From Spiroplasma mirum ATCC 29335 (lineage in GTDB: Bacteria > Bacillota_I > Bacilli_A > Mycoplasmatales > Mycoplasmataceae): a DNA stretch of 64,000 nucleotides. The notes beneath the pieces are model-generated. The model did not search any database. It had not been told where the DNA came from and saw only the letters and a list, made by a program, of their open reading frames with translations. Shown here in pieces: positions 1 to 64,000 of this stretch. Location: contig NZ_CP006720.1 of assembly GCF_000565195.1 (NCBI RefSeq), positions 868,001 to 932,000 of the forward strand. The letters are read 5' to 3'. Made by a program: the position numbers and the translations under genes. How positions within the stretch are numbered: the first letter of the stretch is position 1; every line of letters starts with the position of its first letter.

Positions 1-1
1 T

Positions 2-688
2 AAGGATAAATCAGTAAAAATGAAAGCGGAAAACGGAACGGAATACATTCCAACTGGACTATTGACTTATCCAGCGTTAATGGCCGCTGATATTCTATTA
101 TACGATGCTGATTTAGTCCCAGTGGGAAAAGATCAAAAACAACATATTGAATTAACGAGAAACATTGCGGAACGAATGAATAATAAATATAACCCTAACT
201 TATTTAAAATTCCAGATGATTTTATTCCCGAAGTAGGTAGCAAAATTATGAACTTACAAGAACCGAGCAAAAAAATGAGTAAATCAAGCAATAATCCAAA
301 GTCATACATTGGGATGCTTGATACTCCCGAAGAAATCAGAAAAAAAATTAAAAGTGCAGTTACCGACTCCGAAGGTATTATACGGTATGATGTTGAAAAT
401 AAACCCGGGATTAGCAATTTATTAACAATCTATGCGGCTTTAAAAAACATTACAATTGAAAAAGCAGTTAGTAACCTACAAAATTTAGACTACGGAGCAT
501 TTAAAAAAGCAGTAGCTGAGGAAATTATTAAAACTTTACAACCAATCCAAGAAAAATACCATGCCATTATGAACAGTGACCAAATTGATGAATTAATTGC
601 GGCGGGAGCAAATAAGGCGCGTGCCATTGCGGTGAAAAAATTAACAAAAGTAAAAAACAGCATTGGGTTAAACTACAAACGAAAATAA
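2..688 (+). CDS. trpS: Tryptophan--tRNA ligase, 3' part (5' end outside window)
   Basis: Class I aminoacyl-tRNA synthetase that charges tRNA-Trp with tryptophan in the cytoplasm. The frame is open to the window edge, so the N-terminal HIGH region lies outside. Visible landmarks are the conserved GKDQKQHIELTRNIAERMN segment of the Rossmann fold and the KMSKS-type loop (KKMSKSSNN) that positions ATP. The C-terminal anticodon-binding helical part is complete and ends at TAA. It is a single-gene unit as far as can be seen, followed directly by a terminator hairpin. Decoding UGA as Trp in this organism makes this enzyme's product especially heavily used, but no unusual residues were noticed. Identification is secure from the motifs. 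Confidence 0.95.
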   Translation, partial: KDKSVKMKAENGTEYIPTGLLTYPALMAADILLYDADLVPVGKDQKQHIELTRNIAERMNNKYNPNLFKIPDDFIPEVGSKIMNLQEPSKKMSKSSNNPKSYIGMLDTPEEIRKKIKSAVTDSEGIIRYDVENKPGISNLLTIYAALKNITIEKAVSNLQNLDYGAFKKAVAEEIIKTLQPIQEKYHAIMNSDQIDELIAAGANKARAIAVKKLTKVKNSIGLNYKRK

Positions 689-689
689 A

Positions 690-724
690 AATAACAAAGT
701 ACTAACATCTTGTTATTACTTTTT
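690..724. terminator. Terminator after trpS
   Basis: An 8-bp stem (AATAACAA / TTGTTATT) with a loop of about 12 nt is followed by a T-rich run. It closes trpS on the plus strand and abuts the stop of the epimerase remnant on the minus strand, so it could act both ways. Confidence 0.7.
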
Positions 725-990
725 TAATTAAGCAGCGCATTTTTTTGCATTACTGTTTGATAATTCTCACTATTAAATAATAACGAACCAACCACAATCA
801 AATCAAGTCCTGTTTTAATTAACCGCGCAAGATTTTCTCACCGGACACCCCCATCAATTTGAAAGGAAAGATGGTGATACTGGGTTTGGAAAGTTTTAAT
901 GTGTGCGAACTTTGCTCAAGTTGAATCATCAAAAGTTTGACCTGTAAAACCGGGCTTAATACTGACCACCGATACTATGGACAATTGCAA
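724..990 (-). pseudogene. Ribulose-phosphate/hexulose-phosphate 3-epimerase C-terminal remnant
   Basis: About 85 residues of an Rpe/AlsE-type TIM-barrel epimerase remain. They include the PGFTGQTF phosphate-binding turn, the QIDGGV strand and the VVGSLLF loop before the C-terminus, and end at a normal TAA. The whole N-terminal two thirds is missing. Upstream, in another frame, the sequence switches to the C-terminal part of the ascorbate PTS permease, so a deletion has joined two genes. The complete rpe of this genome lies at 27.9-28.5 kb, so this copy was probably a sugar-specific paralogue (for example hexulose- or allulose-phosphate epimerase) belonging to the PTS operon. Which substrate is a guess. 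Confidence 0.75.
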
Positions 991-2073
991 TGGTAATGAC
1001 CATCCCAATAATTCCCCCCACAAACGAAGAAATGAAACCAATTAGAACGGCATTGGGAACATAGAGAAAGACCGTTGGACAATCTAACGCTGGTTTAGCA
1101 TTTGGAACAACTTTATCCGAAATTCCTTTGAAAGAAGGCACAATTTCGCGATAAACATATGCACCCCAATTAATAATACTTCTACTCCTGCGGCAAAGGT
1201 AAAGGCTTGAAGCATTCCTTGGATAAAGACATCATCCCCACTGCTAATAATATTTTTAGCAACTAACACATCATAGCCTTTTAAATCTCACGCTGTGAAA
1301 TAGATTACTAAGTATAAAACAAACATTATAATTGCAAGAGCAATATTCGTATTTCTTAAAAAACTTAGTTCTTTGGGAAAATTAATATCTTCGATTAATT
1401 TAATTGTTTTCCGGCTTAGTTTGTCAACAATCATTCCAATCCAAGCAGCAAATAAATATGATAATGATCCCGTATGACCAACAGCTAGGGTATTGGATTT
1501 CGTAATTTTAACTACATAGTAATTTAAGAGCGCTGGAGAAATAATCATCCATAATGACATTAATAACGCTCCGGTTACCACGATAATTGATAAATCTTCA
1601 TTAAGATTTAAACCAGCAATATTTAAAACTCCTGCTCCATAACTGACATATAAAATAAGACATGACCAGTTAAATAAATGTATTTATAAGCAGTAATTCT
1701 TGCCAATAAAATATTTAACGCCATTGCACAAATCATAATTAATGATCCGGCTAACACACAATTTGGGGGATTTGGCTTAAAAAAATCCTGGGCATTACTC
1801 ATTGTTAGAAATTGCCCTCTTAATTCCAAATAATAAATTAGAGGCATTTTCTAATTTTTTAACAGCGCCGATTAAAATACCAGCGCCCTCGCCAATAATT
1901 AAAAACCCAATGGTCGTTTTAATGGTTGCCGAAATTGTTTTGGTAAATTTTTTGCGTTGCAATAAACAACCCACCAGGGCAAACAGATCAATTAAAATTG
2001 CGGGAGTACCAATAAATTATTTAAAAAAGTTTAACACAAATTTCCCAGTTGTATGGGTTAAAAATAATTCTAT
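965..2073 (-). pseudogene. Ascorbate-type PTS permease IIC (UlaA family), frameshifted and 3'-truncated
   Basis: Membrane IIC component of the ascorbate/galactitol-like PTS family. Matching segments appear in order: GTPAILIDLFALVGCLLQRK, then a GFLIIGEGAG stretch, NPPNCVLAGSLIM, ILLARITAYKYIYLTGH, PALLNYYVVKIT, AVGHTGSLSYLFAAWIG and VVPNAKPALDCP. They are spread over three frames with shifts near 1.83, 1.64 and 1.15 kb, plus an early in-frame stop near 2.02 kb. About 370 codons survive of roughly 450, and the C-terminus is lost at the junction with the epimerase remnant. The best start is an ATA codon 8 nt after a strong GAGGAGG site, immediately downstream of the IIA stop. That may be a mutated ATG. 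No IIB gene is present. Not expected to be functional. Confidence 0.82.
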
Positions 2074-2087
2074 TTTTTCTTCCTCCT

Positions 2088-2537
2088 CTATTTATCATAT
2101 TTCTTAATAATTTTAACCAGTTCTTTTTGGGAATAACAATTTTTTAAATCTTGTAAAAATTGTTGATTAGTAAAAAGCGTGGCAACTGCTTGTAATAATC
2201 CCATATGACTATCACCATCAACAGCTGCTAAAGCTAAACAAAAATTAACATGGTATTTTGGTTCATCTTTAAAAATGATGGGGTTTTTAAAATAAGTAAA
2301 ACTAATTCCGGTTTTTAATATCGCCGGATCAACATTAATATGCATTAGTGCTAACTGCGGAGCAATTACATAGTACGGTCCAAGTTCATTAGTAATTTTA
2401 ATAACTTTCGTTGGAAAGTCTGGAGTAACATAACCATGGTTGATCAACAATTGTGAGCCTAAATGGACTCCTGTTTGTCAATCACTAACCGGATTTTGGT
2501 CAGTATAATCAATTAATTTTTTATTAAATAAATTCAT
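2088..2537 (-). CDS. PTS sugar transporter IIA component, ascorbate/mannitol type
   Basis: Cytoplasmic phosphocarrier of the mannitol/fructose IIA family (149 aa), closest in appearance to UlaC. It would accept phosphate from HPr on a histidine and pass it to IIB. The conserved block ELGPYYVIAPQLALMHINVDPAIL is present; the family normally reads IAPGIALPHARPE, so the residues next to the phosphohistidine (here MHINVD) are drifted but the His is kept. The ATG follows an AAAGG site. It is first in a ula-like operon whose IIC is broken and IIB missing, so the protein has no visible partner and is probably on its way to loss. A divergent broken RpiR regulator lies upstream. Confidence 0.82.
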
Positions 2538-2690
2538 TATCTATCTCGCCTTTCTAAGCTATATTGTTCAATATGCTACCTTAATTGTAGTTTGATAAAA
2601 AATTGTTTCAATTTTAGGAGGATAATTTGTAAATTTTACCAACTAATGTAAATTTTATAGTAAACTCTTATATTAAAGGGGGAGAGGACA

Positions 2691-3474
2691 ATGATTTCAA
2701 TTATAATATTAACTTCTTATGACCTAACTTATTCGGAAGAACATATTGCAAAAGAAATTAACAAAAATCCAAATTATTTTATTAAAAATTCAATTACAAC
2801 CATTAGTCAAGAATTAGGGGTGGCCATATCAACCATTTCATAATTAGCAAAAAACTAGGCTATAAAACTTTTAAGGAATTTAAGTTATTCATTTATGAAA
2901 AAAATAAGCAAATTAAAAATAACTTTAGTATTGAAAACGGGGGAAAACTACCAAAGTTAATACAAAAAATTAAGAATTTTAATATGTATTCAATTTTTGA
3001 AACAATTAATAATCTTGATTTAGATGAGCTCAATAGTGTAATTCATTGCATTCTTAACTCAAAGCGAATCTTTATTTATGGAGTTGGTTCGGGGGGTGGC
3101 TAGTGAGATAAACAATAATTTTCGAAGGCTCGGATTAAATTCTCATACTTCTTAGGATTTTCATGGCTAAATCTTATTTTTAAATTTTTTTAAAGAAAAT
3201 GAATTATTTATCTTATTTTCAACTTCGGGATTAACCCGGGAAATTATTATTGAGCTCATTAAAATTGCCCATCATAACAACTGTCAAACTTTATTAATTA
3301 CAACGCGGCAATATTTAACCAAGACACTCCAGCCAAACTTTGTTTTATATTATTAATGTGCATTATGATGAATCAGCTTATTTTCCAATTATTTCCAGTA
3401 AAATTTCCCAATTAATTATTAGTGATATCCTTGTTAGTATGTTAATTGAAAAACTAGCGGATAAACAACAATAA
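2691..3474 (+). pseudogene. RpiR/MurR-family transcriptional regulator, multiply broken
   Basis: Remains of a helix-turn-helix plus SIS-domain sugar-phosphate-sensing regulator. It starts with a strong AAAGGGGGAGAGG site. The HTH region reads SITTISQELGVAISTIS, then is cut by TAA at 2841 and shifted at the A-run 2849-2854, after which LAKKLGYKTFKEFKLFIYEK resumes. The SIS part (SKRIFIYGVGSGG) is shifted again in a G-run near 3100, and further breaks follow before the end ISDILVSMLIEKLADKQQ. The intact paralogue at 35.7 kb gives the full-length model. It is divergent from the decayed ascorbate-type PTS genes, so the natural inference is that it once controlled them. Confidence 0.82.
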
Positions 3475-3531
3475 ATTGAAAATGGTAAATATCTAATTGT
3501 TAATTGAAACCGCACTGGTTCTATTTTTTAG

Positions 3532-4410
3532 TTAAGCAATTAAATATTTCGCACGAAGGGTTCATTTAAATTCCCCAATTTTATTAGTAAAAACAGCTTC
3601 CATAACATCACTATAATTAGGAATGGATGTAAATAAATTACTAAAGGTAAGGGTCAATTTACCACGAATTAAATATTGAAAAAAATCATCAATATTTTTA
3701 ATTGCCTTAATGTTACTTAAATAAACTGGTTCTAATGCCCCGGGGTTATTATAAACATCAGCTAGTCATGTCTTTAAAACATCGTCATTCGAACTATTTT
3801 GCTTAATCTTTAAGTACTTTTGGGTTTCTAAAATATTAACAAAATAATTACCCAAATCTTTGTTAATTTCTCAGTTTCAAAAATCATCACTGTTTAAATT
3901 AATTGTCGTGTAATACAAAGTAATGGTTGATGGTTGTCCCGAAAGGTTAATTTGTTGTAACGCAACCTGCCCACTACTATAAGTATAATTGGTACTATTT
4001 TTTAGCATCGGAAAAAGTTGAATAAAATTAGCAATTGTTTGTCAAGAAGGTAGCTTGTCTTTAGTTGGTGCTAAATAGATTTTAAATAAAACATTACTAT
4101 TAATATCAAAACTATCGACTTTACTAGAATTATCATATTGGAGATTAATTGTTGGAGATAAGGTATGAAATTCATTTGTTCCATTAAACATTGAAAAAAT
4201 TGAATCATCCCCCTTAGTATGGTGTGCTAAATAGTTGCCTTCCGCAATTTCTTCTAAGTGATAACCCGCTAAAAACTGGTTAATATCCGGGGTTAAACTA
4301 TTATCTTCACTTGGTAAATAGGTTTGTGCTCCATGCCGGCAACTAACTAGATAATAACTAGGAGTTGCTGCTAACAAAATGGCAGTAATTACTGCTAAAA
4401 TTTTTTTCAT
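3532..4410 (-). CDS. Putative lipoprotein
   Basis: Predicted surface lipoprotein of 292 aa. The N-terminus is a type II signal peptide: MKKI, a hydrophobic stretch, then a lipobox-like YLVSC with the acylated Cys near residue 24. The remainder is hydrophilic, rich in Asn, Tyr, Thr and Ser, and holds several UGA-encoded Trp residues. It has no recognisable enzymatic motif. The chosen ATG lies 13 nt after AAAGGA; an alternative TTG nine bases upstream has tighter spacing. It lies between the broken RpiR regulator and a broken aldo/keto reductase. Such lipoproteins are typical abundant membrane antigens or solute-binding proteins of wall-less bacteria. The specific role is unknown. Confidence 0.75.
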
Positions 4411-4466
4411 TCTAAACAATCAGTCCTTTTGTTGATGGTGAGATTAATAATAATCTCGGAAATAAC

Positions 4467-5291
4467 TTAAAAATCAAAATTATTGGGATCTGGTCCTAAC
4501 CGTTGTTCTGGGATAGTAAATAAACTATACATATCACTATCATCTAACCAAAAATCATCTAATTGCACATTGGAAATAATGCGTTCTTCATGACTTGACT
4601 TTGGCAATACCACAGTTTCTTGTTGAATTGTCCATTTTAAACAAACTTGACCAACATTTTTATTATGTTTTTTGGAAATTTCAACAATAATTGGAACTTC
4701 ACTAGCTTTTCCTTGCATCATTGTGCTTCATGATTCCACCACAATTTGGTGACTACGACAATATGCTAAGACTTCACTATTATTTAGTCCCGGGTGAAGT
4801 TCAATTTGATTAACCATTGGTTTTACTTTACAATGTTATAGGAGTGCTTCTAAATGACTAACTTCAAAGTTACTTACCCCAATTGCTTTTAATTTACCAG
4901 CTTGATATTGTTCTTCTAATGCCCTGTAACATTCTAAGCGTTTTGGTGTTGGTCAATGAATTAAGCAAAGATCTAAATAATCAAGTCGCAAACATTCTAA
5001 CATTTCATCAACTTGTTTTAAAGCCTTTTCATAATCATGGTCACTATTTCAAATTTTGCTAGTGATAAAAATCTCATCACGGGGAATCCCACTATCTTTA
5101 ATTGCTTTGCCAATGATAACTTCGTTGCCATAATATTGGGCGGTATCTAAGTGACGGTAACCATTTTTTAACGCTGTTAATACCGCATGATAGGTTTCTT
5201 GTTCATCGGTTAATTTATATGTTCCCAAACCAATAATAGGAATTTGGGTTCCATTATTTAATTTTAATTTTTGTTCTAATACTTTTGGCAT
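4467..5291 (-). pseudogene. Aldo/keto reductase interrupted by one stop codon
   Basis: NAD(P)H-dependent aldo/keto reductase (2,5-diketo-gluconate reductase type), about 274 codons. Family marks are clear: IPIIGLGTYKL near the start, the catalytic Asp and Tyr in GYRHLDTAQYYGNE, LDYLDLCLIHWP with the catalytic His, GVSNFE, NQIELHP and the cofactor-binding VLPKSSHEERI near the C-terminus. The frame is intact throughout except for a TAA at 4836-4838, between 'LEALL' and 'HCKVKP'. A Gln or Lys would be usual there, so CAA to TAA is the likeliest event. A good GAGGT site precedes the ATG. Either a recent pseudogene or a truncated N-terminal half is made. A sequencing error cannot be excluded. Confidence 0.85.
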
Positions 5292-5337
5292 GAAGAGTAC
5301 CTCACTTTCTTATCCATTTATATTTTAACTTAAAATA

Positions 5338-5369
5338 AAAAATAATCACTTTTAAAAGTGATTATTTTT
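5338..5369 (-). terminator. Palindromic terminator of ackA
   Basis: A perfect 32-bp palindrome overlaps the last codons of ackA. It forms a stem with an A-run on one side and a T-run on the other, so it could stop transcription from either side. Confidence 0.75.
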
Positions 5370-6552
5370 GTGTTAAGTGGTAAGTATCTTCACAAATTAT
5401 AATTTCTTCGTTCGTACGGATTGCATAAACGGGAACTGTGGCATTTGCACCAGAAATTAAGTTTTCCGAATCATAGCCTTGTTCATTGTGTTCTTTAACT
5501 AAGTCAAAGTTAATTAATTTAACTTCATTGGCAACTAAGCTTCGCATTATAGCTGAATTTTCCCCAATTCCAGCTGTGAAGACAATCGCATCGGCATTAC
5601 CCCCTAATTCATTTAAATATGCCACAATATATTTAGCAATTCTTTTTGCACTCATTTTTAAAGCTAATTTACTACGGGGATTGCTCTCTGCACTCCCTAC
5701 AACATCGCGTAAATCAGAAGAAACACCAGAAATCCCTAATAATCCTGATTTTTTATTTAAAGTATTGGTAATGGCAACAATATCTTCGCCAGTTTGACTC
5801 GCAATATAGTTTGGAATTGACGGGTCAATATCACCACTACGGGTTCCCATAATTAATCCTTCTAATGGGGTAATTCCCATTGAAGTATTATAACTTTGAC
5901 CATTTTTAACTGCACAAATACTTGCTCCATTTCCTAAGTGACAAACAATGGCTTTTACTTTATCAATTGGTTTATTTAAAATTGTTCCTAGTCTTTTTGT
6001 AATGTAACGATATGATATTCCGTGGAATCCATAGCGGCGAACTTGGTGGTCAGTATATCATTTATATGGCCCAGAATATAAATAATTTTCAACTGGCATT
6101 GTGGCATGGAATGAAGTATCAAACACTGCCACATTTGGAACACTAGTAATTTTTTGGAAGGCTTCGATCGCCGAAATTGCGGGAGGATTATGTAATGGTG
6201 CTAAAATAACCATTTTTTTAATTTCCGCAAAAACTTCATCTGTAATGACCGTTGACTGCGTAAATTTTTCACCCCCATGCACAATTCGGTGTCCAATTCC
6301 GGTGATATCAGAAAAATCTTTAATAATTCCGTGTTCTTCTAATTTATTAATTAATACTTTCGCTGTTGCTTCATGGTCTTTTAAATCTTCTTTGGTTTCA
6401 AACTCTTGCCCATTAAATTTAATTTTAAAAACCCCATCTAAATAAATTCGTTCGGCCAAACCTTTACAAATAACTTCGTAATTATTCTCCCCGTTTACTT
6501 TATATAATTGAAATTTCATTGAACTACTTCCAGCATTGATCACTAATATCAT
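5362..6552 (-). CDS. ackA: Acetate kinase
   Basis: Interconverts acetyl phosphate plus ADP with acetate plus ATP, the substrate-level phosphorylation step of fermentation in the cytoplasm. The 396-aa length is typical. Signatures seen in order: N-terminal VINAGSSSMKF, IGHRIVHGGEKF, VFDTSFHATMP with the active-site region, HLGNGASICAVKNG, MGTRSGDIDP and FTAGIGEN near the C-terminus. The start ATG of MILVINAG is preceded by AAAGGA. It is directly downstream of pta (about 19 nt between pta stop and this start), giving the usual pta-ackA acetate operon. All family motifs are intact. Confidence 0.97.
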
Positions 6553-6571
6553 TTTTTTTCTTTTTCCTTTC

Positions 6572-7543
6572 TTATTTTTGACTGCAAACATATGAATAAG
6601 CAGTCACTAATACAGTGTTATAAATATCATCAGTAGTCGCTCCCCGCGACAAATCGTTCACCGGTTTATCCAAACCAATAATAATTGGTCCAACCGCTTT
6701 AAACCCCCCCATTCGTTGAGCAATTTTATAGCCAATGTTTCCAGCATCTAAGTTAGGAAACACAAAAATATCAGCTCGTGATTTAATTGGTGAAGTTGGT
6801 GCCTTTTTCTTTCTAATTTCATCGTCCCAGGCCGCATCAAATTGAAATTCACCATCAACTAAGCAGTCAATGTTACGACTTCGAATAATTTCATAAGCAG
6901 TTCAAACTTTATTAACTGAATCACCAGCTCCTGATCCTTTAGTTGAATACGATAATAAGGCCATTTTAGGATCTTTAAAATCAAAAATTTGGGATGCTTC
7001 ATATCCTAAATACGCAATGTCGGCTAATTCCTCAGCACTCGGATTAATATTTAAAGCACAATCCGTAAAAATATAACGTTCTTCATTACGAACCATTAAA
7101 AAAAATGAAGAAACTAAACTAACATTTGCTTTTGGACGGATAATTTGTAAAGCCGGGCGAATAATATCTTTTGTATCATAAGAAATCCCGCCAACCATTC
7201 CGTCAGCTTTCCCCATTTTTACTCAAATTGTTGCAAAATAATTAGGTTGTTTTACTAATCTAGTTGCTTCCGCAATTGAAGTTTTCCCTTTTCTAATTTC
7301 TACTAAGAAGTTTGCTAACGCATCAGTATTTTGTTCTTCAATTACAAGAATTTCAGCGTCCTCATCCATTAAGTTCTGCGGAACTTCATCGCGTCTTTGA
7401 AAGACAAGAACCGGTGTAATTTTTGTATTTTGGAACTTTGGTACTACTTCCTGAATCCGTTCGGAAGCTCCTTCAGGAAAAATAATTCGAACATTTTTTT
7501 CATATTTTTCAATGTTCTGCATTATTAACTCTAGCACATTCAT
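6572..7543 (-). CDS. pta: Phosphate acetyltransferase
   Basis: Transfers the acetyl group of acetyl-CoA to phosphate, giving acetyl phosphate for acetate kinase. It is 323 aa, the normal short bacterial form without the N-terminal DRTGG extension. Visible motifs: IIFPEGASERI at the N-terminus, KADGMVGGISY, TDCALNINPSAEELADIA, YSTKGSGAGDSV and the C-terminal GYKIAQRMGGFKAVGPIIIGLDKP, where the active-site Arg region lies. Two Trp codons are UGA. A TATAAT-like -10 lies in the AT-rich upstream region and AGAGG precedes the ATG. First gene of the pta-ackA operon. Confidence 0.97.
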
Positions 7544-7788
7544 TTCTCTACCTCTTTTCTGTATTTTTACAATAATAATTATATTACTAAATGAATATAT
7601 TCCGTTAAATTTATTAACATTTTTAAAAATTATATTTGGTGCTATGATAATTTTAAAAAAATAGAGATACTATTAACCAGGGGTTAACAAGCACGGAAGG
7701 AGCCGATTTAATTGCTTATGCCTATTGCCCCAACATATTTGTTTAAAAGAAATTTTAGTTTCCCATACAGACCAAAAAAATATAAAAA

Positions 7789-7832
7789 GATTTAAATAAG
7801 TTCTACTTAATTTGTAGTAACTTATTTAAATC
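7789..7832 (-). terminator. Long bidirectional terminator after cutC
   Basis: A 14-bp outer stem and a 4-bp inner stem (CTAC/GTAG) around a short loop overlap the 3' end of cutC. A T-rich tract follows on each side. The rest of the gap up to pta (about 7.55-7.79 kb) shows only a weak open stretch with no recognisable gene. Confidence 0.75.
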
Positions 7833-8456
7833 AATTTTTTTTGCTCAGGAATGATCAATACGAGCAGCACTTCCAATATGAATGGCGTCACAGTGTTTAC
7901 TAATAATTTGATAATTGTCCAAATTAACACCACTTCCCCCTTGAATTTCAACCCCGTGGTGTCGGAGTTGATCAAAAATTGCTAGGTTATCCATAATCTT
8001 CGTAACGCCTCCCTGGGTTAAAACAGTACTAATGTTTAACTGGTGTAATTCGTGGATTGCTTTTTGCTTATTAATAATTTCGTCAAAAGCACGGTGAAAA
8101 GTTACTTTCAATGGTTTTGCTAGCACCACTAATTCTTGCATATGCGGAATGTCAACTTCTTTATTCGGAGTGATAATTCCCACTACAATTCCATCAGCTT
8201 TTGTTGTTTTAATATATTCAATATCTTTTTTAATTTGTTCAAATTCTTCAGGATGGTAGTAAAAATCAGCATCCTGGTGGCGTGTAATTACCCGAATTGG
8301 AATTGTACTTATCACACAACTTTCTTTAATAACATCATAATCGGGAGTATAGCCCCCATGCTCTAATTCGACACATAGTTCAATCCGACTCACATTTTGT
8401 GCTTGATTAATAACTTTAACATCTTCAACACTAGTTGCAATAACTTCTAAAAACAT
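7803..8456 (-). CDS. cutC: CutC family protein
   Basis: TIM-barrel protein of the CutC family (217 aa), historically linked to copper homeostasis; the biochemical role is unsettled. Recognisable pieces are the N-terminal LEVIATSVEDVKVINQAQ, RIELCVELEHGGYTP, VRVITRH-like IPIRVITRH, KVTFHRAFDE, TVLTQGGV and IQGGSGVN, ending with HIGSAAR. The ATG follows the dnaE stop codon with no gap, so translation is probably coupled, with the site GGAGAAT inside the end of dnaE. Last gene of the ezrA-thiI-dnaE operon. The stop lies inside the terminator palindrome. Confidence 0.9.
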
Positions 8457-11400
8457 CTATTTATTCTCCGTGGTAATTAATTTAATCCGGTTCATAATTC
8501 CGTTAATTTTATCTTGGTAACTACCTAACTTAATATTTAACAAAATTACATTGTTAGGTTTAAGTAAAACAGCATATTGTTGATATTTATTGGCAAAAAC
8601 AGTAATACTAATTGCCCCACTTTCATCATAACAATCAACAAAGGCCATTTTTTTATTATTCTTATCAAAAATTTCTTTTACCCGCTTAATAATTACTAAA
8701 ATATTGGTTGTACCTTGAGACAATTTTAAATCACTAATTAAAGTCGTTTTTTGTTCATAATCTCCTAAAGTTCGAATATATTTTAGTGGGTGATTGGATA
8801 AGTAAAATCCTAAAAACTCATATTCTTTTTTAATATTATTAATAACATCATCTTCAAAAATAACAACTTCTGGTTTTTCAGCAAGATGAGGATTAATTAT
8901 TAACTGCTCATTATTTTCCGAAACTTTAATAACTTCGACATAATTGGCCAGTAAATTATAATTATTAAATAACGTTGTACGATTAAAATTAAGATAATCT
9001 AACGCCCCGGTGTAACATAATGCTTCATAGGTTTTTTTATTTAACCCTTTTTTATATAACCGAATAAAAATATCATATAAATCTTGAAACTCCCCGCGTT
9101 CGTGGTATTCTTGGGCAATTTTATTATAAAATGCATAACCAATTTGTTTAATTACTAATAATGGTAAACAAATTTTATCATCTCTGGTTACATACGTACT
9201 TAGGGGTAAAATAATTGAGGGTGGTAAAATTCCTAAATTATTTTTTCTTGCTAATTGGATATAATCCGCTGTTTTATTTTCATCTCCAATTACATTTGTT
9301 AATAAACTTGCTAAAAATTGAGATGGATAATTGGCTTTTAAATAAGCCATTTGATAGCCCAAGAGAGAATAAGCAACTGCGTGACTACGGTTAAAACCAT
9401 AAGCAGCAAATTTATAAATTAAATTTCAAATATCATTGGCAATTTCGGGAGTATAATGGTTTTTCACCGCATTATTAAGAAACTCGGTTTTTAACTCATT
9501 CATATAACTTGATTCTTTTTTCCCCATGGCACGGCGTAAAATATCCGCTTTAGCTAGTGAAAAATTGGCAACTTTTTGGGCAATTAACATTACTTGTTCT
9601 TGGTAAACAATAATCCCATAGGTCGGAGCCAAGATATCTTTTAACCGATCATCAAGGTAAGAAAATTTTACATGGTGATTTTTGCGTTGAATATACAAGG
9701 GAATATTGTCTTGGGGTCCGGGGCGATATAACGATGAGGTTGCCACAATATCTTCTAACTTATCTGGTTGCATTTCAATTAAGACCTTGGTCATTCCGGG
9801 TGATTCTAACTGAAAAATTCCCTTGGTGTCACCCGATGATAATAATTTAAAAGTTTTGGCATCATTCAGTGGGATTTTCTGCAAGTTAATCTTTACTTTT
9901 ATTTCTTGATAAATATTATTAATAACATTATGCAAAATAGTTAAATTTCGCAAACCTAATAAATCCATTTTTAATAACCCTAATTCTTCTAAATAATTCA
10001 TTGAATATTGGGTTTGATAAATACCATTATAACCTTCCCGAATGGGCACTACAGTTGCTAACGGTTTTTGTGATAACACTACTCCGGCGGCATGGGTTCC
10101 GGTTTGACGAGGTAAACCCACAATTTTGGGAAGATATAAAAAGATGTGGGGATATTTTTTACTATAAAAATCTAGAACATTGTTATTAGTAAAAGCATTT
10201 GTAAAGTTATAATTATCTTCTAAGCGAACGGCTTTACTCATTTTATCTGCTTCTTCTAAAGAGATCCCAAACACCCGACACACATCACGTAAGGCCATTT
10301 TCATCCCACTTGTTTGGAAGGTGACAATATGGGCAATATGTTGCTGACCATATTTTTCAAATAAATACTCCACCACTGCTTCGCGCTTATCATCTTGAAA
10401 GTCAATATCAATATCGGGCATTCCTTGGCGTTCCGGGTTTAAAAAACGTTCAAAAATTAAATTTTCTTGCACTGGGTCAATTGTTGTAATATCTAATAAA
10501 TAGCTAACTAAACTCCCAGCAGCACTTCCCCGACCGGGACCAACATAAATATTATTTTTTTTTGCAAAATTAACATAGTCCCACACAATTAAAAAATAAT
10601 CATTAAAATCCATTTGGTCAATAATGTCTAATTCATATTTTAAACGGACTAAATATTTATTTTCAACGTGGCTCCCTAATTTATATTTCATTCCCTTTTT
10701 ACAAACTCCCCGTAAGAAATCACGACTAGCAACATTCTCAGGCGTTGGATACTTTAATAAATTATCATGAATATTTTGATGTTTTAAATCATAACCTTGA
10801 ATATTACTAATAAAAGCACTAATATTATCTAAATATTGTTCATACTCCGAACTATAATTATCAAAAGCAAAGGTATCTTTGACCATGCTTTCTTTAAACA
10901 AAATTTGTTTTTTAATTGCATTAATAATTTTATAAGCATTAAAATCTGTGTTGTCAAAATAAAGAACTTTGTTATTTCAAATAATTTTATCATTCGTAAC
11001 TAATTCTTTAAAAAAAGATAATAACATTAAATTATTATTATTAAGACCTAAATATAAATTATCAGGATTATTAAGCATTGTTAATAGTTTTTGGTAAAAA
11101 ACAACATCATAATTAACTTCTTCAAAATTAATAATAATTTTTAAATGATCATTAATAAATGGTAACAAGGTTGAAAAATCAATAACATTATCTTTTTCAT
11201 TATTGGTCATAATTCAGGATGAAATTTTAACAAGGTTAAAATAACCCGCTTGGTTAATCGCAAAGAGGTTTAAATTATATTTTTGATTATTAAAATAAGT
11301 ATAAAAGTTTAAACCAATAATGGGCGTAATGTTATGGGAACAACATTTTTCATGAAATTCATAGACACCATACATGTTATTATCACAGATTGCTAAAGCT

Positions 11401-11504
11401 GGTAAACCATTTGTCTGTCCATAGGCCAGATAATTATCAATTCCAATTAGTGATGATAATAAACTATAATTTGTCCGAACATTTAAATGCATTTTGGCCA
11501 TCAT
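8457..11504 (-). CDS. dnaE: DNA polymerase III alpha subunit, DnaE type
   Basis: Replicative polymerase of the C family, DnaE type (1015 aa). It starts with a PHP domain (MHLNVRTNYSLLSSLIGIDN, first about 200 residues, metal-binding residues only partly conserved). The polymerase core carries GPGRGSAAGSLVSYLL, the catalytic aspartates in PDIDIDFQDDKR, RQTGTHAAGVVLS, LLGLRNLTIL and GRNDRSHAVAY-like FNRSHAVAYSLLGYQMAYLKANYP. An OB-fold segment near the C-terminus ends ...MNRIKLITTENK. There is no exonuclease insertion, which separates it from PolC. The start is one of two adjacent ATGs after AAAGGAAAA. It is followed without a gap by cutC and preceded by a small membrane protein gene. Confidence 0.96.
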
Positions 11505-11515
11505 GATTTTCCTTT

Positions 11516-11872
11516 CTACAATTTAATTACAATAATAATAATCATAATCACAACTAAAATTGCTAAAATTGCAAACATTAAATATTTAAAAATTTGGGGT
11601 TTCTTTTTCGTATTAACTGATTTTAATAACTCCTCTTCAAGATCAATGACATTATCATCATAAAAATTTGTTTTCCCCATATCAACTACCTTAATATCTT
11701 CATCTTTTAAGTCTTTAATAATTGAAAATTCTTCATCAATCATCATTGTTTCTTCTAATAAATTAGTTTTAGTTTCTTCGGGAATTTTAGTTTTATTACG
11801 GGCTAATAATTTTAAATTAGCCGTACGCTCCTTATTTTTTTGTTCTTTTTTTGGAAATTTAACTTTTTTCAT
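11516..11872 (-). CDS. Small tail-anchored protein of unknown function
   Basis: About 118 aa with a basic N-terminus (MKKVKFPKKEQKNK), an acidic middle (TMMIDEEF, KDLKDEDIKVVD, DLEEELL) and a single very hydrophobic C-terminal helix (YLMFAILAILVVIMIIIIVI) ending in KL. The topology suggests a cytoplasmic protein held in the membrane by its tail. It overlaps the end of thiI by 14 nt and stops 11 nt before dnaE, so it is translated within the same operon. ATG at 11872 was chosen for the GGTGA just upstream; ATG at 11884 is possible. No family was recognised. Confidence 0.7.
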   Translation of the reverse strand: MKKVKFPKKEQKNKERTANLKLLARNKTKIPEETKTNLLEETMMIDEEFSIIKDLKDEDIKVVDMGKTNFYDDNVIDLEEELLKSVNTKKKPQIFKYLMFAILAILVVIMIIIIVIKL

Positions 11873-13058
11873 AATTTTCACCATAACTACCAATTGTGTA
11901 TGTAACAATACTTTTCTCTATTATAACATTAAGAATGTCTTCTCACATTAAATCTTTTTCTTGCTCTTCGGCGACTGCTAATTTTGGTTTAATAATGGGG
12001 TTTTTCGGCACAAACAAACTACAACAATCTTCAAAAGGTAAAATTGAAGTTTCGTAAGTATCAATGTCTTTGGCAATTTTAATAATTTCATTTTTATCAA
12101 AACAAATTACTGGTCGTAAAACAGATAAACTGGAAACATCATTGATTGTATTAATACTTTCAATTGTTTGCGAAGCAACTTGTCCTAATGATTCGCCAGT
12201 AATAATTGCTTGGCAATGGTATTGGCGCGCTAAAATATTAGCAATTCGGTAAAACATTCGGCGCATAATCGTAATGCGGTAACTAGGTTCAGGGATATGC
12301 ATTAACTCATGCTGTAACATTGAAAAATTAACAACATGTAAGCGTTGAGTTTGATTATTAGCATAGGGTGTTAATTTTTGAACAAGTGTTTTTACTTTTG
12401 CGAGGGCTTCTTTGGAAGTATGAGGTGGGGTCGCAAAGTGTAAATATTCAACACTCATTCCCCGTTTCATTGTTAAAAAGGCCGCTACGGGCGAGTCAAT
12501 TCCTCCCGAGAGCATTACTAAACCTTTCCCAGAAATCCCAACTGGTAAACCCCCAAGTGCTGTCATTTGGTTAATAAAGACATAGCTAAAATATTTACGA
12601 ACTTCAATATCAATTTGCATTTCAGGATGGTGAATATCCACTTTAACTTCCGTATTTTTCAAAATAATTGGCGCTAACATTTGTTTTAATTCGGTTGAAG
12701 TTGCTTGGTAAGTTTTATCATTGCGACGAATTTCTAATTTAAATGTTTGTGGCTGGTAGTAATTAATAAAAGCAATTGCTTGTTCAGCCATGTCAATTGG
12801 TTGGCGACTTACTTTTTTGGCTAATGACATTGAAGAAAAACCAAAAATTTTTTGTAAAATAGCAACAATAGTACTACTAGAACTAGGATTTAATAGTTCA
12901 ATAAATAAACGGTCAAATTCTTTTTTAATTAAAAAGTCTTCTTTAAATTGGTGTAGTTTTTTCTTTACATTATTTACTAATAAAGTAGTAAAATCGATGC
13001 GGTTTTTCCCCTTAGTTGTTAATTCTCCATAACGGATTAATATGACATCAAAATTCAT
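11859..13058 (-). CDS. thiI: tRNA 4-thiouridine synthase ThiI
   Basis: Adenylates U8 of tRNA and, with a cysteine desulfurase and its own active Cys, inserts sulfur to give s4U. It is 399 aa without the rhodanese extension of enterobacteria. Regions: N-terminal ferredoxin-like part (IRYGELTTKGKNR), THUMP domain (about 60-165), PP-loop ATPase with VMLSGGIDSPVAAFL, ITGESLGQVASQT and VLRPVICFDKNEII. PFEDCCSLFVPKNP holds the conserved cysteine pair. It begins 17 nt after ezrA and overlaps the next small gene. In Bacillus ezrA and thiI are also close neighbours. The desulfurase partner is not in the window. Confidence 0.95.
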
Positions 13059-13075
13059 ATGGTTGTTGTTTCCCC

Positions 13076-14803
13076 CTATTTATTTTTTTTGTTATTTTTA
13101 ACATCAAATAATAATTTAATTGTTAAGTATAAAGTTGATTCATAATCATGGTTTTTATATTCTAACTGGGCATTTTTAATTTGTTCTTCGGCACTCTGGT
13201 TTGTTAAAATCAGTTTCTGTGAATAAACAAGGGCCTCTTGTGCTAAGAGATCTAATAAAATATCATTTTTAATTTTTTCAAATAATTTTAAAACATCTTT
13301 TCTTAATTTATTTAATTTAATACTAACATCTTTCACTTCAAATTCTTTGTTAATATCAAACGGGATTTTTTTAATCCGTTCCAAACTAGCACGGTATTCA
13401 CTAATAATTTTCTGGTATTTATTTAGTAAATTTTTATATTGTAACTGGTTTAAGCGAACTTCCGCTTGCAACAAAACAACTTCTAACAAATGGATTGTTC
13501 GGCGGATTTCGGTTTCGACAAAATTTCTTTTTTCAATAATTTTAACAACTTCTTCTAAGGCATTTTGGGTTTCAACGGCATTCTCTAATAACCTGATTAA
13601 TTCTTTATTGAAAAAAACATAGTCCCGACTATTCTTATTAATTTCTAATAATAATTTATTAGTATCATGGGATAATTGCTTAACTTTCCCCATTGCATCA
13701 CGATGAATACTTTCTTCTTGCTCGGTTAAAACCGACGAAGAGCGTAACGCTTCAATCTGCTTAGAAATAATGGTAAAACTTCGTTCAATTTTATTAATAT
13801 AATCCATCACAATTTTATAATATTTTTTAAAACAAGAAATAATCTTTTTCTGTTCCTTAATTGTTGTATGAAATTCACTAATCATATTAATAATTTCAAT
13901 TGTTTTCTTGGTAGCTTTTTTGTATTGTAAATTATCAATATACCGAAAAACTAGCGATTTGTCATTATCAACTTTCTCTGCTAATTCATCAAAAGTAAAT
14001 TTTAATAAATCCCGATTATTTTCATCCTTGTTAAAGAATAAATACTTATCTTTTAGTACTGATAAACGGTTCGGTACCACCTTAGTTAGTAAGGTAATAA
14101 TTTGGGGAATATTATCTAAAATTTCAACAAAAATAGTCAACGAAGTTGTAATGTTACTTAATATTTGATTTGTTTTTTCAAAGTCCCCACTGGTTAAATA
14201 TTCTTCAAATTCATCAAACATTAACTCAATTGATTTTTCAAAGTCATTAATTTTTTTCTCATCTAACGCAACATTCATTTTTAATTTTTCAACTTCAGCA
14301 ATTAAAGCATTAAACATTACCTTATGGGAAAGAATATAATCACGTTGTAAAAGTTCAATTTGTAACTGTTCATTAATTTCATCTAATAATTTCCGAGCCT
14401 CTTGTTCTAATATTACTAGTTTATTATATAAAGGTTTCATTTTCGCGGATGATAATTGTTTACGATTTTTAAGGGCATATAACTTTCTAAAAACTTCAAA
14501 ACAACTAATTAATTTTTTTTCATAAATTATTTCATACTTTGTTCGTCACACTACTAAGTCTTTCGCAAATTTATTACTATGCTGGGCAATTTCTGAGACA
14601 CGAAAAATCTTATGTTTTAAGGGTAACCGTTTTAGAACATCAAACTTAGTTAAAATTTTAATTTCAATTTTTTTAAAGCGTTGTTTGCTAATTCACACCC
14701 CTAAAAAATAGCAAAAAATTAAAAAACATAAAATAAAAATAATAAAAAATGTTAATTCTACTGAGTTATGAATAATTCTTTGAATTAATGATAAACTAAC
14801 CAT
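13076..14803 (-). CDS. ezrA: Septation ring formation regulator EzrA
   Basis: Membrane-anchored coiled-coil protein (575 aa, close to the about 560 aa of the Bacillus protein) that restrains FtsZ polymerisation and shapes the division ring. One N-terminal membrane segment (SVELTFFIIFILCFLIFCYF) is followed by long spectrin-like helical repeats rich in Lys, Glu and Leu. The ATG follows an excellent AAGGGAG site. It heads the operon ezrA-thiI-small membrane protein-dnaE-cutC, divergent from rpsD. Identification rests on architecture, length and the ezrA/thiI/rpsD neighbourhood more than on point motifs. Confidence 0.85.
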
Positions 14804-14882
14804 CCGTTTCGCTCCCTTAAAAATAACTTTACACTTGAATTATAGCATTCAAAAAAAATAATACATAAAAAAGATTAAATTC

Positions 14883-14911
14883 TTGAATAAAGGTTAAGAA
14901 TATTATACAAT
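14883..14911 (+). promoter_or_regulatory. Promoter upstream of rpsD
   Basis: TTGAAT and TACAAT are separated by exactly 17 nt. They lie about 190 nt before the rpsD start and so leave a long leader. Confidence 0.6.
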
Positions 14912-14999
14912 ATTTTAGACAACATTTAGAAACAGCAAATAAACATGTTTAATCAATAGTCTATATTAGTGAACGTAATTATTTTATTAATATAATAAA

Positions 15000-15097
15000 G
15001 TAACCTTAGCTGTTAAGGCGAAGTTTATATATACTATCTTAAATAGAGTTTATTAATGATTTTTTTGTATGTCAAACTTTGATATATAGGAGGTTTT
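15000..15097 (+). promoter_or_regulatory. rpsD leader with hairpin, possible S4 autoregulatory region
   Basis: The leader holds a small hairpin CCTTA-gctgt-TAAGG near 15.00 kb and then an AT-rich stretch up to TAGGAGG before the ATG. Firmicute rpsD genes are often autoregulated by S4 binding their leader. That this leader folds into such a site is inference only. Confidence 0.25.
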
Positions 15098-15100
15098 TTA

Positions 15101-15715
15101 ATGTCACGTTACACTGGTAGCAAGTTTAAAAAATCACGTCGATATGGATTTAGTATTCTAGAAAACAATAAAGAGTTTTCAAAAGGGAAAAAAAGAGCAT
15201 ATGCTCCTGGTCAGCATGGTCAACGCCGAACAAAATTATCTAACTACGGAGTGCAATTACAAGAAAAACAAAAAATTAGATATATGTATGGTTTAACTGA
15301 ACGTCAATTCCGTAATACTTATACAAAAGCGAAAAAAATGAAAGGGATTACGGGAACTAACTTCTTAATTATGTTAGAATCACGACTAGATAACTTAGTT
15401 TTCCGTATGGGCTTAGCACAAACTAGAAATGGGGCCCGTCAATTAGTAAACCACGCGCATATTTTAGTGAATGGTAAAAAAGTTGACATTCCATCATATA
15501 TTTGTAAACCGGGAGATGTAATTAGCTTAAAAGAATCAATGCAAAAAAATCCAAAGATTTTAGAAAGTTTACAAGCGCAAATTAATACTTTAGAATTTGT
15601 TAAATTTGATAAAGTAAAATTTTCTGGAACTTATGTTCGTTTCCCTGAGCGTGAAGAATTAAATGCTAATATTAATGATGCGTTAATTGTTGAATGATAC
15701 AACCGTTTGGTATAA
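15101..15715 (+). CDS. rpsD: 30S ribosomal protein S4
   Basis: Primary 16S rRNA-binding protein that nucleates 30S assembly. It is 204 aa: [19 protein letters not shown], then [33 protein letters not shown], and the S4 RNA-binding domain with [41 protein letters not shown]. The zinc-ribbon cysteines of some S4 versions are absent. Read in code 4 the protein ends EWYNRLV; a UGA stop reading would lose the last residues. TAGGAGG precedes the ATG. It is a single-gene unit with its own promoter and terminator, as usual in Firmicutes. Confidence 0.97.
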
Positions 15716-15730
15716 TTTCAACAAAAAAAC

Positions 15731-15762
15731 AATATCAACATTAGTTGTTGATATTTTTTTAT
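15731..15762. terminator. Terminator between rpsD and nagB
   Basis: A perfect 9-bp stem AATATCAAC / GTTGATATT with a 7-nt loop and a T-run lies between two convergent genes. It probably serves both. Confidence 0.8.
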
Positions 15763-16517
15763 TTATTTTCATTAAGAGTAATTCCACTTGTTCGTAAAAG
15801 CTCGGCTGCAGCTTCTTTATCAACAACAACAGTGACATCATTGTGCATTTGTAAACTTGTACATGGCCATTCGTTTGAAATTTCACCTTCAATTAATTGT
15901 TTGATTGCTTGGGTTTTAGCGTGACCATCCGCAATTAAAATAATTTTTTTTGCATTCAGAATTGATTTAATTCCCATTGAAACTGCCTGTTTTGGCACCT
16001 GGTCAATTGAGTCAAAAAAGCGAGCATTTGCTTTAATTGTTGATTCAACTAAATCAACAACCCCGGTTAGCGAATTAAAATCTGCTGGTGGTTCATTAAA
16101 TCCAACATGCCCATTAGTTCCAACTCCTAATAGTTGAATATCAATTCCTCCAGCTTTTTTAATCATTTCATCATATTGTTTTACAAAAACAACATAATCA
16201 CCAGTTCCTTGGGGAACATGGGTGTTTTCCTTTTTAATATTAATATGATTAAATAATTTATCATTCATAAAATAATGGTAACTTTGGGGATGGGTTGGTT
16301 CTAAACCAATATATTCATCTAAGTTAAAAGAAACAACATTACTTCAATCGGTGTTATTTCGTTGATAATCATCAATTAAGTATTGATAAGTTGTTTCTGG
16401 GGAACTACCAGTGGCAAACCCTAAAACAATCTTGGGATTTGCTTGAACTGCATTCACAAACATTTTTCCGACTACTTTTCCAATTTCATTTTTATTTTCT
16501 ACAACAATTAGCTTCAT
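15759..16517 (-). CDS. nagB: Glucosamine-6-phosphate deaminase
   Basis: Converts glucosamine 6-phosphate to fructose 6-phosphate and ammonia, bringing amino sugars into glycolysis. It is 252 aa. Motifs: VLGFATGSSPETTY near the N-terminus, VSFNLDEYIGL with the catalytic Asp, SYHYFMNDKLF, QLLGVGTNGHVGFNEPP with the active-site His/Glu pair, and NAKKIILIADGHAKTQAI. Of two near ATGs, the second (16517) stands 6 nt after GGGAGG and was chosen. Single gene convergent with rpsD. nagA and an amino-sugar PTS are not adjacent. Confidence 0.95.
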
Positions 16518-16598
16518 ATTCATCCTCCCACATATCTTAACTTAATAATTATAAAACTTTTCTTACAGTAATAAAACAAAATTTTCAATCTTCTTAGT

Positions 16599-17306
16599 TT
16601 ATTTAAAATTAAAAAAACTAATATTTCCTGGAAGTTTATAAATATCAAACACTACTTTTTTCTTTCCCAATGCACGGTATAATAAGGCTAAAATTACCAT
16701 ATTATTTTGTTCACGAATTAAATAATCCGTGCTTTTAACAGTAATTTTAATACCCACTTCAACATATTCAACTTTTTTAATGTCTTCTAAAAGAAAAGAA
16801 AAAGTTTTTGGTGTTTCTTGATTATCAATAATTCCATCTAAAATTACCCGTTTATTAGTAATTAGCAAAACACCTTTACAAACAAAACTAATTTTATTGT
16901 CTTTATCTAGTTTATGTAAATTAACATCATTGTTTTTAAAATGACATTTTTCTTTTGGTTCTAAATTAAAATAAATTGGTAAGATTTTTAAAGGTCGTCA
17001 TAACGTAAAATTAACTTCTTCAACATTATAAATAAACTCTTGTTCTTTACTATTTAATTCAAGATCTAATTTCTTAACATATTTATAAAATTTATGGATA
17101 AAATCCTGGGTATAAGTAAAATTTTTTAAAATTCAGCGTTTAAAAATTCAATATTTAAAATTAATAAAATTATTTTTCCCCATTAATTTTTCATAGCGAT
17201 AAATTAAGAACTTTGGTTTATATTTTAAATTATCTTCATTTAAAATATATTTTCATTCTTCTCGTTTATAATAAAATAATAAATCTTTTGTAAATCTTGT
17301 AAACAT
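16599..17306 (-). CDS. Hypothetical protein with PH/GRAM-like C-terminal region
   Basis: Unknown 235-aa protein. The first 130 residues are rich in Tyr, Phe, Lys and UGA-coded Trp (YYKREEWKYIL, NFKYWIFKRWIL) and look amphipathic rather than membrane-spanning. The last about 100 residues carry CKGVLLITNKRVILDG followed by strand-like pieces and NMVILALLYRALG, resembling the bacterial PH or GRAM fold ('GxLxLTNKRLIF'). It starts after AAGGTGA. It stands alone between nagB and a broken hypothetical gene. The fold suggestion is pattern-based only. Confidence 0.6.
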
Positions 17307-17334
17307 ATGGTCACCTTATAATAATTATATAATG

Positions 17335-17364
17335 AAAAAATAGTAATTTAACTTACTATTTTTT
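17335..17364 (-). terminator. Terminator hairpin
   Basis: A perfect 12-bp inverted repeat of A6TAGTAA lies just past the end of the broken hypothetical gene, with T-runs on both sides. Confidence 0.65.
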
Positions 17365-17369
17365 ATTTA

Positions 17370-18512
17370 TTAATTTGAAGATGATGATGAATTATTGAAA
17401 ATTCCTTTTATTCATTTTAAAATTTCCTGTTTTTTCTTTCCATTATTTGAAGATCTTTCCCTGTGTTTTACGATTATTGAATTAGAAGTATCATTATATA
17501 AATTTAAGAAAATTTTATTTTCATAACAATGACTAAAAAAGTTTTCAACAGAAAAAAATAACATGTTTTTTTCTTTCTAAATTGTTTTAATTTACTTTGA
17601 ACATCCTCATAAAAACAACTAATATCATTTACTAATTTTACTTTTATCCCATCAATTTCATTTTGATATTTTTCTCTTTTGCGAATAGCTTCATAAGTTA
17701 ATTTTTCAGTACATGAATCTATCTTGTTAGCTATAATTGAATTTGCTAATTTCTCTTCCATTTTTTTAATTTCCTCATGGACTTGATCTATTTATTTTTG
17801 TCTTAAATCTTCAATTAATTTTTTCATTATTTCATATTGTTTTACTGATGTATATTTAAAATTTAACGAATTGCGAGCTGCTACTTTTTGTAAAATTTCT
17901 GCAATACTGTCAACACGAGTTTGACCTTCATACTCTTGTTGTTTAGTCGTTAAAAAATTTTTGATGACTTCTGCAAATTCTTCTAAATTAAAATCAACAT
18001 AATATTCTGAATAAATTTTATTTAGTTCTGCTTTAAGCATAGCTTTTGACATTTTAATAGCTTCTATCTCTTTGATTCTCACAGTTATCATTTTTTTTAT
18101 TTCTCGGATTTGTTTTTTAATTTGACTAATAGATTGATCTATTAAACAAAATAGTTGATTTTCAACATAGTTTTGTTCTACTAATACCGTCTCATTACGC
18201 GCTTTATCAGCAATTTTTTGCTTTATATTATTAATAACTCCTTCTTTTAATGTTGGAAATGGATTTTCTAACTGATTGTCATTTAGGTCAGGGGGTATTA
18301 TTTACTTCTATGAAAAATTAAAAGCAATTAGATAAATATGTATTGATTTTATTTTCTATTATATTAAATCGGTCTTCAAAAAAAGGGATGATTTCAGGAT
18401 GGAATTTGTAATATTGTAGATTTTTTAAGTCAAAATTTAAAGCTCAACTTAAAGTAAAACCATATTTAAAATCTATATATGGTGCTTGCAATTCTTTTGG
18501 GCCAATTGGCAT
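17370..18512 (-). pseudogene. Broken hypothetical coiled-coil-like gene
   Basis: Several open pieces follow one another on one strand. First is a 64-codon start (MPIGPKELQAPYIDFKYGF) with AAAAGGA upstream, ending at TAA. A +1-shifted stretch follows (NPFPTLKEGVINNIKQKIADKA ... through residues reading IKKQIREIKKM) to another TAA at 17792-17794. It continues in the same frame (IDQVHEEIKKMEEKLANS ... YEDVQSKLKQF). After a shift in the A-run near 17.56 kb it ends QEILKWIKGIFNNSSSSSN. The pieces are Lys/Glu/Ile-rich and probably helical. Best read as one decayed gene of about 380 codons; a set of small separate proteins is less likely. No family recognised. Upstream of it (18.51-18.73 kb) only hairpins are seen. 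Confidence 0.55.
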
Positions 18513-18734
18513 AGTTGTTAATTTTCCTTTTATGTTTTCGTTTTAAATAGTATAAAACCTTAATAAATATAAAACACCACCAATACTAATCAATATTGCT
18601 GGTGTTATATACAGTCAAAATAGCGTTTTTTTCTAATTCATTTAGTTATTTTATACCACCTAAACAATAACAAATAAACTGGGGGTTTTATCAAAATTAT
18701 CTTGTGATTTTTAAACAAAAAAAGTGTTAATAAA

Positions 18735-18788
18735 AATTCAACCTTCTCTTAGTATTTTCCCTAGCAATATTAAGATAAGATTGAATTT
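18735..18788 (-). terminator. Terminator of the tRNA operon
   Basis: A 12-bp stem with one G-U pair encloses a loop of about 30 nt that has its own short pairing, followed by a T-run. It lies 5 nt beyond tRNA-Phe. Confidence 0.65.
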
Positions 18789-18793
18789 GTTAA

Positions 18794-18869
18794 TGGTGGT
18801 TCGGGACGGAATTGAACCGCCGACACTTTGATCTTCAGTCAAATGCTCTACCAACTGAGCTACCGAACC
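18794..18869 (-). tRNA. tRNA-Phe (GAA)
   Basis: The cloverleaf is complete: acceptor GGTTCGG/CCGAACC, D arm GCTCAGTTGGTAGAGC, anticodon loop CTGAAGA, T loop TTCAATT, and encoded CCA. Last gene of the ten-tRNA operon. Confidence 0.97.
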
Positions 18870-18876
18870 ATTAAAA

Positions 18877-18952
18877 TGGCGGTCTTGACGGGACTCGAAC
18901 CCGCGATCTCCTCTGTGACAGAGAGGCATGATAACCACTTCACTACAAGACC
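18877..18952 (-). tRNA. tRNA-Asp (GTC)
   Basis: Acceptor GGTCTTG/CAAGACC with discriminator G, the Asp identity base, anticodon loop CTGTCAC, and encoded CCA. Confidence 0.97.
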
Positions 18953-18955
18953 ATT

Positions 18956-19032
<77 letters not shown>

Positions 19033-19093
19033 ATAAATTCTCCAAGAATAATACTATCATAATTTGGAAGCTAATTTCAGGTAATTTTTAAAA

Positions 19094-19186
19094 TGGCGGA
19101 GAATGAGGGATTCGAACCCCCGCGTGGCTTTCACCACCTGGCGGTTTTCAAGACCGCTCCCTTCAACCAGACTTGGGTAATTCTCC
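19094..19186 (-). tRNA. tRNA-Ser (TGA)
   Basis: Class II tRNA of about 93 nt with a long variable arm (CCAGGTGGTGAAAGCCAC region), acceptor GGAGAAT/ATTCTCC, anticodon loop CTTGAAA, and encoded CCA. Confidence 0.96.
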
Positions 19187-19208
19187 ACATATTTTTTTAA
19201 TAAACAGA

Positions 19209-19285
19209 TGGTGGACCCTACTGGGCTTGAACCAGTGACCATCCGGTTATGAGCCGGATGCTCTAACCAACTGAGCTAAGGGTCC
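19209..19285 (-). tRNA. tRNA-Ile2 (CAT, k2C34 expected)
   Basis: Acceptor GGACCCT/AGGGTCC and anticodon CAT. It is not the initiator (standard pairing at 1-72), and differs from the neighbouring elongator Met. Its body and its place between Met and Ser match the Bacillus tRNA read as Ile after lysidine modification. Ile rather than Met is inferred from this. Confidence 0.85.
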
Positions 19286-19286
19286 A

Positions 19287-19363
19287 TGGTAGCGGGAAAG
19301 AGACTTGAACTCTTGACCTCCCGGGTATGAGCCGAGCGCTCTAACCAGCTGAGCTATCCCGCC
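19287..19363 (-). tRNA. Elongator tRNA-Met (CAT)
   Basis: Acceptor GGCGGGA/TCCCGCT, anticodon loop CTCATAC, ordinary acceptor pairing and encoded CCA. Confidence 0.9.
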
Positions 19364-19393
19364 ACATGGATTTGTTGTTATGTTATTTATTTT

Positions 19394-19469
19394 TGGTGGA
19401 CCCGAACGGGATCGAACCGTCGACCCCCTGCGTGCAAGGCAGGTGCTCTCCCAGCTGAGCTACGAGCCC
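19394..19469 (-). tRNA. tRNA-Ala (TGC)
   Basis: G3-U70 wobble in GGGCTCG/CGGGTCC, the Ala identity element, anticodon loop TTGCACG region giving TGC, and encoded CCA. Confidence 0.96.
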
Positions 19470-19484
19470 AATTTTAACAATAAA

Positions 19485-19561
19485 TGGTCGGAAAGACAGG
19501 ATTCGAACCTGCGACCCCTCGGTCCCAAACCGAGTGCTCTACCAAGCTAAGCTACTTTCCG
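19485..19561 (-). tRNA. tRNA-Pro (TGG)
   Basis: Acceptor CGGAAAG/CTTTCCG, anticodon loop TTTGGGA, and encoded CCA. The D arm GCTTAGCTTGGTAGAGC is standard. Confidence 0.96.
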
Positions 19562-19588
19562 ATAATTAAGTTATTTAATTTAAAAAAA

Positions 19589-19665
19589 TGGCACGCCCAG
19601 TAGGATTCGAACCCACAACCTTTTGATCCGTAGTCAAACGATCTATCCAATTGATCTATGGGCGC
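19589..19665 (-). tRNA. tRNA-Arg (ACG)
   Basis: Acceptor GCGCCCA/TGGGCGT, anticodon loop CTACGGA giving ACG (A34 normally deaminated to inosine), and encoded CCA. Confidence 0.95.
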
Positions 19666-19736
19666 ATGTCAAACATATTTATTATATAATAATATTTTAT
19701 TATTAACAATATTTTCTTGTAATTTTGTGGTTAAAA

Positions 19737-19812
19737 TGGAGGCACTAGTCGGACTCGAACCGACGGTGGGGGAGTTGCAGTCCCATGCCTTGGCCAACTT
19801 GGCTATAGTGCC
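19737..19812 (-). tRNA. tRNA-Cys (GCA)
   Basis: Acceptor GGCACTA/TAGTGCC with U73 discriminator, the Cys identity base, anticodon loop CTGCAAC, and encoded CCA. First gene of the tRNA operon. Confidence 0.96.
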
Positions 19813-19833
19813 GTGTATTATTTAAACCTTTTT

Positions 19834-19862
19834 TATATTATCATATTATTAAATGTTTTCAA
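19834..19862 (-). promoter_or_regulatory. Promoter of the tRNA operon
   Basis: TTGAAA, about 16 nt, then TAATAT, ending some 20 nt before tRNA-Cys. The gap is otherwise plain AT-rich DNA. Confidence 0.55.
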
Positions 19863-19883
19863 GAAATTATGAAGAAAAAATAA

Positions 19884-19921
19884 GGATTTTAAATAATTTA
19901 TTATTAAATTATTTAAAATCC
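19884..19921 (-). terminator. Terminator of fakA
   Basis: A perfect 16-bp stem with a 6-nt loop is followed on the minus strand by TTATTTTTT. Confidence 0.8.
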
Positions 19922-19933
19922 CTCTCTGCAAAA

Positions 19934-21565
19934 CTATTCAACAGCAATTAAATATGGGTATAACTGTTGTTCACCATTTACAATTTCATATTCAACATCA
20001 AAGTTTTCATCTAAGTATTTTTTAATCATATTAATATCTTTGGCTTCGGCATTTTCACCAATAAAAATTGTTACAATTTCTGTTGATTTGGTAATTGTTT
20101 TATCAAACAAGTTTTTAATAACTTCACTGATGTTTGGTTTCGAAAACATAATTTTTTTATTAACAATTCCCATATAATCATTTTTATTAATTTTAACCCC
20201 ATCAATTGAAGTATTTTTTGCTGATCGGGAAATTGATAAACTAGTAACATTTTTAATGGCATTTTTTAAAGTTGAAAAGTTCTTTTTGGCATGTTCACCA
20301 TGTTCAAATGATAACGCAGCAACCATTCCCTCTTGAACCGAAGTTGTCGGAACTACATAAACATTTGATTTTTTTTCTATTTTAGCTGCTTGTTGACCCG
20401 CTAAAATAGCATTACTATTGTTTGGTAAAATAAAGACATCAACAGCGTCCACATCTTCAATTGCTTTTAAATAATCATCTGTTGACGGATTCATTGACTG
20501 TCCCCCATAAACAACCGCTTGGACATTTAATTCGGTTTTAAAAAATTTAGAAATTCCATTCGCTGGAGAAACCACAATAATTGCCTCTTTATTTTTCAAT
20601 TTACGTTCAACTTTAATTGTTTTGACATGTTTTTTAGCTTGTAAAGTCATGTTATCAACTTTAATATTACGAAATTCCCCAAATTGTTGAAGGAAAGTAA
20701 TAACAGTTCCAGGCATTAAAGTATGGACATGGGTTTTTAAAATTTCTTGATCAACCACTGCCACAATTGATTTTCCACCTTGTTCAGCTAATGTTTGGCG
20801 GATTTTGGTAACATCAATTTTATTTATATAACTATCATTTAACATTACAATAGTTTCGGTACAATAACCAAATTTTTCTTCTAAATTATCCATAATAATA
20901 TTGTTTTCTGAATTATCATGCTTCTTTTTCAACTGGGGAACTACTTTTCCCGTTGAAAAATATTCGGTCATTCCTTCAAAGATTTTTACCAAACCAAAGC
21001 CCCCTGAATCAACAACCCCAACTTCTTTTAAAACTGGCAATAATTCTGGGGTATTATTTAACGAAGCTGTTGAAAATTCAACAATTTTACCAAAAATATT
21101 GGGAACATTCATATCACCTGATACCGAATTAATATTTTCAGCAGTTTCACGAATAACGGTTAAAATTGTTCCTTCCACCGGCTTCATCACTGCCTTATAA
21201 GCAACTTCTTTAGCTTGCATCATTGCGGCTTTAATAGCATCTGATGTCAATAAAGTAACCCCTTTTAAACCATTAGCAAATCCTCTAAAAATTTGCGAAA
21301 GAATAACTCCGGAATTCCCACGAGCCCCCATAATTAATCCTCTAGCAAAAACATCGGCAATTTTACTAATTGAAGTTGAATCAACTTCATTAATTTCTTT
21401 GACCGCATTGGTCATTGTTAGATTCATGTTGGTTCCGGTATCCCCATCAGGGACTGGAAACACGTTTAATTTATCAATTTCAGGATAAAAATTATATAAA
21501 TTATTATATCCACTAATTAATGCCTCTTTAAAAGAGTTTGCGTTAAATTCCATTTTTTTCATCAC
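19934..21565 (-). CDS. fakA: DAK/DegV-partner kinase FakA (fatty acid kinase, YloV)
   Basis: ATP-binding subunit that phosphorylates fatty acids presented by a FakB/DegV protein, allowing use of host fatty acids in membrane lipids. It is 543 aa: an N-terminal DAK domain with the Mg-ATP motif VFPVPDGDTGTNMNLTM and GARGNSGVILSQIFRG, a middle domain, then a C-terminal EDD-like part with AIIVVSPANGISKFF and VYGGQSMNPSTDD. Up to three in-frame ATGs are possible; AAGGTG touches the first, so the third (21553) may be used. It follows the Asp23-family gene, the classic yloU-yloV pair. The assigned FakA function comes from Staphylococcus; here it is by homology. Confidence 0.92.
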   Translation of the reverse strand: MMKKMEFNANSFKEALISGYNNLYNFYPEIDKLNVFPVPDGDTGTNMNLTMTNAVKEINEVDSTSISKIADVFARGLIMGARGNSGVILSQIFRGFANGLKGVTLLTSDAIKAAMMQAKEVAYKAVMKPVEGTILTVIRETAENINSVSGDMNVPNIFGKIVEFSTASLNNTPELLPVLKEVGVVDSGGFGLVKIFEGMTEYFSTGKVVPQLKKKHDNSENNIIMDNLEEKFGYCTETIVMLNDSYINKIDVTKIRQTLAEQGGKSIVAVVDQEILKTHVHTLMPGTVITFLQQFGEFRNIKVDNMTLQAKKHVKTIKVERKLKNKEAIIVVSPANGISKFFKTELNVQAVVYGGQSMNPSTDDYLKAIEDVDAVDVFILPNNSNAILAGQQAAKIEKKSNVYVVPTTSVQEGMVAALSFEHGEHAKKNFSTLKNAIKNVTSLSISRSAKNTSIDGVKINKNDYMGIVNKKIMFSKPNISEVIKNLFDKTITKSTEIVTIFIGENAEAKDINMIKKYLDENFDVEYEIVNGEQQLYPYLIAVE

Positions 21566-21651
21566 CTTACAAGCTTATTTATAACCGCTTATCTTAAGTA
21601 TAATAATTTGCAATCTAATTTTTTAAATATCTCTTTTGATTTAATACATTT

Positions 21652-21981
21652 TTAGATTAATAAATCTAACACATTGACATTGACAGTAAAGTTACCCGGA
21701 AAAATATCCAATTTTTCTAATTCATACTTAATGCGAATTTGAACTTCTTGACTAACATCACGAATATTAACTTCTTCTAATAAAATTAAGTAAATTTTAA
21801 TAACATAATCTTTACCATATTGTTTCAACGTGATTGACTCTGAGTAATTTTTTGTTAATATTGTGACATTTTCTTTTTCACTACTAAAATCACCAATTTT
21901 TGCAAAACCAGCGACTCCTGGTACTGTAATAACTGATGCGTAAGCAATATCTGCAATTTGTTCAATACTAACTTTTCCCAT
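21652..21981 (-). CDS. yloU: Asp23/Gls24 family protein (YloU)
   Basis: Small 109-aa member of the alkaline-shock Asp23/Gls24 family, normally paired with fakA. The sequence shows GKVSIEQIADIAYASVITVPGVAGF, the family start, and IRDVSQEVQIRIKYELEKL near the end, finishing NVNVLDLLI. AGGTGA lies 6 nt before the selected ATG. Role poorly defined; Asp23 proteins associate with the membrane and may act with the fatty-acid kinase. Shares an operon with fakA. Confidence 0.9.
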   Translation of the reverse strand: MGKVSIEQIADIAYASVITVPGVAGFAKIGDFSSEKENVTILTKNYSESITLKQYGKDYVIKIYLILLEEVNIRDVSQEVQIRIKYELEKLDIFPGNFTVNVNVLDLLI

Positions 21982-22016
21982 AACTAAATCACCTACAAAA
22001 TTAATCAACATTATTA

Positions 22017-22044
22017 ATTATATCGCGAAAAAATATTAAAGCAA
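22017..22044 (-). promoter_or_regulatory. Promoter of yloU-fakA
   Basis: TTGCTT and a perfect TATAAT 16 nt apart, about 36 nt upstream of the yloU start. The rest of 22.05-22.33 kb holds a small terminator hairpin (22209-22230) and no gene. Confidence 0.65.
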
Positions 22045-22208
22045 TATCTAAATTAATATGTTTCGACAAGGGCCGCTATACATATGCCCAAAAATCTTGC
22101 TACTATTTTATCAAATAATTCATTAGTTTTATATTAAAATCTTAACTTTTTTAAAATGTATTTTCATAGTACATTATTTGGTACTAGTAAAAGTATATCA
22201 CAAAAATA

Positions 22209-22230
22209 AAAGACTATAAAATATAGTCTT
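22209..22230 (-). terminator. Terminator hairpin
   Basis: A short inverted repeat AGACTATA / TATAGTCT with an AAA loop and T-rich flank, about 100 nt past the decayed lipoprotein gene. Confidence 0.5.
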
Positions 22231-22332
22231 CTATAATTAAGTTTAGTTTATTAATGGTTTTAAAAATTGGAAGTAATTAATTGAAAGTTTAATAAGTTAA
22301 TTAGCACAAAAGATTTTTTAATTATTTTTAAA

Positions 22333-23141
22333 TTAGTTAACAGTTGGTGCAACTGTTTTTAATTTAAGTTCAAAATTACCGAGTTAATGTTTTTAAATAT
22401 TTTTGGTTTGTTCCGGTATAATTAGCACTAACATACACGGTTGTATTATTACCTAGTTTTTTCGCCACGAGAGTTAAATCTTACGCGGTTAATTCTTGGT
22501 GACAATCTTGATCACAATACAATTTAATAGTAAATTCTGGTGGATAGGCTTGGCCTAATGCATTAATCATGAGAACTAATTGCTGTTGGACACTTGTAAC
22601 CAAACTAGCAATTTTACTGTCATCATAAACTTGCCCATATAGTAAAGTATCACTTAAAGAAATTGTGGTGTTAGCTTAAGTCAATTGCTTTGACACTTGG
22701 TGTACTTTGTAAAAAAGGTGTTTCCCCCGTTACTAAATCGGATAATAAATGGGCTTTATCACTATTGACACATAATTTTGTATAAAAACTTGTTCCGTTA
22801 TCAATATTTTTTAAAATAGTTGGGATATCAAGTAAGTTTTCATAATCCGTAGTTCCTTTATTACTACTATAAAATAAAGTTTCCACTCATTTTTCATCGC
22901 GAATTTTTTTATTTAATTTATTATTAGAAATCACATTTCATAAAAAATGCACTAAATTATTAAATGAAACTACAGTAAACTTATCGGTTGGGTGTTGTTG
23001 CGAATTAATTTTTTGTTCAAACATTACTTGGGTGTACGATGATAAATCAACGCCACTACTTTTTTCATTACAAGCAATAATACTACTAGTTGTGGTTGCT
23101 GTTAAAGTTAACGCACTAAATAAAGCTAAAAGTCGTTTCAT
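22333..23141 (-). pseudogene. Lipoprotein gene, frameshifted with a nonsense codon
   Basis: It begins with a good AGGAAG site and a lipoprotein signal (MKRLLALFSALTL ... SSIIAC, acylated Cys near residue 24). The first 157 codons are open, then a stop at 22671-22673 breaks the frame. In another frame NTTISLSDTLLYGQVYDDSKI ... CHQELTA follows, then TAA at 22481-22483 directly before DLTLVAKKLGNN, and a final shift before ELKLKTVAPTVN. The glutamine-like position of the inner TAA and the matching open flanks argue for recent decay. It sits downstream of a small membrane protein gene and a PTS remnant. Function unknown. Confidence 0.72.
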
Positions 23142-23159
23142 TATGAATCTTCCTTCCTA

Positions 23160-23429
23160 TTAATGCATTTTAATTAAAGCAATAATGGCACTAAAAAGAC
23201 CACGTGCTCAAATTGTTGCAAAAATCGCAAAAACATTTATTTTTAGAAAGCAAAAAATTGATTCATGACCAACGTATTCTAATTTTTTCTTTTGTTTACA
23301 ATTTCACCAAATATGTAACCCCACAAAGAGCATTAACATAGCGCCAAAAACGCCAAAAACAATATAAGAATATTCTAAAACTTGGTTTGTTAAATTAGTT
23401 TCACTAAATAATAATAGGTTCTGAATCAT
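23160..23429 (-). CDS. Small two-helix membrane protein next to a PTS gene
   Basis: An 89-aa protein with two hydrophobic helices (VFGVFGAMLMLFVGLHIWW, about 22-41, and INVFAIFATIWARGLFSAII, about 68-87) separated by a basic linker (NCKQKKKLEYVGHES). It lies between the PTS IIB remnant and a lipoprotein gene. A second protein of the same layout (76 aa) stands directly upstream of the intact PTS gene at 35.05-35.28 kb. The association suggests a PTS-linked accessory protein, but sequence identity is low and function unknown. The start ATG has only a weak purine-rich site. Confidence 0.6.
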
Positions 23430-23455
23430 TGTCTCGTTCTTCTCTAAATTTTATT

Positions 23456-24511
23456 CTATAATGGTCCGACTAAATCACGAACCCGATTAGCAACATGTTC
23501 CACATTAGTTCCAATAACTAGTTGTAATCCTTCATTACCAATCCGAATAATTCCAAAAATTCCAGCCGCTTTTAATTTTGCATCATCAATATTAGTTTTA
23601 TTATCCTTTACAATTAACCGCAATCTTGTCGCACAGTTCTCAATAATTTTAAAATTATCTTTACCAACAATATCAACAATTGTTTGCGCCATTTGTTGAT
23701 ATTTATTCGCCAGTTCAGTTTGTTTAGCTTTTCCTTTTAATTTAACTCCAGCTTGGGCTTGGGTTTGAGCAATTATTTGTAAATCAACTTGGTTTTCAGC
23801 TTGGATCATCGTTGCCTGGCTAACATTCATGTCATCACCACTAGTTCCTGTTCGTTGACCGGTTGTTTTGTCATTCAAATCCCTAATAGGAGTAGGAATA
23901 TTCATTTTTTTTAATTAATCAATACCAAATAAAATAATAAATAACTCCCATTACCATTGAAATTGGAAAGACTCATAACGGGGTTGGCCACAATCCGTGA
24001 TCCCACATTATCATGTTGCAGCGACATAATTCATGATTTTGGAACCGAAATTAAGTAATTAATTAACCCGGCACTAAAACCAAATCCTAACCGAATTCCC
24101 ATTCCAACGACCACCGCGGGGCAAAAATAGCTGTTAAAACTGCATGAATTACTAATAATGATGATGATAAAAAGATCCAAATAAACACTAGTGGTTCATC
24201 AATTCAAGTTAAGAACGAAACAAGGGCAACTTCCCCACCCAATAAAGGTAGCAACTTCATGGCGACGTGATTTATGTGCAGTCATAATCATTTCTAACCC
24301 AGTGGCAGAAATTCCTCCGAAGAATACCGGAAAGAATCCTTATTGGAAAATTCCAGATGTTTCAATTCCAGCACCATAAGCATTAATATCACCAAACACA
24401 ATATAATTTCCATTACCTAAATTAATAATATTGGCAATATTATCGGAATTAATTCCCGGTAATAATGGGCCTTCATTTGGTAATTGGAACCACAAGAAAG
24501 ATAATAATAAC
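23456..24511 (-). pseudogene. Glucose-family PTS IIBC, 5'-deleted and frameshifted
   Basis: The C-terminal half of a IIC domain remains in three frames: FLPNEGPLLPGINS-like start, SGIFQ then TAA before GFFPVFFGG, HKSRRHEVATFI, VSFLTWIDEP, VIHAVLTAIF, then after shifts GMGIRLGFGFSAGLINYLIS and PKSWIM. The IIB domain is open from MNIPTPIRDLN and keeps its phosphorylation motif NCATRLRLIVKD and GTNVEHVANRVRDLVG. IIC and IIB are separated by a one-base surplus in an A8 run. The N-terminal IIC half is gone; the 5' edge at about 24.51 kb borders a large palindrome. The gene cannot make a working transporter. Upstream agaS and deoR suggest an amino-sugar substrate (inference). Confidence 0.8.
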
Positions 24512-24551
24512 AATAAATAACAGAGAAAAGATCTTTTCTCTGTTATTTATT
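24512..24551. terminator. 40-bp perfect palindrome at the agaS stop
   Basis: The two 20-nt arms are exact inverted copies centred at 24531/24532 and contain the agaS stop codon. Transcribed, they give a very stable hairpin flanked by A/T runs. It is a probable terminator and also marks the edge of the deletion in the PTS gene. Confidence 0.7.
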
Positions 24552-25717
24552 TTGATATGGATAGATGGTAACTCCTTTTAACAACCCGGCTAACCTCACC
24601 AGTTGGACACACGGATCATCAGGGGTTTTGTTTAACCAAATTGCCTTATAAACAGCGTAAATTTGAACACGCACAATATAGCTTAACCCGGCAACAATAT
24701 AATTAGTTTCTAATGTACTATCATTTGTTAACTAATAATGACAATATTCAGCAGCATTCTTATCATTTAAATGATCAATCACCACAATTGTTTTGGCAAC
24801 CTGGTCATGAGCAATCTCTTTTAATAAATCTAAATCATATTGGCGAGTATAAGCAGTTTGACTTAGAAAAAAACAATTAAACTCTTGTTATTAACCGCTG
24901 ATTTAGGGCCATGGCGAAAACCAAGACTTGAATTAAAAAAGGTTGTTTGTTACTTCCTCGGTTGATAACTCCAATACTTTTAAATGGGCTTCTTGGGCAT
25001 ATCCTTTTAAAATATTTGACCCTAAAAAGATAATTCGGTGGTGTTCTTCATGAGCAATTTTTTTAATTGTTTAATAATCATTATTAATAATATTATCCAC
25101 AATATTAATGATGTTATTAATTTCTTGCTCAAGTTGGTCGCTATTATCCTCACTAGTTAATGCTACTAAACAATATAATAACATCGAAGTGAAGCTGGAA
25201 GTCATCGCAAATGTTTTATCATTTGTCGCATCGGGCAATAATAGCACCAAAGCTTTGTGATCATCATGATTTTTAACTGCCAATTGGCCTTCTTTGTTAC
25301 ATATAATAATAATTTAAACTAAATCATTAATTAATTGTTTAGCATATTTAACGATTGCTTGGGATTCTGGTGAATTTCCAGATCGCACAAATGAAATTAA
25401 TACTGTTGGTTGGTCTTTTTGAAAATATAACCCCGGGTTGGAAACAATATCGGTGGTTGAAATGCTAACTGCATCAAGACCCTGCGTTTTTAAATATTCA
25501 AATAAAACATTCCCAACAAATTCACTTGTTCCAACCCCCACTAAAATATACTACTTATATGTTTTATTTTGCAATTGTGCACGAAAAGTTTTAATTTGGG
25601 CAGCTAAACCATGGTATAACTTTAAAACTTCTCGTCACATTTTGGGTTGTTGAACAATTTTATTAATAGTAAATTCTGCTTTTAAATTATCAATTTCATC
25701 CCTTGTAAAATCTAACA
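24543..25717 (-). pseudogene. AgaS-type sugar-phosphate isomerase/deaminase (SIS domain), multiply broken
   Basis: Derived from the AgaS/SIS tagatose-6-phosphate ketose/aldose isomerase family (about 390 codons). Recognisable: MLDFTRDEIDNL, INKIVQQPKMWREV, the SIS motif LVGVGTSEFVGNVLFEYL, STTDIVSNPGLYF, LISFVRSGNSPES, NHDDHKALVLLLPDATNDKTFAMTSSF, and HRIIFLGSNILKGYAQEAHLKVLEL. In-frame stops fall at 25551-25553 (TAG), near 25314 and 25071 (TAA), with frameshifts after 24.98 kb. AAGGAGA precedes the ATG. It is divergent from an intact DeoR regulator and upstream of a decayed PTS gene, forming a dead amino-sugar utilisation operon. Confidence 0.82.
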
Positions 25718-25928
25718 TAATATTTTCTCCTTATAAGTAATAAATATTATATATCAAAATATATATTTTTGTATATTTTTTTATAATTTATAATAATTTA
25801 TATTAAAATTATAAGGTAATAAATTATGAATAATATTACCTATTAATAATTTATAAAATATCAAGATTAGCAATCAATCTTAATTTGATATATTATATAA
25901 TGACATTAGAAGAAAAAAAGGAATTACA

Positions 25929-26681
25929 ATGTTTAAAGTCGAGCGTCAAAAATTATTATTAAATTTTTTACAAACAAAAGAGATGTTTAATATGAATGAA
26001 ATTATGGAATTTGTAAAACCTTACCATATTAAATATGTTTTATTGCGACGAGATTTACAAGAATTGGCAGCTAAGAATTATATTACGTTATCATATGGAG
26101 TTGTGAAATGAAACAATCAAATTAACGTTGAAGATACTTCCCGCTTGGAAAAATTAAATATTAATTATGAAGCAAAGAAAATAATTGCTAAAACTGCCCA
26201 ACAATTAATTAATGATAAAGATGTTATTTTTGTCGGCGCGGGGACCACTTGTGAAGAGTTTATCCGCCAAATTACTAAATATGTTAAAATTATTACTAAT
26301 TCTAAATTTGTTTACGAAGAAGCTCTTAAAAATAAGCAAATCGCCGATGCCGTTTTATTAGGTGGTCGTTTGCGTAAACGATCAGATGCTTTTATTGGTA
26401 CTTTTACTGAAAAAGCTTTAGAAATTGAAACTTTTTATAAAGCTTTTATTTCGGTAACAAATGTTGATATGGAGGGAAAATTATATAATAATAACGAAAC
26501 CGAAGCTAGTTTAGAAACAAAAGTATTAGATATGGCTAGTATCTCTTATATTATTTCCGATAGTAGTAAATTTAATTCGATTGGTTTTTTTGATTTTTAT
26601 CATGCAAAAAACATTGATTATTTTGTTTGTGAAAAACTCCCCGAGATTAATCCGGAATTTAAAAGTAAATTTATTATTTAA
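25929..26681 (+). CDS. DeoR-family transcriptional regulator
   Basis: 250-aa sugar-catabolism repressor. An N-terminal winged helix (MFKVERQKLLLNFLQTKEMF ... LLRRDLQELAAKNYITLSYG) is followed by the DeoR effector domain. That domain carries DVIFVGAGTTCEEFIRQI, KIITNSKFVYEEAL, AVLLGGRLRKRSDAFIGTFTE, FYKAFISVTNVD and YIISDSSKFNSIGFF, where a sugar phosphate would bind. The reading frame is intact with one UGA Trp. It is divergent from the broken agaS operon, which it presumably controlled. Either it has other targets or it has simply not decayed yet. Confidence 0.9.
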
Positions 26682-26793
26682 ATTTAACAAAAGAAATGAG
26701 GCGAAACCAGCTAAATCACTTAAAAGTTCCTAAAATATACTTGCTTTTATTTTCATTTTTGTTTATTATTTTATAGTATGAAGAGGTGATAAA

Positions 26794-26991
26794 ATGTCAA
26801 GAAAATGTGATATCTCAGGAACAAGATCATTATCAGGGAATAAAAGATCACACGCAATGAATGCTTCTCGTCGTAAATGAAATGTAAACTTACAAAAAGT
26901 AAGAATTGTTGTTTATGGAGAATTAAAAACATTACGTGTCTCAGCAAGAACTTTAAAAACATTAAAACGTAAAGGGCAAATTTCACAATAA
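26794..26991 (+). CDS. rpmB: 50S ribosomal protein L28
   Basis: 65-aa large-subunit protein. The pattern MSRKCDISGTRSLSGNKRSHAMNASRRKW is diagnostic, followed by NLQKVRIVVYGELKTLRVSARTLKTLKRKG. One Trp is UGA-coded. A clear AGAGGTGAT site precedes the ATG. As in Bacillus it is transcribed against the flanking rlmN-thiN and yloU-fakA groups. Followed by its own terminator. Confidence 0.96.
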
Positions 26992-26999
26992 TTATAATT

Positions 27000-27025
27000 C
27001 TCTTAATTAAATTAAGAGTTTTTTT
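27000..27025 (+). terminator. Terminator of rpmB
   Basis: CTCTTAAT / ATTAAGAG stem with a 3-nt loop, followed by seven T residues. Confidence 0.85.
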
Positions 27026-27079
27026 GTGTTAATTATTTTTTTTTATCTTAAAAATAAGGTAAAATAACTATGGTAACTT

Positions 27080-27164
27080 GCCCATGTGGCGGAATTGGCA
27101 GACGCAGTAGACTCAAAATCTACCGAAGAAATTCGTATCGGTTCGACCCCGATCATGGGTACCA
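27080..27164 (+). tRNA. tRNA-Leu (CAA)
   Basis: Class II tRNA of about 85 nt: acceptor GCCCATG/CATGGGT, anticodon stem GTAGA/TCTAC around loop CTCAAAA, long variable arm, T loop TTCGACC, and encoded ACCA end. Stands alone after rpmB. Confidence 0.95.
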
Positions 27165-27186
27165 TTAAAAATTTAATTTGTTAACA

Positions 27187-27223
27187 AAAAAGGTTATTTA
27201 TTAAGATAATAAATAACCTTTTT
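27187..27223. terminator. Bidirectional terminator between tRNA-Leu and thiN
   Basis: A perfect 16-bp stem with a 5-nt loop, A-run on the left and T-run on the right. It serves the convergent tRNA and thiN. Confidence 0.85.
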
Positions 27224-27232
27224 ACTCTTCTA

Positions 27233-27853
27233 TTATTTAGTATAAATAACAATTACTGTTCCTGATAACACCTCAATTTCACCTGGTTGGTCATAAATAA
27301 ATTCATTACTAATCACATTTGCGGATAAGGTTGTTAGTTCAAAGTCTTGGACATTATATTTCATTTTGGTAATGTTTACTTTCGCGGGAGTTAAACTAAT
27401 TAGAGATAAGTAGCGATACCCCGGTAGGGGTGTAACCACATTTACTTGATGAGGTTTTAATAGATAACAATAATTATCATCATTTAACCATTTAACATTA
27501 TATTGAACAATAAAACCAAACGATGCTAATTGCATATCAACCCGGGGCCCCTGGGTAATTAAGATAATTTCAGTTGGATGTAAAGCTAACGCCTCACTAA
27601 TTGCTAATTCAGCATCAATTTCATTCTTAATAGCTGAAACTTTTACTAATTTATTAGTATTTTTTATAACTGTTTGATATTCTGCAGGGGATAATGAATC
27701 AAAATCTCCACAGGCTAAATCAATTGTTAAGTTATGATTTAAGAGAGCCAAACAACCCCGTTCAACCCCAATATGATAATAATCAGCATATTGGGTTAAA
27801 TCAAGATTAGTTTGCGAACAAATAATTAGAACTTTAACTTGCTGGTCGTTCAT
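27233..27853 (-). CDS. thiN: Thiamine pyrophosphokinase
   Basis: Transfers pyrophosphate from ATP to thiamine to make the cofactor ThDP, needed by transketolase and pyruvate dehydrogenase. It is 206 aa. The key acidic motif LACGDFDSLSPAEY lies near residue 45-58, followed by NEIDAELAISEAL, TEIILITQGPRVDMQLA where family members have GxGGRxDH (here the His/Gly are altered), and C-terminal beta-sandwich pieces. It overlaps the rpe stop by one base (TAATG), so translation is coupled. Last gene of the rlmN-prpC-prkC-rsgA-rpe-thiN group, as in Bacillus. Confidence 0.88.
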   Translation of the reverse strand: MNDQQVKVLIICSQTNLDLTQYADYYHIGVERGCLALLNHNLTIDLACGDFDSLSPAEYQTVIKNTNKLVKVSAIKNEIDAELAISEALALHPTEIILITQGPRVDMQLASFGFIVQYNVKWLNDDNYCYLLKPHQVNVVTPLPGYRYLSLISLTPAKVNITKMKYNVQDFELTTLSANVISNEFIYDQPGEIEVLSGTVIVIYTK

Positions 27854-28524
27854 TATTTTAGAAGTCCTTTTAATCTTTCTTGTAGATCAGAATGACCAAA
27901 TAAATAACTACCCGCTACCAGCACATCAACCCCATAATCTTTACAAATTTTTGCGGTTTGCTCATTTATTCCTCCGTCAACTTCAATTAAAGTTGGTAAG
28001 TGGTGAACGTCAAGATAATCTCGCAATTCTTTAATTTTATAAGCACTATCCGCCATAAATGATTGACCACCAAATCCTGGTTCAACAGTCATTACCAAGA
28101 CAACATCAAGAGCAGGTAAATATTTTAAAATTTCAGAGGTGGGAGTAGCTGGTTTAATTGCTAATCCCAATTTAATTGGATATTTATTTTTTAAACTTAA
28201 AAATTTGGTTAATTGGTCAGAAGTTAATGCTTCATAATGTAATGTTATGGAATTAGCTTTTGCTTTTATGAATGGCAATAAATATTCTTCAACAGATGAA
28301 TTTTTAATTTTAACCATTAAATGACAATCAATAAATAAATCACTGTAACTAGTAATATCACTTAAGATTTTGGGACCAAATGTTAAATTGGGCACAAAAT
28401 CACCATCCATTACATCAAAATGGATTCATTTTCCCCCAGCAGTGGCAATCGCTGTTAAATCACTTTTTAAATCTAGATAATTAGCACTCAAAACACTTGG
28501 TGCAATAATATATTCTTTTGGCAT
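27853..28524 (-). CDS. rpe: Ribulose-phosphate 3-epimerase
   Basis: Interconverts ribulose 5-phosphate and xylulose 5-phosphate in the pentose phosphate pathway. It is 223 aa. All catalytic motifs of the TIM barrel are present: IAPSVLSANYLDL, WIHFDVMDGDFVPN with the metal-binding His/Asp, FIDCHLMV, ITLHYEA, VLVMTVEPGFGGQSF, and EVDGGINEQT with the second catalytic Asp. AGAGG precedes the ATG. It is downstream of rsgA (5-nt gap) and overlaps thiN. Confidence 0.96.
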
Positions 28525-28528
28525 TATT

Positions 28529-29410
28529 TTAACCTCTTTCTAATTCCCCTAAAATTTTTAAATAATCTTGGTAAAAAAACTTTGGAATGTGGTGGCTTTT
28601 AACTAATTCTTTAATTTTACAACCAGGTTCTTGGTCATGTAAACAACCTCGAAATTTACATTCACTACTATACTTAGCAAAGTTTTGATATGAAATTGAT
28701 AAATCTTTTTTGGTAAAACCTTTAATATCAAAAGAAGAAAATCCCGAACTATCAGCAATCATTCCACCTAACACTTCGTATAATTCAGTTTTGGTAGTGG
28801 TGTGTTTACCTCGACCCAAGGCTTTCGAAATTGATTGGGTCTTTATTACATCCTCATTAAATAAACTATTTAATGTTGACGATTTACCACTTCCGGTTTG
28901 ACCAGTAAAAACAGAAATTTTATTGATAAGTAACTTTTCAAAATTAGTTCATGAGGCTGGGTCAAGAACTTTATTACTAATAAAACAAGTTTGATAACCT
29001 AATTTGGCATACCAATTCAGATAAGATTCATAAATGGGATCAGCTGGTGACACCAAATCTTTTTTTGTAAAAATAATAATTGGAGTTAAATCCTTATATT
29101 CAATTAAGGCTAAATATTTATCTAATAAATAAGAATTAAAATCAGGTTCTTTAATTGCACAAATAATAATTACCTGGTCAATATTGGCAATTTTTGGCCG
29201 ATATAATTCATTTTTACGAGAAATAATTTCAATAATAATCCCCTTTTGATTTGGTTGGACTTCAATTTTAACCTTATCACCAACAATTGGGACTAACTTT
29301 TGGTGGCGAAAAATCCCCTTGAATTTACACTCATAAATTACACTATCATTTTTAACCTTTACATAACAAAATTCACTAATTAATTTAACAATAATACCTT
29401 GTTTTTGCAT
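28529..29410 (-). CDS. rsgA: Ribosome small subunit-dependent GTPase RsgA
   Basis: Circularly permuted GTPase that checks late 30S subunit maturation. It is 293 aa: N-terminal OB fold (residues 1-65), then G4 (FTKKD) before G1 (FTGQTGSGKSSTLN) and G3 (ADSSGFSSF), the permuted order. The C-terminal zinc finger (CKFRGCLHDQEPGC) has the expected Cys/His spacing. Located directly after prkC, the same place as in Bacillus, where the neighbouring kinase phosphorylates this GTPase. Confidence 0.96.
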
Positions 29411-29415
29411 TTTAA

Positions 29416-30426
29416 TTATAAAAGAAATGATAGTAATAACCCAATAATTAGTAATAATAAACCAAAAATCGCAAAAGTAATAATTAGATTGGTATTTAAA
29501 ACTTTTGGAATAGCTAGATAACGGTCGCGAACTTTAACCCGCTTTCCTTTAATTTCAATGACATTCCGAAAATGTAATGGTTTATCTGCTTGATGGGTTG
29601 GGGTAAGAATCGCTGTTAAATCTTGATTAAACTGCTCAACTGTTTGGTAGCGTTCATTAGGATCTTTGGCAATTGCTTTTAAAATAACATTTTGTAAGCT
29701 TTGGGGCAGATGCGGATCAATTAATCGTGGTGGTAAGGGCAGTTCTTTAACATGTTTAACTGCTACTAAAGTCGGACTTTTTCCCACAAACGGAGCCATT
29801 CCAATCGTTAGTTCATATAGCATAATTCCTAGCGCATAAATATCACTTTTTTTGGTAGCTGGTTTGGACTGAACAATTTCCGGCGCCATATATTTTGAGG
29901 TTCCAATAATTTTATTATTTTCTAAATCTTCACTATTATTGTCTAAGATGGCAACTCCAAAATCAGCAACTTTAATCTTCCCATCATAAGAAATTAAGAT
30001 ATTTTCTGGTTTAATATCACGATGAATAATATCATTGCGGTGGGCTTCAATAATTGCTAAATTGATATCCTGAAAAAAATAAATTAGTTCATGTAAAGTA
30101 CAAGGCCCTAAGGTTAATAAGCGGTTTTTTAAAGTGTAACCCTTAACTAGTTCTAAAACAATACACTGGCGATCATAAACTTCAAATGTTCCATAAACCT
30201 TCACAACATTATTATGTGAAAATTGGGCAATTGAATTATATTCTTTGTTAAAGCGGTAAACAGCTTCTTTATTTTTAGACAAACTAACCGACATTATTTT
30301 AATTGCCACGTTGCGTTTTAAAATATTATCATAAGCTTCAAAAACTTCGGCCATTCCCCCATCCGCAATCTTGCCAATAATTTCATAACGATTATGTAAA
30401 ATTGTTCCACTTGTAATTTGTTCCAT
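29416..30426 (-). CDS. prkC: Serine/threonine protein kinase PrkC, short form
   Basis: Hanks-type kinase, 336 aa. The catalytic domain is complete: glycine loop GKIADGGMAEV, VAIKIM Lys, HRDIKPENIL catalytic loop, KVADFGVA magnesium motif, GTSKYMAPE and DIYALGIMLYELTIGMAPF. It is followed by a basic juxtamembrane stretch (KGKRVKVRDRY) and a single C-terminal membrane helix (LIITFAIFGLLLLIIGLLLSFLL). The extracellular PASTA repeats that sense peptidoglycan in walled Firmicutes are absent, as expected in a wall-less cell. The cognate phosphatase prpC lies upstream, separated by about 520 nt of extra DNA. Confidence 0.95.
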   Translation of the reverse strand: MEQITSGTILHNRYEIIGKIADGGMAEVFEAYDNILKRNVAIKIMSVSLSKNKEAVYRFNKEYNSIAQFSHNNVVKVYGTFEVYDRQCIVLELVKGYTLKNRLLTLGPCTLHELIYFFQDINLAIIEAHRNDIIHRDIKPENILISYDGKIKVADFGVAILDNNSEDLENNKIIGTSKYMAPEIVQSKPATKKSDIYALGIMLYELTIGMAPFVGKSPTLVAVKHVKELPLPPRLIDPHLPQSLQNVILKAIAKDPNERYQTVEQFNQDLTAILTPTHQADKPLHFRNVIEIKGKRVKVRDRYLAIPKVLNTNLIITFAIFGLLLLIIGLLLSFLL

Positions 30427-30490
30427 TACCTCACCCTTTAAATTATTAATTTAAACTCATAAATATCATAACATATAATAAAAATAAGAA

Positions 30491-30529
30491 AAATAAAGTT
30501 TTAATTAACAACTAATTAAAACTTTATTT
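30491..30529 (-). terminator. Terminator between prpC and prkC
   Basis: A perfect 17-bp inverted repeat with a short loop and T-run. It splits what is normally one prpC-prkC operon, so prkC and downstream genes probably need a separate promoter. Confidence 0.7.
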
Positions 30530-30530
30530 T

Positions 30531-30686
30531 TATTTAGCATAATCAATTTTAACAAGATTAAATACTAACGAATTTAAAAACATGGTTAGGTTACTTACTC
30601 CCATTGTAATCGCACAAATTTGTTGATATTACTGCGGGAATTACTCCTAAATCTACTGTTCCCAAAATACTTAATAGAATTTTCAT
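30531..30686 (-). pseudogene. Remnant of a small secreted or lipoprotein gene
   Basis: A start with AGGATA site and MKILLSILGTVDLGVIPAV resembles the signal peptides of spiroplasmal lipoproteins, but the frame stops after 31 codons. Another frame continues for about 20 codons (TMFLNSLVFNLVKIDYAK) to a stop near 30.53 kb. Most of the original gene is gone. Between this and prpC (30.69-30.95 kb) nothing but AT-rich DNA was seen. Weakly supported. Confidence 0.35.
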
Positions 30687-30948
30687 AAAATATCCTCTCG
30701 TTTCTACTTCCCACCGAAAAACCCTTAACACAATAAAATAAATATAAATATTCCCATATAATTAATAGTTTTTAAATATGATTAAAAACTATCCAATTTG
30801 ATTTTACACTAAATAAATAAAAAAATTAAAAATTTTTAAAAACTTTTTCCATTTTAAAATATAAAATTAACTTAAATTAATTTAAAATAGTAAATAAAAA
30901 ATAAAACTTAATTAAAATTATTCCTATAAAATCTAATTTAAAATAAAA

Positions 30949-31707
30949 CTAACTAATTTCAAAAATCAACCCTGTTAAATTATCAGTTGAAAGGTTTTCT
31001 AAGGCACGATCAATTAAAATTTTAACTTTATCATTTAGTTTATTATTAGAAGTTAATGCATCAATAAAATCATATTTATCAACATAGTCATGAATACCAT
31101 CTGTTGTTAAAATATAAGTCCCCATAACATCTTCAATAACATATGTATCAATTTTTAAAGTTTTAGTTGGTCCTAAGGCACTTGTTAAAACTTTTCAAAA
31201 AGTATTGGTATTATATTGTTTTTTATATTGACCTTGAAATTCTAATTCTTGCTTATCTTTTAATTCGGTAGAATTCCACATATTTTGATCGGCTGTAATT
31301 TGATAAATTTTATTATGATGTAATTTGTATAAACGTGAATCACCAACATTAACAACATAGACCTTTTGGTTGGCAATTAATGCTGCTACTAAAGTAGTTC
31401 CCATATCACTAGTATCTGGATTAATTTTAGCATAGTTAACCATCTCTTCTTGAATACTAATAACAGTTTTTCGTAACCACTGGTTAACTTCTTCATCATT
31501 TCATCCGGAAAAATTAAAATTTTGAAAGTGACTAACTAAGCTATTAACAACGAGTTGACTGGCAACTTCGCCATGCAAGTGACCACCCATCCCATCACAA
31601 ACGACCGCTAAATAATTATTATAATTATTTGTGGTAAACTCAAAATAATCCTGGTTGTTGCTTCGGTAAGAACCGACATCTGTTTTATAACCAAATCTAA
31701 TATTCAT
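30949..31707 (-). CDS. prpC: PP2C-type Ser/Thr protein phosphatase
   Basis: Metal-dependent phosphatase that reverses PrkC phosphorylation. It is 252 aa. Metal-binding aspartates are seen in RSNNQDYFEF, VVCDGMGGHLHGEVAS, NVGDSRLYKL, and TTDGIHDYVD, with the C-terminal DNLTGLIFEI matching the usual DN(I/V)T motif. One base set of UGA Trp codons splits the frame under the standard code. It follows rlmN with a gap of about 5 nt. Confidence 0.94.
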
Positions 31708-31712
31708 AATAA

Positions 31713-32750
31713 TTACCGTCTTATAATCCCTTCTTTTTTAGCTCGTAACTGTCCACAGGCGGCATCAATGTCATGACCAAATTCCCGACGAACAATACAA
31801 TTAATTTTATGTTTTTGTAAAGTATCAAAAAATTCATTAATATGAGTACTACGTTCATAAGCATTTTCTTCAACTTTATTATAAGGAATTAAATTAATAT
31901 AAGCGTTCATTCCCTTTATTAAATTAGCTAATTCTTTAGCATTTTCAACACTATCATTAACATCATTTATTAAAATATATTCAAAAGTAACCCGGCGGTT
32001 AGTTTTTGCTAAATAATATTTAACGGCCTCCATTAATTTGGTAATCGGAAAGGCCTTATTAATTGGCATTAATTGATTACGGATTTCATCATTAGGTGCA
32101 TGTAACGAAATTGCTAAATTAAATTGGGTTTGTAAATTGGCAAATGCCATAATTTTTGGAACTAACCCACAAGTAGAAATTGTAATGTGACGGGCCCCAA
32201 TTTGATAACCTTTTGGTTCATTCACAATATTGACAAAATTAATAACATTTTCAAAATTATCAAAGGGTTCTCCGATCCCCATTACTACTAAGTGACTTAC
32301 CCGTTCATGAGAAGTTTGCAAATAATTATTAACCATCACAACCTGGGTCACAATTTCAGCGATGGTTAAATTACGAGTTTTTTTCAATAAACCCGAAGCA
32401 CAAAAACCACACCCCATATTACATCCGACTTGGGTTGTGACACAAACCGAATTTCCATAACTTTGGCGCATTAAAACCGTTTCGATTTTAAAACCATCAG
32501 GTAATTTAAATAAAAATTTAATCGTTCCGTCTTTTGAAACTTGTTGAGTTACAATTTCAAAAAAGTTAATTTGATAAATTGTTTTTAATTTATCCCGGTC
32601 ACTTTTTGAAATATTCGTCATTTCGTCAAAAGAATAAATATTTTTACCATATATTCAATCATACAACTGACGGGCCAAATATTTTTTAAAACCCTTTTGG
32701 ACTAAATCATCTTGTAACTGCTGCTCTGTAAAACTAAAAATTGATTCCAT
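31713..32750 (-). CDS. rlmN: 23S rRNA/tRNA adenine C2-methyltransferase RlmN
   Basis: Radical-SAM enzyme that methylates C2 of A2503 in 23S rRNA and A37 in some tRNAs. It is 345 aa. The cluster motif [12 protein letters not shown] (CxxxCxxC) is present, with [51 protein letters not shown] and the C-terminal active Cys in [13 protein letters not shown]. The start gives [12 protein letters not shown], with GGAGTGG upstream. First gene of the rlmN-prpC group. Confidence 0.96.
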
Positions 32751-32853
32751 CAATGCCACTCCAATTATCTTTCTTTTATTTTATCATATTTTAATCTATT
32801 ATTTAATGCTAAGGTTAAGCCAATAGTTTTTCAGTCCTTTTATTTTAACAAAA

Positions 32854-32887
32854 AAATATTCATTCTTTCTTGACAGAATGAATATTT
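32854..32887 (-). terminator. Terminator of the PTS IIBC gene
   Basis: A perfect 13-bp stem with an 8-nt loop next to a T-rich run, 11 nt past the stop codon. Confidence 0.8.
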
Positions 32888-32897
32888 GTTGGATTTA

Positions 32898-34997
32898 TTA
32901 TTTAGGTTGTGGTTTTTGTTCGCGCATTTCTTTTAATAATTCTTGCATATATGGTTTAATAACTTCTTGTTCGCCCCCATATACACATTGAACTGAAGTT
33001 CCACGAATTAAAACTCCCGCACAACCACCTAATGCTTTGATTCCTTCGGGATCAACTTTTGTATTATCAACAACTGTTAATCGTAAACGCGAAGCACATG
33101 AATCAACACCGGTGATATTAGCTTCTCCCCCTAAAAATTCAATAATTTTACGAGCTTTTTCCCGTTTAGCATCATCACCTTTACCGGCCGCTGCTAACAC
33201 AACTTGGGCATCTTTGTCTTTCCCTGTTTGTTTTGCTTTAAAGTCCGCTTTAGTATATAACTTATCAGCTGCTCCTTCGCGACCTGGCAAGGCAATTTTT
33301 CCATATTTAATTGCAAAGTAGAAGGAAAAGAAGTAAACCGGGATAAAGATGGCTCCCACTCATAATATATGGTAGAAGTTAGTTCCTTTTCCACTAATAA
33401 ATGGAATAATTCCAAAGACAATAAAGTCAATGAATCCTCCTGACACGGTCATTGAGGTGTGGGCATGTAATAATCCCATTAGCATAAATGAGATTGCACA
33501 TAATGGCATATGGACACCATAGAATAACCATGGTGCAACAAATAAGAAGGTAAATTCAATTGGTTCAGTAATTCCGGTTAAGAAACACGTAAAGGCGGCT
33601 GAGAAATAAATCCCCATCACTTTTTTCCGGTTTTCTTTCGGAACGGCAAACCACATTGCTGTTGCTGCTGCTGGTAATCCAAACATCATGAATGGAAATT
33701 TACCAGTTTGGAAACGACCAAGGTTTAATCCTAAATCTTGAATTTGGGTAAAGGTTACCCAGGGATCAGCAATAATTTTATACATAATTGTTTGATCTCC
33801 AACTGCCGCGATGGTATTTGGATTTAAATGTGATACCCAGGCGGCAACTAAAACTTGGGCTTGATCATTTGTAATGGTACTCATATCAAATTTAGGAAGT
33901 TGAACCCCCCCCACTGTTAACCCATTGATTTGGGCTAAGAAATCTTTATAATCCAATGGTTTATTCATAACATTATTAATTAAATCTGGCATTGAACCAC
34001 CAGCTTGGGTTCATCATAATGGTGAATAGAACACATGGTGTAGCCCAAAAGGTACTAATGAACGTTCAAAAATCTCAAAAATTAATGAGTCTAACCCCAC
34101 TGGTAATTTCCCAGAGTTGTTACCAAATCAAGCTAAGGCTGTCCCAATTAACGGCCAGATAAACATAAAAATAAAGGCCAACGGAATAACAGCCATGAAA
34201 GTAATAATTGGAACTAATTTTGATCCACTAAAGAAACTTAAAGCGGAAGGTAATTGGGTTTTGTGGAAATGATTATATGCTCAGGCAGCAACCGCCCCCA
34301 CAAAAATTCCTCCAAATACCCCAGTGTTTAGTGAATTAATCCCTAAATTAGCGGTTGTTAATTTATTTTGAACCGCTCAGGTTGAACCATAATAGAATAA
34401 TAATCCGTATGAATCAACTTGGGTACTACTTGCATGAATAACTAAATGATCAGCATTTTTAACTAATTGACCATAAGAATCACTGGTGCGCATTCAGTTT
34501 AATAATTGCGTGGGATCCATTAAGGATGGATTGCGCAAGGAATCGGTGTTAACAATTAATCCGGAGAAGATTACTTTACTATCAGTCCCAATTATATCAA
34601 CAGTATATTGATAATGGGAATATTCATTGTGCAAGAAAGCAAATTGAATTGCATTAAAGACTAAAAATCCAATCATCGCGGTTAAGGCGGCAACTCCAGC
34701 GTCTTCAGTATAAGCCATCGCTACTGAAATTGCAAATAAGACTGGTAAGTTACCAAAAGCGATGTTCCCCATTTGGTTTAAAAAGTTACCAAAATATCAG
34801 GCGGCACTATTGGCGTCAACTTTGGAAGTAATCGTTGCTCCAACACCAAGAAAAATCCCGGCAATTGGTAAGAGCGCAATTGGTAGTAAAAAGGCTTTAC
34901 TTAATTTACTTAGGGTTCCCATTGTTCGTTGGTTTGATTGCTTTCATCAAGCGCGCGAGACAAATGGTTTTAACTTTGTTTGTTTGACTTCACTCAT
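32898..34997 (-). CDS. PTS transporter IIBC, glucose/N-acetylglucosamine family
   Basis: Sugar permease and phosphotransferase, 699 aa. The IIC domain has about ten hydrophobic segments beginning [22 protein letters not shown], with [32 protein letters not shown], and [21 protein letters not shown], a substrate-binding signature of the family. The C-terminal IIB domain carries the phosphorylated Cys in [11 protein letters not shown], then [16 protein letters not shown]. No IIA is attached, so phosphate must come from a separate IIA. A loop of about 130 residues near 130-260 is larger than usual. It is divergent from an RpiR regulator whose gene starts some 700 nt away. Substrate could be glucose or another hexose; not decided. 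Confidence 0.9.
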
Positions 34998-35045
34998 CGT
35001 CAAGTATTCCTTTCTGCTAATTAATACATATAAATAAATTAATTA

Positions 35046-35276
35046 TTAAGTTATTCAAATAAACAGGGCTGATAAGGCAATAACAAAGAAAAACATGGCG
35101 GCAAATAATGAGATATTGCGCTTAAAATAACTCCATAAATTTAAATTCCGCTTGCTATAGTAATCTTCGGTTTTTGCTAGCCAGTGGCGAATGAAAAATC
35201 ATAACCACAAGAAAAAAAAGCTAACTACTAATCCGACAATAAAAATTGATAAATAAGTAATATTTTGACTAGTCAT
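35046..35276 (-). CDS. Small two-helix membrane protein upstream of PTS IIBC
   Basis: 76 aa with two hydrophobic segments (LSIFIVGLVVSFFFLWLWFF and SLFAAMFFFVIALSALFIWI) joined by a basic, aromatic linker (RHWLAKTEDYYSKRNLNLWSY). Trp residues are UGA-coded, which hides the gene under the standard code. It ends 49 nt before the PTS IIBC start, and probably shares its promoter. Layout resembles the 89-aa protein next to the decayed PTS at 23.2-23.4 kb. Not recognised as a known family. Confidence 0.6.
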
Positions 35277-35419
35277 CTTAATTTAATTGGATCCTATTTG
35301 CATTATTAATTTACCAAACCTATCTATTAAAATTTATTTCTAATTAATTTTATTTACACTAAAATATTTATAACCCCTAAACTTAAATAGTGCAAGGATA
35401 ATTCCTAAAAATTTTTAAA

Positions 35420-35605
35420 CTTTTCAGAAATATGAAAAAAGTTAGTAATTTTAAGAATTTTCCTGGACCGTAGAACAATAAGAAATTTTCTTGTTATTCT
35501 ACTGATATTTTATTATAAAAAAAAATAAATTTTACCTTTTATTTTTAAAATTTTCAGAAATAAATTTTAAATAAAATAAAAAAATTATATAATTTCCAGA
35601 AATTA
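35420..35605. repeat. Three TTTTCAGAAAT-like motifs in the rpiR/PTS intergenic region
   Basis: The motif TTTTCAGAAAT occurs at 35421-35431 and 35551-35561, with a variant TTTCCAGAAAT near 35593-35603. The three copies in a 425-nt intergenic region between a regulator and a divergent transporter could be operators. The remainder of 35.28-35.70 kb is AT-rich without genes. Confidence 0.4.
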
Positions 35606-35702
35606 TTCGGCATTTTCATTTGAAATTTTATAAAAGTTTAATGTAAAATTATTACAGGGATTCAGCAAATTATTTTCACAATAGAAGAGGGTATACAAGG
35701 TT

Positions 35703-36548
35703 ATGTTAAAAGTACTTGAGTATGATAAAGCAAATTTGACTGATACAGAAATTTCAATTATTGAAAAAATCATTGAAGATCCAAAGTTTTTTACTAATAA
35801 AACAATTACCGAATTAGCCAAAAATTATTATGTTTCCGAGTCCACAATCACCAGAATGGCGAAACATTTAGGTTATAAAAATATTAAAAGACTCCAAATG
35901 CATGTTTATGAACGTTTAAATTTCTTATCAAAAAATTATTATATTAATGACACATTGGCCTTAGAAAACATTGTTAATAATATTCGGGTCTATTATTCTT
36001 ATAGTATTCACGAAACAATTGACAACTTAGATTTACCAGTTTTAGATGGTTTGATTAATAATTTAGTTATTAAAAAAAGGATTTTTACATTTGGAATAGG
36101 GACTAGTTTCTTACCCTGTCGTGTCTTAAGTAATAATCTGAATATGATTGGTCATAATTGTTTTGCCACCGAAGATGTTCATAGTTTAATAGTTATGATG
36201 CAAAATATGGAACCAGAAGATTTATTAATTATCTTCAGTAAATCTGGTGTAACAAAAGAAATTGTTTCAATCATCAATTTAGCTAACAAGTTTAATATTG
36301 AGGTTGCGTTAATTACCAATAACAAAGAACTTAATAAATTATATCAAATAAAACATTTATTATTATTTGAATTACATTCCCAAGAAAACGAAGGGTTTCC
36401 GTCCTTATCCTTATCTGCTAAAGTTGTTCAAATTTTAATTGCCGATATTATTTTTTGTGCGTTAATTAAAATCAAACAACCTGATTTAGAAGATAAAATT
36501 ATTCGGGCAAATAACTTAACAAAAAATTGAAATGATGAAAATTTTTAA
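35703..36548 (+). CDS. RpiR/MurR-family regulator with SIS domain
   Basis: 281-aa sugar-phosphate-responsive regulator. The N-terminal helix-turn-helix (KTITELAKNYYVSESTITRM AKHLGYK region, about residues 32-60) is followed by a SIS domain with KRIFTFGIGTSFLPCRVL, LLIIFSKSGVTKEIVSIINLA and VALITNN. The protein ends NWNDENF after a UGA Trp. It is divergent from the PTS IIBC gene and likely controls it and itself, sensing the phosphorylated sugar. Its intact sequence shows what the broken copy at 2.7 kb has lost. A purine-rich AGAGGGT site precedes the ATG. Confidence 0.92.
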
Positions 36549-36640
36549 GTAACGGGAAATTACAATTATTAATTATAAACAATTATCAATACAACAGATC
36601 AAATGTGATCTTATATTAATCATTAATTACTTATTAACTT

Positions 36641-36686
36641 GAACATCTTAGCCACATTATTATTAGCGTTTAAGATGTTCTTTTAA
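36641..36686 (+). terminator. Terminator of the RpiR gene
   Basis: GAACATCTTA / TAAGATGTTC 10-bp perfect stem with a 20-nt loop followed by TTTT. Confidence 0.75.
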
Positions 36687-36696
36687 TTTGGGCTGG

Positions 36697-37440
36697 TTAG
36701 TTTTTGCTATCAGCTGGCTCGTGGTTTTTATAATAATCAAACATTGCTTTGGTATAGTTAAAAACACTACCATACTCGCTAACAACGGCTTTTACACTCG
36801 TATCGGCTTTAAGTTTTCCGGCATTTAAATATAAAATCCGCTCACAAAAGTGTTTAATTTCTTCCATATTATGATATTATGGGATACCAATAACATCGCC
36901 CGATTATTGGCAATAATATTTTATTTATTTCTAAAAAAGTAAAAATAATTTTTTTAACTTCAATATCTAGCCCCGAGGAAATTTCATCTAAAATAACTAA
37001 ATCCGGTTGGTGAATTACTGCTAACAAAATATTTAAGCGCTGTTGTTGACCACCCGATAAGCTATTAATATTTTTTTTCGCTAAATTAGTTAATTGATAA
37101 GTTACTAGTAAATTCAACACTTCATCCTTTTGGCATTTAATATTAAAAGTATCACAATAATAAATCATATCCATCACGGTAATTCCCATTGGGTATTTTA
37201 AATCTTAGAACTGAATACCAATTTGTAAACCCAGACTTTTAATTACTTCCCCACGCGTTGGGGGTTTGGGGGGTACTGATTCCCGCAATTAATTTCACTC
37301 AGAGTTGATTTTTCACTCCCATGAGCTCCAATAATTCCAATCCGCTCACCAGCATGGATCACAAAAGAAAAATCTTTAATGGCGGTTTTGGTTTGGTATT
37401 TCTTGGTTAAATTATGCACTTTGACAATTACTGCTAACAT
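36697..37440 (-). pseudogene. ABC transporter ATP-binding protein, degraded
   Basis: The remnant shows VKVHNLTKKYQTKTAIKDFSF, a damaged Walker A (GAHGSEKST instead of GxxGxGKST), then a frameshift in a G-run near 37.26 kb and a TAA near 37.2 kb. The signature and Walker B are kept: [34 protein letters not shown] further shift near 36.9 kb leads to EEIKHFCERILYLNAGKL and a normal end ...PADSKN. No permease gene is adjacent. Certainly non-functional. Confidence 0.82.
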
Positions 37441-37567
37441 TAACTCTGAATTCTCCTTGTTTATTCCTTATAATAAGTATACCTATTTTTTAACTTCTTG
37501 AAAACTGAAAAGTTTAAAAAGGAAACTCTATGCAAAAATGGTAAAAAATAAATGGAGCAAAAGAAAA

Positions 37568-37587
37568 ACCTAAGATTAATCTTAGGT
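37568..37587 (-). terminator. Terminator of infB
   Basis: 20-bp perfect palindrome followed on the minus strand by TTTTTCTTTT. Confidence 0.8.
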
Positions 37588-37592
37588 ATTAA

Positions 37593-39447
37593 TTAGTTTT
37601 TAACAACTTTCTCTTCGTAAGCTTCTACAATATCGCCTTCTTTAAGATCATTATAGTTTTTGACAGTTAACCCACAATCACTGCCTTCTTTTGCTTCTTT
37701 AATATCATCTTTTAAGTGTTTTAGCGAAGACAATTCGCCTTGATAAACAACAACGCCATCTCTTAAAATACGAACTTTTGATTTTCGGGGGATAACCCCA
37801 TCAATGACATGACATCCCGCAATTGTTCCAACTGCTGAGTGTTTAAATAATTGGCGAACTTCGGCTTGTCCGGTTACTACTTCTTCAATTACTGGGTCAA
37901 GCATTCCCTTCGCCGCCGCTTCAATATCTTCGATAACTTTATAAATCACATTGTATAAGCGAATTTCAACACCATCTTCATCTGCTTTTTTTTCGCACTT
38001 GGGCAGTTGGTCGCACATTGAAACCAATAATTAAGGCTTGACTGGCTAGCCCTAATGTCACATCACTATTGGAAATCCCCCCCACTGTTGCGCGAATAAT
38101 GTTAACTTTAACCCCAGGAATTTTAATTTTTTGTAAACTTGCTTGTAAAGCTTCAACCGTCCCTTGGGTGTCAGCTTTTAAAATTAAATTAATCTGTTTT
38201 AACTGCCCATCTTTAATTTGATCAGATAACGCTTCTAACGAAAAGGCTTGCGATTTATGGCGTTTTTTAATAATATCATTAGTTTTTCGTTTTAAAGCAA
38301 CTTCGCGGGCTAATTTTTCATCTCGAAAGACCATGAATTTATCACCGGCATTCGGAACTTCATTTAATCCGTGCATAATAACTGGAGTTGAAGGACCAGC
38401 TTGCTTAATTTTTTTTCCGGTTTCATCAGTTAAATCACGAACATAACCAAAAGTATAACCCGCTACCAACGCATCTTTTAATTTTAATGTTCCTGACTGA
38501 ACTAATAAAGTGGCAACTGGACCAACCCCCTTATCTAAATGAGATTCAATCACGGTTCCAATCGCAAACCGGTTGGGATTGGTTTTCAATTCATTTAATT
38601 CCGCAATCAATAAAATTGTTTCTAATAATTCATCAATACCAAGGCGCGATTTGGCACTTCCTTTTACAAACGGTGTTTGGCCACCCCATTCTTCACTTGT
38701 TAAGTCTTCTTGGGCTAGTTGCATCATAACATTGTCAATATTAGCTTCGAGTTTATCCATTTTATTGACAAAAACAATAATTGGTACTTGGGCCGCTTTG
38801 GCATGGTCAATCGCTTCTTTAGTTTGGGGCATCACCCCATCATCAGCCGCCACGACTAATACAACAATGTCGGTTACTGCACTTCCGCGCGCACGCATTT
38901 GGGTAAAGGCCTCATGACCAGGAGTATCAACAAAAGTAATTTTTTGATTTGACTTTGTTAAAATTTGATAAGCCCCAATATGTTGAGTAATTCCCCCATA
39001 TTCACCACCAACAATATTTGAATTACGGATTGTATCTAATAAGGTCGTTTTCCCATGGTCAACATGACCCATAATTGTGACAATTGGGGGACGTTGTTCT
39101 AAAGTGTCAGGGTTATCATCAACCTCAAAATTTTCTAATAAATTTTCATGCGTAACTGAACGCTCTTTTTTAAAATCTAATCCAAATTCTAAACTTAACT
39201 CTCCCAATTGCTCTTCAGTTAAAATAGTGTTTTGGTTTAACATAATTCCTTTCATAAAGAAATATTTAATCACTTCGCTGACTGGTTTATTGAGTTTATT
39301 AGCAAATTCCGCAATTGAAATTGCTTCTGAATAAACAAAAACCCCTTTTTCAACATGTGCTTCCACTGTTTTTAATTGTGATTGAATTCGATTTCTTTGG
39401 TTTTTAGCCAATGTTTTTTTCATTGGTTTATTTTTCCGATTTTCCAT
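37593..39447 (-). CDS. infB: Translation initiation factor IF-2, with a +1 frameshift in an A8 run
   Basis: GTPase that brings fMet-tRNA to the 30S subunit; essential in all bacteria. About 617 codons: N-terminal IF2N ([19 protein letters not shown]), G1 [13 protein letters not shown]2 [11 protein letters not shown]3 [16 protein letters not shown]4 NKMDK, then domains II-IV. Reading stays in one frame up to [10 protein letters not shown], where an A8 run (37986-37993) puts the rest ([24 protein letters not shown] ... EEKVVKN) in the next frame. With seven A's the protein would be continuous. Either an assembly error, a real lesion that would remove domain IV, or a slippage-corrected site. Last gene of the nusA operon. 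Confidence 0.9.
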
Positions 39448-39468
39448 ACAGCATCCTTCTTTTCTTTC

Positions 39469-39768
39469 TTAATTAGTCAATAACTCAATAATTCTTGTTG
39501 CTAATTGTTGATCAGATATCCCAATTGCTTTACAATTTTGTTTTCCAATGGCGGTTGATAATGTTTCAGTATCTAAACGGTTAAAATACGGAATGTGATA
39601 ATAATAACATTTCTGATTAAACATTTTTTCTTGACTAGCTCCTATTTGCACTGTGGTGATGACAAGAAAAACTTTTTGGGCTTTAATGGCGTTAATTAAC
39701 AATTGACCAGTTATTATTTTGCGGGCTCGTTGGCTTAGCCCAAGTAAGCTATAAATTTGGCTTTCCAC
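39469..39768 (-). CDS. ylxQ: L7Ae-family ribosomal protein YlxQ
   Basis: 99-aa RNA-binding protein of the L7Ae/L30e fold, usually found between ylxR and infB. It reads SLLGLSQRARKIITGQLLINAIKAQKVFLVITTVQIGASQEKMFNQKC. It starts with GTG directly after the ylxR stop (TAAGTG), with AAGGATGAG upstream. Role in the ribosome or in RNA metabolism is not settled. Context and fold make the call firm. Confidence 0.88.
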   Translation of the reverse strand: MESQIYSLLGLSQRARKIITGQLLINAIKAQKVFLVITTVQIGASQEKMFNQKCYYYHIPYFNRLDTETLSTAIGKQNCKAIGISDQQLATRIIELLTN

Positions 39769-40044
39769 TTAATCTCATCCTTCAACAATTTCTTTTTTTA
39801 GTTCTTCATAAAACTCATCGGATAGTTTCATATGCAAAGCTCGTTCCAGAGCGCGATTTTTTTTGGCTTGTTCTCAAATAGCTAATGTTGGGCGAAGATA
39901 TGCTCCTCTTCCATTTAATTTTCCCGTGGAGTCAATTAAAACTTCATCATTCGTTGTTTTGACAACCCGAATTAGTTCTTTTTTTGGATACATTTGGTTA
40001 GAAACAACACACTTACGAAGCGAAATTTTCTTTTTAGTTTGCAT
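39769..40044 (-). CDS. ylxR: YlxR family RNA-binding protein (RnpM)
   Basis: 91-aa protein of the YlxR family, recently linked to RNase P modulation in Bacillus. MQTKKKISLRKCVVSNQMYPKKELIRVVKT is the family start (RxCxxxxxxxxKxELIRxV), with DSTGKLNGRGAYLRP matching the conserved DxxGKxxGRGAYL. Two UGA Trp codons. It lies 23 nt downstream of nusA and is contiguous with ylxQ. Confidence 0.93.
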
Positions 40045-40067
40045 TTTATTTACCTCATTTTACTTAA

Positions 40068-41495
40068 CTATTTATCTGCGTAATAATCATCATATTCATC
40101 ATAATTAATTTCTTCATCATCTTTATAATGATTATTTTCCTCAAAGAAAGATAAAGTATCTTCTATTGTGGCAATTTCTTTTTGTAATTTTTGTTGAATA
40201 TCAACATCATTTTCTTCAACTAAACTTTCCACATGGTAATTTTCTTCGTTATCTAAATAACCATTGTTATCTTCAACTAAGTGTTCCTCAATAATTTCAA
40301 AAGTTTCAACTTCTGGTAATTCTCGGGGCGCGACGCTTTGTTTTTCTTCAAATTTAGTTTGTTTTTCTTTAACCTTATCTTTTAACTTAATTTTTAAATC
40401 CGCTAATTCTTCTTCATTAATATTCCCATTTCATAAAATATTAGTTTTATTAGTCAATGCTTCCGAATAGTTAATAATATTTAATTTTCATTTTGTTAAT
40501 TTAGCAACTAATTTAGCAGCGCTTCCACCCTTACCAATTGCTAATGATAATTGTTCATCGGGAACCACAACATCTGCTTCCTTATTTTTATCATTAGTTA
40601 CAATTGAAATTACTTTAACTGGTGATAACGAGTTAATAATAAATTCTTTATTATTTAGACTATAAATACAAATATCAATTTTTTCATCATTTAATTCTTC
40701 AATTACCTTATTAATTCGACTCCCTTTTGTCCCAACACAAGCCCCAATCGGATCAATGTTTTCATTGTGACTAAAAACAGCAATCTTACTACGACGACCA
40801 GGGTCACGGGCAATGGCTTTAATTTCAATAACTTTTTCAAAGATTTCTGGGACTTCCCGTTCCATCAATTTTGCTAAGAAATCATTGTTTGTTCGGGAAG
40901 CAGTAATTTGGCCAGCATTTTTTGATTTATTAACATCTTCGGCTAAAAACAAAATTTGATTACCAACATCATAATGGTCAGAAAAAATTAAATTTTTATG
41001 AGGCATATAAGCAAATGTTCGGCCAACTTCAATTAATAAATAACGTTCTTCAGCGGTAATCACAACCCCGCTCATTAAGTTTCCCTTTTCATTAATATAT
41101 TCATCAAAAATTGAGTCTTTTTCAGCTTCTTTAATTTGTTGTTTAATAATTTGCCCAACTTGAATAATTGCTAACCGTGAGAATTCTTCGGAATTAATTG
41201 GTTCGTAAATAGTATCACCAATTGTAACATTTTCACCATATTCTTTTTTTGCTTCATTAAGACCAATTTCTAATAAATCATCTTTAACTTTTTTAACAAC
41301 TTTTAATTCTTTTTGAACAGTAATTTGTCCGGTTTGGTTATCAATATTAACAATAATTGTTGCTTCGGGGTCAAAATGCTTTTCATAAGCTTTTTTAATC
41401 CCTTCTTTAATTGACTCTAAAATTATTGTTCGGTTAATTTGTTTCTCTTTTACAATTTCATCAATTGTACTTAGTAACTTTGCTCCATTAATCAT
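40068..41495 (-). CDS. nusA: Transcription termination/antitermination factor NusA
   Basis: RNA polymerase-associated elongation factor, 475 aa. The N-terminal domain (residues 1-135) is followed by S1 (GNLMSGVVITAEERYLLIEVGR), KH1 (IKAIARDPGRRSKIAVFSHNENIDPIGACVG TKGSRI region) and KH2 (VVVPDEQLSLAIGKGGSAAKLVAKLT). A C-terminal tail of about 110 residues is very acidic and Glu/Asn-rich and ends DEYDDYYADK, longer than the Bacillus version. AAAGGAAA precedes the ATG. It follows a decayed rimP and leads ylxR-ylxQ-infB. Confidence 0.96.
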
Positions 41496-41514
41496 GGTTA
41501 TAAAATTTCCTTTC

Positions 41515-42006
41515 TTAAAATTTAACTGCACATCTAGCAAAATTTATATTTTGATAATTTGTTTTTAATTGTTTTTTAACACCTTTAACAAAATATTGTA
41601 AGGTGATAATTGGGTGTTATTATCAACTGCTTGTAAAGTTCCGGTGATTTCAGTTAAACCATTTACTGGTTGTTTTAGTTCCAGATAAAGGTACTTACTG
41701 ATTAAGCTAATGGGCAAGTTCGGAAAAATTCCGTAGTGGTTTTTTAGCTTCCGGTGTTGAGATTTTCAATAAGTATTATTCTGATATTAAATCAAGCTCA
41801 TCAATTAATGGATTAATTACTTCACTAATTTCAACTAAATAATCTAAATCAATTATTTTCGCATCTTTTGACTCAATTAAAATTTGTAAAACATTACTAT
41901 TAAATTCTTTTAAATATTCAATATCAAATAATTCTAATTCTTATTCTTCTAAATAAGATTTTAATTTTTCAATAATTGTCAATTTAATTTGTTCTCAATT
42001 TTTCAT
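41515..42006 (-). pseudogene. Ribosome maturation factor RimP, degraded
   Basis: Position upstream of nusA and pieces such as ELELFDIEYLKEFNSNVLQILIES, LDYLVEISEVINPLIDELDLISE, then IS-TPEAKKPLRN mark it as RimP (about 155 codons). Two TAA codons interrupt the first frame, near 41.94 and 41.77 kb. Two further frameshifts follow before LKTNYQNINFARCAVKF at the end. A start ATG with GAGGTTGGGTG is still present. Loss of RimP is tolerated in some bacteria though it slows 30S assembly. The first-frame stops lie where Gln would fit. Confidence 0.75.
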
Positions 42007-42053
42007 TAACACCCAACCTCATTTATAAATATATAATTTGATTCGCATTAAAG

Positions 42054-42076
42054 AAAGAGCACTATCGTGCTCTTTC
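42054..42076 (-). terminator. Terminator hairpin upstream of rimP
   Basis: AAAGAGCAC / GTGCTCTTT, perfect 9-bp stem with TATC loop and T-rich flank. It ends transcription from the chimeric pseudogene side. Confidence 0.8.
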
Positions 42077-42262
42077 CTTCAACGCATTCAATTACACTTA
42101 AATAATAATACAAAAAATTATAAATTACAAGCAAAAGAAGTAAAAAGTTTACTAATAATTGATAAAATTTAAATTTTTCTTTTAATAAAAAGGAATCCTT
42201 TTGCCACTAATAATTTCTTTAGCAATTTCATTAACTTTATCAAATTTTTATATTTAATTTAG

Positions 42263-43113
42263 TTATCTTTTTCTCGCAGCAATTAATAGCATCATTGGTC
42301 TTCGCAATTCATCTTCTATCCCTAAAACTGTTGCTAATAGTTTACTATCCGGTTTTGGTTCAACAAGATGGGTAATTTCAAAACCATGGTTAATCAATTC
42401 ATTAATATATGTTGTTAATGTTCGATAATATTTAAAAACTTTTTCACCTAAAAAATTCGTTTCACGAACACCTTCACTAAAATAATTGTCCACTGGCCAG
42501 TGCAAAATTTGCCCTTGGTTATTATAAAATCAATTTTCTGAACCCTCCGCCGTAAAGAATGGGTGTTCAACAAAAAAATAAACTCCCCATTTTTTGTTAA
42601 GTAATTATTAACCTTTGCACAAATATCAGAAAATGAATTTAAATAATAATGAAAAGTTAGTAAACTTAACACAACATCAAAAGATTCCTGAGGAAATTCA
42701 ATATCTTCAATTGATAATACCAAATTATTAGATTCAGTGTTGATTGTTTGATAAAGGTGTTTTCAATAAATAATGTCAACAAAAATTTGACCAATGATAG
42801 CCCCTAGAATTTGGGCAAGTAAGAGCGCAGGAACTAAAAATCACCCGTGTAAATTGAACCATGTTTTTTGAATAATAAAAGACAATGTGATGGTTGGATT
42901 TAAGTGTGCAACCCCATGCAGTGCAGTTGAAATCATAGCTCCCAGGATCACCCCACATCTTCATCCAGCAACAATTGCCATATAGCCACCTCCGTTACCT
43001 TTGATATTTTTTAAAACCATGTTAGCAACAGCAGCATTGCAAATCACAATTAAAATAGCGGTGCCAAATAATTCAAGAGCAAAATGCGTAAAAAATAATT
43101 AAACATCATTCAT
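42263..43113 (-). pseudogene. Chimeric pseudogene: GlpF-type aquaporin fused to SAM methyltransferase
   Basis: The first half is an aquaglyceroporin: FALELFGTAILIVICNAAVANMVL, GGGYMAIVAGW, GAMISTALHGVAHLNPTITLS with the first NPA-like box (here NPT), FLVPALLLAQILGAIIGQIF. Around 42.74 kb it runs in frame into the middle of a class I methyltransferase (LSIEDIEFPQESFDVVLSLLTFHY), losing the second half of GlpF and the SAM-binding start. A TAA stands at codon 5 (43099-43101) just behind a strong AAGGGAA site, and a one-base deletion in a T7 run (42572-42578) shifts the remaining VEHPFFTAEGSENW ... MMLLIAARKR. Clearly the scar of a deletion, then decay. Confidence 0.8.
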
Positions 43114-43297
43114 AGCTATTCCCTTCCCAATTAGTCTTGTCTACCCATAATTGTACTATAAAGTATCAATAAAAAACCACTAAAAAATAGTTACTTTATT
43201 AAAATTTTTAAAATAATTATTAAATGCGAATAAAATATTTAAAAAGAAAAATTGAATTTTTTTAAAAATAAGTAATAATATAAGTGGGTGAAAAACT

Positions 43298-43774
43298 ATG
43301 TATCGAAAAATTACTAAAAATCTTTATTTAGGAGATTATATGTCAAGAAATAGTGATTCATTGATTGATATTAACGCTGCTGAAGAATTAGATCAAAGCA
43401 GTGACCTTAGCCAACAAAAACTATTTATGAATCCTATTAAAACTGAAGAAAATGTCCAATATTTTAGTTTCCCATTTCCGGATTTTATCTTTACTGATCA
43501 AAAAATAAATATCCAACAAATTAAGGAGATTTTAAAACTCCTTGATTATTACATTAACCTTAAAGATGAAAATGTTTATTTACACTGTGTTCAGGGAATT
43601 AATCGAAGTGCTAGTGTTGCTTTTATGTTTTGTGTCATTAATAATATTGTTGATAATAATAACTTTGAAACAGCATTTACGGCGTTCAAAACAATTTATC
43701 CTGAAATTGAGCCAACACCTGGATGAGAATTATTTCTAAAAAAACGTTTTCCATATAAAAATTTGGTAAGTTAA
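43298..43774 (+). CDS. Dual-specificity protein phosphatase-like protein
   Basis: 158-aa cysteine phosphatase of the DSP class. The nucleophile loop is HCVQGINRSASVAFMF (HCxxGxxRS), and an Asp-containing loop (FPFPDFIFTD) lies about 40 residues upstream where the general acid is expected. The start MYRKITKNLYLGDY matches the eukaryotic-type DSP opening 'I...LYLGD'. The C-terminal part contains the usual helix and ends RFPYKNLVS. There is no signal peptide or membrane segment, so it acts in the cytoplasm unless released. Single gene with its own terminator, convergent with yhaM. Substrate unknown. Confidence 0.82.
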
Positions 43775-43795
43775 TGATTAACTTACCAAATTTTT
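43757..43795. terminator. Bidirectional terminator between the phosphatase gene and yhaM
   Basis: Perfect 18-bp arms with a 3-nt loop overlap the phosphatase stop codon. T-runs lie on both sides. Confidence 0.85.
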
Positions 43796-44738
43796 ATTTT
43801 TTATTAAAATGTTTAATAAACCAACGGTTTTCCACTGATAATAACCGTGGGGTCTGACCATTTAACTCAACTTTTTCTAGTTCTTTATCAATCCGATAAA
43901 TTCGGGCATCTAAATTATCTAAAAATGATAAAATCTCAGCTTCTAAAATATGGGGTTCAACTGGTGAACCATATTCTAACCGACCATGGCTAGCTAAAAT
44001 CATATGCTCTAACAAAATAATATTATCATTATATAAATTATGTTCTTTGGCAATTGTATGTAACTCATTAGCCATAATTGAAATATGTCCTAATAACTTA
44101 CCTTCTAATGAAAAGTCACTACTTGTTCCGGTTGTAATTTCAACTACTTTTCCTAAATCATGTAGAATAATTCCACAATATAATAAATCTAAATCAATTA
44201 AGCGATCATGGTAAACATTCCCAACAGCTTTTGCCATTTGTAACATTGTTAAACTATGTCATAGTAGTCCCGACTGAATTTCATGGTGATTACGAATAGC
44301 GGCTGGTCAAATTTTAAAATGTTCTCCATATTTTTGTAAAATTAACCGCATAATGTTTTGATAATCGCTGTTGGTTAAATTATTTATTGTCTCTAAAATT
44401 CCATGGTACATAAGTTCCTTATCAAGTGGGGCAATAGGAATGAAATCTTCTAAGTTAACTGTTTCATTATCAACAACATCATAACTATTAATTTTTGCTT
44501 GTAAAACCTTACGGTATTCAATCACATTAATATTTACTTTATAAAAATTCCCTTTAACTCAAGTTTCCAAATCATGAGGTTTGGCGTCTCATAATCGAGC
44601 TTCAATTGTTCCAGTTTTATCTTTTAGTAAAATTGTCAAATAAGTATTACCATTACTTGCCACAGCTTGCGAGACCTTATCCGCAATGGCAATTAAAGTA
44701 ATATTATTAGCTTCTGTTGTTAAGTCTTTTATATTCAT
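43794..44738 (-). CDS. yhaM: 3'-5' exoribonuclease YhaM
   Basis: Metal-dependent RNA (and ssDNA) 3' exonuclease, 314 aa, the same length as the Bacillus enzyme. The N-terminal OB fold (ITLIAIADKVSQAVASNGNTYLTILLKDKTGTIEARLWDAK) is followed by an HD domain: NHHEIQSGLLWHSLTMLQMA, the HD pair in IILHDLGKVVE, HILASHG-like HMILASHGRLEYGSPVEP and AEILSFLDNLDARI. AAAGGACC precedes the ATG. Standalone gene downstream of the E2-like gene on the same strand, with a hairpin between them. Confidence 0.94.
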
Positions 44739-44763
44739 ATTTAAGTTGGTCCTTTCTAAAAAG

Positions 44764-44793
44764 AAAAAGTGGTGAAACATTATCACCCTTTTA
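44764..44793 (-). terminator. Terminator of the E2-like gene
   Basis: A hairpin of AAAAG/CTTTT and GGTGA/TCACC with one mismatch, followed by a T-rich run, just past the stop codon. Confidence 0.55.
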
Positions 44794-44795
44794 TT

Positions 44796-46625
44796 TTATA
44801 ATAATAAACCTGGATTTGATAATAAATAAGCAACATAATGAATAAATTTGCTTGCCTCGGTAATATTAATCACTGATTCATCATAACCTAAAGTAATCAT
44901 CATAATATCACGGATTGCAATGTCATTCTTTTCAACAACTACTGGTTTTTTAAAGATAATTCCCATTCCAATGCTGGCAATTTGACTTTCGGGAATGGTA
45001 ACTGTCCCGCGGGTAATTCCATATTCACCAAAGTTTACAATTGAAAAGGTTGAATCTTGGTATTCATTCCCACGACTGTTTTCATTAACTGTTCGATCAA
45101 TTAAATCAGATAATTTAATGGCAATTTCTTTTACCGATTCATCAGTAATATTATGCAAAATCGGCATTTTCATAGTGTTAATATTATCAACGCTAACCGC
45201 AATGTTATAAAATCATTTAAACACCACCGCATTAGTTTCACGATCATAGCGGGCATTAAATAATGGGAACTTTTTTAAACCATCATGAACAGCTTTCACA
45301 TAAAATGGCATTAAAGTTAAATTAATGTTTTGCTGTAAATATGGCTCACGCATAATTGCTAATAAATTAACAAGTTCACTAACATCAACTTCCACATCAA
45401 TAAAACCATGTGCAATGTTGCGTTTACTGTTCATAATTTGTTGTTGTTTATTAATTGATTCATCTGTTAATTTTACGACATTAATTTGGGAGTTTTCCTC
45501 TTCACCATTAGGTGGAGTTGGTAACTCATCTGCCGCATTTTCAGTAACATCTGCTAAAATTTCATTAGCATGTTGAGAATCTTCATTTTCATTTAAGTTA
45601 GCAATTGATGTTGTGTTATCATTATTGTCTTGGTTAATTTCAGTGTTGTCTAAAACTTCGGAATGATTGGTTGGGAATAAATCATCTGCCAACTCTTGTG
45701 GCTCAAAATTAATACTCGGGTCTTCAACATCTAATTCTTCATCAAAATAGATCGTTTGGTCAACATGAAGATTTTCAGCTGGGGAAGTATCACCAATAAT
45801 TTCTTGTTCATTACTTTCCTTATTTAATTCATTTTGAATGTCTTCATAAACACAATGAATAGTTGTATCAGAAATTTGGTCATTCAACAGATGTTTTTTT
45901 TCCACAGATGGTTCTGGCGCTAGGTTAGCAATATTATTAATAATTTCTTGTTGGCTAGCTTTATTATTAAGTTCATTTTCAACATTTAATAAACTATTTT
46001 TAACGTTATCTAAATTAAACTCAAACGCTTCTAATTCCGCCGCAAACTCTTCGTTATTAATAATATCAGTCAACAATTCAGAAGTTAAATCTTGACTTGG
46101 CACTGGGGGTTCGGAATTTTCGAATGTCATTTTTGTCATTTCATTTTGGTTTAAATTTTCATTACCTAACTCAATTGTTGTGTCCCCTTCATCCGTACTC
46201 TTATCACTAGCAACTTCTCGCGATAATAACGTTTCAATTAACTCTTCACGAAATAGTTCCGTTTCGGATTTTTTATTATCATTTTGTTGATATGGGTTAC
46301 GTTCATTATTATAACGATTATTGACACTAGGTTGGTTATAAACTCCATAAGTTCCTTGGGTAGTTGATGATTCATTATTTAGCACATGGGGACTATCCGC
46401 ATCTTGAATTTCTAATAAAACATCGCCACTATTAATGACCTTATTTTCATACACTAAAATATTCTTAATAATTCCGGCCATTGGTGCTTTAATTTCATAA
46501 ATCTTATTTTGCGTAACCACACTTGTTAATTTATCATTTGCTTTCACTTCTTGATCATTATTAACAAAAAGTTTATCAATAATCCCTTTACGATTATCAT
46601 CTGCTTCAAATATAATTTTTACCAT
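44796..46625 (-). CDS. Dihydrolipoamide acyltransferase (E2)-like protein lacking the catalytic motif
   Basis: 609 aa in three parts. Residues 1-75 form a lipoyl/biotinyl domain (GIIDKLFVNNDQEVKANDKL, then QNKIYEIKAPMAGIIKNI with a Lys where lipoylation occurs, GDVLLEIQ). About 75-390 is an acidic Asn/Glu/Gln-rich linker. The C-terminal 210 residues follow the E2 acyltransferase core: HGFIDVEVDVSELVNLL, LTLMPFYVKAVHDGLKKFPLFNARYD, YNIAVSVD, STFSIVNFGEYGITRGTVTIPESQIASIGMG, MMITLGYDESVINITEASKF. Active E2 enzymes have DHRxxDG at that last site; here it is DESVINI, so the catalytic His and Asp are gone. GGAAGGA precedes the ATG. No E1 or E3 gene is adjacent. Role unknown. Confidence 0.78.
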
Positions 46626-46701
46626 CTTGAAAAAATCCTTCCTACTATACGCATCAATCATAACATATTTTACATTTGATTTAAACTAACCTAAAAATAT
46701 T

Positions 46702-46737
46702 AAATAAGAATTTTATTTTAAATAAAATTCTTATTTT
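46702..46737 (-). terminator. Terminator of the phosphohexomutase gene
   Basis: A nearly perfect AT palindrome of 35 bp followed by TTTTT, just beyond the stop codon. Confidence 0.75.
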
Positions 46738-46742
46738 TAAAC

Positions 46743-48416
46743 CTAACTTAAATAATTAGCTTCTAGATCTTTAAACATGGCTTCCATTTTTGCTTTGGCA
46801 TTTGGTGTTGAGTTATCAACACAAACAAAATAGAATTTAATTTTAGGTTCTGTTCCACTTGCTCGCACCGCAAACCAACTACCATCTTTAAAATAAAATT
46901 TTAATAAATCTTGGCCGGGCATATTGTATAAACCATTTAAATAGTCTTCTTTATTAACACATTTAATTTTATTTAATTGTTTAATTTCCTCATTACGTAA
47001 TGTTTTTAACATATTTTTAATAATTTGTTTACCTTCAACGCCTTTTTTAACTAAGTTTACAGTGTAACAATAATAGTAACCGAATTTTTGGTAAATATCA
47101 TTTAAAACATCATACAGACTTTTTCCTTGTTGGTGATAGTATCAGCAAGCCTCCACAATTACCATTGAGGATTGAATTCCATCTTTATCACGGGTAATAT
47201 CTTTTAAAACATAACCATATGCTTCTTCAAACCCAAATAAGAATTTTAAATTGCGTTTGGGTTCTAAGCGCATTTGGGAACCAATTCATTTAAATCCGGT
47301 TAATGTTTTAATAACTTTAACCCCATAACTTTCCGCAACTTTATCAGATAAATTACCAGTAACAAAAGTATTATACATTACCCCATTTGGCGGTAAGGTA
47401 TTATTTTTTTTGTAATGTGAAAATAAATACTCAATTAGTACTGGGGCAGTTTCATTTCCTGTCATTAAATAATAATCATTAGCAGCTGTTTTGACCGCAA
47501 TTCCTAGCCGGTCAGCATCGGGGTCATTTAAAATGATAATATCCGCATCATGCTTTTTAGCATATTTAATTGCTAAATCATAACATTCTGGTAACTCCGG
47601 ATTAGGATTAGGCGCATAAGTAAAATCAGGATCATTTGGATACTGTTCTTCAACAATAATGACTTCATATCCACATTCGCGTAAAATTTTTGGGGTCCAA
47701 TCTTTACTTGTCCCGTGTAAGTTAGAAAAAACAATTTTAATGTTCCGAAATTGGTTTGGATAAAATTGCATTGCTTTCACATCATCAATATAATTTTGTT
47801 CAATTTGATGCGGAACATAAGTAATTAAATTGGGATCTGGATTTAATGCTAAATCAAAAACCTCATTTTTAATATTTAAATAGTATTCCCCAATCACATC
47901 CGTTGCAACAGGTAAAAATTGACAACCAAATTCATCATAAATTTTATAACCATTATATTCACGAGAATTATGACTAGCAGTAATAATAATCCCTGCTAAG
48001 GCATTAACCTTACGAATTGAATACGAAACCACGGGGGTTGGGCGTAATTCGTTTTTATCAAATAAAATTGCTTTAATATTATTAGTTGCTAAAATATTAG
48101 CAACTTCTTGGGCAAACTCAGTTGAAAAATGGCGATTGTCATGGCCAATTACCACTCCTTTTGTTTTTAAATCAGTTGGTGAATGCTGCGTTTGTAAAAA
48201 TTGCATAAATGCTAAAGTAGCACGGCGAATTGTATAAAGGTTCATTCTACCAGTTCCGGCCCCAATAATTCCCCGCAATCCGGCGGTCCCAAATTCAAGG
48301 TCATTAGCAAAAACTTCTTGTAGTTCAGTTTCATTCATTTTTTCAAATTCTGCTTTTAATTTAGGATCTAAATTATGAGCATTTTTCCATAAGTTTAAAT
48401 TATCTTGGTAAGACAC
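46743..48416 (-). CDS. Phosphoglucomutase/phosphomannomutase
   Basis: Alpha-D-phosphohexomutase that interconverts 1- and 6-phosphates of glucose or mannose through a phosphoserine. It is 557 aa, the PgcA-like size. Motifs in order: FGTAGLRGIIGAGTGRMN, VVIGHDNRHFS, ITASHNSREYNGYKIYDEFGCQ with the active Ser, metal loop LNDPDADRLGIAV, FGFEEAYGYVLKD sugar-binding loop, and RASGTEPKIKFYF phosphate-binding loop. GTG is used as start, 8 nt after AAAGGAG. It lies between the E2-like gene and phoU, as a single transcription unit. Confidence 0.95.
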
Positions 48417-48553
48417 CTCTTCCACTCCTTTATTTTTCGATAATAACACTCCTATTTTATACCATTCTCAAAATTGAGTAAATAATAAGTAATAAAATAT
48501 TAAGAAATTGCCAAAATAAAAATGCTTTTTAAAAGCACTTGGAAATAATTATT

Positions 48554-49213
48554 TTAAACTGGTTTGTCAAAATCATAAGTACGTCCTTCAATAATATAAA
48601 TTAAAGATTCCGCAATATTAATAACATGGTCACCAGCTCTTTCAATATATTTTAATTGTTGCATCGTTGAAGTAATTAATTTAATTTCATTTTTAGTTTT
48701 TGCTTCTCTAATTTTTTCAATTAATTCATCATTTTCAGAACGATAAATTTTGTCTAAATCAACATCATATTTCGGCATGTTATACGCTAATGAAATTTTT
48801 TCTTCTTCAAAAATTTTTGATATTTCAGTTAACATTTCAATTACTTTTTCAAGTAATTTTTGCAAATAACCAACTAGTTTATTAGATGGTTTGTATTTTA
48901 AATAATAGCGACAAATATTTTTTGCATAGTCAGCAATTCTTTCGACATCATGGACAATAGAAATAAAACCAACAGCACGGCGCAAATCACCTGCTACCAT
49001 TTGTTGTTTAGCAATTTTTCAAAGGGAAACTTCAACAAAGGCTTCTTGCATTTTATTAATTGACTGGTCATTTTCAATTACTTGTTTGGCCATTTCTGGA
49101 TCATCATTTTTTAGGCATTGAAACATATCATCATACTGATTGCGGGTCATTGAAATCATATCAATCACCATTTGTTTTGTTTGAGCCAAATCATTTTCAA
49201 TTCTTACTCCCAT
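48554..49213 (-). CDS. phoU: Phosphate transport regulator PhoU
   Basis: 219-aa helical protein of two PhoU repeats. First repeat: QTKQMVIDMISMTRNQYDDM with PEMAKQVIENDQSINKMQ and DLRRAVGFISIVHDVERIADYAKNI. Second repeat: EKVIEMLTEISKIF, DVDLDKIYRSENDELIEKI, and LKYIERAGDHVINIAESLIYII. The ERxxD metal/dimer motifs are present in both. It dampens PstB-driven phosphate uptake. Fourth gene of the pst operon, 15 nt after pstB. A small hairpin GCTTTT/AAAAGC near 48.52-48.54 kb may terminate the operon. Confidence 0.95.
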
Positions 49214-49228
49214 AAAGACTACCTCCTT

Positions 49229-50038
49229 CTATTGAAATCTGCCAGTAATATAATTTTCAGTTCGTTTATCTTTTGGATACGAAAAGATAATTTTTGATTT
49301 ATTATACTCTATTAATTCTCCTTTTAAGAAAAATGCCGTATAATCAGCAACCCGTGCTGCTTGTTGCATTTGGTGTGTAACTAAAATAATTGTGAAATCT
49401 TTTTTTAATTGTTGAATTAATTCTTCAATTTTTGAAGTTGAAATTGGATCAAGCGCACTTGTTGGTTCATCCATTAATAAAATTTTCGGTTTCATTGCAA
49501 TTGCTCTTGCAATGCTTAACCGTTGTTGTTGCCCCCCTGATAAGGCTAACGCCGAATCTTTTAAATTATCTTTAACTTCATCTCACAACGCCGCTTTTTT
49601 TAAACTATCAACAACTAAACTATTTAAGATTTTTTTATCTTTAATTCCTTGACTGCGGGGACCATAAGCCACATTATCATAAATTGACATTGGAAAAGGA
49701 GCAGGTTTTTGAAACACCATCCCAATATCTGTTCTTAACTTAACAATATCTGTTTCCGGTCCATAAATATTTTTTCCATTTACTAAAATTTGACCTTTAA
49801 AAACAGTTTTTGGAATTAAATCATTCATCCGGTTAAACAAACGTAATAAAGTTGATTTACCACATCCCGATGGACCAATTAAAGCCGTTACCGCATGCTC
49901 TTTAATGTTCATCGAAATGTTGTATAATGCTTGTTTATTTGTTTTATAAAAGAAATCAACATTAACAACTTGGATTAAATCAGGATTACTGTCTGATGAA
50001 TCAAAGGTTGGCTTATTAATAATAATATTTGGATCCAT
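49229..50038 (-). CDS. pstB: Phosphate ABC transporter ATP-binding protein
   Basis: 269-aa ABC ATPase. Walker [22 protein letters not shown] loop [20 protein letters not shown] (PstB hallmark), signature [17 protein letters not shown], Walker [15 protein letters not shown] and switch [13 protein letters not shown]. An N-terminal extension of about 20 residues precedes the domain. It begins 3 nt after the permease stop. With the permease and PstS it forms the high-affinity phosphate importer. Confidence 0.97.
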
Positions 50039-50041
50039 AAT

Positions 50042-52123
50042 TTATTCCCCCCGATTTTGGTCTTTTTTATTTTTTCTTCTGCTAAATTTTGCGGTGATTT
50101 TTTTTCAATAATAATTTAAATTATCAATCTTTTTCAAACAATATTCTTTATAATTAAAGTTTTTAATCAATTTAATTCGTAGTTTCCATTTTTCTTTAAA
50201 GGAAATACTATGATAACCTGGAGTAAATCTTTTAGAAATCAAACTAGCACAGCCATTAATAATTAAGATTAATACCATAATAACAAAGGCTAGTTCATAC
50301 ATTACCCGCATTGCATCAGCGGTTGCTCCTTCTTTTCATAACATTAAAATTTCTGTTGTCATACTAGCCCCTGGTGACATAAATCCGGCAATTGGTAACC
50401 GCACCGCTGTTCCTAATGTTAAATAAACTGGGGCTGATTCGCCAATAATTCTTCCCATTGCTAAAATAATCGCCGTCATAATTCCTGGTAGCGCATTCGG
50501 AATAACAACTTTAACGGTTGTCGCTGTTTTGGAAGCTCCTAATGCTAATGACGCTTGGCGAAGAGCATTATCAACTCCGGATATTGAATCTTCAATACTC
50601 CTAATCATAATTGGAAGAATTACAATTGTTAAGGTTAGACCGGCAGCTAAAATGGACAGGGGTAAACGGCAAACCCCAATAAAGAATGCTAACCCAAAGG
50701 TTCCGTAAATAATACTTGGTGTTGATGCTAAAACATCAATGGTAAACCGTACTGCTTTTGTTAAAAAACTTGTGGGTTGGGCATATTCATTTAGATAGAT
50801 TGCCACAAACATACTCAAGGGAATTGCAAAAATCATTGAACAAATTACTAATAGCAGTGTTACAAGAAATGTTGCTAAAATTCCGGTGCCTTCATTATAA
50901 GTTGATGTCGAAATTAAATCATGTCAGACCATTCCAAAGAGTCCCTTTACAATAATACTAATAATAATTGTTAAAGTAAAGGCAACAACAACAACAGTAG
51001 ATGATATCATAAAGAATATTCCAATTCCGTCGCCAACTTTTGACCATCGACGTTTTTTTTCAATTTTTTTATAAAAGATCCCATTAATTTTTTCCGGACT
51101 GTACTCTTTACTTAAAACTAATGGTTTACCTGGCCGTTTTGTGTGACGAGTAATTTTACGTTTTCGTGATGCTTGCGAAGAAACAACAATAATGTTAATC
51201 ACACAAACAATCATAAATAAAATTAACCCAATCGCATATAAAGCTGATTCATGCATTGGCCCTGAGTTTTCTAACATTTCTAATCCAATTGTGGAAGCTA
51301 AGGTAGCAATTGAAGAAAAAATAAAGTTTAAGAAGCCACTATTTAATTTTAATCCATTGGGCGCATTTCCACAAATCATCATAACTGCCATTGTTTCACC
51401 AATAATGCGAGCCATTCCCATCATTACAGCAGTAATAATTTTAAAATATGCTGAACGAAACACAATGCGATAAGTAGTATTTGTTTTACTTAACCCTAAC
51501 GCTAAAGAACCAAACCGATAAGCATCGGGAACATTATCAATGGCATTGATACTCAATGAAATCATGATTGGTAAGCCCATAAAAGCTAACGTAATTGAAG
51601 TAACTAATAAATTAGCTTCGGCGGGGGCTCCTAATAACATAAATAATGGACCTAAGATTGATAAGGCAAATAGTCCAAAAACAACCGAAGGAATTCCGGC
51701 TAATAACTGGACAATTCTAATAACACGACGCTTCCATTTTGGTGATAAATATTCACAAATAAATAGTGAAGAAAAAATGGTTAATGGAATTGCAATTGCT
51801 AAAGAAAATAATAAGACAAAGAAGGTTGAAATAATAATTTTTCAAATTCCAAAGTCATTATTATTTGCAATTCATGAGCCACCACTTAAAAATCCTCAAA
51901 AACCACCAGCATAATTTTGGAAGAAATAAACTGATTTATAAATAATGAACCCCACTAAAACTAATAAAATAATAACTGTTAACATACCAAAAAAGTAAAT
52001 TAACAATTTTGAAACAAAATCAGTTAATTGCTTACGACCCTTAAAGTTATTTAAAAACTTATATTTTAGGTCACTTAATCAAGTTTTAAAATTCCTTTTA
52101 TTTGCTACTTCGTTATTTTTCAT
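50042..52123 (-). CDS. Fused phosphate ABC transporter permease PstC-PstA
   Basis: One 693-aa polypeptide contains both permeases. PstC-like half: VSKLLIYFFGMLTVIILLVLVGFII, LAGIPSVVFGLFALSILG, GMARIIGETMAVMMICGN (the EAA-type loop). A basic linker follows (SRKRKITRHTKRPGKP). PstA-like half: DGIGIFFMISSTVVVVAFTLTIII, VLASTPSIIYGTFGLAFFIG, ALGASKTATTVKVVIPNALPGIMTAIILAMGRIIGESAPVY. GAGGTAAG precedes the ATG, which overlaps the pstS stop by one base. Separate genes are usual in walled bacteria; such fusions are known in other mollicutes. UGA Trp codons break it under the standard code. Confidence 0.93.
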
Positions 52124-53423
52124 TAGTTACTTACCTCATCTGTTCCCTTATAAACTGGGTAGTTATGATCATAGTCGGGATTCTGACGAATAATATAATC
52201 CCAAATACTTAAATATTTTTTGTTCATTCCTCAACCGGGAAGTGTCCCATTCCCATTAATTGCAAAGTTAGTATTATTATTATACTTTAAAAAGTAAATA
52301 TCATCATGGGTTAAGGGCTGATCTCCTTCATGAATATACCAATAGGCAGCATCATCTGGCGCTAGCGGGATGCCACGTTTTTTATAATCATCATATGGTT
52401 TTGGATCTAGCATCCAAGCAATAAATTCTAACGCTTTGTTAAAATGTTTTCCGACAGTATTGACTATTCCGGTAAATGGGCGAACCAATGAGTAATCAGG
52501 ATTAAAATCATATGTTTTGGCAGTGTCATCATAGACATATGGTAGTTCTGATTTAGGATTACTTGCTCCTGTAACACTTGCGACTGCTTGAATTCCTAAT
52601 TGCGGGTCACTTGCAACTCGTTCAATAAAAGAAAATGATAAATAGCCGATTGAACCCGGGGTTGTTGCTAAGGTTTGGTACATAGCTCCGTTTGAAGAAG
52701 CAACTTGATCAGTACTATAAATTTTTGTTTTAATAACACCACTTTCAAAGAAATCCCGCGTTCCACTTCCAGCTTCTCTGGTCAATGTATAAAAACCACT
52801 ATTTCTGCCGGACGGGGAACAAACTAACTGATCTTTAAAAGCAGCTCCTCAGGTAATATTATGGTCATAAATCTTTTGAATTAACTTGGTTCCATCCCCA
52901 CCAAAAAACGCCGAAAAATTAAGCGGAATTGGTTTATTTGTTAGGGGGTCTTTTTTTAAACTACACCCATTTGGTAAATGATAGGTTAGTAAAATATAAT
53001 CCCGCGCAAACACAAAACGCAAAACATGCTTATTATTTCATAAATTTTGAGCATTAGCTCCATTATCACCCGATTTTGGAGTTGAATTAACATCCTTCGA
53101 TAAAAATCCAAAGGCATAACTTCCATTTTGGGCCCCAACCAAGGCAGCCGCACTTCCTAAGGCATTATAAACAATATCCTCACCACGTTTTTTCTTATAT
53201 TGTTCTGTAATATCATTCATAATGGGAGCCACTGAGGTACTTCCCCCCGCCACAATAACGTTGCTTGCTGTTGACACAGTTCAAATTACAATTGCAATCA
53301 CTAGAATTAATACAAAAACAATAATTGTCATCATTCGATGGTTAGTAATTTCTTCCCATAGTTTTTTTTCATATTTCACACTTTTTGGTATTTTTATTAT
53401 TGTGCGCGCCTTTTTTTTGACAT
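52123..53423 (-). CDS. pstS: Phosphate-binding protein PstS, with a one-base shift near the start
   Basis: Substrate-binding subunit of the phosphate importer, about 433 codons. Motifs: VAGGSTSVAPIMNDITEQYKKK, YNALGSAAALVGAQNG, GGDGTKLIQKIYDHNITWG, REAGSGTRDFFESGV and SIGYLSFSF. An uncleaved N-terminal membrane helix (MMTIIVFVLILVIAIVIW) rather than a lipobox tethers it. The ATG with AAGGAG at 53423 reads only MSKKRRAQ and stops; one more A in the A8 run (53411-53418) would connect it to the long frame. Otherwise translation must start inside, for instance at the MM before TIIV. Overlaps the permease start (TAATG). Confidence 0.85.
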
Positions 53424-53498
53424 TCCGTCTATTAGTCTCCTTATATCCGATGGTCTCAATACAATATAAATGTTTTCCTTAATTGTATCAAAAAAAAT

Positions 53499-53523
53499 AA
53501 AAACAATATAGTTTATTGTTTTT
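53499..53523 (-). terminator. Terminator of smc
   Basis: AAAAACAATA / TATTGTTTTT 10-bp stem overlapping the smc stop, with T-rich flanks. Confidence 0.65.
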
Positions 53524-56469
53524 TATTTTTTATTTTGAGCGATCATCTCTTCTGCTTGTTTTAATTTAATTCCGACAATTTTAGTAACCCCTTTTTGCTG
53601 CATAGTTGCCCCATATAAGACATCACAGTGTTCCATAGTTCCTACCCGGTGGGTCACAATAATAAACTGCGTGGTATTTACAAAAGTCCGAATATATTTC
53701 GCAAATCTTTCAACATTTGCTGGGTCTAACGGGGCTTCTGCTTCATCCAAAATAACTAATGGAATTGGACGCACTTTTAGAATCGCAAATAAAACTGACA
53801 ATGCTACTAAGGATTTTTCTCCTCCGGATAATAAGTTTAAATTATTAATATTTTTTCCCGGGGGAGATATTTTGATATCAATTCCCGTTTCTAAAATATT
53901 ATCTGGTTCGGTATAAATAATTTTCGCTGTCCCCCCACCAAATAATACTTCAAAAGTTGAAGGTAACGCCTGGTTAACTTCTTTGATTGTTTTATCAAAT
54001 TGTTCTTCCATTAAACTATCCATTTCATCAATTGAACTTAAGAGGTTTTTAACAGCATTATTAATATCATCATACTCATTTTTCATAAAACTATAGCGTT
54101 CATACTCTTCTTGATATTCTTGAATGGCGTCCAGATTAACATTTCCGATCGTTGCTAATTCACTTCGCAATTCTTTAATTTCTTCCCGAATTTCATCTTC
54201 ATTTTCAATTGATTTTAATTCTAATGTTTTAGCATGGTCATATGTCATATGATATTCCTCAGTTAAACGACTTAAATCTTGTTGGATTTTTGAATTTAAC
54301 ATTGTAATATCGGTATTTAATTTCACAACTTTTTCTAATAAAACTCCGGTGTAGTGTCTTTTTTCTGAAATAGCATTGTTTAACTCATTTAAATGGGTTA
54401 GTTGTTTTTCTTTTAGACTCCGCGCAACATTTAATTGTTGCTCAACTTCAGTTTTGAGAATTTCTTTGTGGTTTATTTGTTCAAGAATTCCGATAACATC
54501 TTTACTTTCTGCAACTTCACTTTCATCAATATTTTTTGAAGTTAATAACTGATATTCATTTTTTAATTTACTTTTATCCTGGTCAAGAATTTCAATTTGA
54601 CGTTTGCTTGCACCTATTGAACTTTGATTTTCATTAATAATTTCATTAATTTCATCTAACTTATTATTTAGCTGGTTCAAGGTTTGGTTTAGCTCATCAT
54701 ATTTTTTTAATTTTTCATTAATTTGGTGTTTTAAAGTTTCCACTTCTTTTTCAGGATTAATTAGAATTTGTTTAGTTTTCCGATTTCCTCCTGAAATAGC
54801 ACCCTGGGGACGAATTAGTTCTCCTTCTAAAGTTAGAACATTATATTTATAAGAAATTAATTTTGCCACTTCTTGAGCACTGTCAAAATTTTGACAAACA
54901 AGATAACGACTTAATAAATAGTCAATTGCTGGTTGGTATTCTTTGCTAGTTTTTACTAATTTATGAGCAATTCCTAAATAACCTTTTACTGATTGAATAA
55001 TAAACTCTTCATCATCACGAAGATAATGGGGAGTAATAATATCCAGCGGGATAAAAGTCGCGTGACCAGCCTTATTTTGTTTTAAATAACCAATCGCTTT
55101 TTTGGCACTATCAACATTTTTTTACCACAATATCTTGTAGCCGACCACTCAAGGCAATTCCAATTGCTTGCTCATATTGTGCATCGACCGTAATTAACTC
55201 TTGGACTAGCCCAATAATTCCAGGTAAAACGTTCTTATTATTAATAATATTCCGAACCCCTTCATGTAAGTTATCATTATTTTCAAAACTTCGTTGTAAA
55301 CGGTCAAGATCATTTTCTAGCCGAAAGATAGTTTTATTAAGGGCTCCTAATTCTTCACTATATTTGGTCTGCTCTTTTAAATAGTTATTTCGAATTGTTT
55401 TATTTTCGGATTGTTGAGTATTTAAAAGTGCTAACTTTTCTTGTTCATTATACAAAGCTATTTTTAGTTCATTAAAATCATGAAGCATATTGCTAACAGT
55501 AATATCACTGTTTGACATTTTTAAAGCATTTTCTTTATTATCTAATTCAATCTTCTGAACTTTTAAATCACTAATTTCATTAACTAACACTTGAAATTGT
55601 TTTGATAAGAAAGTAATTTTATTATCCAAACTATAATTTTCTTTACTTAAACTATTATATTCATTTTCTTTTAAAGTAATTTCTCGTTCAGCTTCTTGTT
55701 TTTCAAAGGTAATTACTTTTTGTTGTTCTTTTAGTTCAATTAGTTTTTGATTAAAGAAAGTAACATCTTTAACTAAGATCGCAAGTTCAATTTCATTTAA
55801 CTTATCTTTTTTAGCTTTATATTTTGAGGCTTTTTCACTTTGCCGTTTTAAACTTGGTAATTTTCGTTCAATTTCATTAATAATGTCTTTAATTCGTGCT
55901 AAATTTTCGTTTGAACGTTCTAATTTTTTTAGCGATTCTAATTTTCGTTTTTTATATTTGGCAACTCCGGCCGCTTCTTCAAATAATGCCCGACGTTCTA
56001 ATGGTTTTGCTTCCGCAAAGGAATTAACATTTCCTTGCGAAATAATAGCTAAGGATGATTTCGTGATTCCACTATCCATCGCAAAATCCTGAACATCTTT
56101 TAAGCGAACTCGTTGTTTATTAATAAAATACTCATTTTCACCACTCCCCCGAAAAGCTCGACGGGTTACTTCAATTTCATCATAATCAAGGTCAAAAAAA
56201 CGATGGGAATTGTCAAAGGTAACTTTTACTTCTGCCATATTTAATGGCAGCTTTGAACCTGATCCGTTAAAAATAACATCTTCAACAATATTACCCCGTA
56301 ACGATTTCATTGATTGTTCCCCTAAACATCAACGAATGGCATCATTAATATTTGATTTTCCACTTCCATTGGGACCAACAATGCCAATCATTTCATGCTC
56401 AAAATTAATGCTTAATGGTTCAGCAAACGATTTAAAACCAAATGCTTCTAATTTTTTTAAAAATAACAC
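53523..56469 (-). CDS. smc: Chromosome segregation ATPase SMC, with a +1 shift in an A7 run
   Basis: About 981 codons. N-terminal head: LEAFGFKSFAEPLSINF and Walker A GIVGPNGSGKSN, RRAFRGSGENEYFINKQRVRLKDV. A coiled-coil arm, then the hinge (GIIGLVQELITVDAQYEQAIGIALSGRLQDIVV ... GEGLIRPQGAISGG-like GELIRPQGAISGGNRK), a returning coil, and the C-terminal head with LLSGGEKSLVALSVLFAIL and VILDEAEAPLDPANV. Reading stops inside the hinge at VVKKC because of an A7 run (55117-55123); six A's would continue VVKNVDSAKKAIGYL. GTG start after AAGGACG. The protein is shorter than Bacillus SMC (about 1186), as is common for mollicutes with shortened arms. Confidence 0.9.
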
Positions 56470-56563
56470 TGCTAAACACGTCCTTAACAATAAATCAATA
56501 ATTGGTTTTTATTAATTTAATAATAATTCTTAATAATTATTCTATAAATTCCTAATATTTGCA

Positions 56564-56590
56564 AGATAAAAAATAAACTTTTTAGTTTTT
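56564..56590 (-). terminator. Weak terminator after guaA
   Basis: A short AAACT/AGTTT stem followed by ATTTTTT on the minus strand, a few bases past the stop. Confidence 0.4.
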
Positions 56591-56595
56591 AACTG

Positions 56596-58128
56596 TTATT
56601 CTCATTCAATTGTAGCTGGAGGTTTCGAAGTAATATCGTAAACTACACGGTTAATGCCGGTTACTTCACTAACAATTTTTAAGGAAACCCTTGCTAATAA
56701 TTCATACGGTAATTGACTTCATTCAGCGGTCATAAAATCAGTGGTGTTAACACTGCGCAAGGCTAAAGTATAACCATAAGTACGCACATCACCCATGACA
56801 CCAACTGATTGGACGGGTAATAATACAGCAAAGGCCTGTGATACTTTATAATACCATCCGCTGGCGTATAATTCATCAATAAAAATTTTATCCGCAGCTT
56901 GTAAAAGCATAACTTTTTCCTTTGTAATTTCACCAACAATCCGAACTGCTAGTCCTGGCCCCGGAAATGGGTGCTTATAAATAAAATCATGCGGGATTCC
57001 TAATAACTCACCAGTTTTACGAACTTCATCTTTAAAAAGTTCACGTAATGGTTCAATTAATTTAAAAGGTAAATTAGATGGTAACCCCCCAACATTATGG
57101 TGTGATTTAATTGTTGCCGAAGGTCCTTTTACCAAAACGGACTCAATAACATCTGAATAAATTGTTCCCTGTCCTAACCATTTTACATTAGGAATTTTTT
57201 TTGCTTCTTCATTAAAAATTTCAATGAATAACCTCCCAATGATTTTTCGCTTTGCTTCGGGACTTGTAACATTCGCAAGAGCAGCAAAAAAACGTTCTTG
57301 GGCATTAACCCGAATAATATTTAACTTAAATTTTTTTTGAAATTGTTGTAATTCTTCTCAGCCACTGTCCTGACGTAATAATCCGGTGTCAACAAAAATA
57401 CAAGTTAATTGGTGGCCAATTGCTTTATTTAATAACACCGCACAAACACTAGAATCAACACCACCCGACATTGCCAAAACAACATGGTCAGTTCCAATTT
57501 GGCTAGTAATATGAAGAATCGTCTGGTCAATAAAATTACTTATTTTTCATTCTTTTTGACAATGACAAATATTAAAAATAAAGTTAGTTAACAATTGCAC
57601 CCCAATTAAAGTATGAGTTACTTCGGGATGAAACTGTAAACCATAAATTGGTAAATTATGATGTTTAATTGCACTAATTGAATTAACACTATGAGCTAAT
57701 TGGACAAAATCTTTTGGCATTTTTTCAATATAATCAGCATGACTCATTCAAACTTGGAAATTATTAGGAATATTCGCGAACAAATCTTGGAAATCATCAA
57801 TAATTAATTCCGCAAAACCAAATTCCTGGCGGTCAGCTTTGCTTACTGTTCCCCCGAATAAATCACAAATTAATTGCATTCCATAGCAAATTCCTAACAT
57901 GGGAACATTTAAATCAAATAAGGCTCGATCAATCTTTGGGGCATCACTCGCATAAACAGAAGCTGGTCCCCCAGATAAAATAATCCCCTTACAATTGGCT
58001 TGCTTAATTTTTTCATAATCCGTGTTAAATGGTCAAACTTCACAGTATACCTCCAACTCACGAATCCGGCGGGCAATTAGTTGGGTATATTGCGAACCAA
58101 AATCTAAAATAATTATTTTATTATGCAC
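56596..58128 (-). CDS. guaA: GMP synthase (glutamine-hydrolysing)
   Basis: Converts XMP, glutamine and ATP to GMP. It is 510 aa. Amidotransferase half: [30 protein letters not shown], nucleophile in [11 protein letters not shown], and [12 protein letters not shown] with the catalytic His/Glu. Synthase half: PP-loop [45 protein letters not shown], and C-terminal dimer domain with [15 protein letters not shown] and [13 protein letters not shown]. It starts with GTG 4 nt after the hpt stop. Under the guanine riboswitch that controls hpt. Both genes recycle or make GMP. Confidence 0.96.
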
Positions 58129-58132
58129 GATG

Positions 58133-58657
58133 TTATTCTACTTTATATATGTAAATGCCTTTTAATTGACGATACTTGTCATTATAATCAAAACCATAAC
58201 CAACCACAAACTCATTTTTAAGAGCAAACAGATAGTCATATTCGAAACGTGGTTTTGGATGACAATCTGGTTTATCAGCTAAACAAACAATGCGCAAACT
58301 AGCTGGTTTCAATTTTTTTAATTCTTCAACTACAACATCTAATGTTTTTCCTGTATCGATAATATCTTCAATCAATAAAACATCTTGTCCAGTAATTGTT
58401 TTTGTAATATGTTTATTAAAAACAATTTTATCGGTTGACTTACCATCTAAATAACTCAAAACGCTAATAGTATCCATCACAATGAAAGTATCTAAGTGTC
58501 TTAACAAATCACTCATAAAAAATAATGCCCCATTCATAATGCCAACACAATGTAATGTTTTTCCTTGGTAAATGGCATTTAATTTTTGGGCATATTCCTT
58601 AATTTTTTCCTGAATTTCTGCTTCTGAAATGTATAATTCTAATTTATCAGTATTCAT
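58133..58657 (-). CDS. hpt: Hypoxanthine phosphoribosyltransferase
   Basis: Salvages hypoxanthine or guanine with PRPP to IMP or GMP. It is 174 aa. Motifs: [18 protein letters not shown] with the pyrophosphate loop, [12 protein letters not shown] motif [21 protein letters not shown], and C-terminal [17 protein letters not shown] that closes on the base. TAGGAG precedes the ATG. First gene of the hpt-guaA operon, behind a guanine riboswitch with terminator. The mechanism implies reduced expression when guanine is plentiful. Confidence 0.96.
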
Positions 58658-58691
58658 CCCTTATTCTCCTATTAAATCTAAAATATAAAAA

Positions 58692-58713
58692 CATAAACTT
58701 GCCAAAGTTTATG
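58692..58713 (-). terminator. Terminator hairpin of the guanine riboswitch expression platform
   Basis: CATAAACTT / AAGTTTATG 9-bp stem with a 4-nt loop, followed by TTTTTATATTTT, lies just before the hpt ribosome-binding site. An upstream TCATCA next to its 5' arm can pair with TGATGA at the 3' edge of the aptamer P1, giving an alternative antiterminator. Confidence 0.75.
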
Positions 58714-58749
58714 CTGATGAAATTTAATGAATTACAATAAAATAATCAT

Positions 58750-58818
58750 CAACTCATAGTGTCTCTTTTACGGAAAGACGTAGAAACGCTAGTCCATATT
58801 ACTAGCATATATAAGTCT
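58750..58818 (-). ncRNA. Purine (guanine) riboswitch aptamer
   Basis: Read on the minus strand it has the conserved core: J1/2 TATAT, P2 GCTAG/CTAGC with loop TAATATGGA (the conserved ATATGG), J2/3 GTTTCTAC, P3 GTCTTT/AAGAGAC, and J3/1 ACTATG. P1 pairs GACTTA with TGAGTT (G-U pairs included). The J3/1 base that contacts the ligand is C, as in guanine-sensing members; adenine members have U. J2/3 has the standard U at the position changed in 2'-deoxyguanosine variants. It lies in front of hpt-guaA with a terminator attached. Confidence 0.88.
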
Positions 58819-58847
58819 TAATATTTTTTATATTTATCTACATATAG

Positions 58848-58876
58848 AATATATCTTATTATTACTTGTTTTGCAA
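58848..58876 (-). promoter_or_regulatory. Promoter of the hpt-guaA operon
   Basis: TTGCAA and TATATT with 17-nt spacing, about 30 nt upstream of the aptamer. The region from there to 59.0 kb is AT-rich without a gene. Confidence 0.65.
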
Positions 58877-58999
58877 CAATAAATTTGAAAACAAAATTAA
58901 AATCCTAATAAAATAATATTTTTTATTACAATAAAATCTAAAAAATTATATTTTTTTACCTTGCTCTATCAAACTGGGGTAATTTAGGATTTTTTAGTT

Positions 59000-60057
59000 T
59001 TATAAGTTCTTTTTTTTGATGATGTTCATCTTTTTCTCTAATAATTTGCGAGTTCTTTTTTCTAATTCATCAATTTCTTGGGGCCAATTGGTTTCTGGTC
59101 GGTTTTCCACTTTTAGAAAATCATCAATGCTAAGTTGTTCAACAGCTTCTTTAGAATCACAAAAATTAAAAATAAATGAATCTAAATTTATCGAGTTTTT
59201 GTTAGTAGAACTAGGCTCTCCCAAAAGTTCTTTGATAGTGCTAAGGTTCTATTCTTTTTTAGCTTCAATAGATTCTTGTAGGAAATCGACTTGTTGTTCA
59301 TTTTTAAAAATTATTGAAGTATGTAAATAATCTTCCTTTAACTTAGCAGAATATAAAACTTCAAATATTTTTTGATAAAGTCTTTTCTGTCTTTGAAGTT
59401 CCTTAATTTTTTGTATAATTTCAACACATTTACGTACATCTTTACTATAGCACAAATAAGGTTCCTAAATCATTTTCAGTTCGATTTATAATAACATGCA
59501 ACTTAAAATATAGTTCCTGAAATTCTTGATCTAAACCAAGAATTCGTGACATTAGTTGTTTTCTATTTTCCATAAGATTTTCTAATGAAGAAAAACTAAA
59601 AGTTAAGCCATCAACTTCTTCACAAATTTGATTCATTTCTAATTTATTGACTAATTCTTGACACTCAACACAAAAAACTTTATAAAAATTAGTATTTTTT
59701 AAAAATTCATTATATTGAGGTTCCTTAAAAATATCATCACAATTAAAATTATCTTTACTAATATTTTGTATTTTATTTATTAATAATTCATAAAGATCTC
59801 AATCAAGACCAATACAATCATCTAATTTTTTTTGGAAATCAATTAAGTTATTAATTTTACTTCCATATTCTATAATGTTCAACTCGGTAATTTTAGTTGC
59901 TATTTTCCCCATTAATTTGAGAGACCAATTTTCAAGAATCTTAACTTCATTTCTGACCTTGTTTTAAAAGACTATTATTTCTTCCAGCTTGTTTTTATAT
60001 TCAATAGCACCAGAAACGAGGGGTTCTAAAAATTTTGTCAAATCTTCTATATTCATT
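59000..60057 (-). pseudogene. Broken hypothetical helical protein gene
   Basis: One decayed gene of about 350 codons. It begins MNIEDLTKFLEPLVSGAIEY and is cut by a TAA near 59.96 kb in ELEEIIVF-*-NKVRNEVK-type context. The same frame continues through NFNCDDIFKEPQYNEFLKN to RTENDLGTLFVL. It then shifts and goes on with CYSKDVRKCVEIIQKIKELQ, meets TAG at about 59247 after ESIEAKKE, and ends in the same frame with ELEKRTRKLLEKKMNIIKKK. Composition is Lys/Glu/Leu-rich and helical. No known family. Its style (long helical protein decayed by stops at Gln-like positions) resembles the gene at 17.4-18.5 kb, but they are not clearly homologous. Confidence 0.55.
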
Positions 60058-60315
60058 TATTTGGCTTACTTTCAAGTGATTTATAAATACCACCCCATAA
60101 TTAAAACAATTAATTTCATTGAAGATGTTATTTACAATCATTTTTAGTTTGATAATTATGTTTTCTTGCAAAAAAAATAAAATAGCAATTGCTAGTTTTA
60201 GGCAATTTAAATATTTAAAATTAAATTATTAAATTTTAATACTTTTATTTTGTTTGCATACCTTATTTTTTAATAGAAAATATTAAAAACTCTTGCTCCA
60301 GATTTAATCATCTGC

Positions 60316-61062
60316 TTAATGCCGCATAATGTCCTCAACATTTTCAACTAACAGTGCTCCTAACTTAAGATATCGATTATTTTTATTGTCCTTATTAATT
60401 TGATCAGGTAAACAAAAAAGTTTCTTTTGATAATCAATTATATAATTAAATAATTTTTCACTATCATCATATTTATTAGTTTGAATAAATAAAATTCGAA
60501 ATGCGAGGGCAATAACAATTTTCCTAATGTCATTTTTTAGATTAATTACTTTTTGATCATAACTTTCAGAAATTATTAAACATTGGTTAATTGTTGAGTG
60601 AGAATTATTTAAATCGAAATCACTAATAGTATTTTTATGTAAAAAAAGACAATCTTGCCAACAGAGTTTGGTGGCAATGTTGACAATATTTTAGTTGTTA
60701 TTGATTCTTCATAAAACATTAAAATTTTTTTTGATGGTCAAGTAACTTTTAACAAATTTCAATGTATGTTGAAGACCATACTGACTTGGTTTTGGACTAA
60801 TAAATAACAATAAATTCTGATCATAATTTTGAAGCAAACTAAAATCACCATAATAAAATAATACAAACGGTGGTTTGTAAATTGATTTTAAAGATGGTGA
60901 ATATTGGGGGTCTAAAACAGTAATGTATTGACACTTAATCTTTGTTTTAAAAGCATCTGAGGCTTCGAAAGAAATTTTTTCTTTATTATCTACTAAAGCT
61001 CGATAGATTTGATCCCAGTCACCATGATATTTTAATGCAAAATATAATAAAACTTTATTCAT
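60316..61062 (-). pseudogene. DprA/Smf-like DNA-processing protein, degraded
   Basis: The N-terminal frame (MNKVLLYFALKYHGDWDQIY) continues to KCQYITVLDPQYSPSLKSIYKPPFVLFYYGDFSLL and LLLFISPKPSQYG, which match DprA (ITILDxxYPxxLKxIxxPPxVLxxxGxxxLL, GSRxxSxYG). The G of GSR is lost. After frameshifts in A/T runs near 60.7 and 60.64 kb, an open stretch ends YQKKLFCLPDQINKDNKNNRYLKLGALLVENVEDIMRH, matching the DprA C-terminal 'PGxxxxxxSxGxNxLIxxGAxLV'. The motifs of the Rossmann core are largely erased. Competence-type RecA loading would not be expected. A start with AGAAGGG is kept. Confidence 0.65.
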
Positions 61063-61161
61063 TAAATTTTCCCTTCTTTCTAATATTTTTAATATATTAT
61101 TAGCGCTTAAAAATAATAAAAATTAATGCTTAGGAGGCATTAATTTATTTTTTTTGATTAG

Positions 61162-61759
61162 TTACATTATGATAACTTTCATTAATTCTTTTACTTTGTT
61201 TAAATTGGTTTGCTTATTTAATAAAATACTTATTCAAGTTTTGTGATTCATATATGGTATCCTTTAAAATAAATTTCATTATCAATAAGGGCTGTTATGA
61301 CTTTAGGATCTATTTTTAAATTTACGATTTCAACTGCGCTGGTCTGGTATTGGCACTATTTGGTTGTAATTTATGATATGGAACATTTATAAATAAAGCA
61401 TATCATTTGTTATTGTGGGCTACTTTGATCGTTTTGTATTTCAGCCATTTTTTCCAAGGCTTTTCGATAACTGTTGGAAATGTTTCCTGAGAATATTTAA
61501 TTAATTTTTCTTGGAGATCGGTTTTAATAAAACATACTTCTAATATTTCATTGATTAAATCATTAACTTTAGTTTTAACTTGGGCTGAATAAGTAGTAGC
61601 AGTTTTTGTATAAAAGGACTGGAACAGTTCTGTCATTTGCGAGTCTAAAACATCTACCTTGATTTTTATAAAATCCTTATCAATTTTTATTACGACATTT
61701 AAGTCATTTCCTAATGTCTTGATTAAAATTAGACCCTCTTGATTATTGATAAATTCCAT
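61162..61759 (-). pseudogene. MmcQ/YjbR-family protein, frameshifted
   Basis: Open for about 150 codons: MEFINNQEGLILIKTLGNDLNV ... EKPWKKWLKYKTIKVAHNNKWYALFINVPYHKLQPN, the YjbR fold (KxxxWxYALxMxVPxxKL). The frame is then lost near 61.34 kb. The next frame gives VEIVNLKIDPKVITALIDNEIYFKGYHI, and a further shift gives WISILLNKQTNLNKVKELMKVIIM to the stop, all typical of the family end. Function of YjbR proteins is unclear (DNA-binding fold). Two single-base shifts make it non-functional unless corrected. The gap 61.06-61.16 kb holds only the dprA-like start signals. Confidence 0.7.
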
Positions 61760-61871
61760 ATTTAGAAAAACTTTCTTGGATGGAACACAGATTGGATAAT
61801 GTTAATTCCATTTAATTATCTCTTTCTTAATTATACGCATATAATAATTGCTATTATTCCTATAAACTAAA

Positions 61872-61893
61872 AAATGATGTTTAATAACATCAT
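61872..61893 (-). terminator. Terminator of rnhB
   Basis: ATGATGTT / AACATCAT 8-bp stem with TAAT loop followed on the minus strand by TTTTTT. Confidence 0.75.
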
Positions 61894-61899
61894 CATAAT

Positions 61900-62505
61900 T
61901 TATTTTTTAAGAAGTTTTTTGATTGGGGCATAAGTTTTTCGGTGTAACGGACACAACCCATACTTTTGCAAAGCCATTAAATGTTCTTTTGTTCCATAAC
62001 CTTTATTATTTTTGAAATTATAAACCGGATAGCGTTTATGATAATCAATCATCATTAAATCCCTTGTTACTTTAGCAAGGATCGAAGCGGCCCCAATTGA
62101 TTGGGATAAATTATCACCATCAATAATATTTTGATAATTAAAATGGACTGATAATTTTTCCGCGTCAGTTAAATTTAGGTCAGGTTTTACTTTAAGCATT
62201 TGAATTGTTTGTTCCATCCCAAAAATACTTGCCTGTTTAGGATTCATTTCTTCAACTTGTTCAACCGAAACCGTGTAAATTGCATAATCAAGGGCAACTT
62301 TAGTAATTTCAGTAAATAATTGTTCTCGTTGGAGTGCTGTTAATTTTTTACTATCTTTAATCGCTGGATTAAAATAATCCAGTGGTAAGACAACGGTTGC
62401 AACAACCAATGGTCCGGCTAAACATCCCCGCCCTGCTTCATCACTACCAGAAAAGATTTTAACTTGGGGATATTGTTTTAATAAATCTTGTTCAAACTGA
62501 TTCAT
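61900..62505 (-). CDS. rnhB: Ribonuclease HII
   Basis: Removes ribonucleotides embedded in DNA and RNA primers. It is 201 aa. The catalytic acids are seen in SGSDEAGRGCLAGPLVVA (D-E), DSKKLTALQRE and IIDGDNLSQSIGAASILAKVTRDLMM (D..D). The C-terminus YPVYNFKNNKGYGTKEHLMALQKYG and HRKTYAP are standard. It begins 4 nt after the rbgA stop, the conserved rbgA-rnhB pair of Firmicutes. Confidence 0.96.
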   Translation of the reverse strand: MNQFEQDLLKQYPQVKIFSGSDEAGRGCLAGPLVVATVVLPLDYFNPAIKDSKKLTALQREQLFTEITKVALDYAIYTVSVEQVEEMNPKQASIFGMEQTIQMLKVKPDLNLTDAEKLSVHFNYQNIIDGDNLSQSIGAASILAKVTRDLMMIDYHKRYPVYNFKNNKGYGTKEHLMALQKYGLCPLHRKTYAPIKKLLKK

Positions 62506-62508
62506 ACC

Positions 62509-63387
62509 TTATCTTGTCTCCTCGCTGGGAGTTTCAAACGAAAGCAAACCAAATTCATTATTCCATAATTTATTTAAAAAATCTTGCACAATATTATCAA
62601 CATTATCGGCATTAACAATTTGGAAACGATTTTTTTGCATCAATAATAATAGATCAAATCACGTACTAGGAGTATCAGTTGTGATTTTATAATCATTAGG
62701 GATTTGGTAGTTGCTAACTAGCACATTAAAATAATGCTCATAAATTCATTTAATTGCTGCTAAACAAATTTCTTCTTTTGGCAAAATTTCTTCTTTAATT
62801 GACCGCGTAAAAACAAGACGCAGGGCAACTTGTGGATCGTCAATGTTTGGTCATAAAATTCCGGGGGTATCTAACAAAGCAATCTGATCATTGAGTTTTA
62901 ATCATTGTTGGCCCTTCGTAACCCCTGGTTTATTACCAACTTTTGCTGAGGCTTTATTAATTAATGAATTAATAACAGTTGATTTTCCAACATTTGGAAT
63001 TCCTAAGATCATGATTTTTAACTGGGGGCTCTTAATTCCTTTCTTATAATCACGAGCTAACTTATCTTTTAAAATATCTAAAATTTTCGGAACAATAATT
63101 TTGGATATTTTATGATGTTTACTATCAACCAAAATAACTGGAATTTGTTGTTCTTGATAATAATTAAGCCACATTTTGGTAATTTTCGGGTCAGCTAAAT
63201 CTTTTTTATTTAATATTATTAGGCGCAGTTTATTATGGCTTAGTTTTGCAACAACTGGGTTTGCTGAGGAAAACGGAATCCGACAATCAACAACTTCAAT
63301 AACTAAATCAATTAATTTAATTTTTTCATCAATTTGCCGAATTGCCTTCGCCATATGACCAGGAAATCAGTTAATATTGGTTGTCAT
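62509..63387 (-). CDS. rbgA: Ribosome biogenesis GTPase RbgA (YlqF)
   Basis: Circularly permuted GTPase that completes 50S assembly. It is 292 aa. [34 protein letters not shown] at the start, G4 LNKKDLAD before G1 ILGIPNVGKSTVINSL, G2 NKPGVTKGQQ and G3 LDTPGILWP. C-terminal ANTAR-like helices follow. The UGA Trp codon in WFPGH is typical of code 4 here. GAGGAACG precedes the ATG. Operon with rnhB. Confidence 0.96.
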
Positions 63388-63427
63388 GCTCGTTCCTCAT
63401 CTTTCTTTAATATTATATAAGAAAAAC

Positions 63428-63452
63428 AATCTTTATTAATACAATAAAGATT
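63428..63452 (-). terminator. Terminator after the edge GTPase gene
   Basis: AATCTTTATT / AATAAAGATT, 10-bp perfect stem followed by ATTTTAATTTT. Confidence 0.7.
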
Positions 63453-63461
63453 ATTTTAATT

Positions 63462-64000
63462 TTATAAATTATAGTCCTCAAATCATTCTAAGGTGATATT
63501 GGTGATCTTATCATTTTTAATATCATCTAAAAATGTCTCACACGCTAAAGTTAGGTCTGGCACTTCTTCATCAGGATTTAACATTCCTTTGACCGCCATA
63601 ATTTTTAAAAATTGACTAATAATATCATCAACTGTCATATTAACAGTTAGTTTAAGACTATATTTTTCTTCAAGTTTATCTTTATATTTTTTTAATAAAA
63701 GCTTAAATGCTTTAATTGCAACAATTTCGACATTATCTTTAATATCAAAAATTCCTAGCATTTGGGTATGTCAATATACTTTTAAATTGGTAAAATTAAC
63801 ACCAGTAATTGCCGGAGTATCAATAATTTCAATATTGTTGTTATATTTTGATACTCGCTGGCGACCAAACAAACCGGTTCCGCCTTTTTTAGTACCCTCA
63901 GTAGCACCAAAGAATAAACGGTCCACAAAAGCAGTTTTCCCTGATTTTGGCATACCAATTACAATAATTTTTTTATCTTCAAAGTTTTTTAGATAAGCAT
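63462..64000 (-). CDS. RbgA/YlqF-like GTPase, partial (5' end outside window)
   Basis: About 178 codons of the 3' part are present. A P-loop follows quickly (VIGMPKSGKTAFVDRL), then GTKKGGTGLFGRQRV in the switch I place and EIIDTPAITGVNF as G3. The rest is helical (IKAFKLLLKKYKDKLEEKY ... MAVKGMLNPDEEVPDLTLACETFLDDIKNDKITNITLEWFEDYNL), resembling the C-terminal helices of the RbgA group. The usual G4 must be upstream if this is a permuted GTPase. It is a neighbour of the true rbgA on the same strand, separated by a terminator. Might be a divergent paralogue; assignment to a family is tentative. Confidence 0.6.

Follow-up and report, generated by a model that had tools for sequence, protein, structure and literature searches.

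The minus-strand reading frame at 46625-44796 of the window, the 64,000-nucleotide stretch of the Spiroplasma mirum ATCC 29335 genome that we analysed, encodes a member of a conserved bacterial family of E2 pseudoenzymes that has a sister family. We use the working name E2L-A for this product, and E2L-B for a second dead E2 paralogue. E2L-A is related to the E2 subunit of pyruvate dehydrogenase (PDH) as an ancient paralogue. It is not a carrier or a pseudogene, nor is it an E3BP by the criteria of the E3BP family. We put the probability that it is a dead, PDH-independent E2 paralogue at about 0.85.

The source genome is a single contig of 1,132,608 bp. The frame is open solely in the Mollicute code, where TGA is read as Trp; codon 471 is its single in-frame TGA, and reading with table 11 splits the protein into 482 and 125 aa. 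The 609-codon length given in a preliminary description of this DNA holds in that code, and lies far beyond the longest open runs in shuffled 3-kb sequence (mean 103, maximum 171 codons). A longer frame could begin at ATG 46661, but the starts of the orthologues match 46625 instead. The good ribosome-binding site of that description is the AGGAAGG listed in Table 1. The terminator that it reported corresponds to a hairpin that is indeed present, but weak and no better than terminator-like.

Table 1. Positions of the features discussed in the text; coordinates are those of the window except for E2L-B
Feature	Position	Strand	Remarks
E2L-A coding sequence	44796..46625	-	609 codons, Mollicute code (TGA=Trp)
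E2L-A start and stop	ATG 46625; stop 44796-44798	-	
Ribosome-binding site AGGAAGG	46637..46643	-	5' of ATG 46625; from sequence
Lipoyl-like domain	46395..46625	-	residues 1-77; fold of Biotin_lipoyl type without the acceptor Lys
Asn40-Lys41 codons	46503..46508	-	hairpin tip; Asn40 in lipoyl-Lys column
Acidic Asn/Glu-rich linker	45483..46394	-	residues 78-381; predicted largely disordered, few helices
Linker helix KKSETELFREELIETLLSR	46215..46277	-	approximate bounds; conserved across home genus (alignment; AF2 helix 121-137)
E2 core (2-oxoacid_dh)	44799..45482	-	residues ~382-609; Pfam, alignment, Foldseek
In-frame TGA (Trp)	45213..45215	-	codon 471
DESVINI	44862..44882	-	residues 582-588; degenerate DHRxxDG, Glu583 in place of catalytic His
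C-terminal NPGLLL	44799..44816	-	little changed in nearly all aligned orthologues; resembles hydrophobic C-terminus of PdhC
Terminator-like hairpin	44771..44787	-	5 pairs, weak; between E2L-A and yhaM
yhaM-like gene	43794..44738	-	OB+HD exonuclease; conserved downstream neighbour of E2L-A
pgcA-like gene	46743..48449	-	phosphoglucomutase/phosphomannomutase; upstream neighbour of E2L-A in home genus
E2L-B	G000:C1:79553-82549 (L032:3554-6553)		999 aa, DQRIIDA

The protein has the order of domains found in bacterial PDH E2 (PdhC/AceF), i.e. a lipoyl-like domain, a linker and an E2 core. Pfam matched the core to 2-oxoacid_dh (PF00198, 2.4e-42) and the N-terminus to Biotin_lipoyl (1.3e-6). In the AF2 model both of these domains (residues 1-77 and ~382-609) are reasonably confident while the linker is mostly disordered, and a Foldseek search with the model returned the E2 cores of solved complexes. 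The folds named in the preliminary description are thus borne out, although neither the absence of the lipoyl Lys nor that of an E1/E3-binding domain was noticed there. The core is 32% identical to that of PdhC from the same genome. E2L-A differs from PdhC/AceF in lacking the catalytic His, the lipoyl Lys and the peripheral subunit-binding domain; no match to E3_binding (PF02817) was found in E2L-A, with PdhC of the same genome positive in the control search. Its acidic linker is also much longer. The Asn/Glu-rich composition described earlier is correct (N+E 30%, net charge -56), but the linker comprises ~304 residues rather than ~315. In G002, G005 and G010 (L065, L066, L064) the linker is expanded by repeats rich in His, Ser and Lys, giving proteins of 751-762 aa.

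The replacement of DHRxxDG by DESVINI, taken in the preliminary description as a sign of a dead active site, is confirmed by alignment with DHRLIDG: His is changed to Glu, Arg to Ser, Asp to Asn and Gly to Ile. In the E2p of A. vinelandii the Asp position is occupied by Asn614, so that the Asp to Asn change alone does not constitute a loss. The loss of the His is conserved. Its column contains E14/N2/C1/Q1 in the 18 aligned E2L-A orthologues (i.e. His in 0/18, and none with an intact DHRxxDG, the observation named earlier as the one that would overturn the proposal), compared with His in 23/23 PdhC sequences. The E2L-A core is therefore predicted to be catalytically inactive. It could be argued that the protein keeps a different catalysis, either another acyl transfer or one using Glu583 as a base, and Glu does occupy the former His position in 14 of the 18. 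However, the other four sequences have N, C or Q there and the adjacent residues of the motif vary; moreover, the known E2/CAT chemistry requires the His. We consider a retained activity of this kind improbable.

The lipoyl-like domain has suffered a corresponding change. The lipoyl-Lys column contains N10/L4/S3/F1 in the same 18 orthologues, whereas it is Lys in 17/17 PdhC sequences, and from these residues E2L-A is judged to be non-lipoylated. A role as a lipoyl or biotin carrier, suggested in the preliminary description, would be in keeping with the barrel-sandwich domain matched by Biotin_lipoyl and with the presence of Lys41 next to the acceptor position. Yet the acceptor Lys of lipoyl and biotin domains must sit exactly at the tip of the hairpin, the acceptor column never contains Lys, and Lys41, one place past it, is itself replaced by Arg in two of the orthologues and by Glu in four. 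The carrier role is rejected as very improbable.

The same genome contains a true PdhC. The operon nox-lplA-pdhA-pdhB-pdhC-pdhD lies at ~299.5-306.7 kb, ~0.6 Mb from E2L-A, and its pdhC has an intact DHRLIDG; the search for a real pdhC elsewhere in the genome that was proposed at the outset thus finds an intact pdhABCD operon. Three E2-like genes are present in all (PdhC, E2L-A and E2L-B), and the other two were absent from the preliminary description. In a maximum-likelihood tree of the cores a single branch sets each of E2L-A, E2L-B and PdhC apart from the rest (98/98, 100/99 and 95/93 respectively), with long-branch warnings on some E2L-A rows.

Comparison of the window genome with its nearest relative G004 gave dN/dS values for E2L-A of 0.035 in the core, 0.18 in the lipoyl-like domain and 0.28 in the linker; the value for the E2L-B core was 0.019, and that for the whole of PdhC 0.094. 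These ratios indicate that the E2L-A core is under purifying selection. Together with intact frames in nearly all carriers, this agrees with the earlier statement that the gene is maintained. Close citri-type pairs gave dN/dS of 0.4-0.9, E2L-B likewise, where very low divergence accounts for part of the effect; selection on both proteins may be relaxed within the citri-type genomes. A broken copy of E2L-A occurs in one relative, G008, as might be expected of a pdhC pseudogene in decay. That explanation can nevertheless be ruled out for practical purposes by the nearly universal intact frames of the orthologues, the low dN/dS of the core, the clade distinct from PdhC and the true PdhC elsewhere in the genome.

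Five genomes of the home genus lack a working PDH (G001, G006, G008, G011 and G013); these have lost pdhA or retain it truncated, and of pdhC they have either nothing or only pieces (L077, L079, L067, L076, L078). The E2L-A frame is intact in G001, G006, G011 and G013 despite the loss of PDH, and in G001 and G006 it stands beside the remains of the deleted pdh operon. In G008 E2L-A is broken, where Fib, the MreBs and E2L-B are intact. E2L-B is intact in all five. We note that several citri-type Spiroplasma have a PDH operon that is in decay or has been deleted, and that some still carry remnants of it.

Dead E2 paralogues are known in eukaryotic PDH, as E3BP or protein X. E2L-A shares with E3BP an origin from E2, an E2-like topology and an inactive core, so we considered whether it might be a bacterial equivalent, a dead paralogue within the PDH core. 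In several relatives the gene stands immediately ahead of the pdh operon, in the order yhaM-nox-lplA-pdhABCD, as this would predict. However, a domain that specifically binds E3 is a criterion of the E3BP family (PMC10156792), and E2L-A has none. Moreover, E2L-A is retained intact in the four genomes without PDH, it is absent from Fib-negative genera that possess PdhC, and in the window species it is remote from the pdh operon. An E3BP-like PDH component is thus mostly rejected, and seems to us unlikely.

The second paralogue, E2L-B, resembles E2L-A in having a lipoyl-like N-terminus, a long linker and a dead core, and in occurring in nearly the same set of organisms. It differs in forming its own clade, in its length of ~1000 aa, in conserved linker segments (FRxLVxxRRxQL ... 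GRPKIxRNI) and in a fixed His to Gln change in the catalytic column (24/24). Its core is more conserved between species than that of PdhC (84 vs 72% identity to G003). The AF2 model of E2L-B has a mean pLDDT of 48 and can be interpreted for the two end domains only. In genus g10 the protein (G022 L127:1439-3055 and G029 L128:1531-3513) is diverged and has no lipoyl-like domain, but it retains the core and the FRxLVxxR / GxPKxxRN motif of the linker. A contig search with E2L-B gave five loci, three of them from citri-group species.

The gene that immediately follows E2L-A is yhaM in genera g1, g6, g7, g8 and g12, and in the g11 genomes examined except G064, where the two are ~9 kb apart. This shared position in six genera supports the orthology of the E2L-A genes. 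The adjacency, with overlapping frames in some genomes, could also point to a scaffold or regulator that is tied to YhaM in nucleic-acid turnover. But yhaM is present in 60/60 genomes of the family, including all 18 without E2L-A, so that YhaM has no need of E2L-A, and in G064 the adjacency is broken. The universal presence of yhaM lowers our estimate of a partnership, which we regard as rather unlikely. It also shows that the pattern of distribution of E2L-A is not a general one.

That distribution was compared with Fib over 60 genomes of one family, 42 of which are Fib-positive (i.e. have full-length or near-full-length Fib) and 18 Fib-negative. In the home genus the Fib query was matched over its full length at 90-98%, and a second search used a retrieved sequence. 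E2L-B is present in exactly the 42 Fib-positive genomes, a match of 60/60. E2L-A is found in six genera, in 40/42 of the Fib-positive genomes (the copy in G008 being broken) and in 0/18 of the Fib-negative, a match of 58/60; it is absent from both g10 genomes (G022 and G029), which have MreBs and a diverged Fib of 34-43% identity. Several strong MreB matches were obtained in the same 42 genomes, and only weak ones in the other 18. The Fib-negative genera may stem from one or a few losses, and the profile could then be common to many unrelated genes. The link of E2L-A to the cytoskeleton is a correlation only.

Outside this family, in genus g20 of family f9, G055 has four intact MreBs and an intact E2L-B, both are decaying in G044, and in G088 MreB is absent and E2L-B broken. 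G050 and G083 have neither, and PdhC is also absent. Decay and loss of E2L-B thus go along with loss of MreB in this series. Fib was not found in this genus by the Fib search.

Fib has been said to be absent from S. helicoides and S. sabaudiense (PMC9582952; for S. sabaudiense also PMC9663586). Full-length Fib of 65-66% identity occurs in genus g12 at G031:C1:504175-505707 and G036:C1:366301-367833, with one TAA in G036. In S. eriocheiris, proteomic analyses of the Triton-insoluble core and of the ribbon have identified Fib, the MreBs, FtsH and SPE-1201 (PMC5289999 Table 1, PMC9582952 Table 2). No E2 is among these proteins in the two studies, which covered excised gel bands only.

With the other readings weighed, the scaffold suggested in the preliminary description is the best remaining role, and we give even odds that E2L-A is a non-catalytic structural scaffold, whatever its client. 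E2 cores are trimers, and NPGLLL is kept in distant orthologues; on these grounds the E2L-A core would still self-assemble as trimers, and larger assemblies could perhaps form through the retained hydrophobic C-terminus. Each subunit would bear a lipoyl-like knob at the end of a long arm, acidic and flexible, that includes a short helix, so that the particle might act as a multivalent scaffold or hub. The weakest step is the placing of its clients in the helical-cell (MreB/Fib) programme. Taken as a whole, a scaffold of that programme is a tentative proposal, against which the odds lie. More doubtful still is the fuller suggestion that E2L-A and E2L-B together could belong, as structural components, to the machinery that makes Spiroplasma cells helical and lets them swim, their E2 cores having become multivalent hubs organising MreB/Fib or the polar tip. 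The possibility of a surface protein, also raised earlier, found no supporting evidence, and no signal sequence is apparent in E2L-A by inspection.

Fib itself offers a precedent in the same bacteria, as a metabolic enzyme fold (nucleosidase) that has become structural, and its phyletic profile is shared with the E2L proteins. The folds are different, and of these proteins only Fib is a shown component of the ribbon. In the literature searched we found no report of dead E2 paralogues or E2 pseudoenzymes in bacteria, the setting in which E2L-A also differs from E3BP. If the scaffold proposal is correct, the two E2L families would exemplify, in bacteria, the conversion of a metabolic core into a scaffold. 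MreBs together with fibril were not enough to make M. capricolum swim efficiently, and further, unknown Spiroplasma components are stated to be required (PMC9663586); on the fuller suggestion above, E2L-A and E2L-B would be candidates for those missing beyond MreB1-5 and Fib. Both proteins are easily mis-annotated as PDH E2, which would lead to confusion in metabolic models and proteomics.

Some further features were observed downstream in the window. A 20-pair hairpin with a T tail at 43755-43797, between yhaM and a convergent phosphatase-like gene, is a likely terminator. The latter gene (43298-43774, plus strand) is small and resembles dual-specificity phosphatases (DSPc 1e-7, slightly under the cut-off). 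Beyond it, a piece resembling a major intrinsic protein (MIP) channel and a piece of a methyltransferase are joined in a single minus-strand frame at 42448-43047, which looks like a chimeric remnant.
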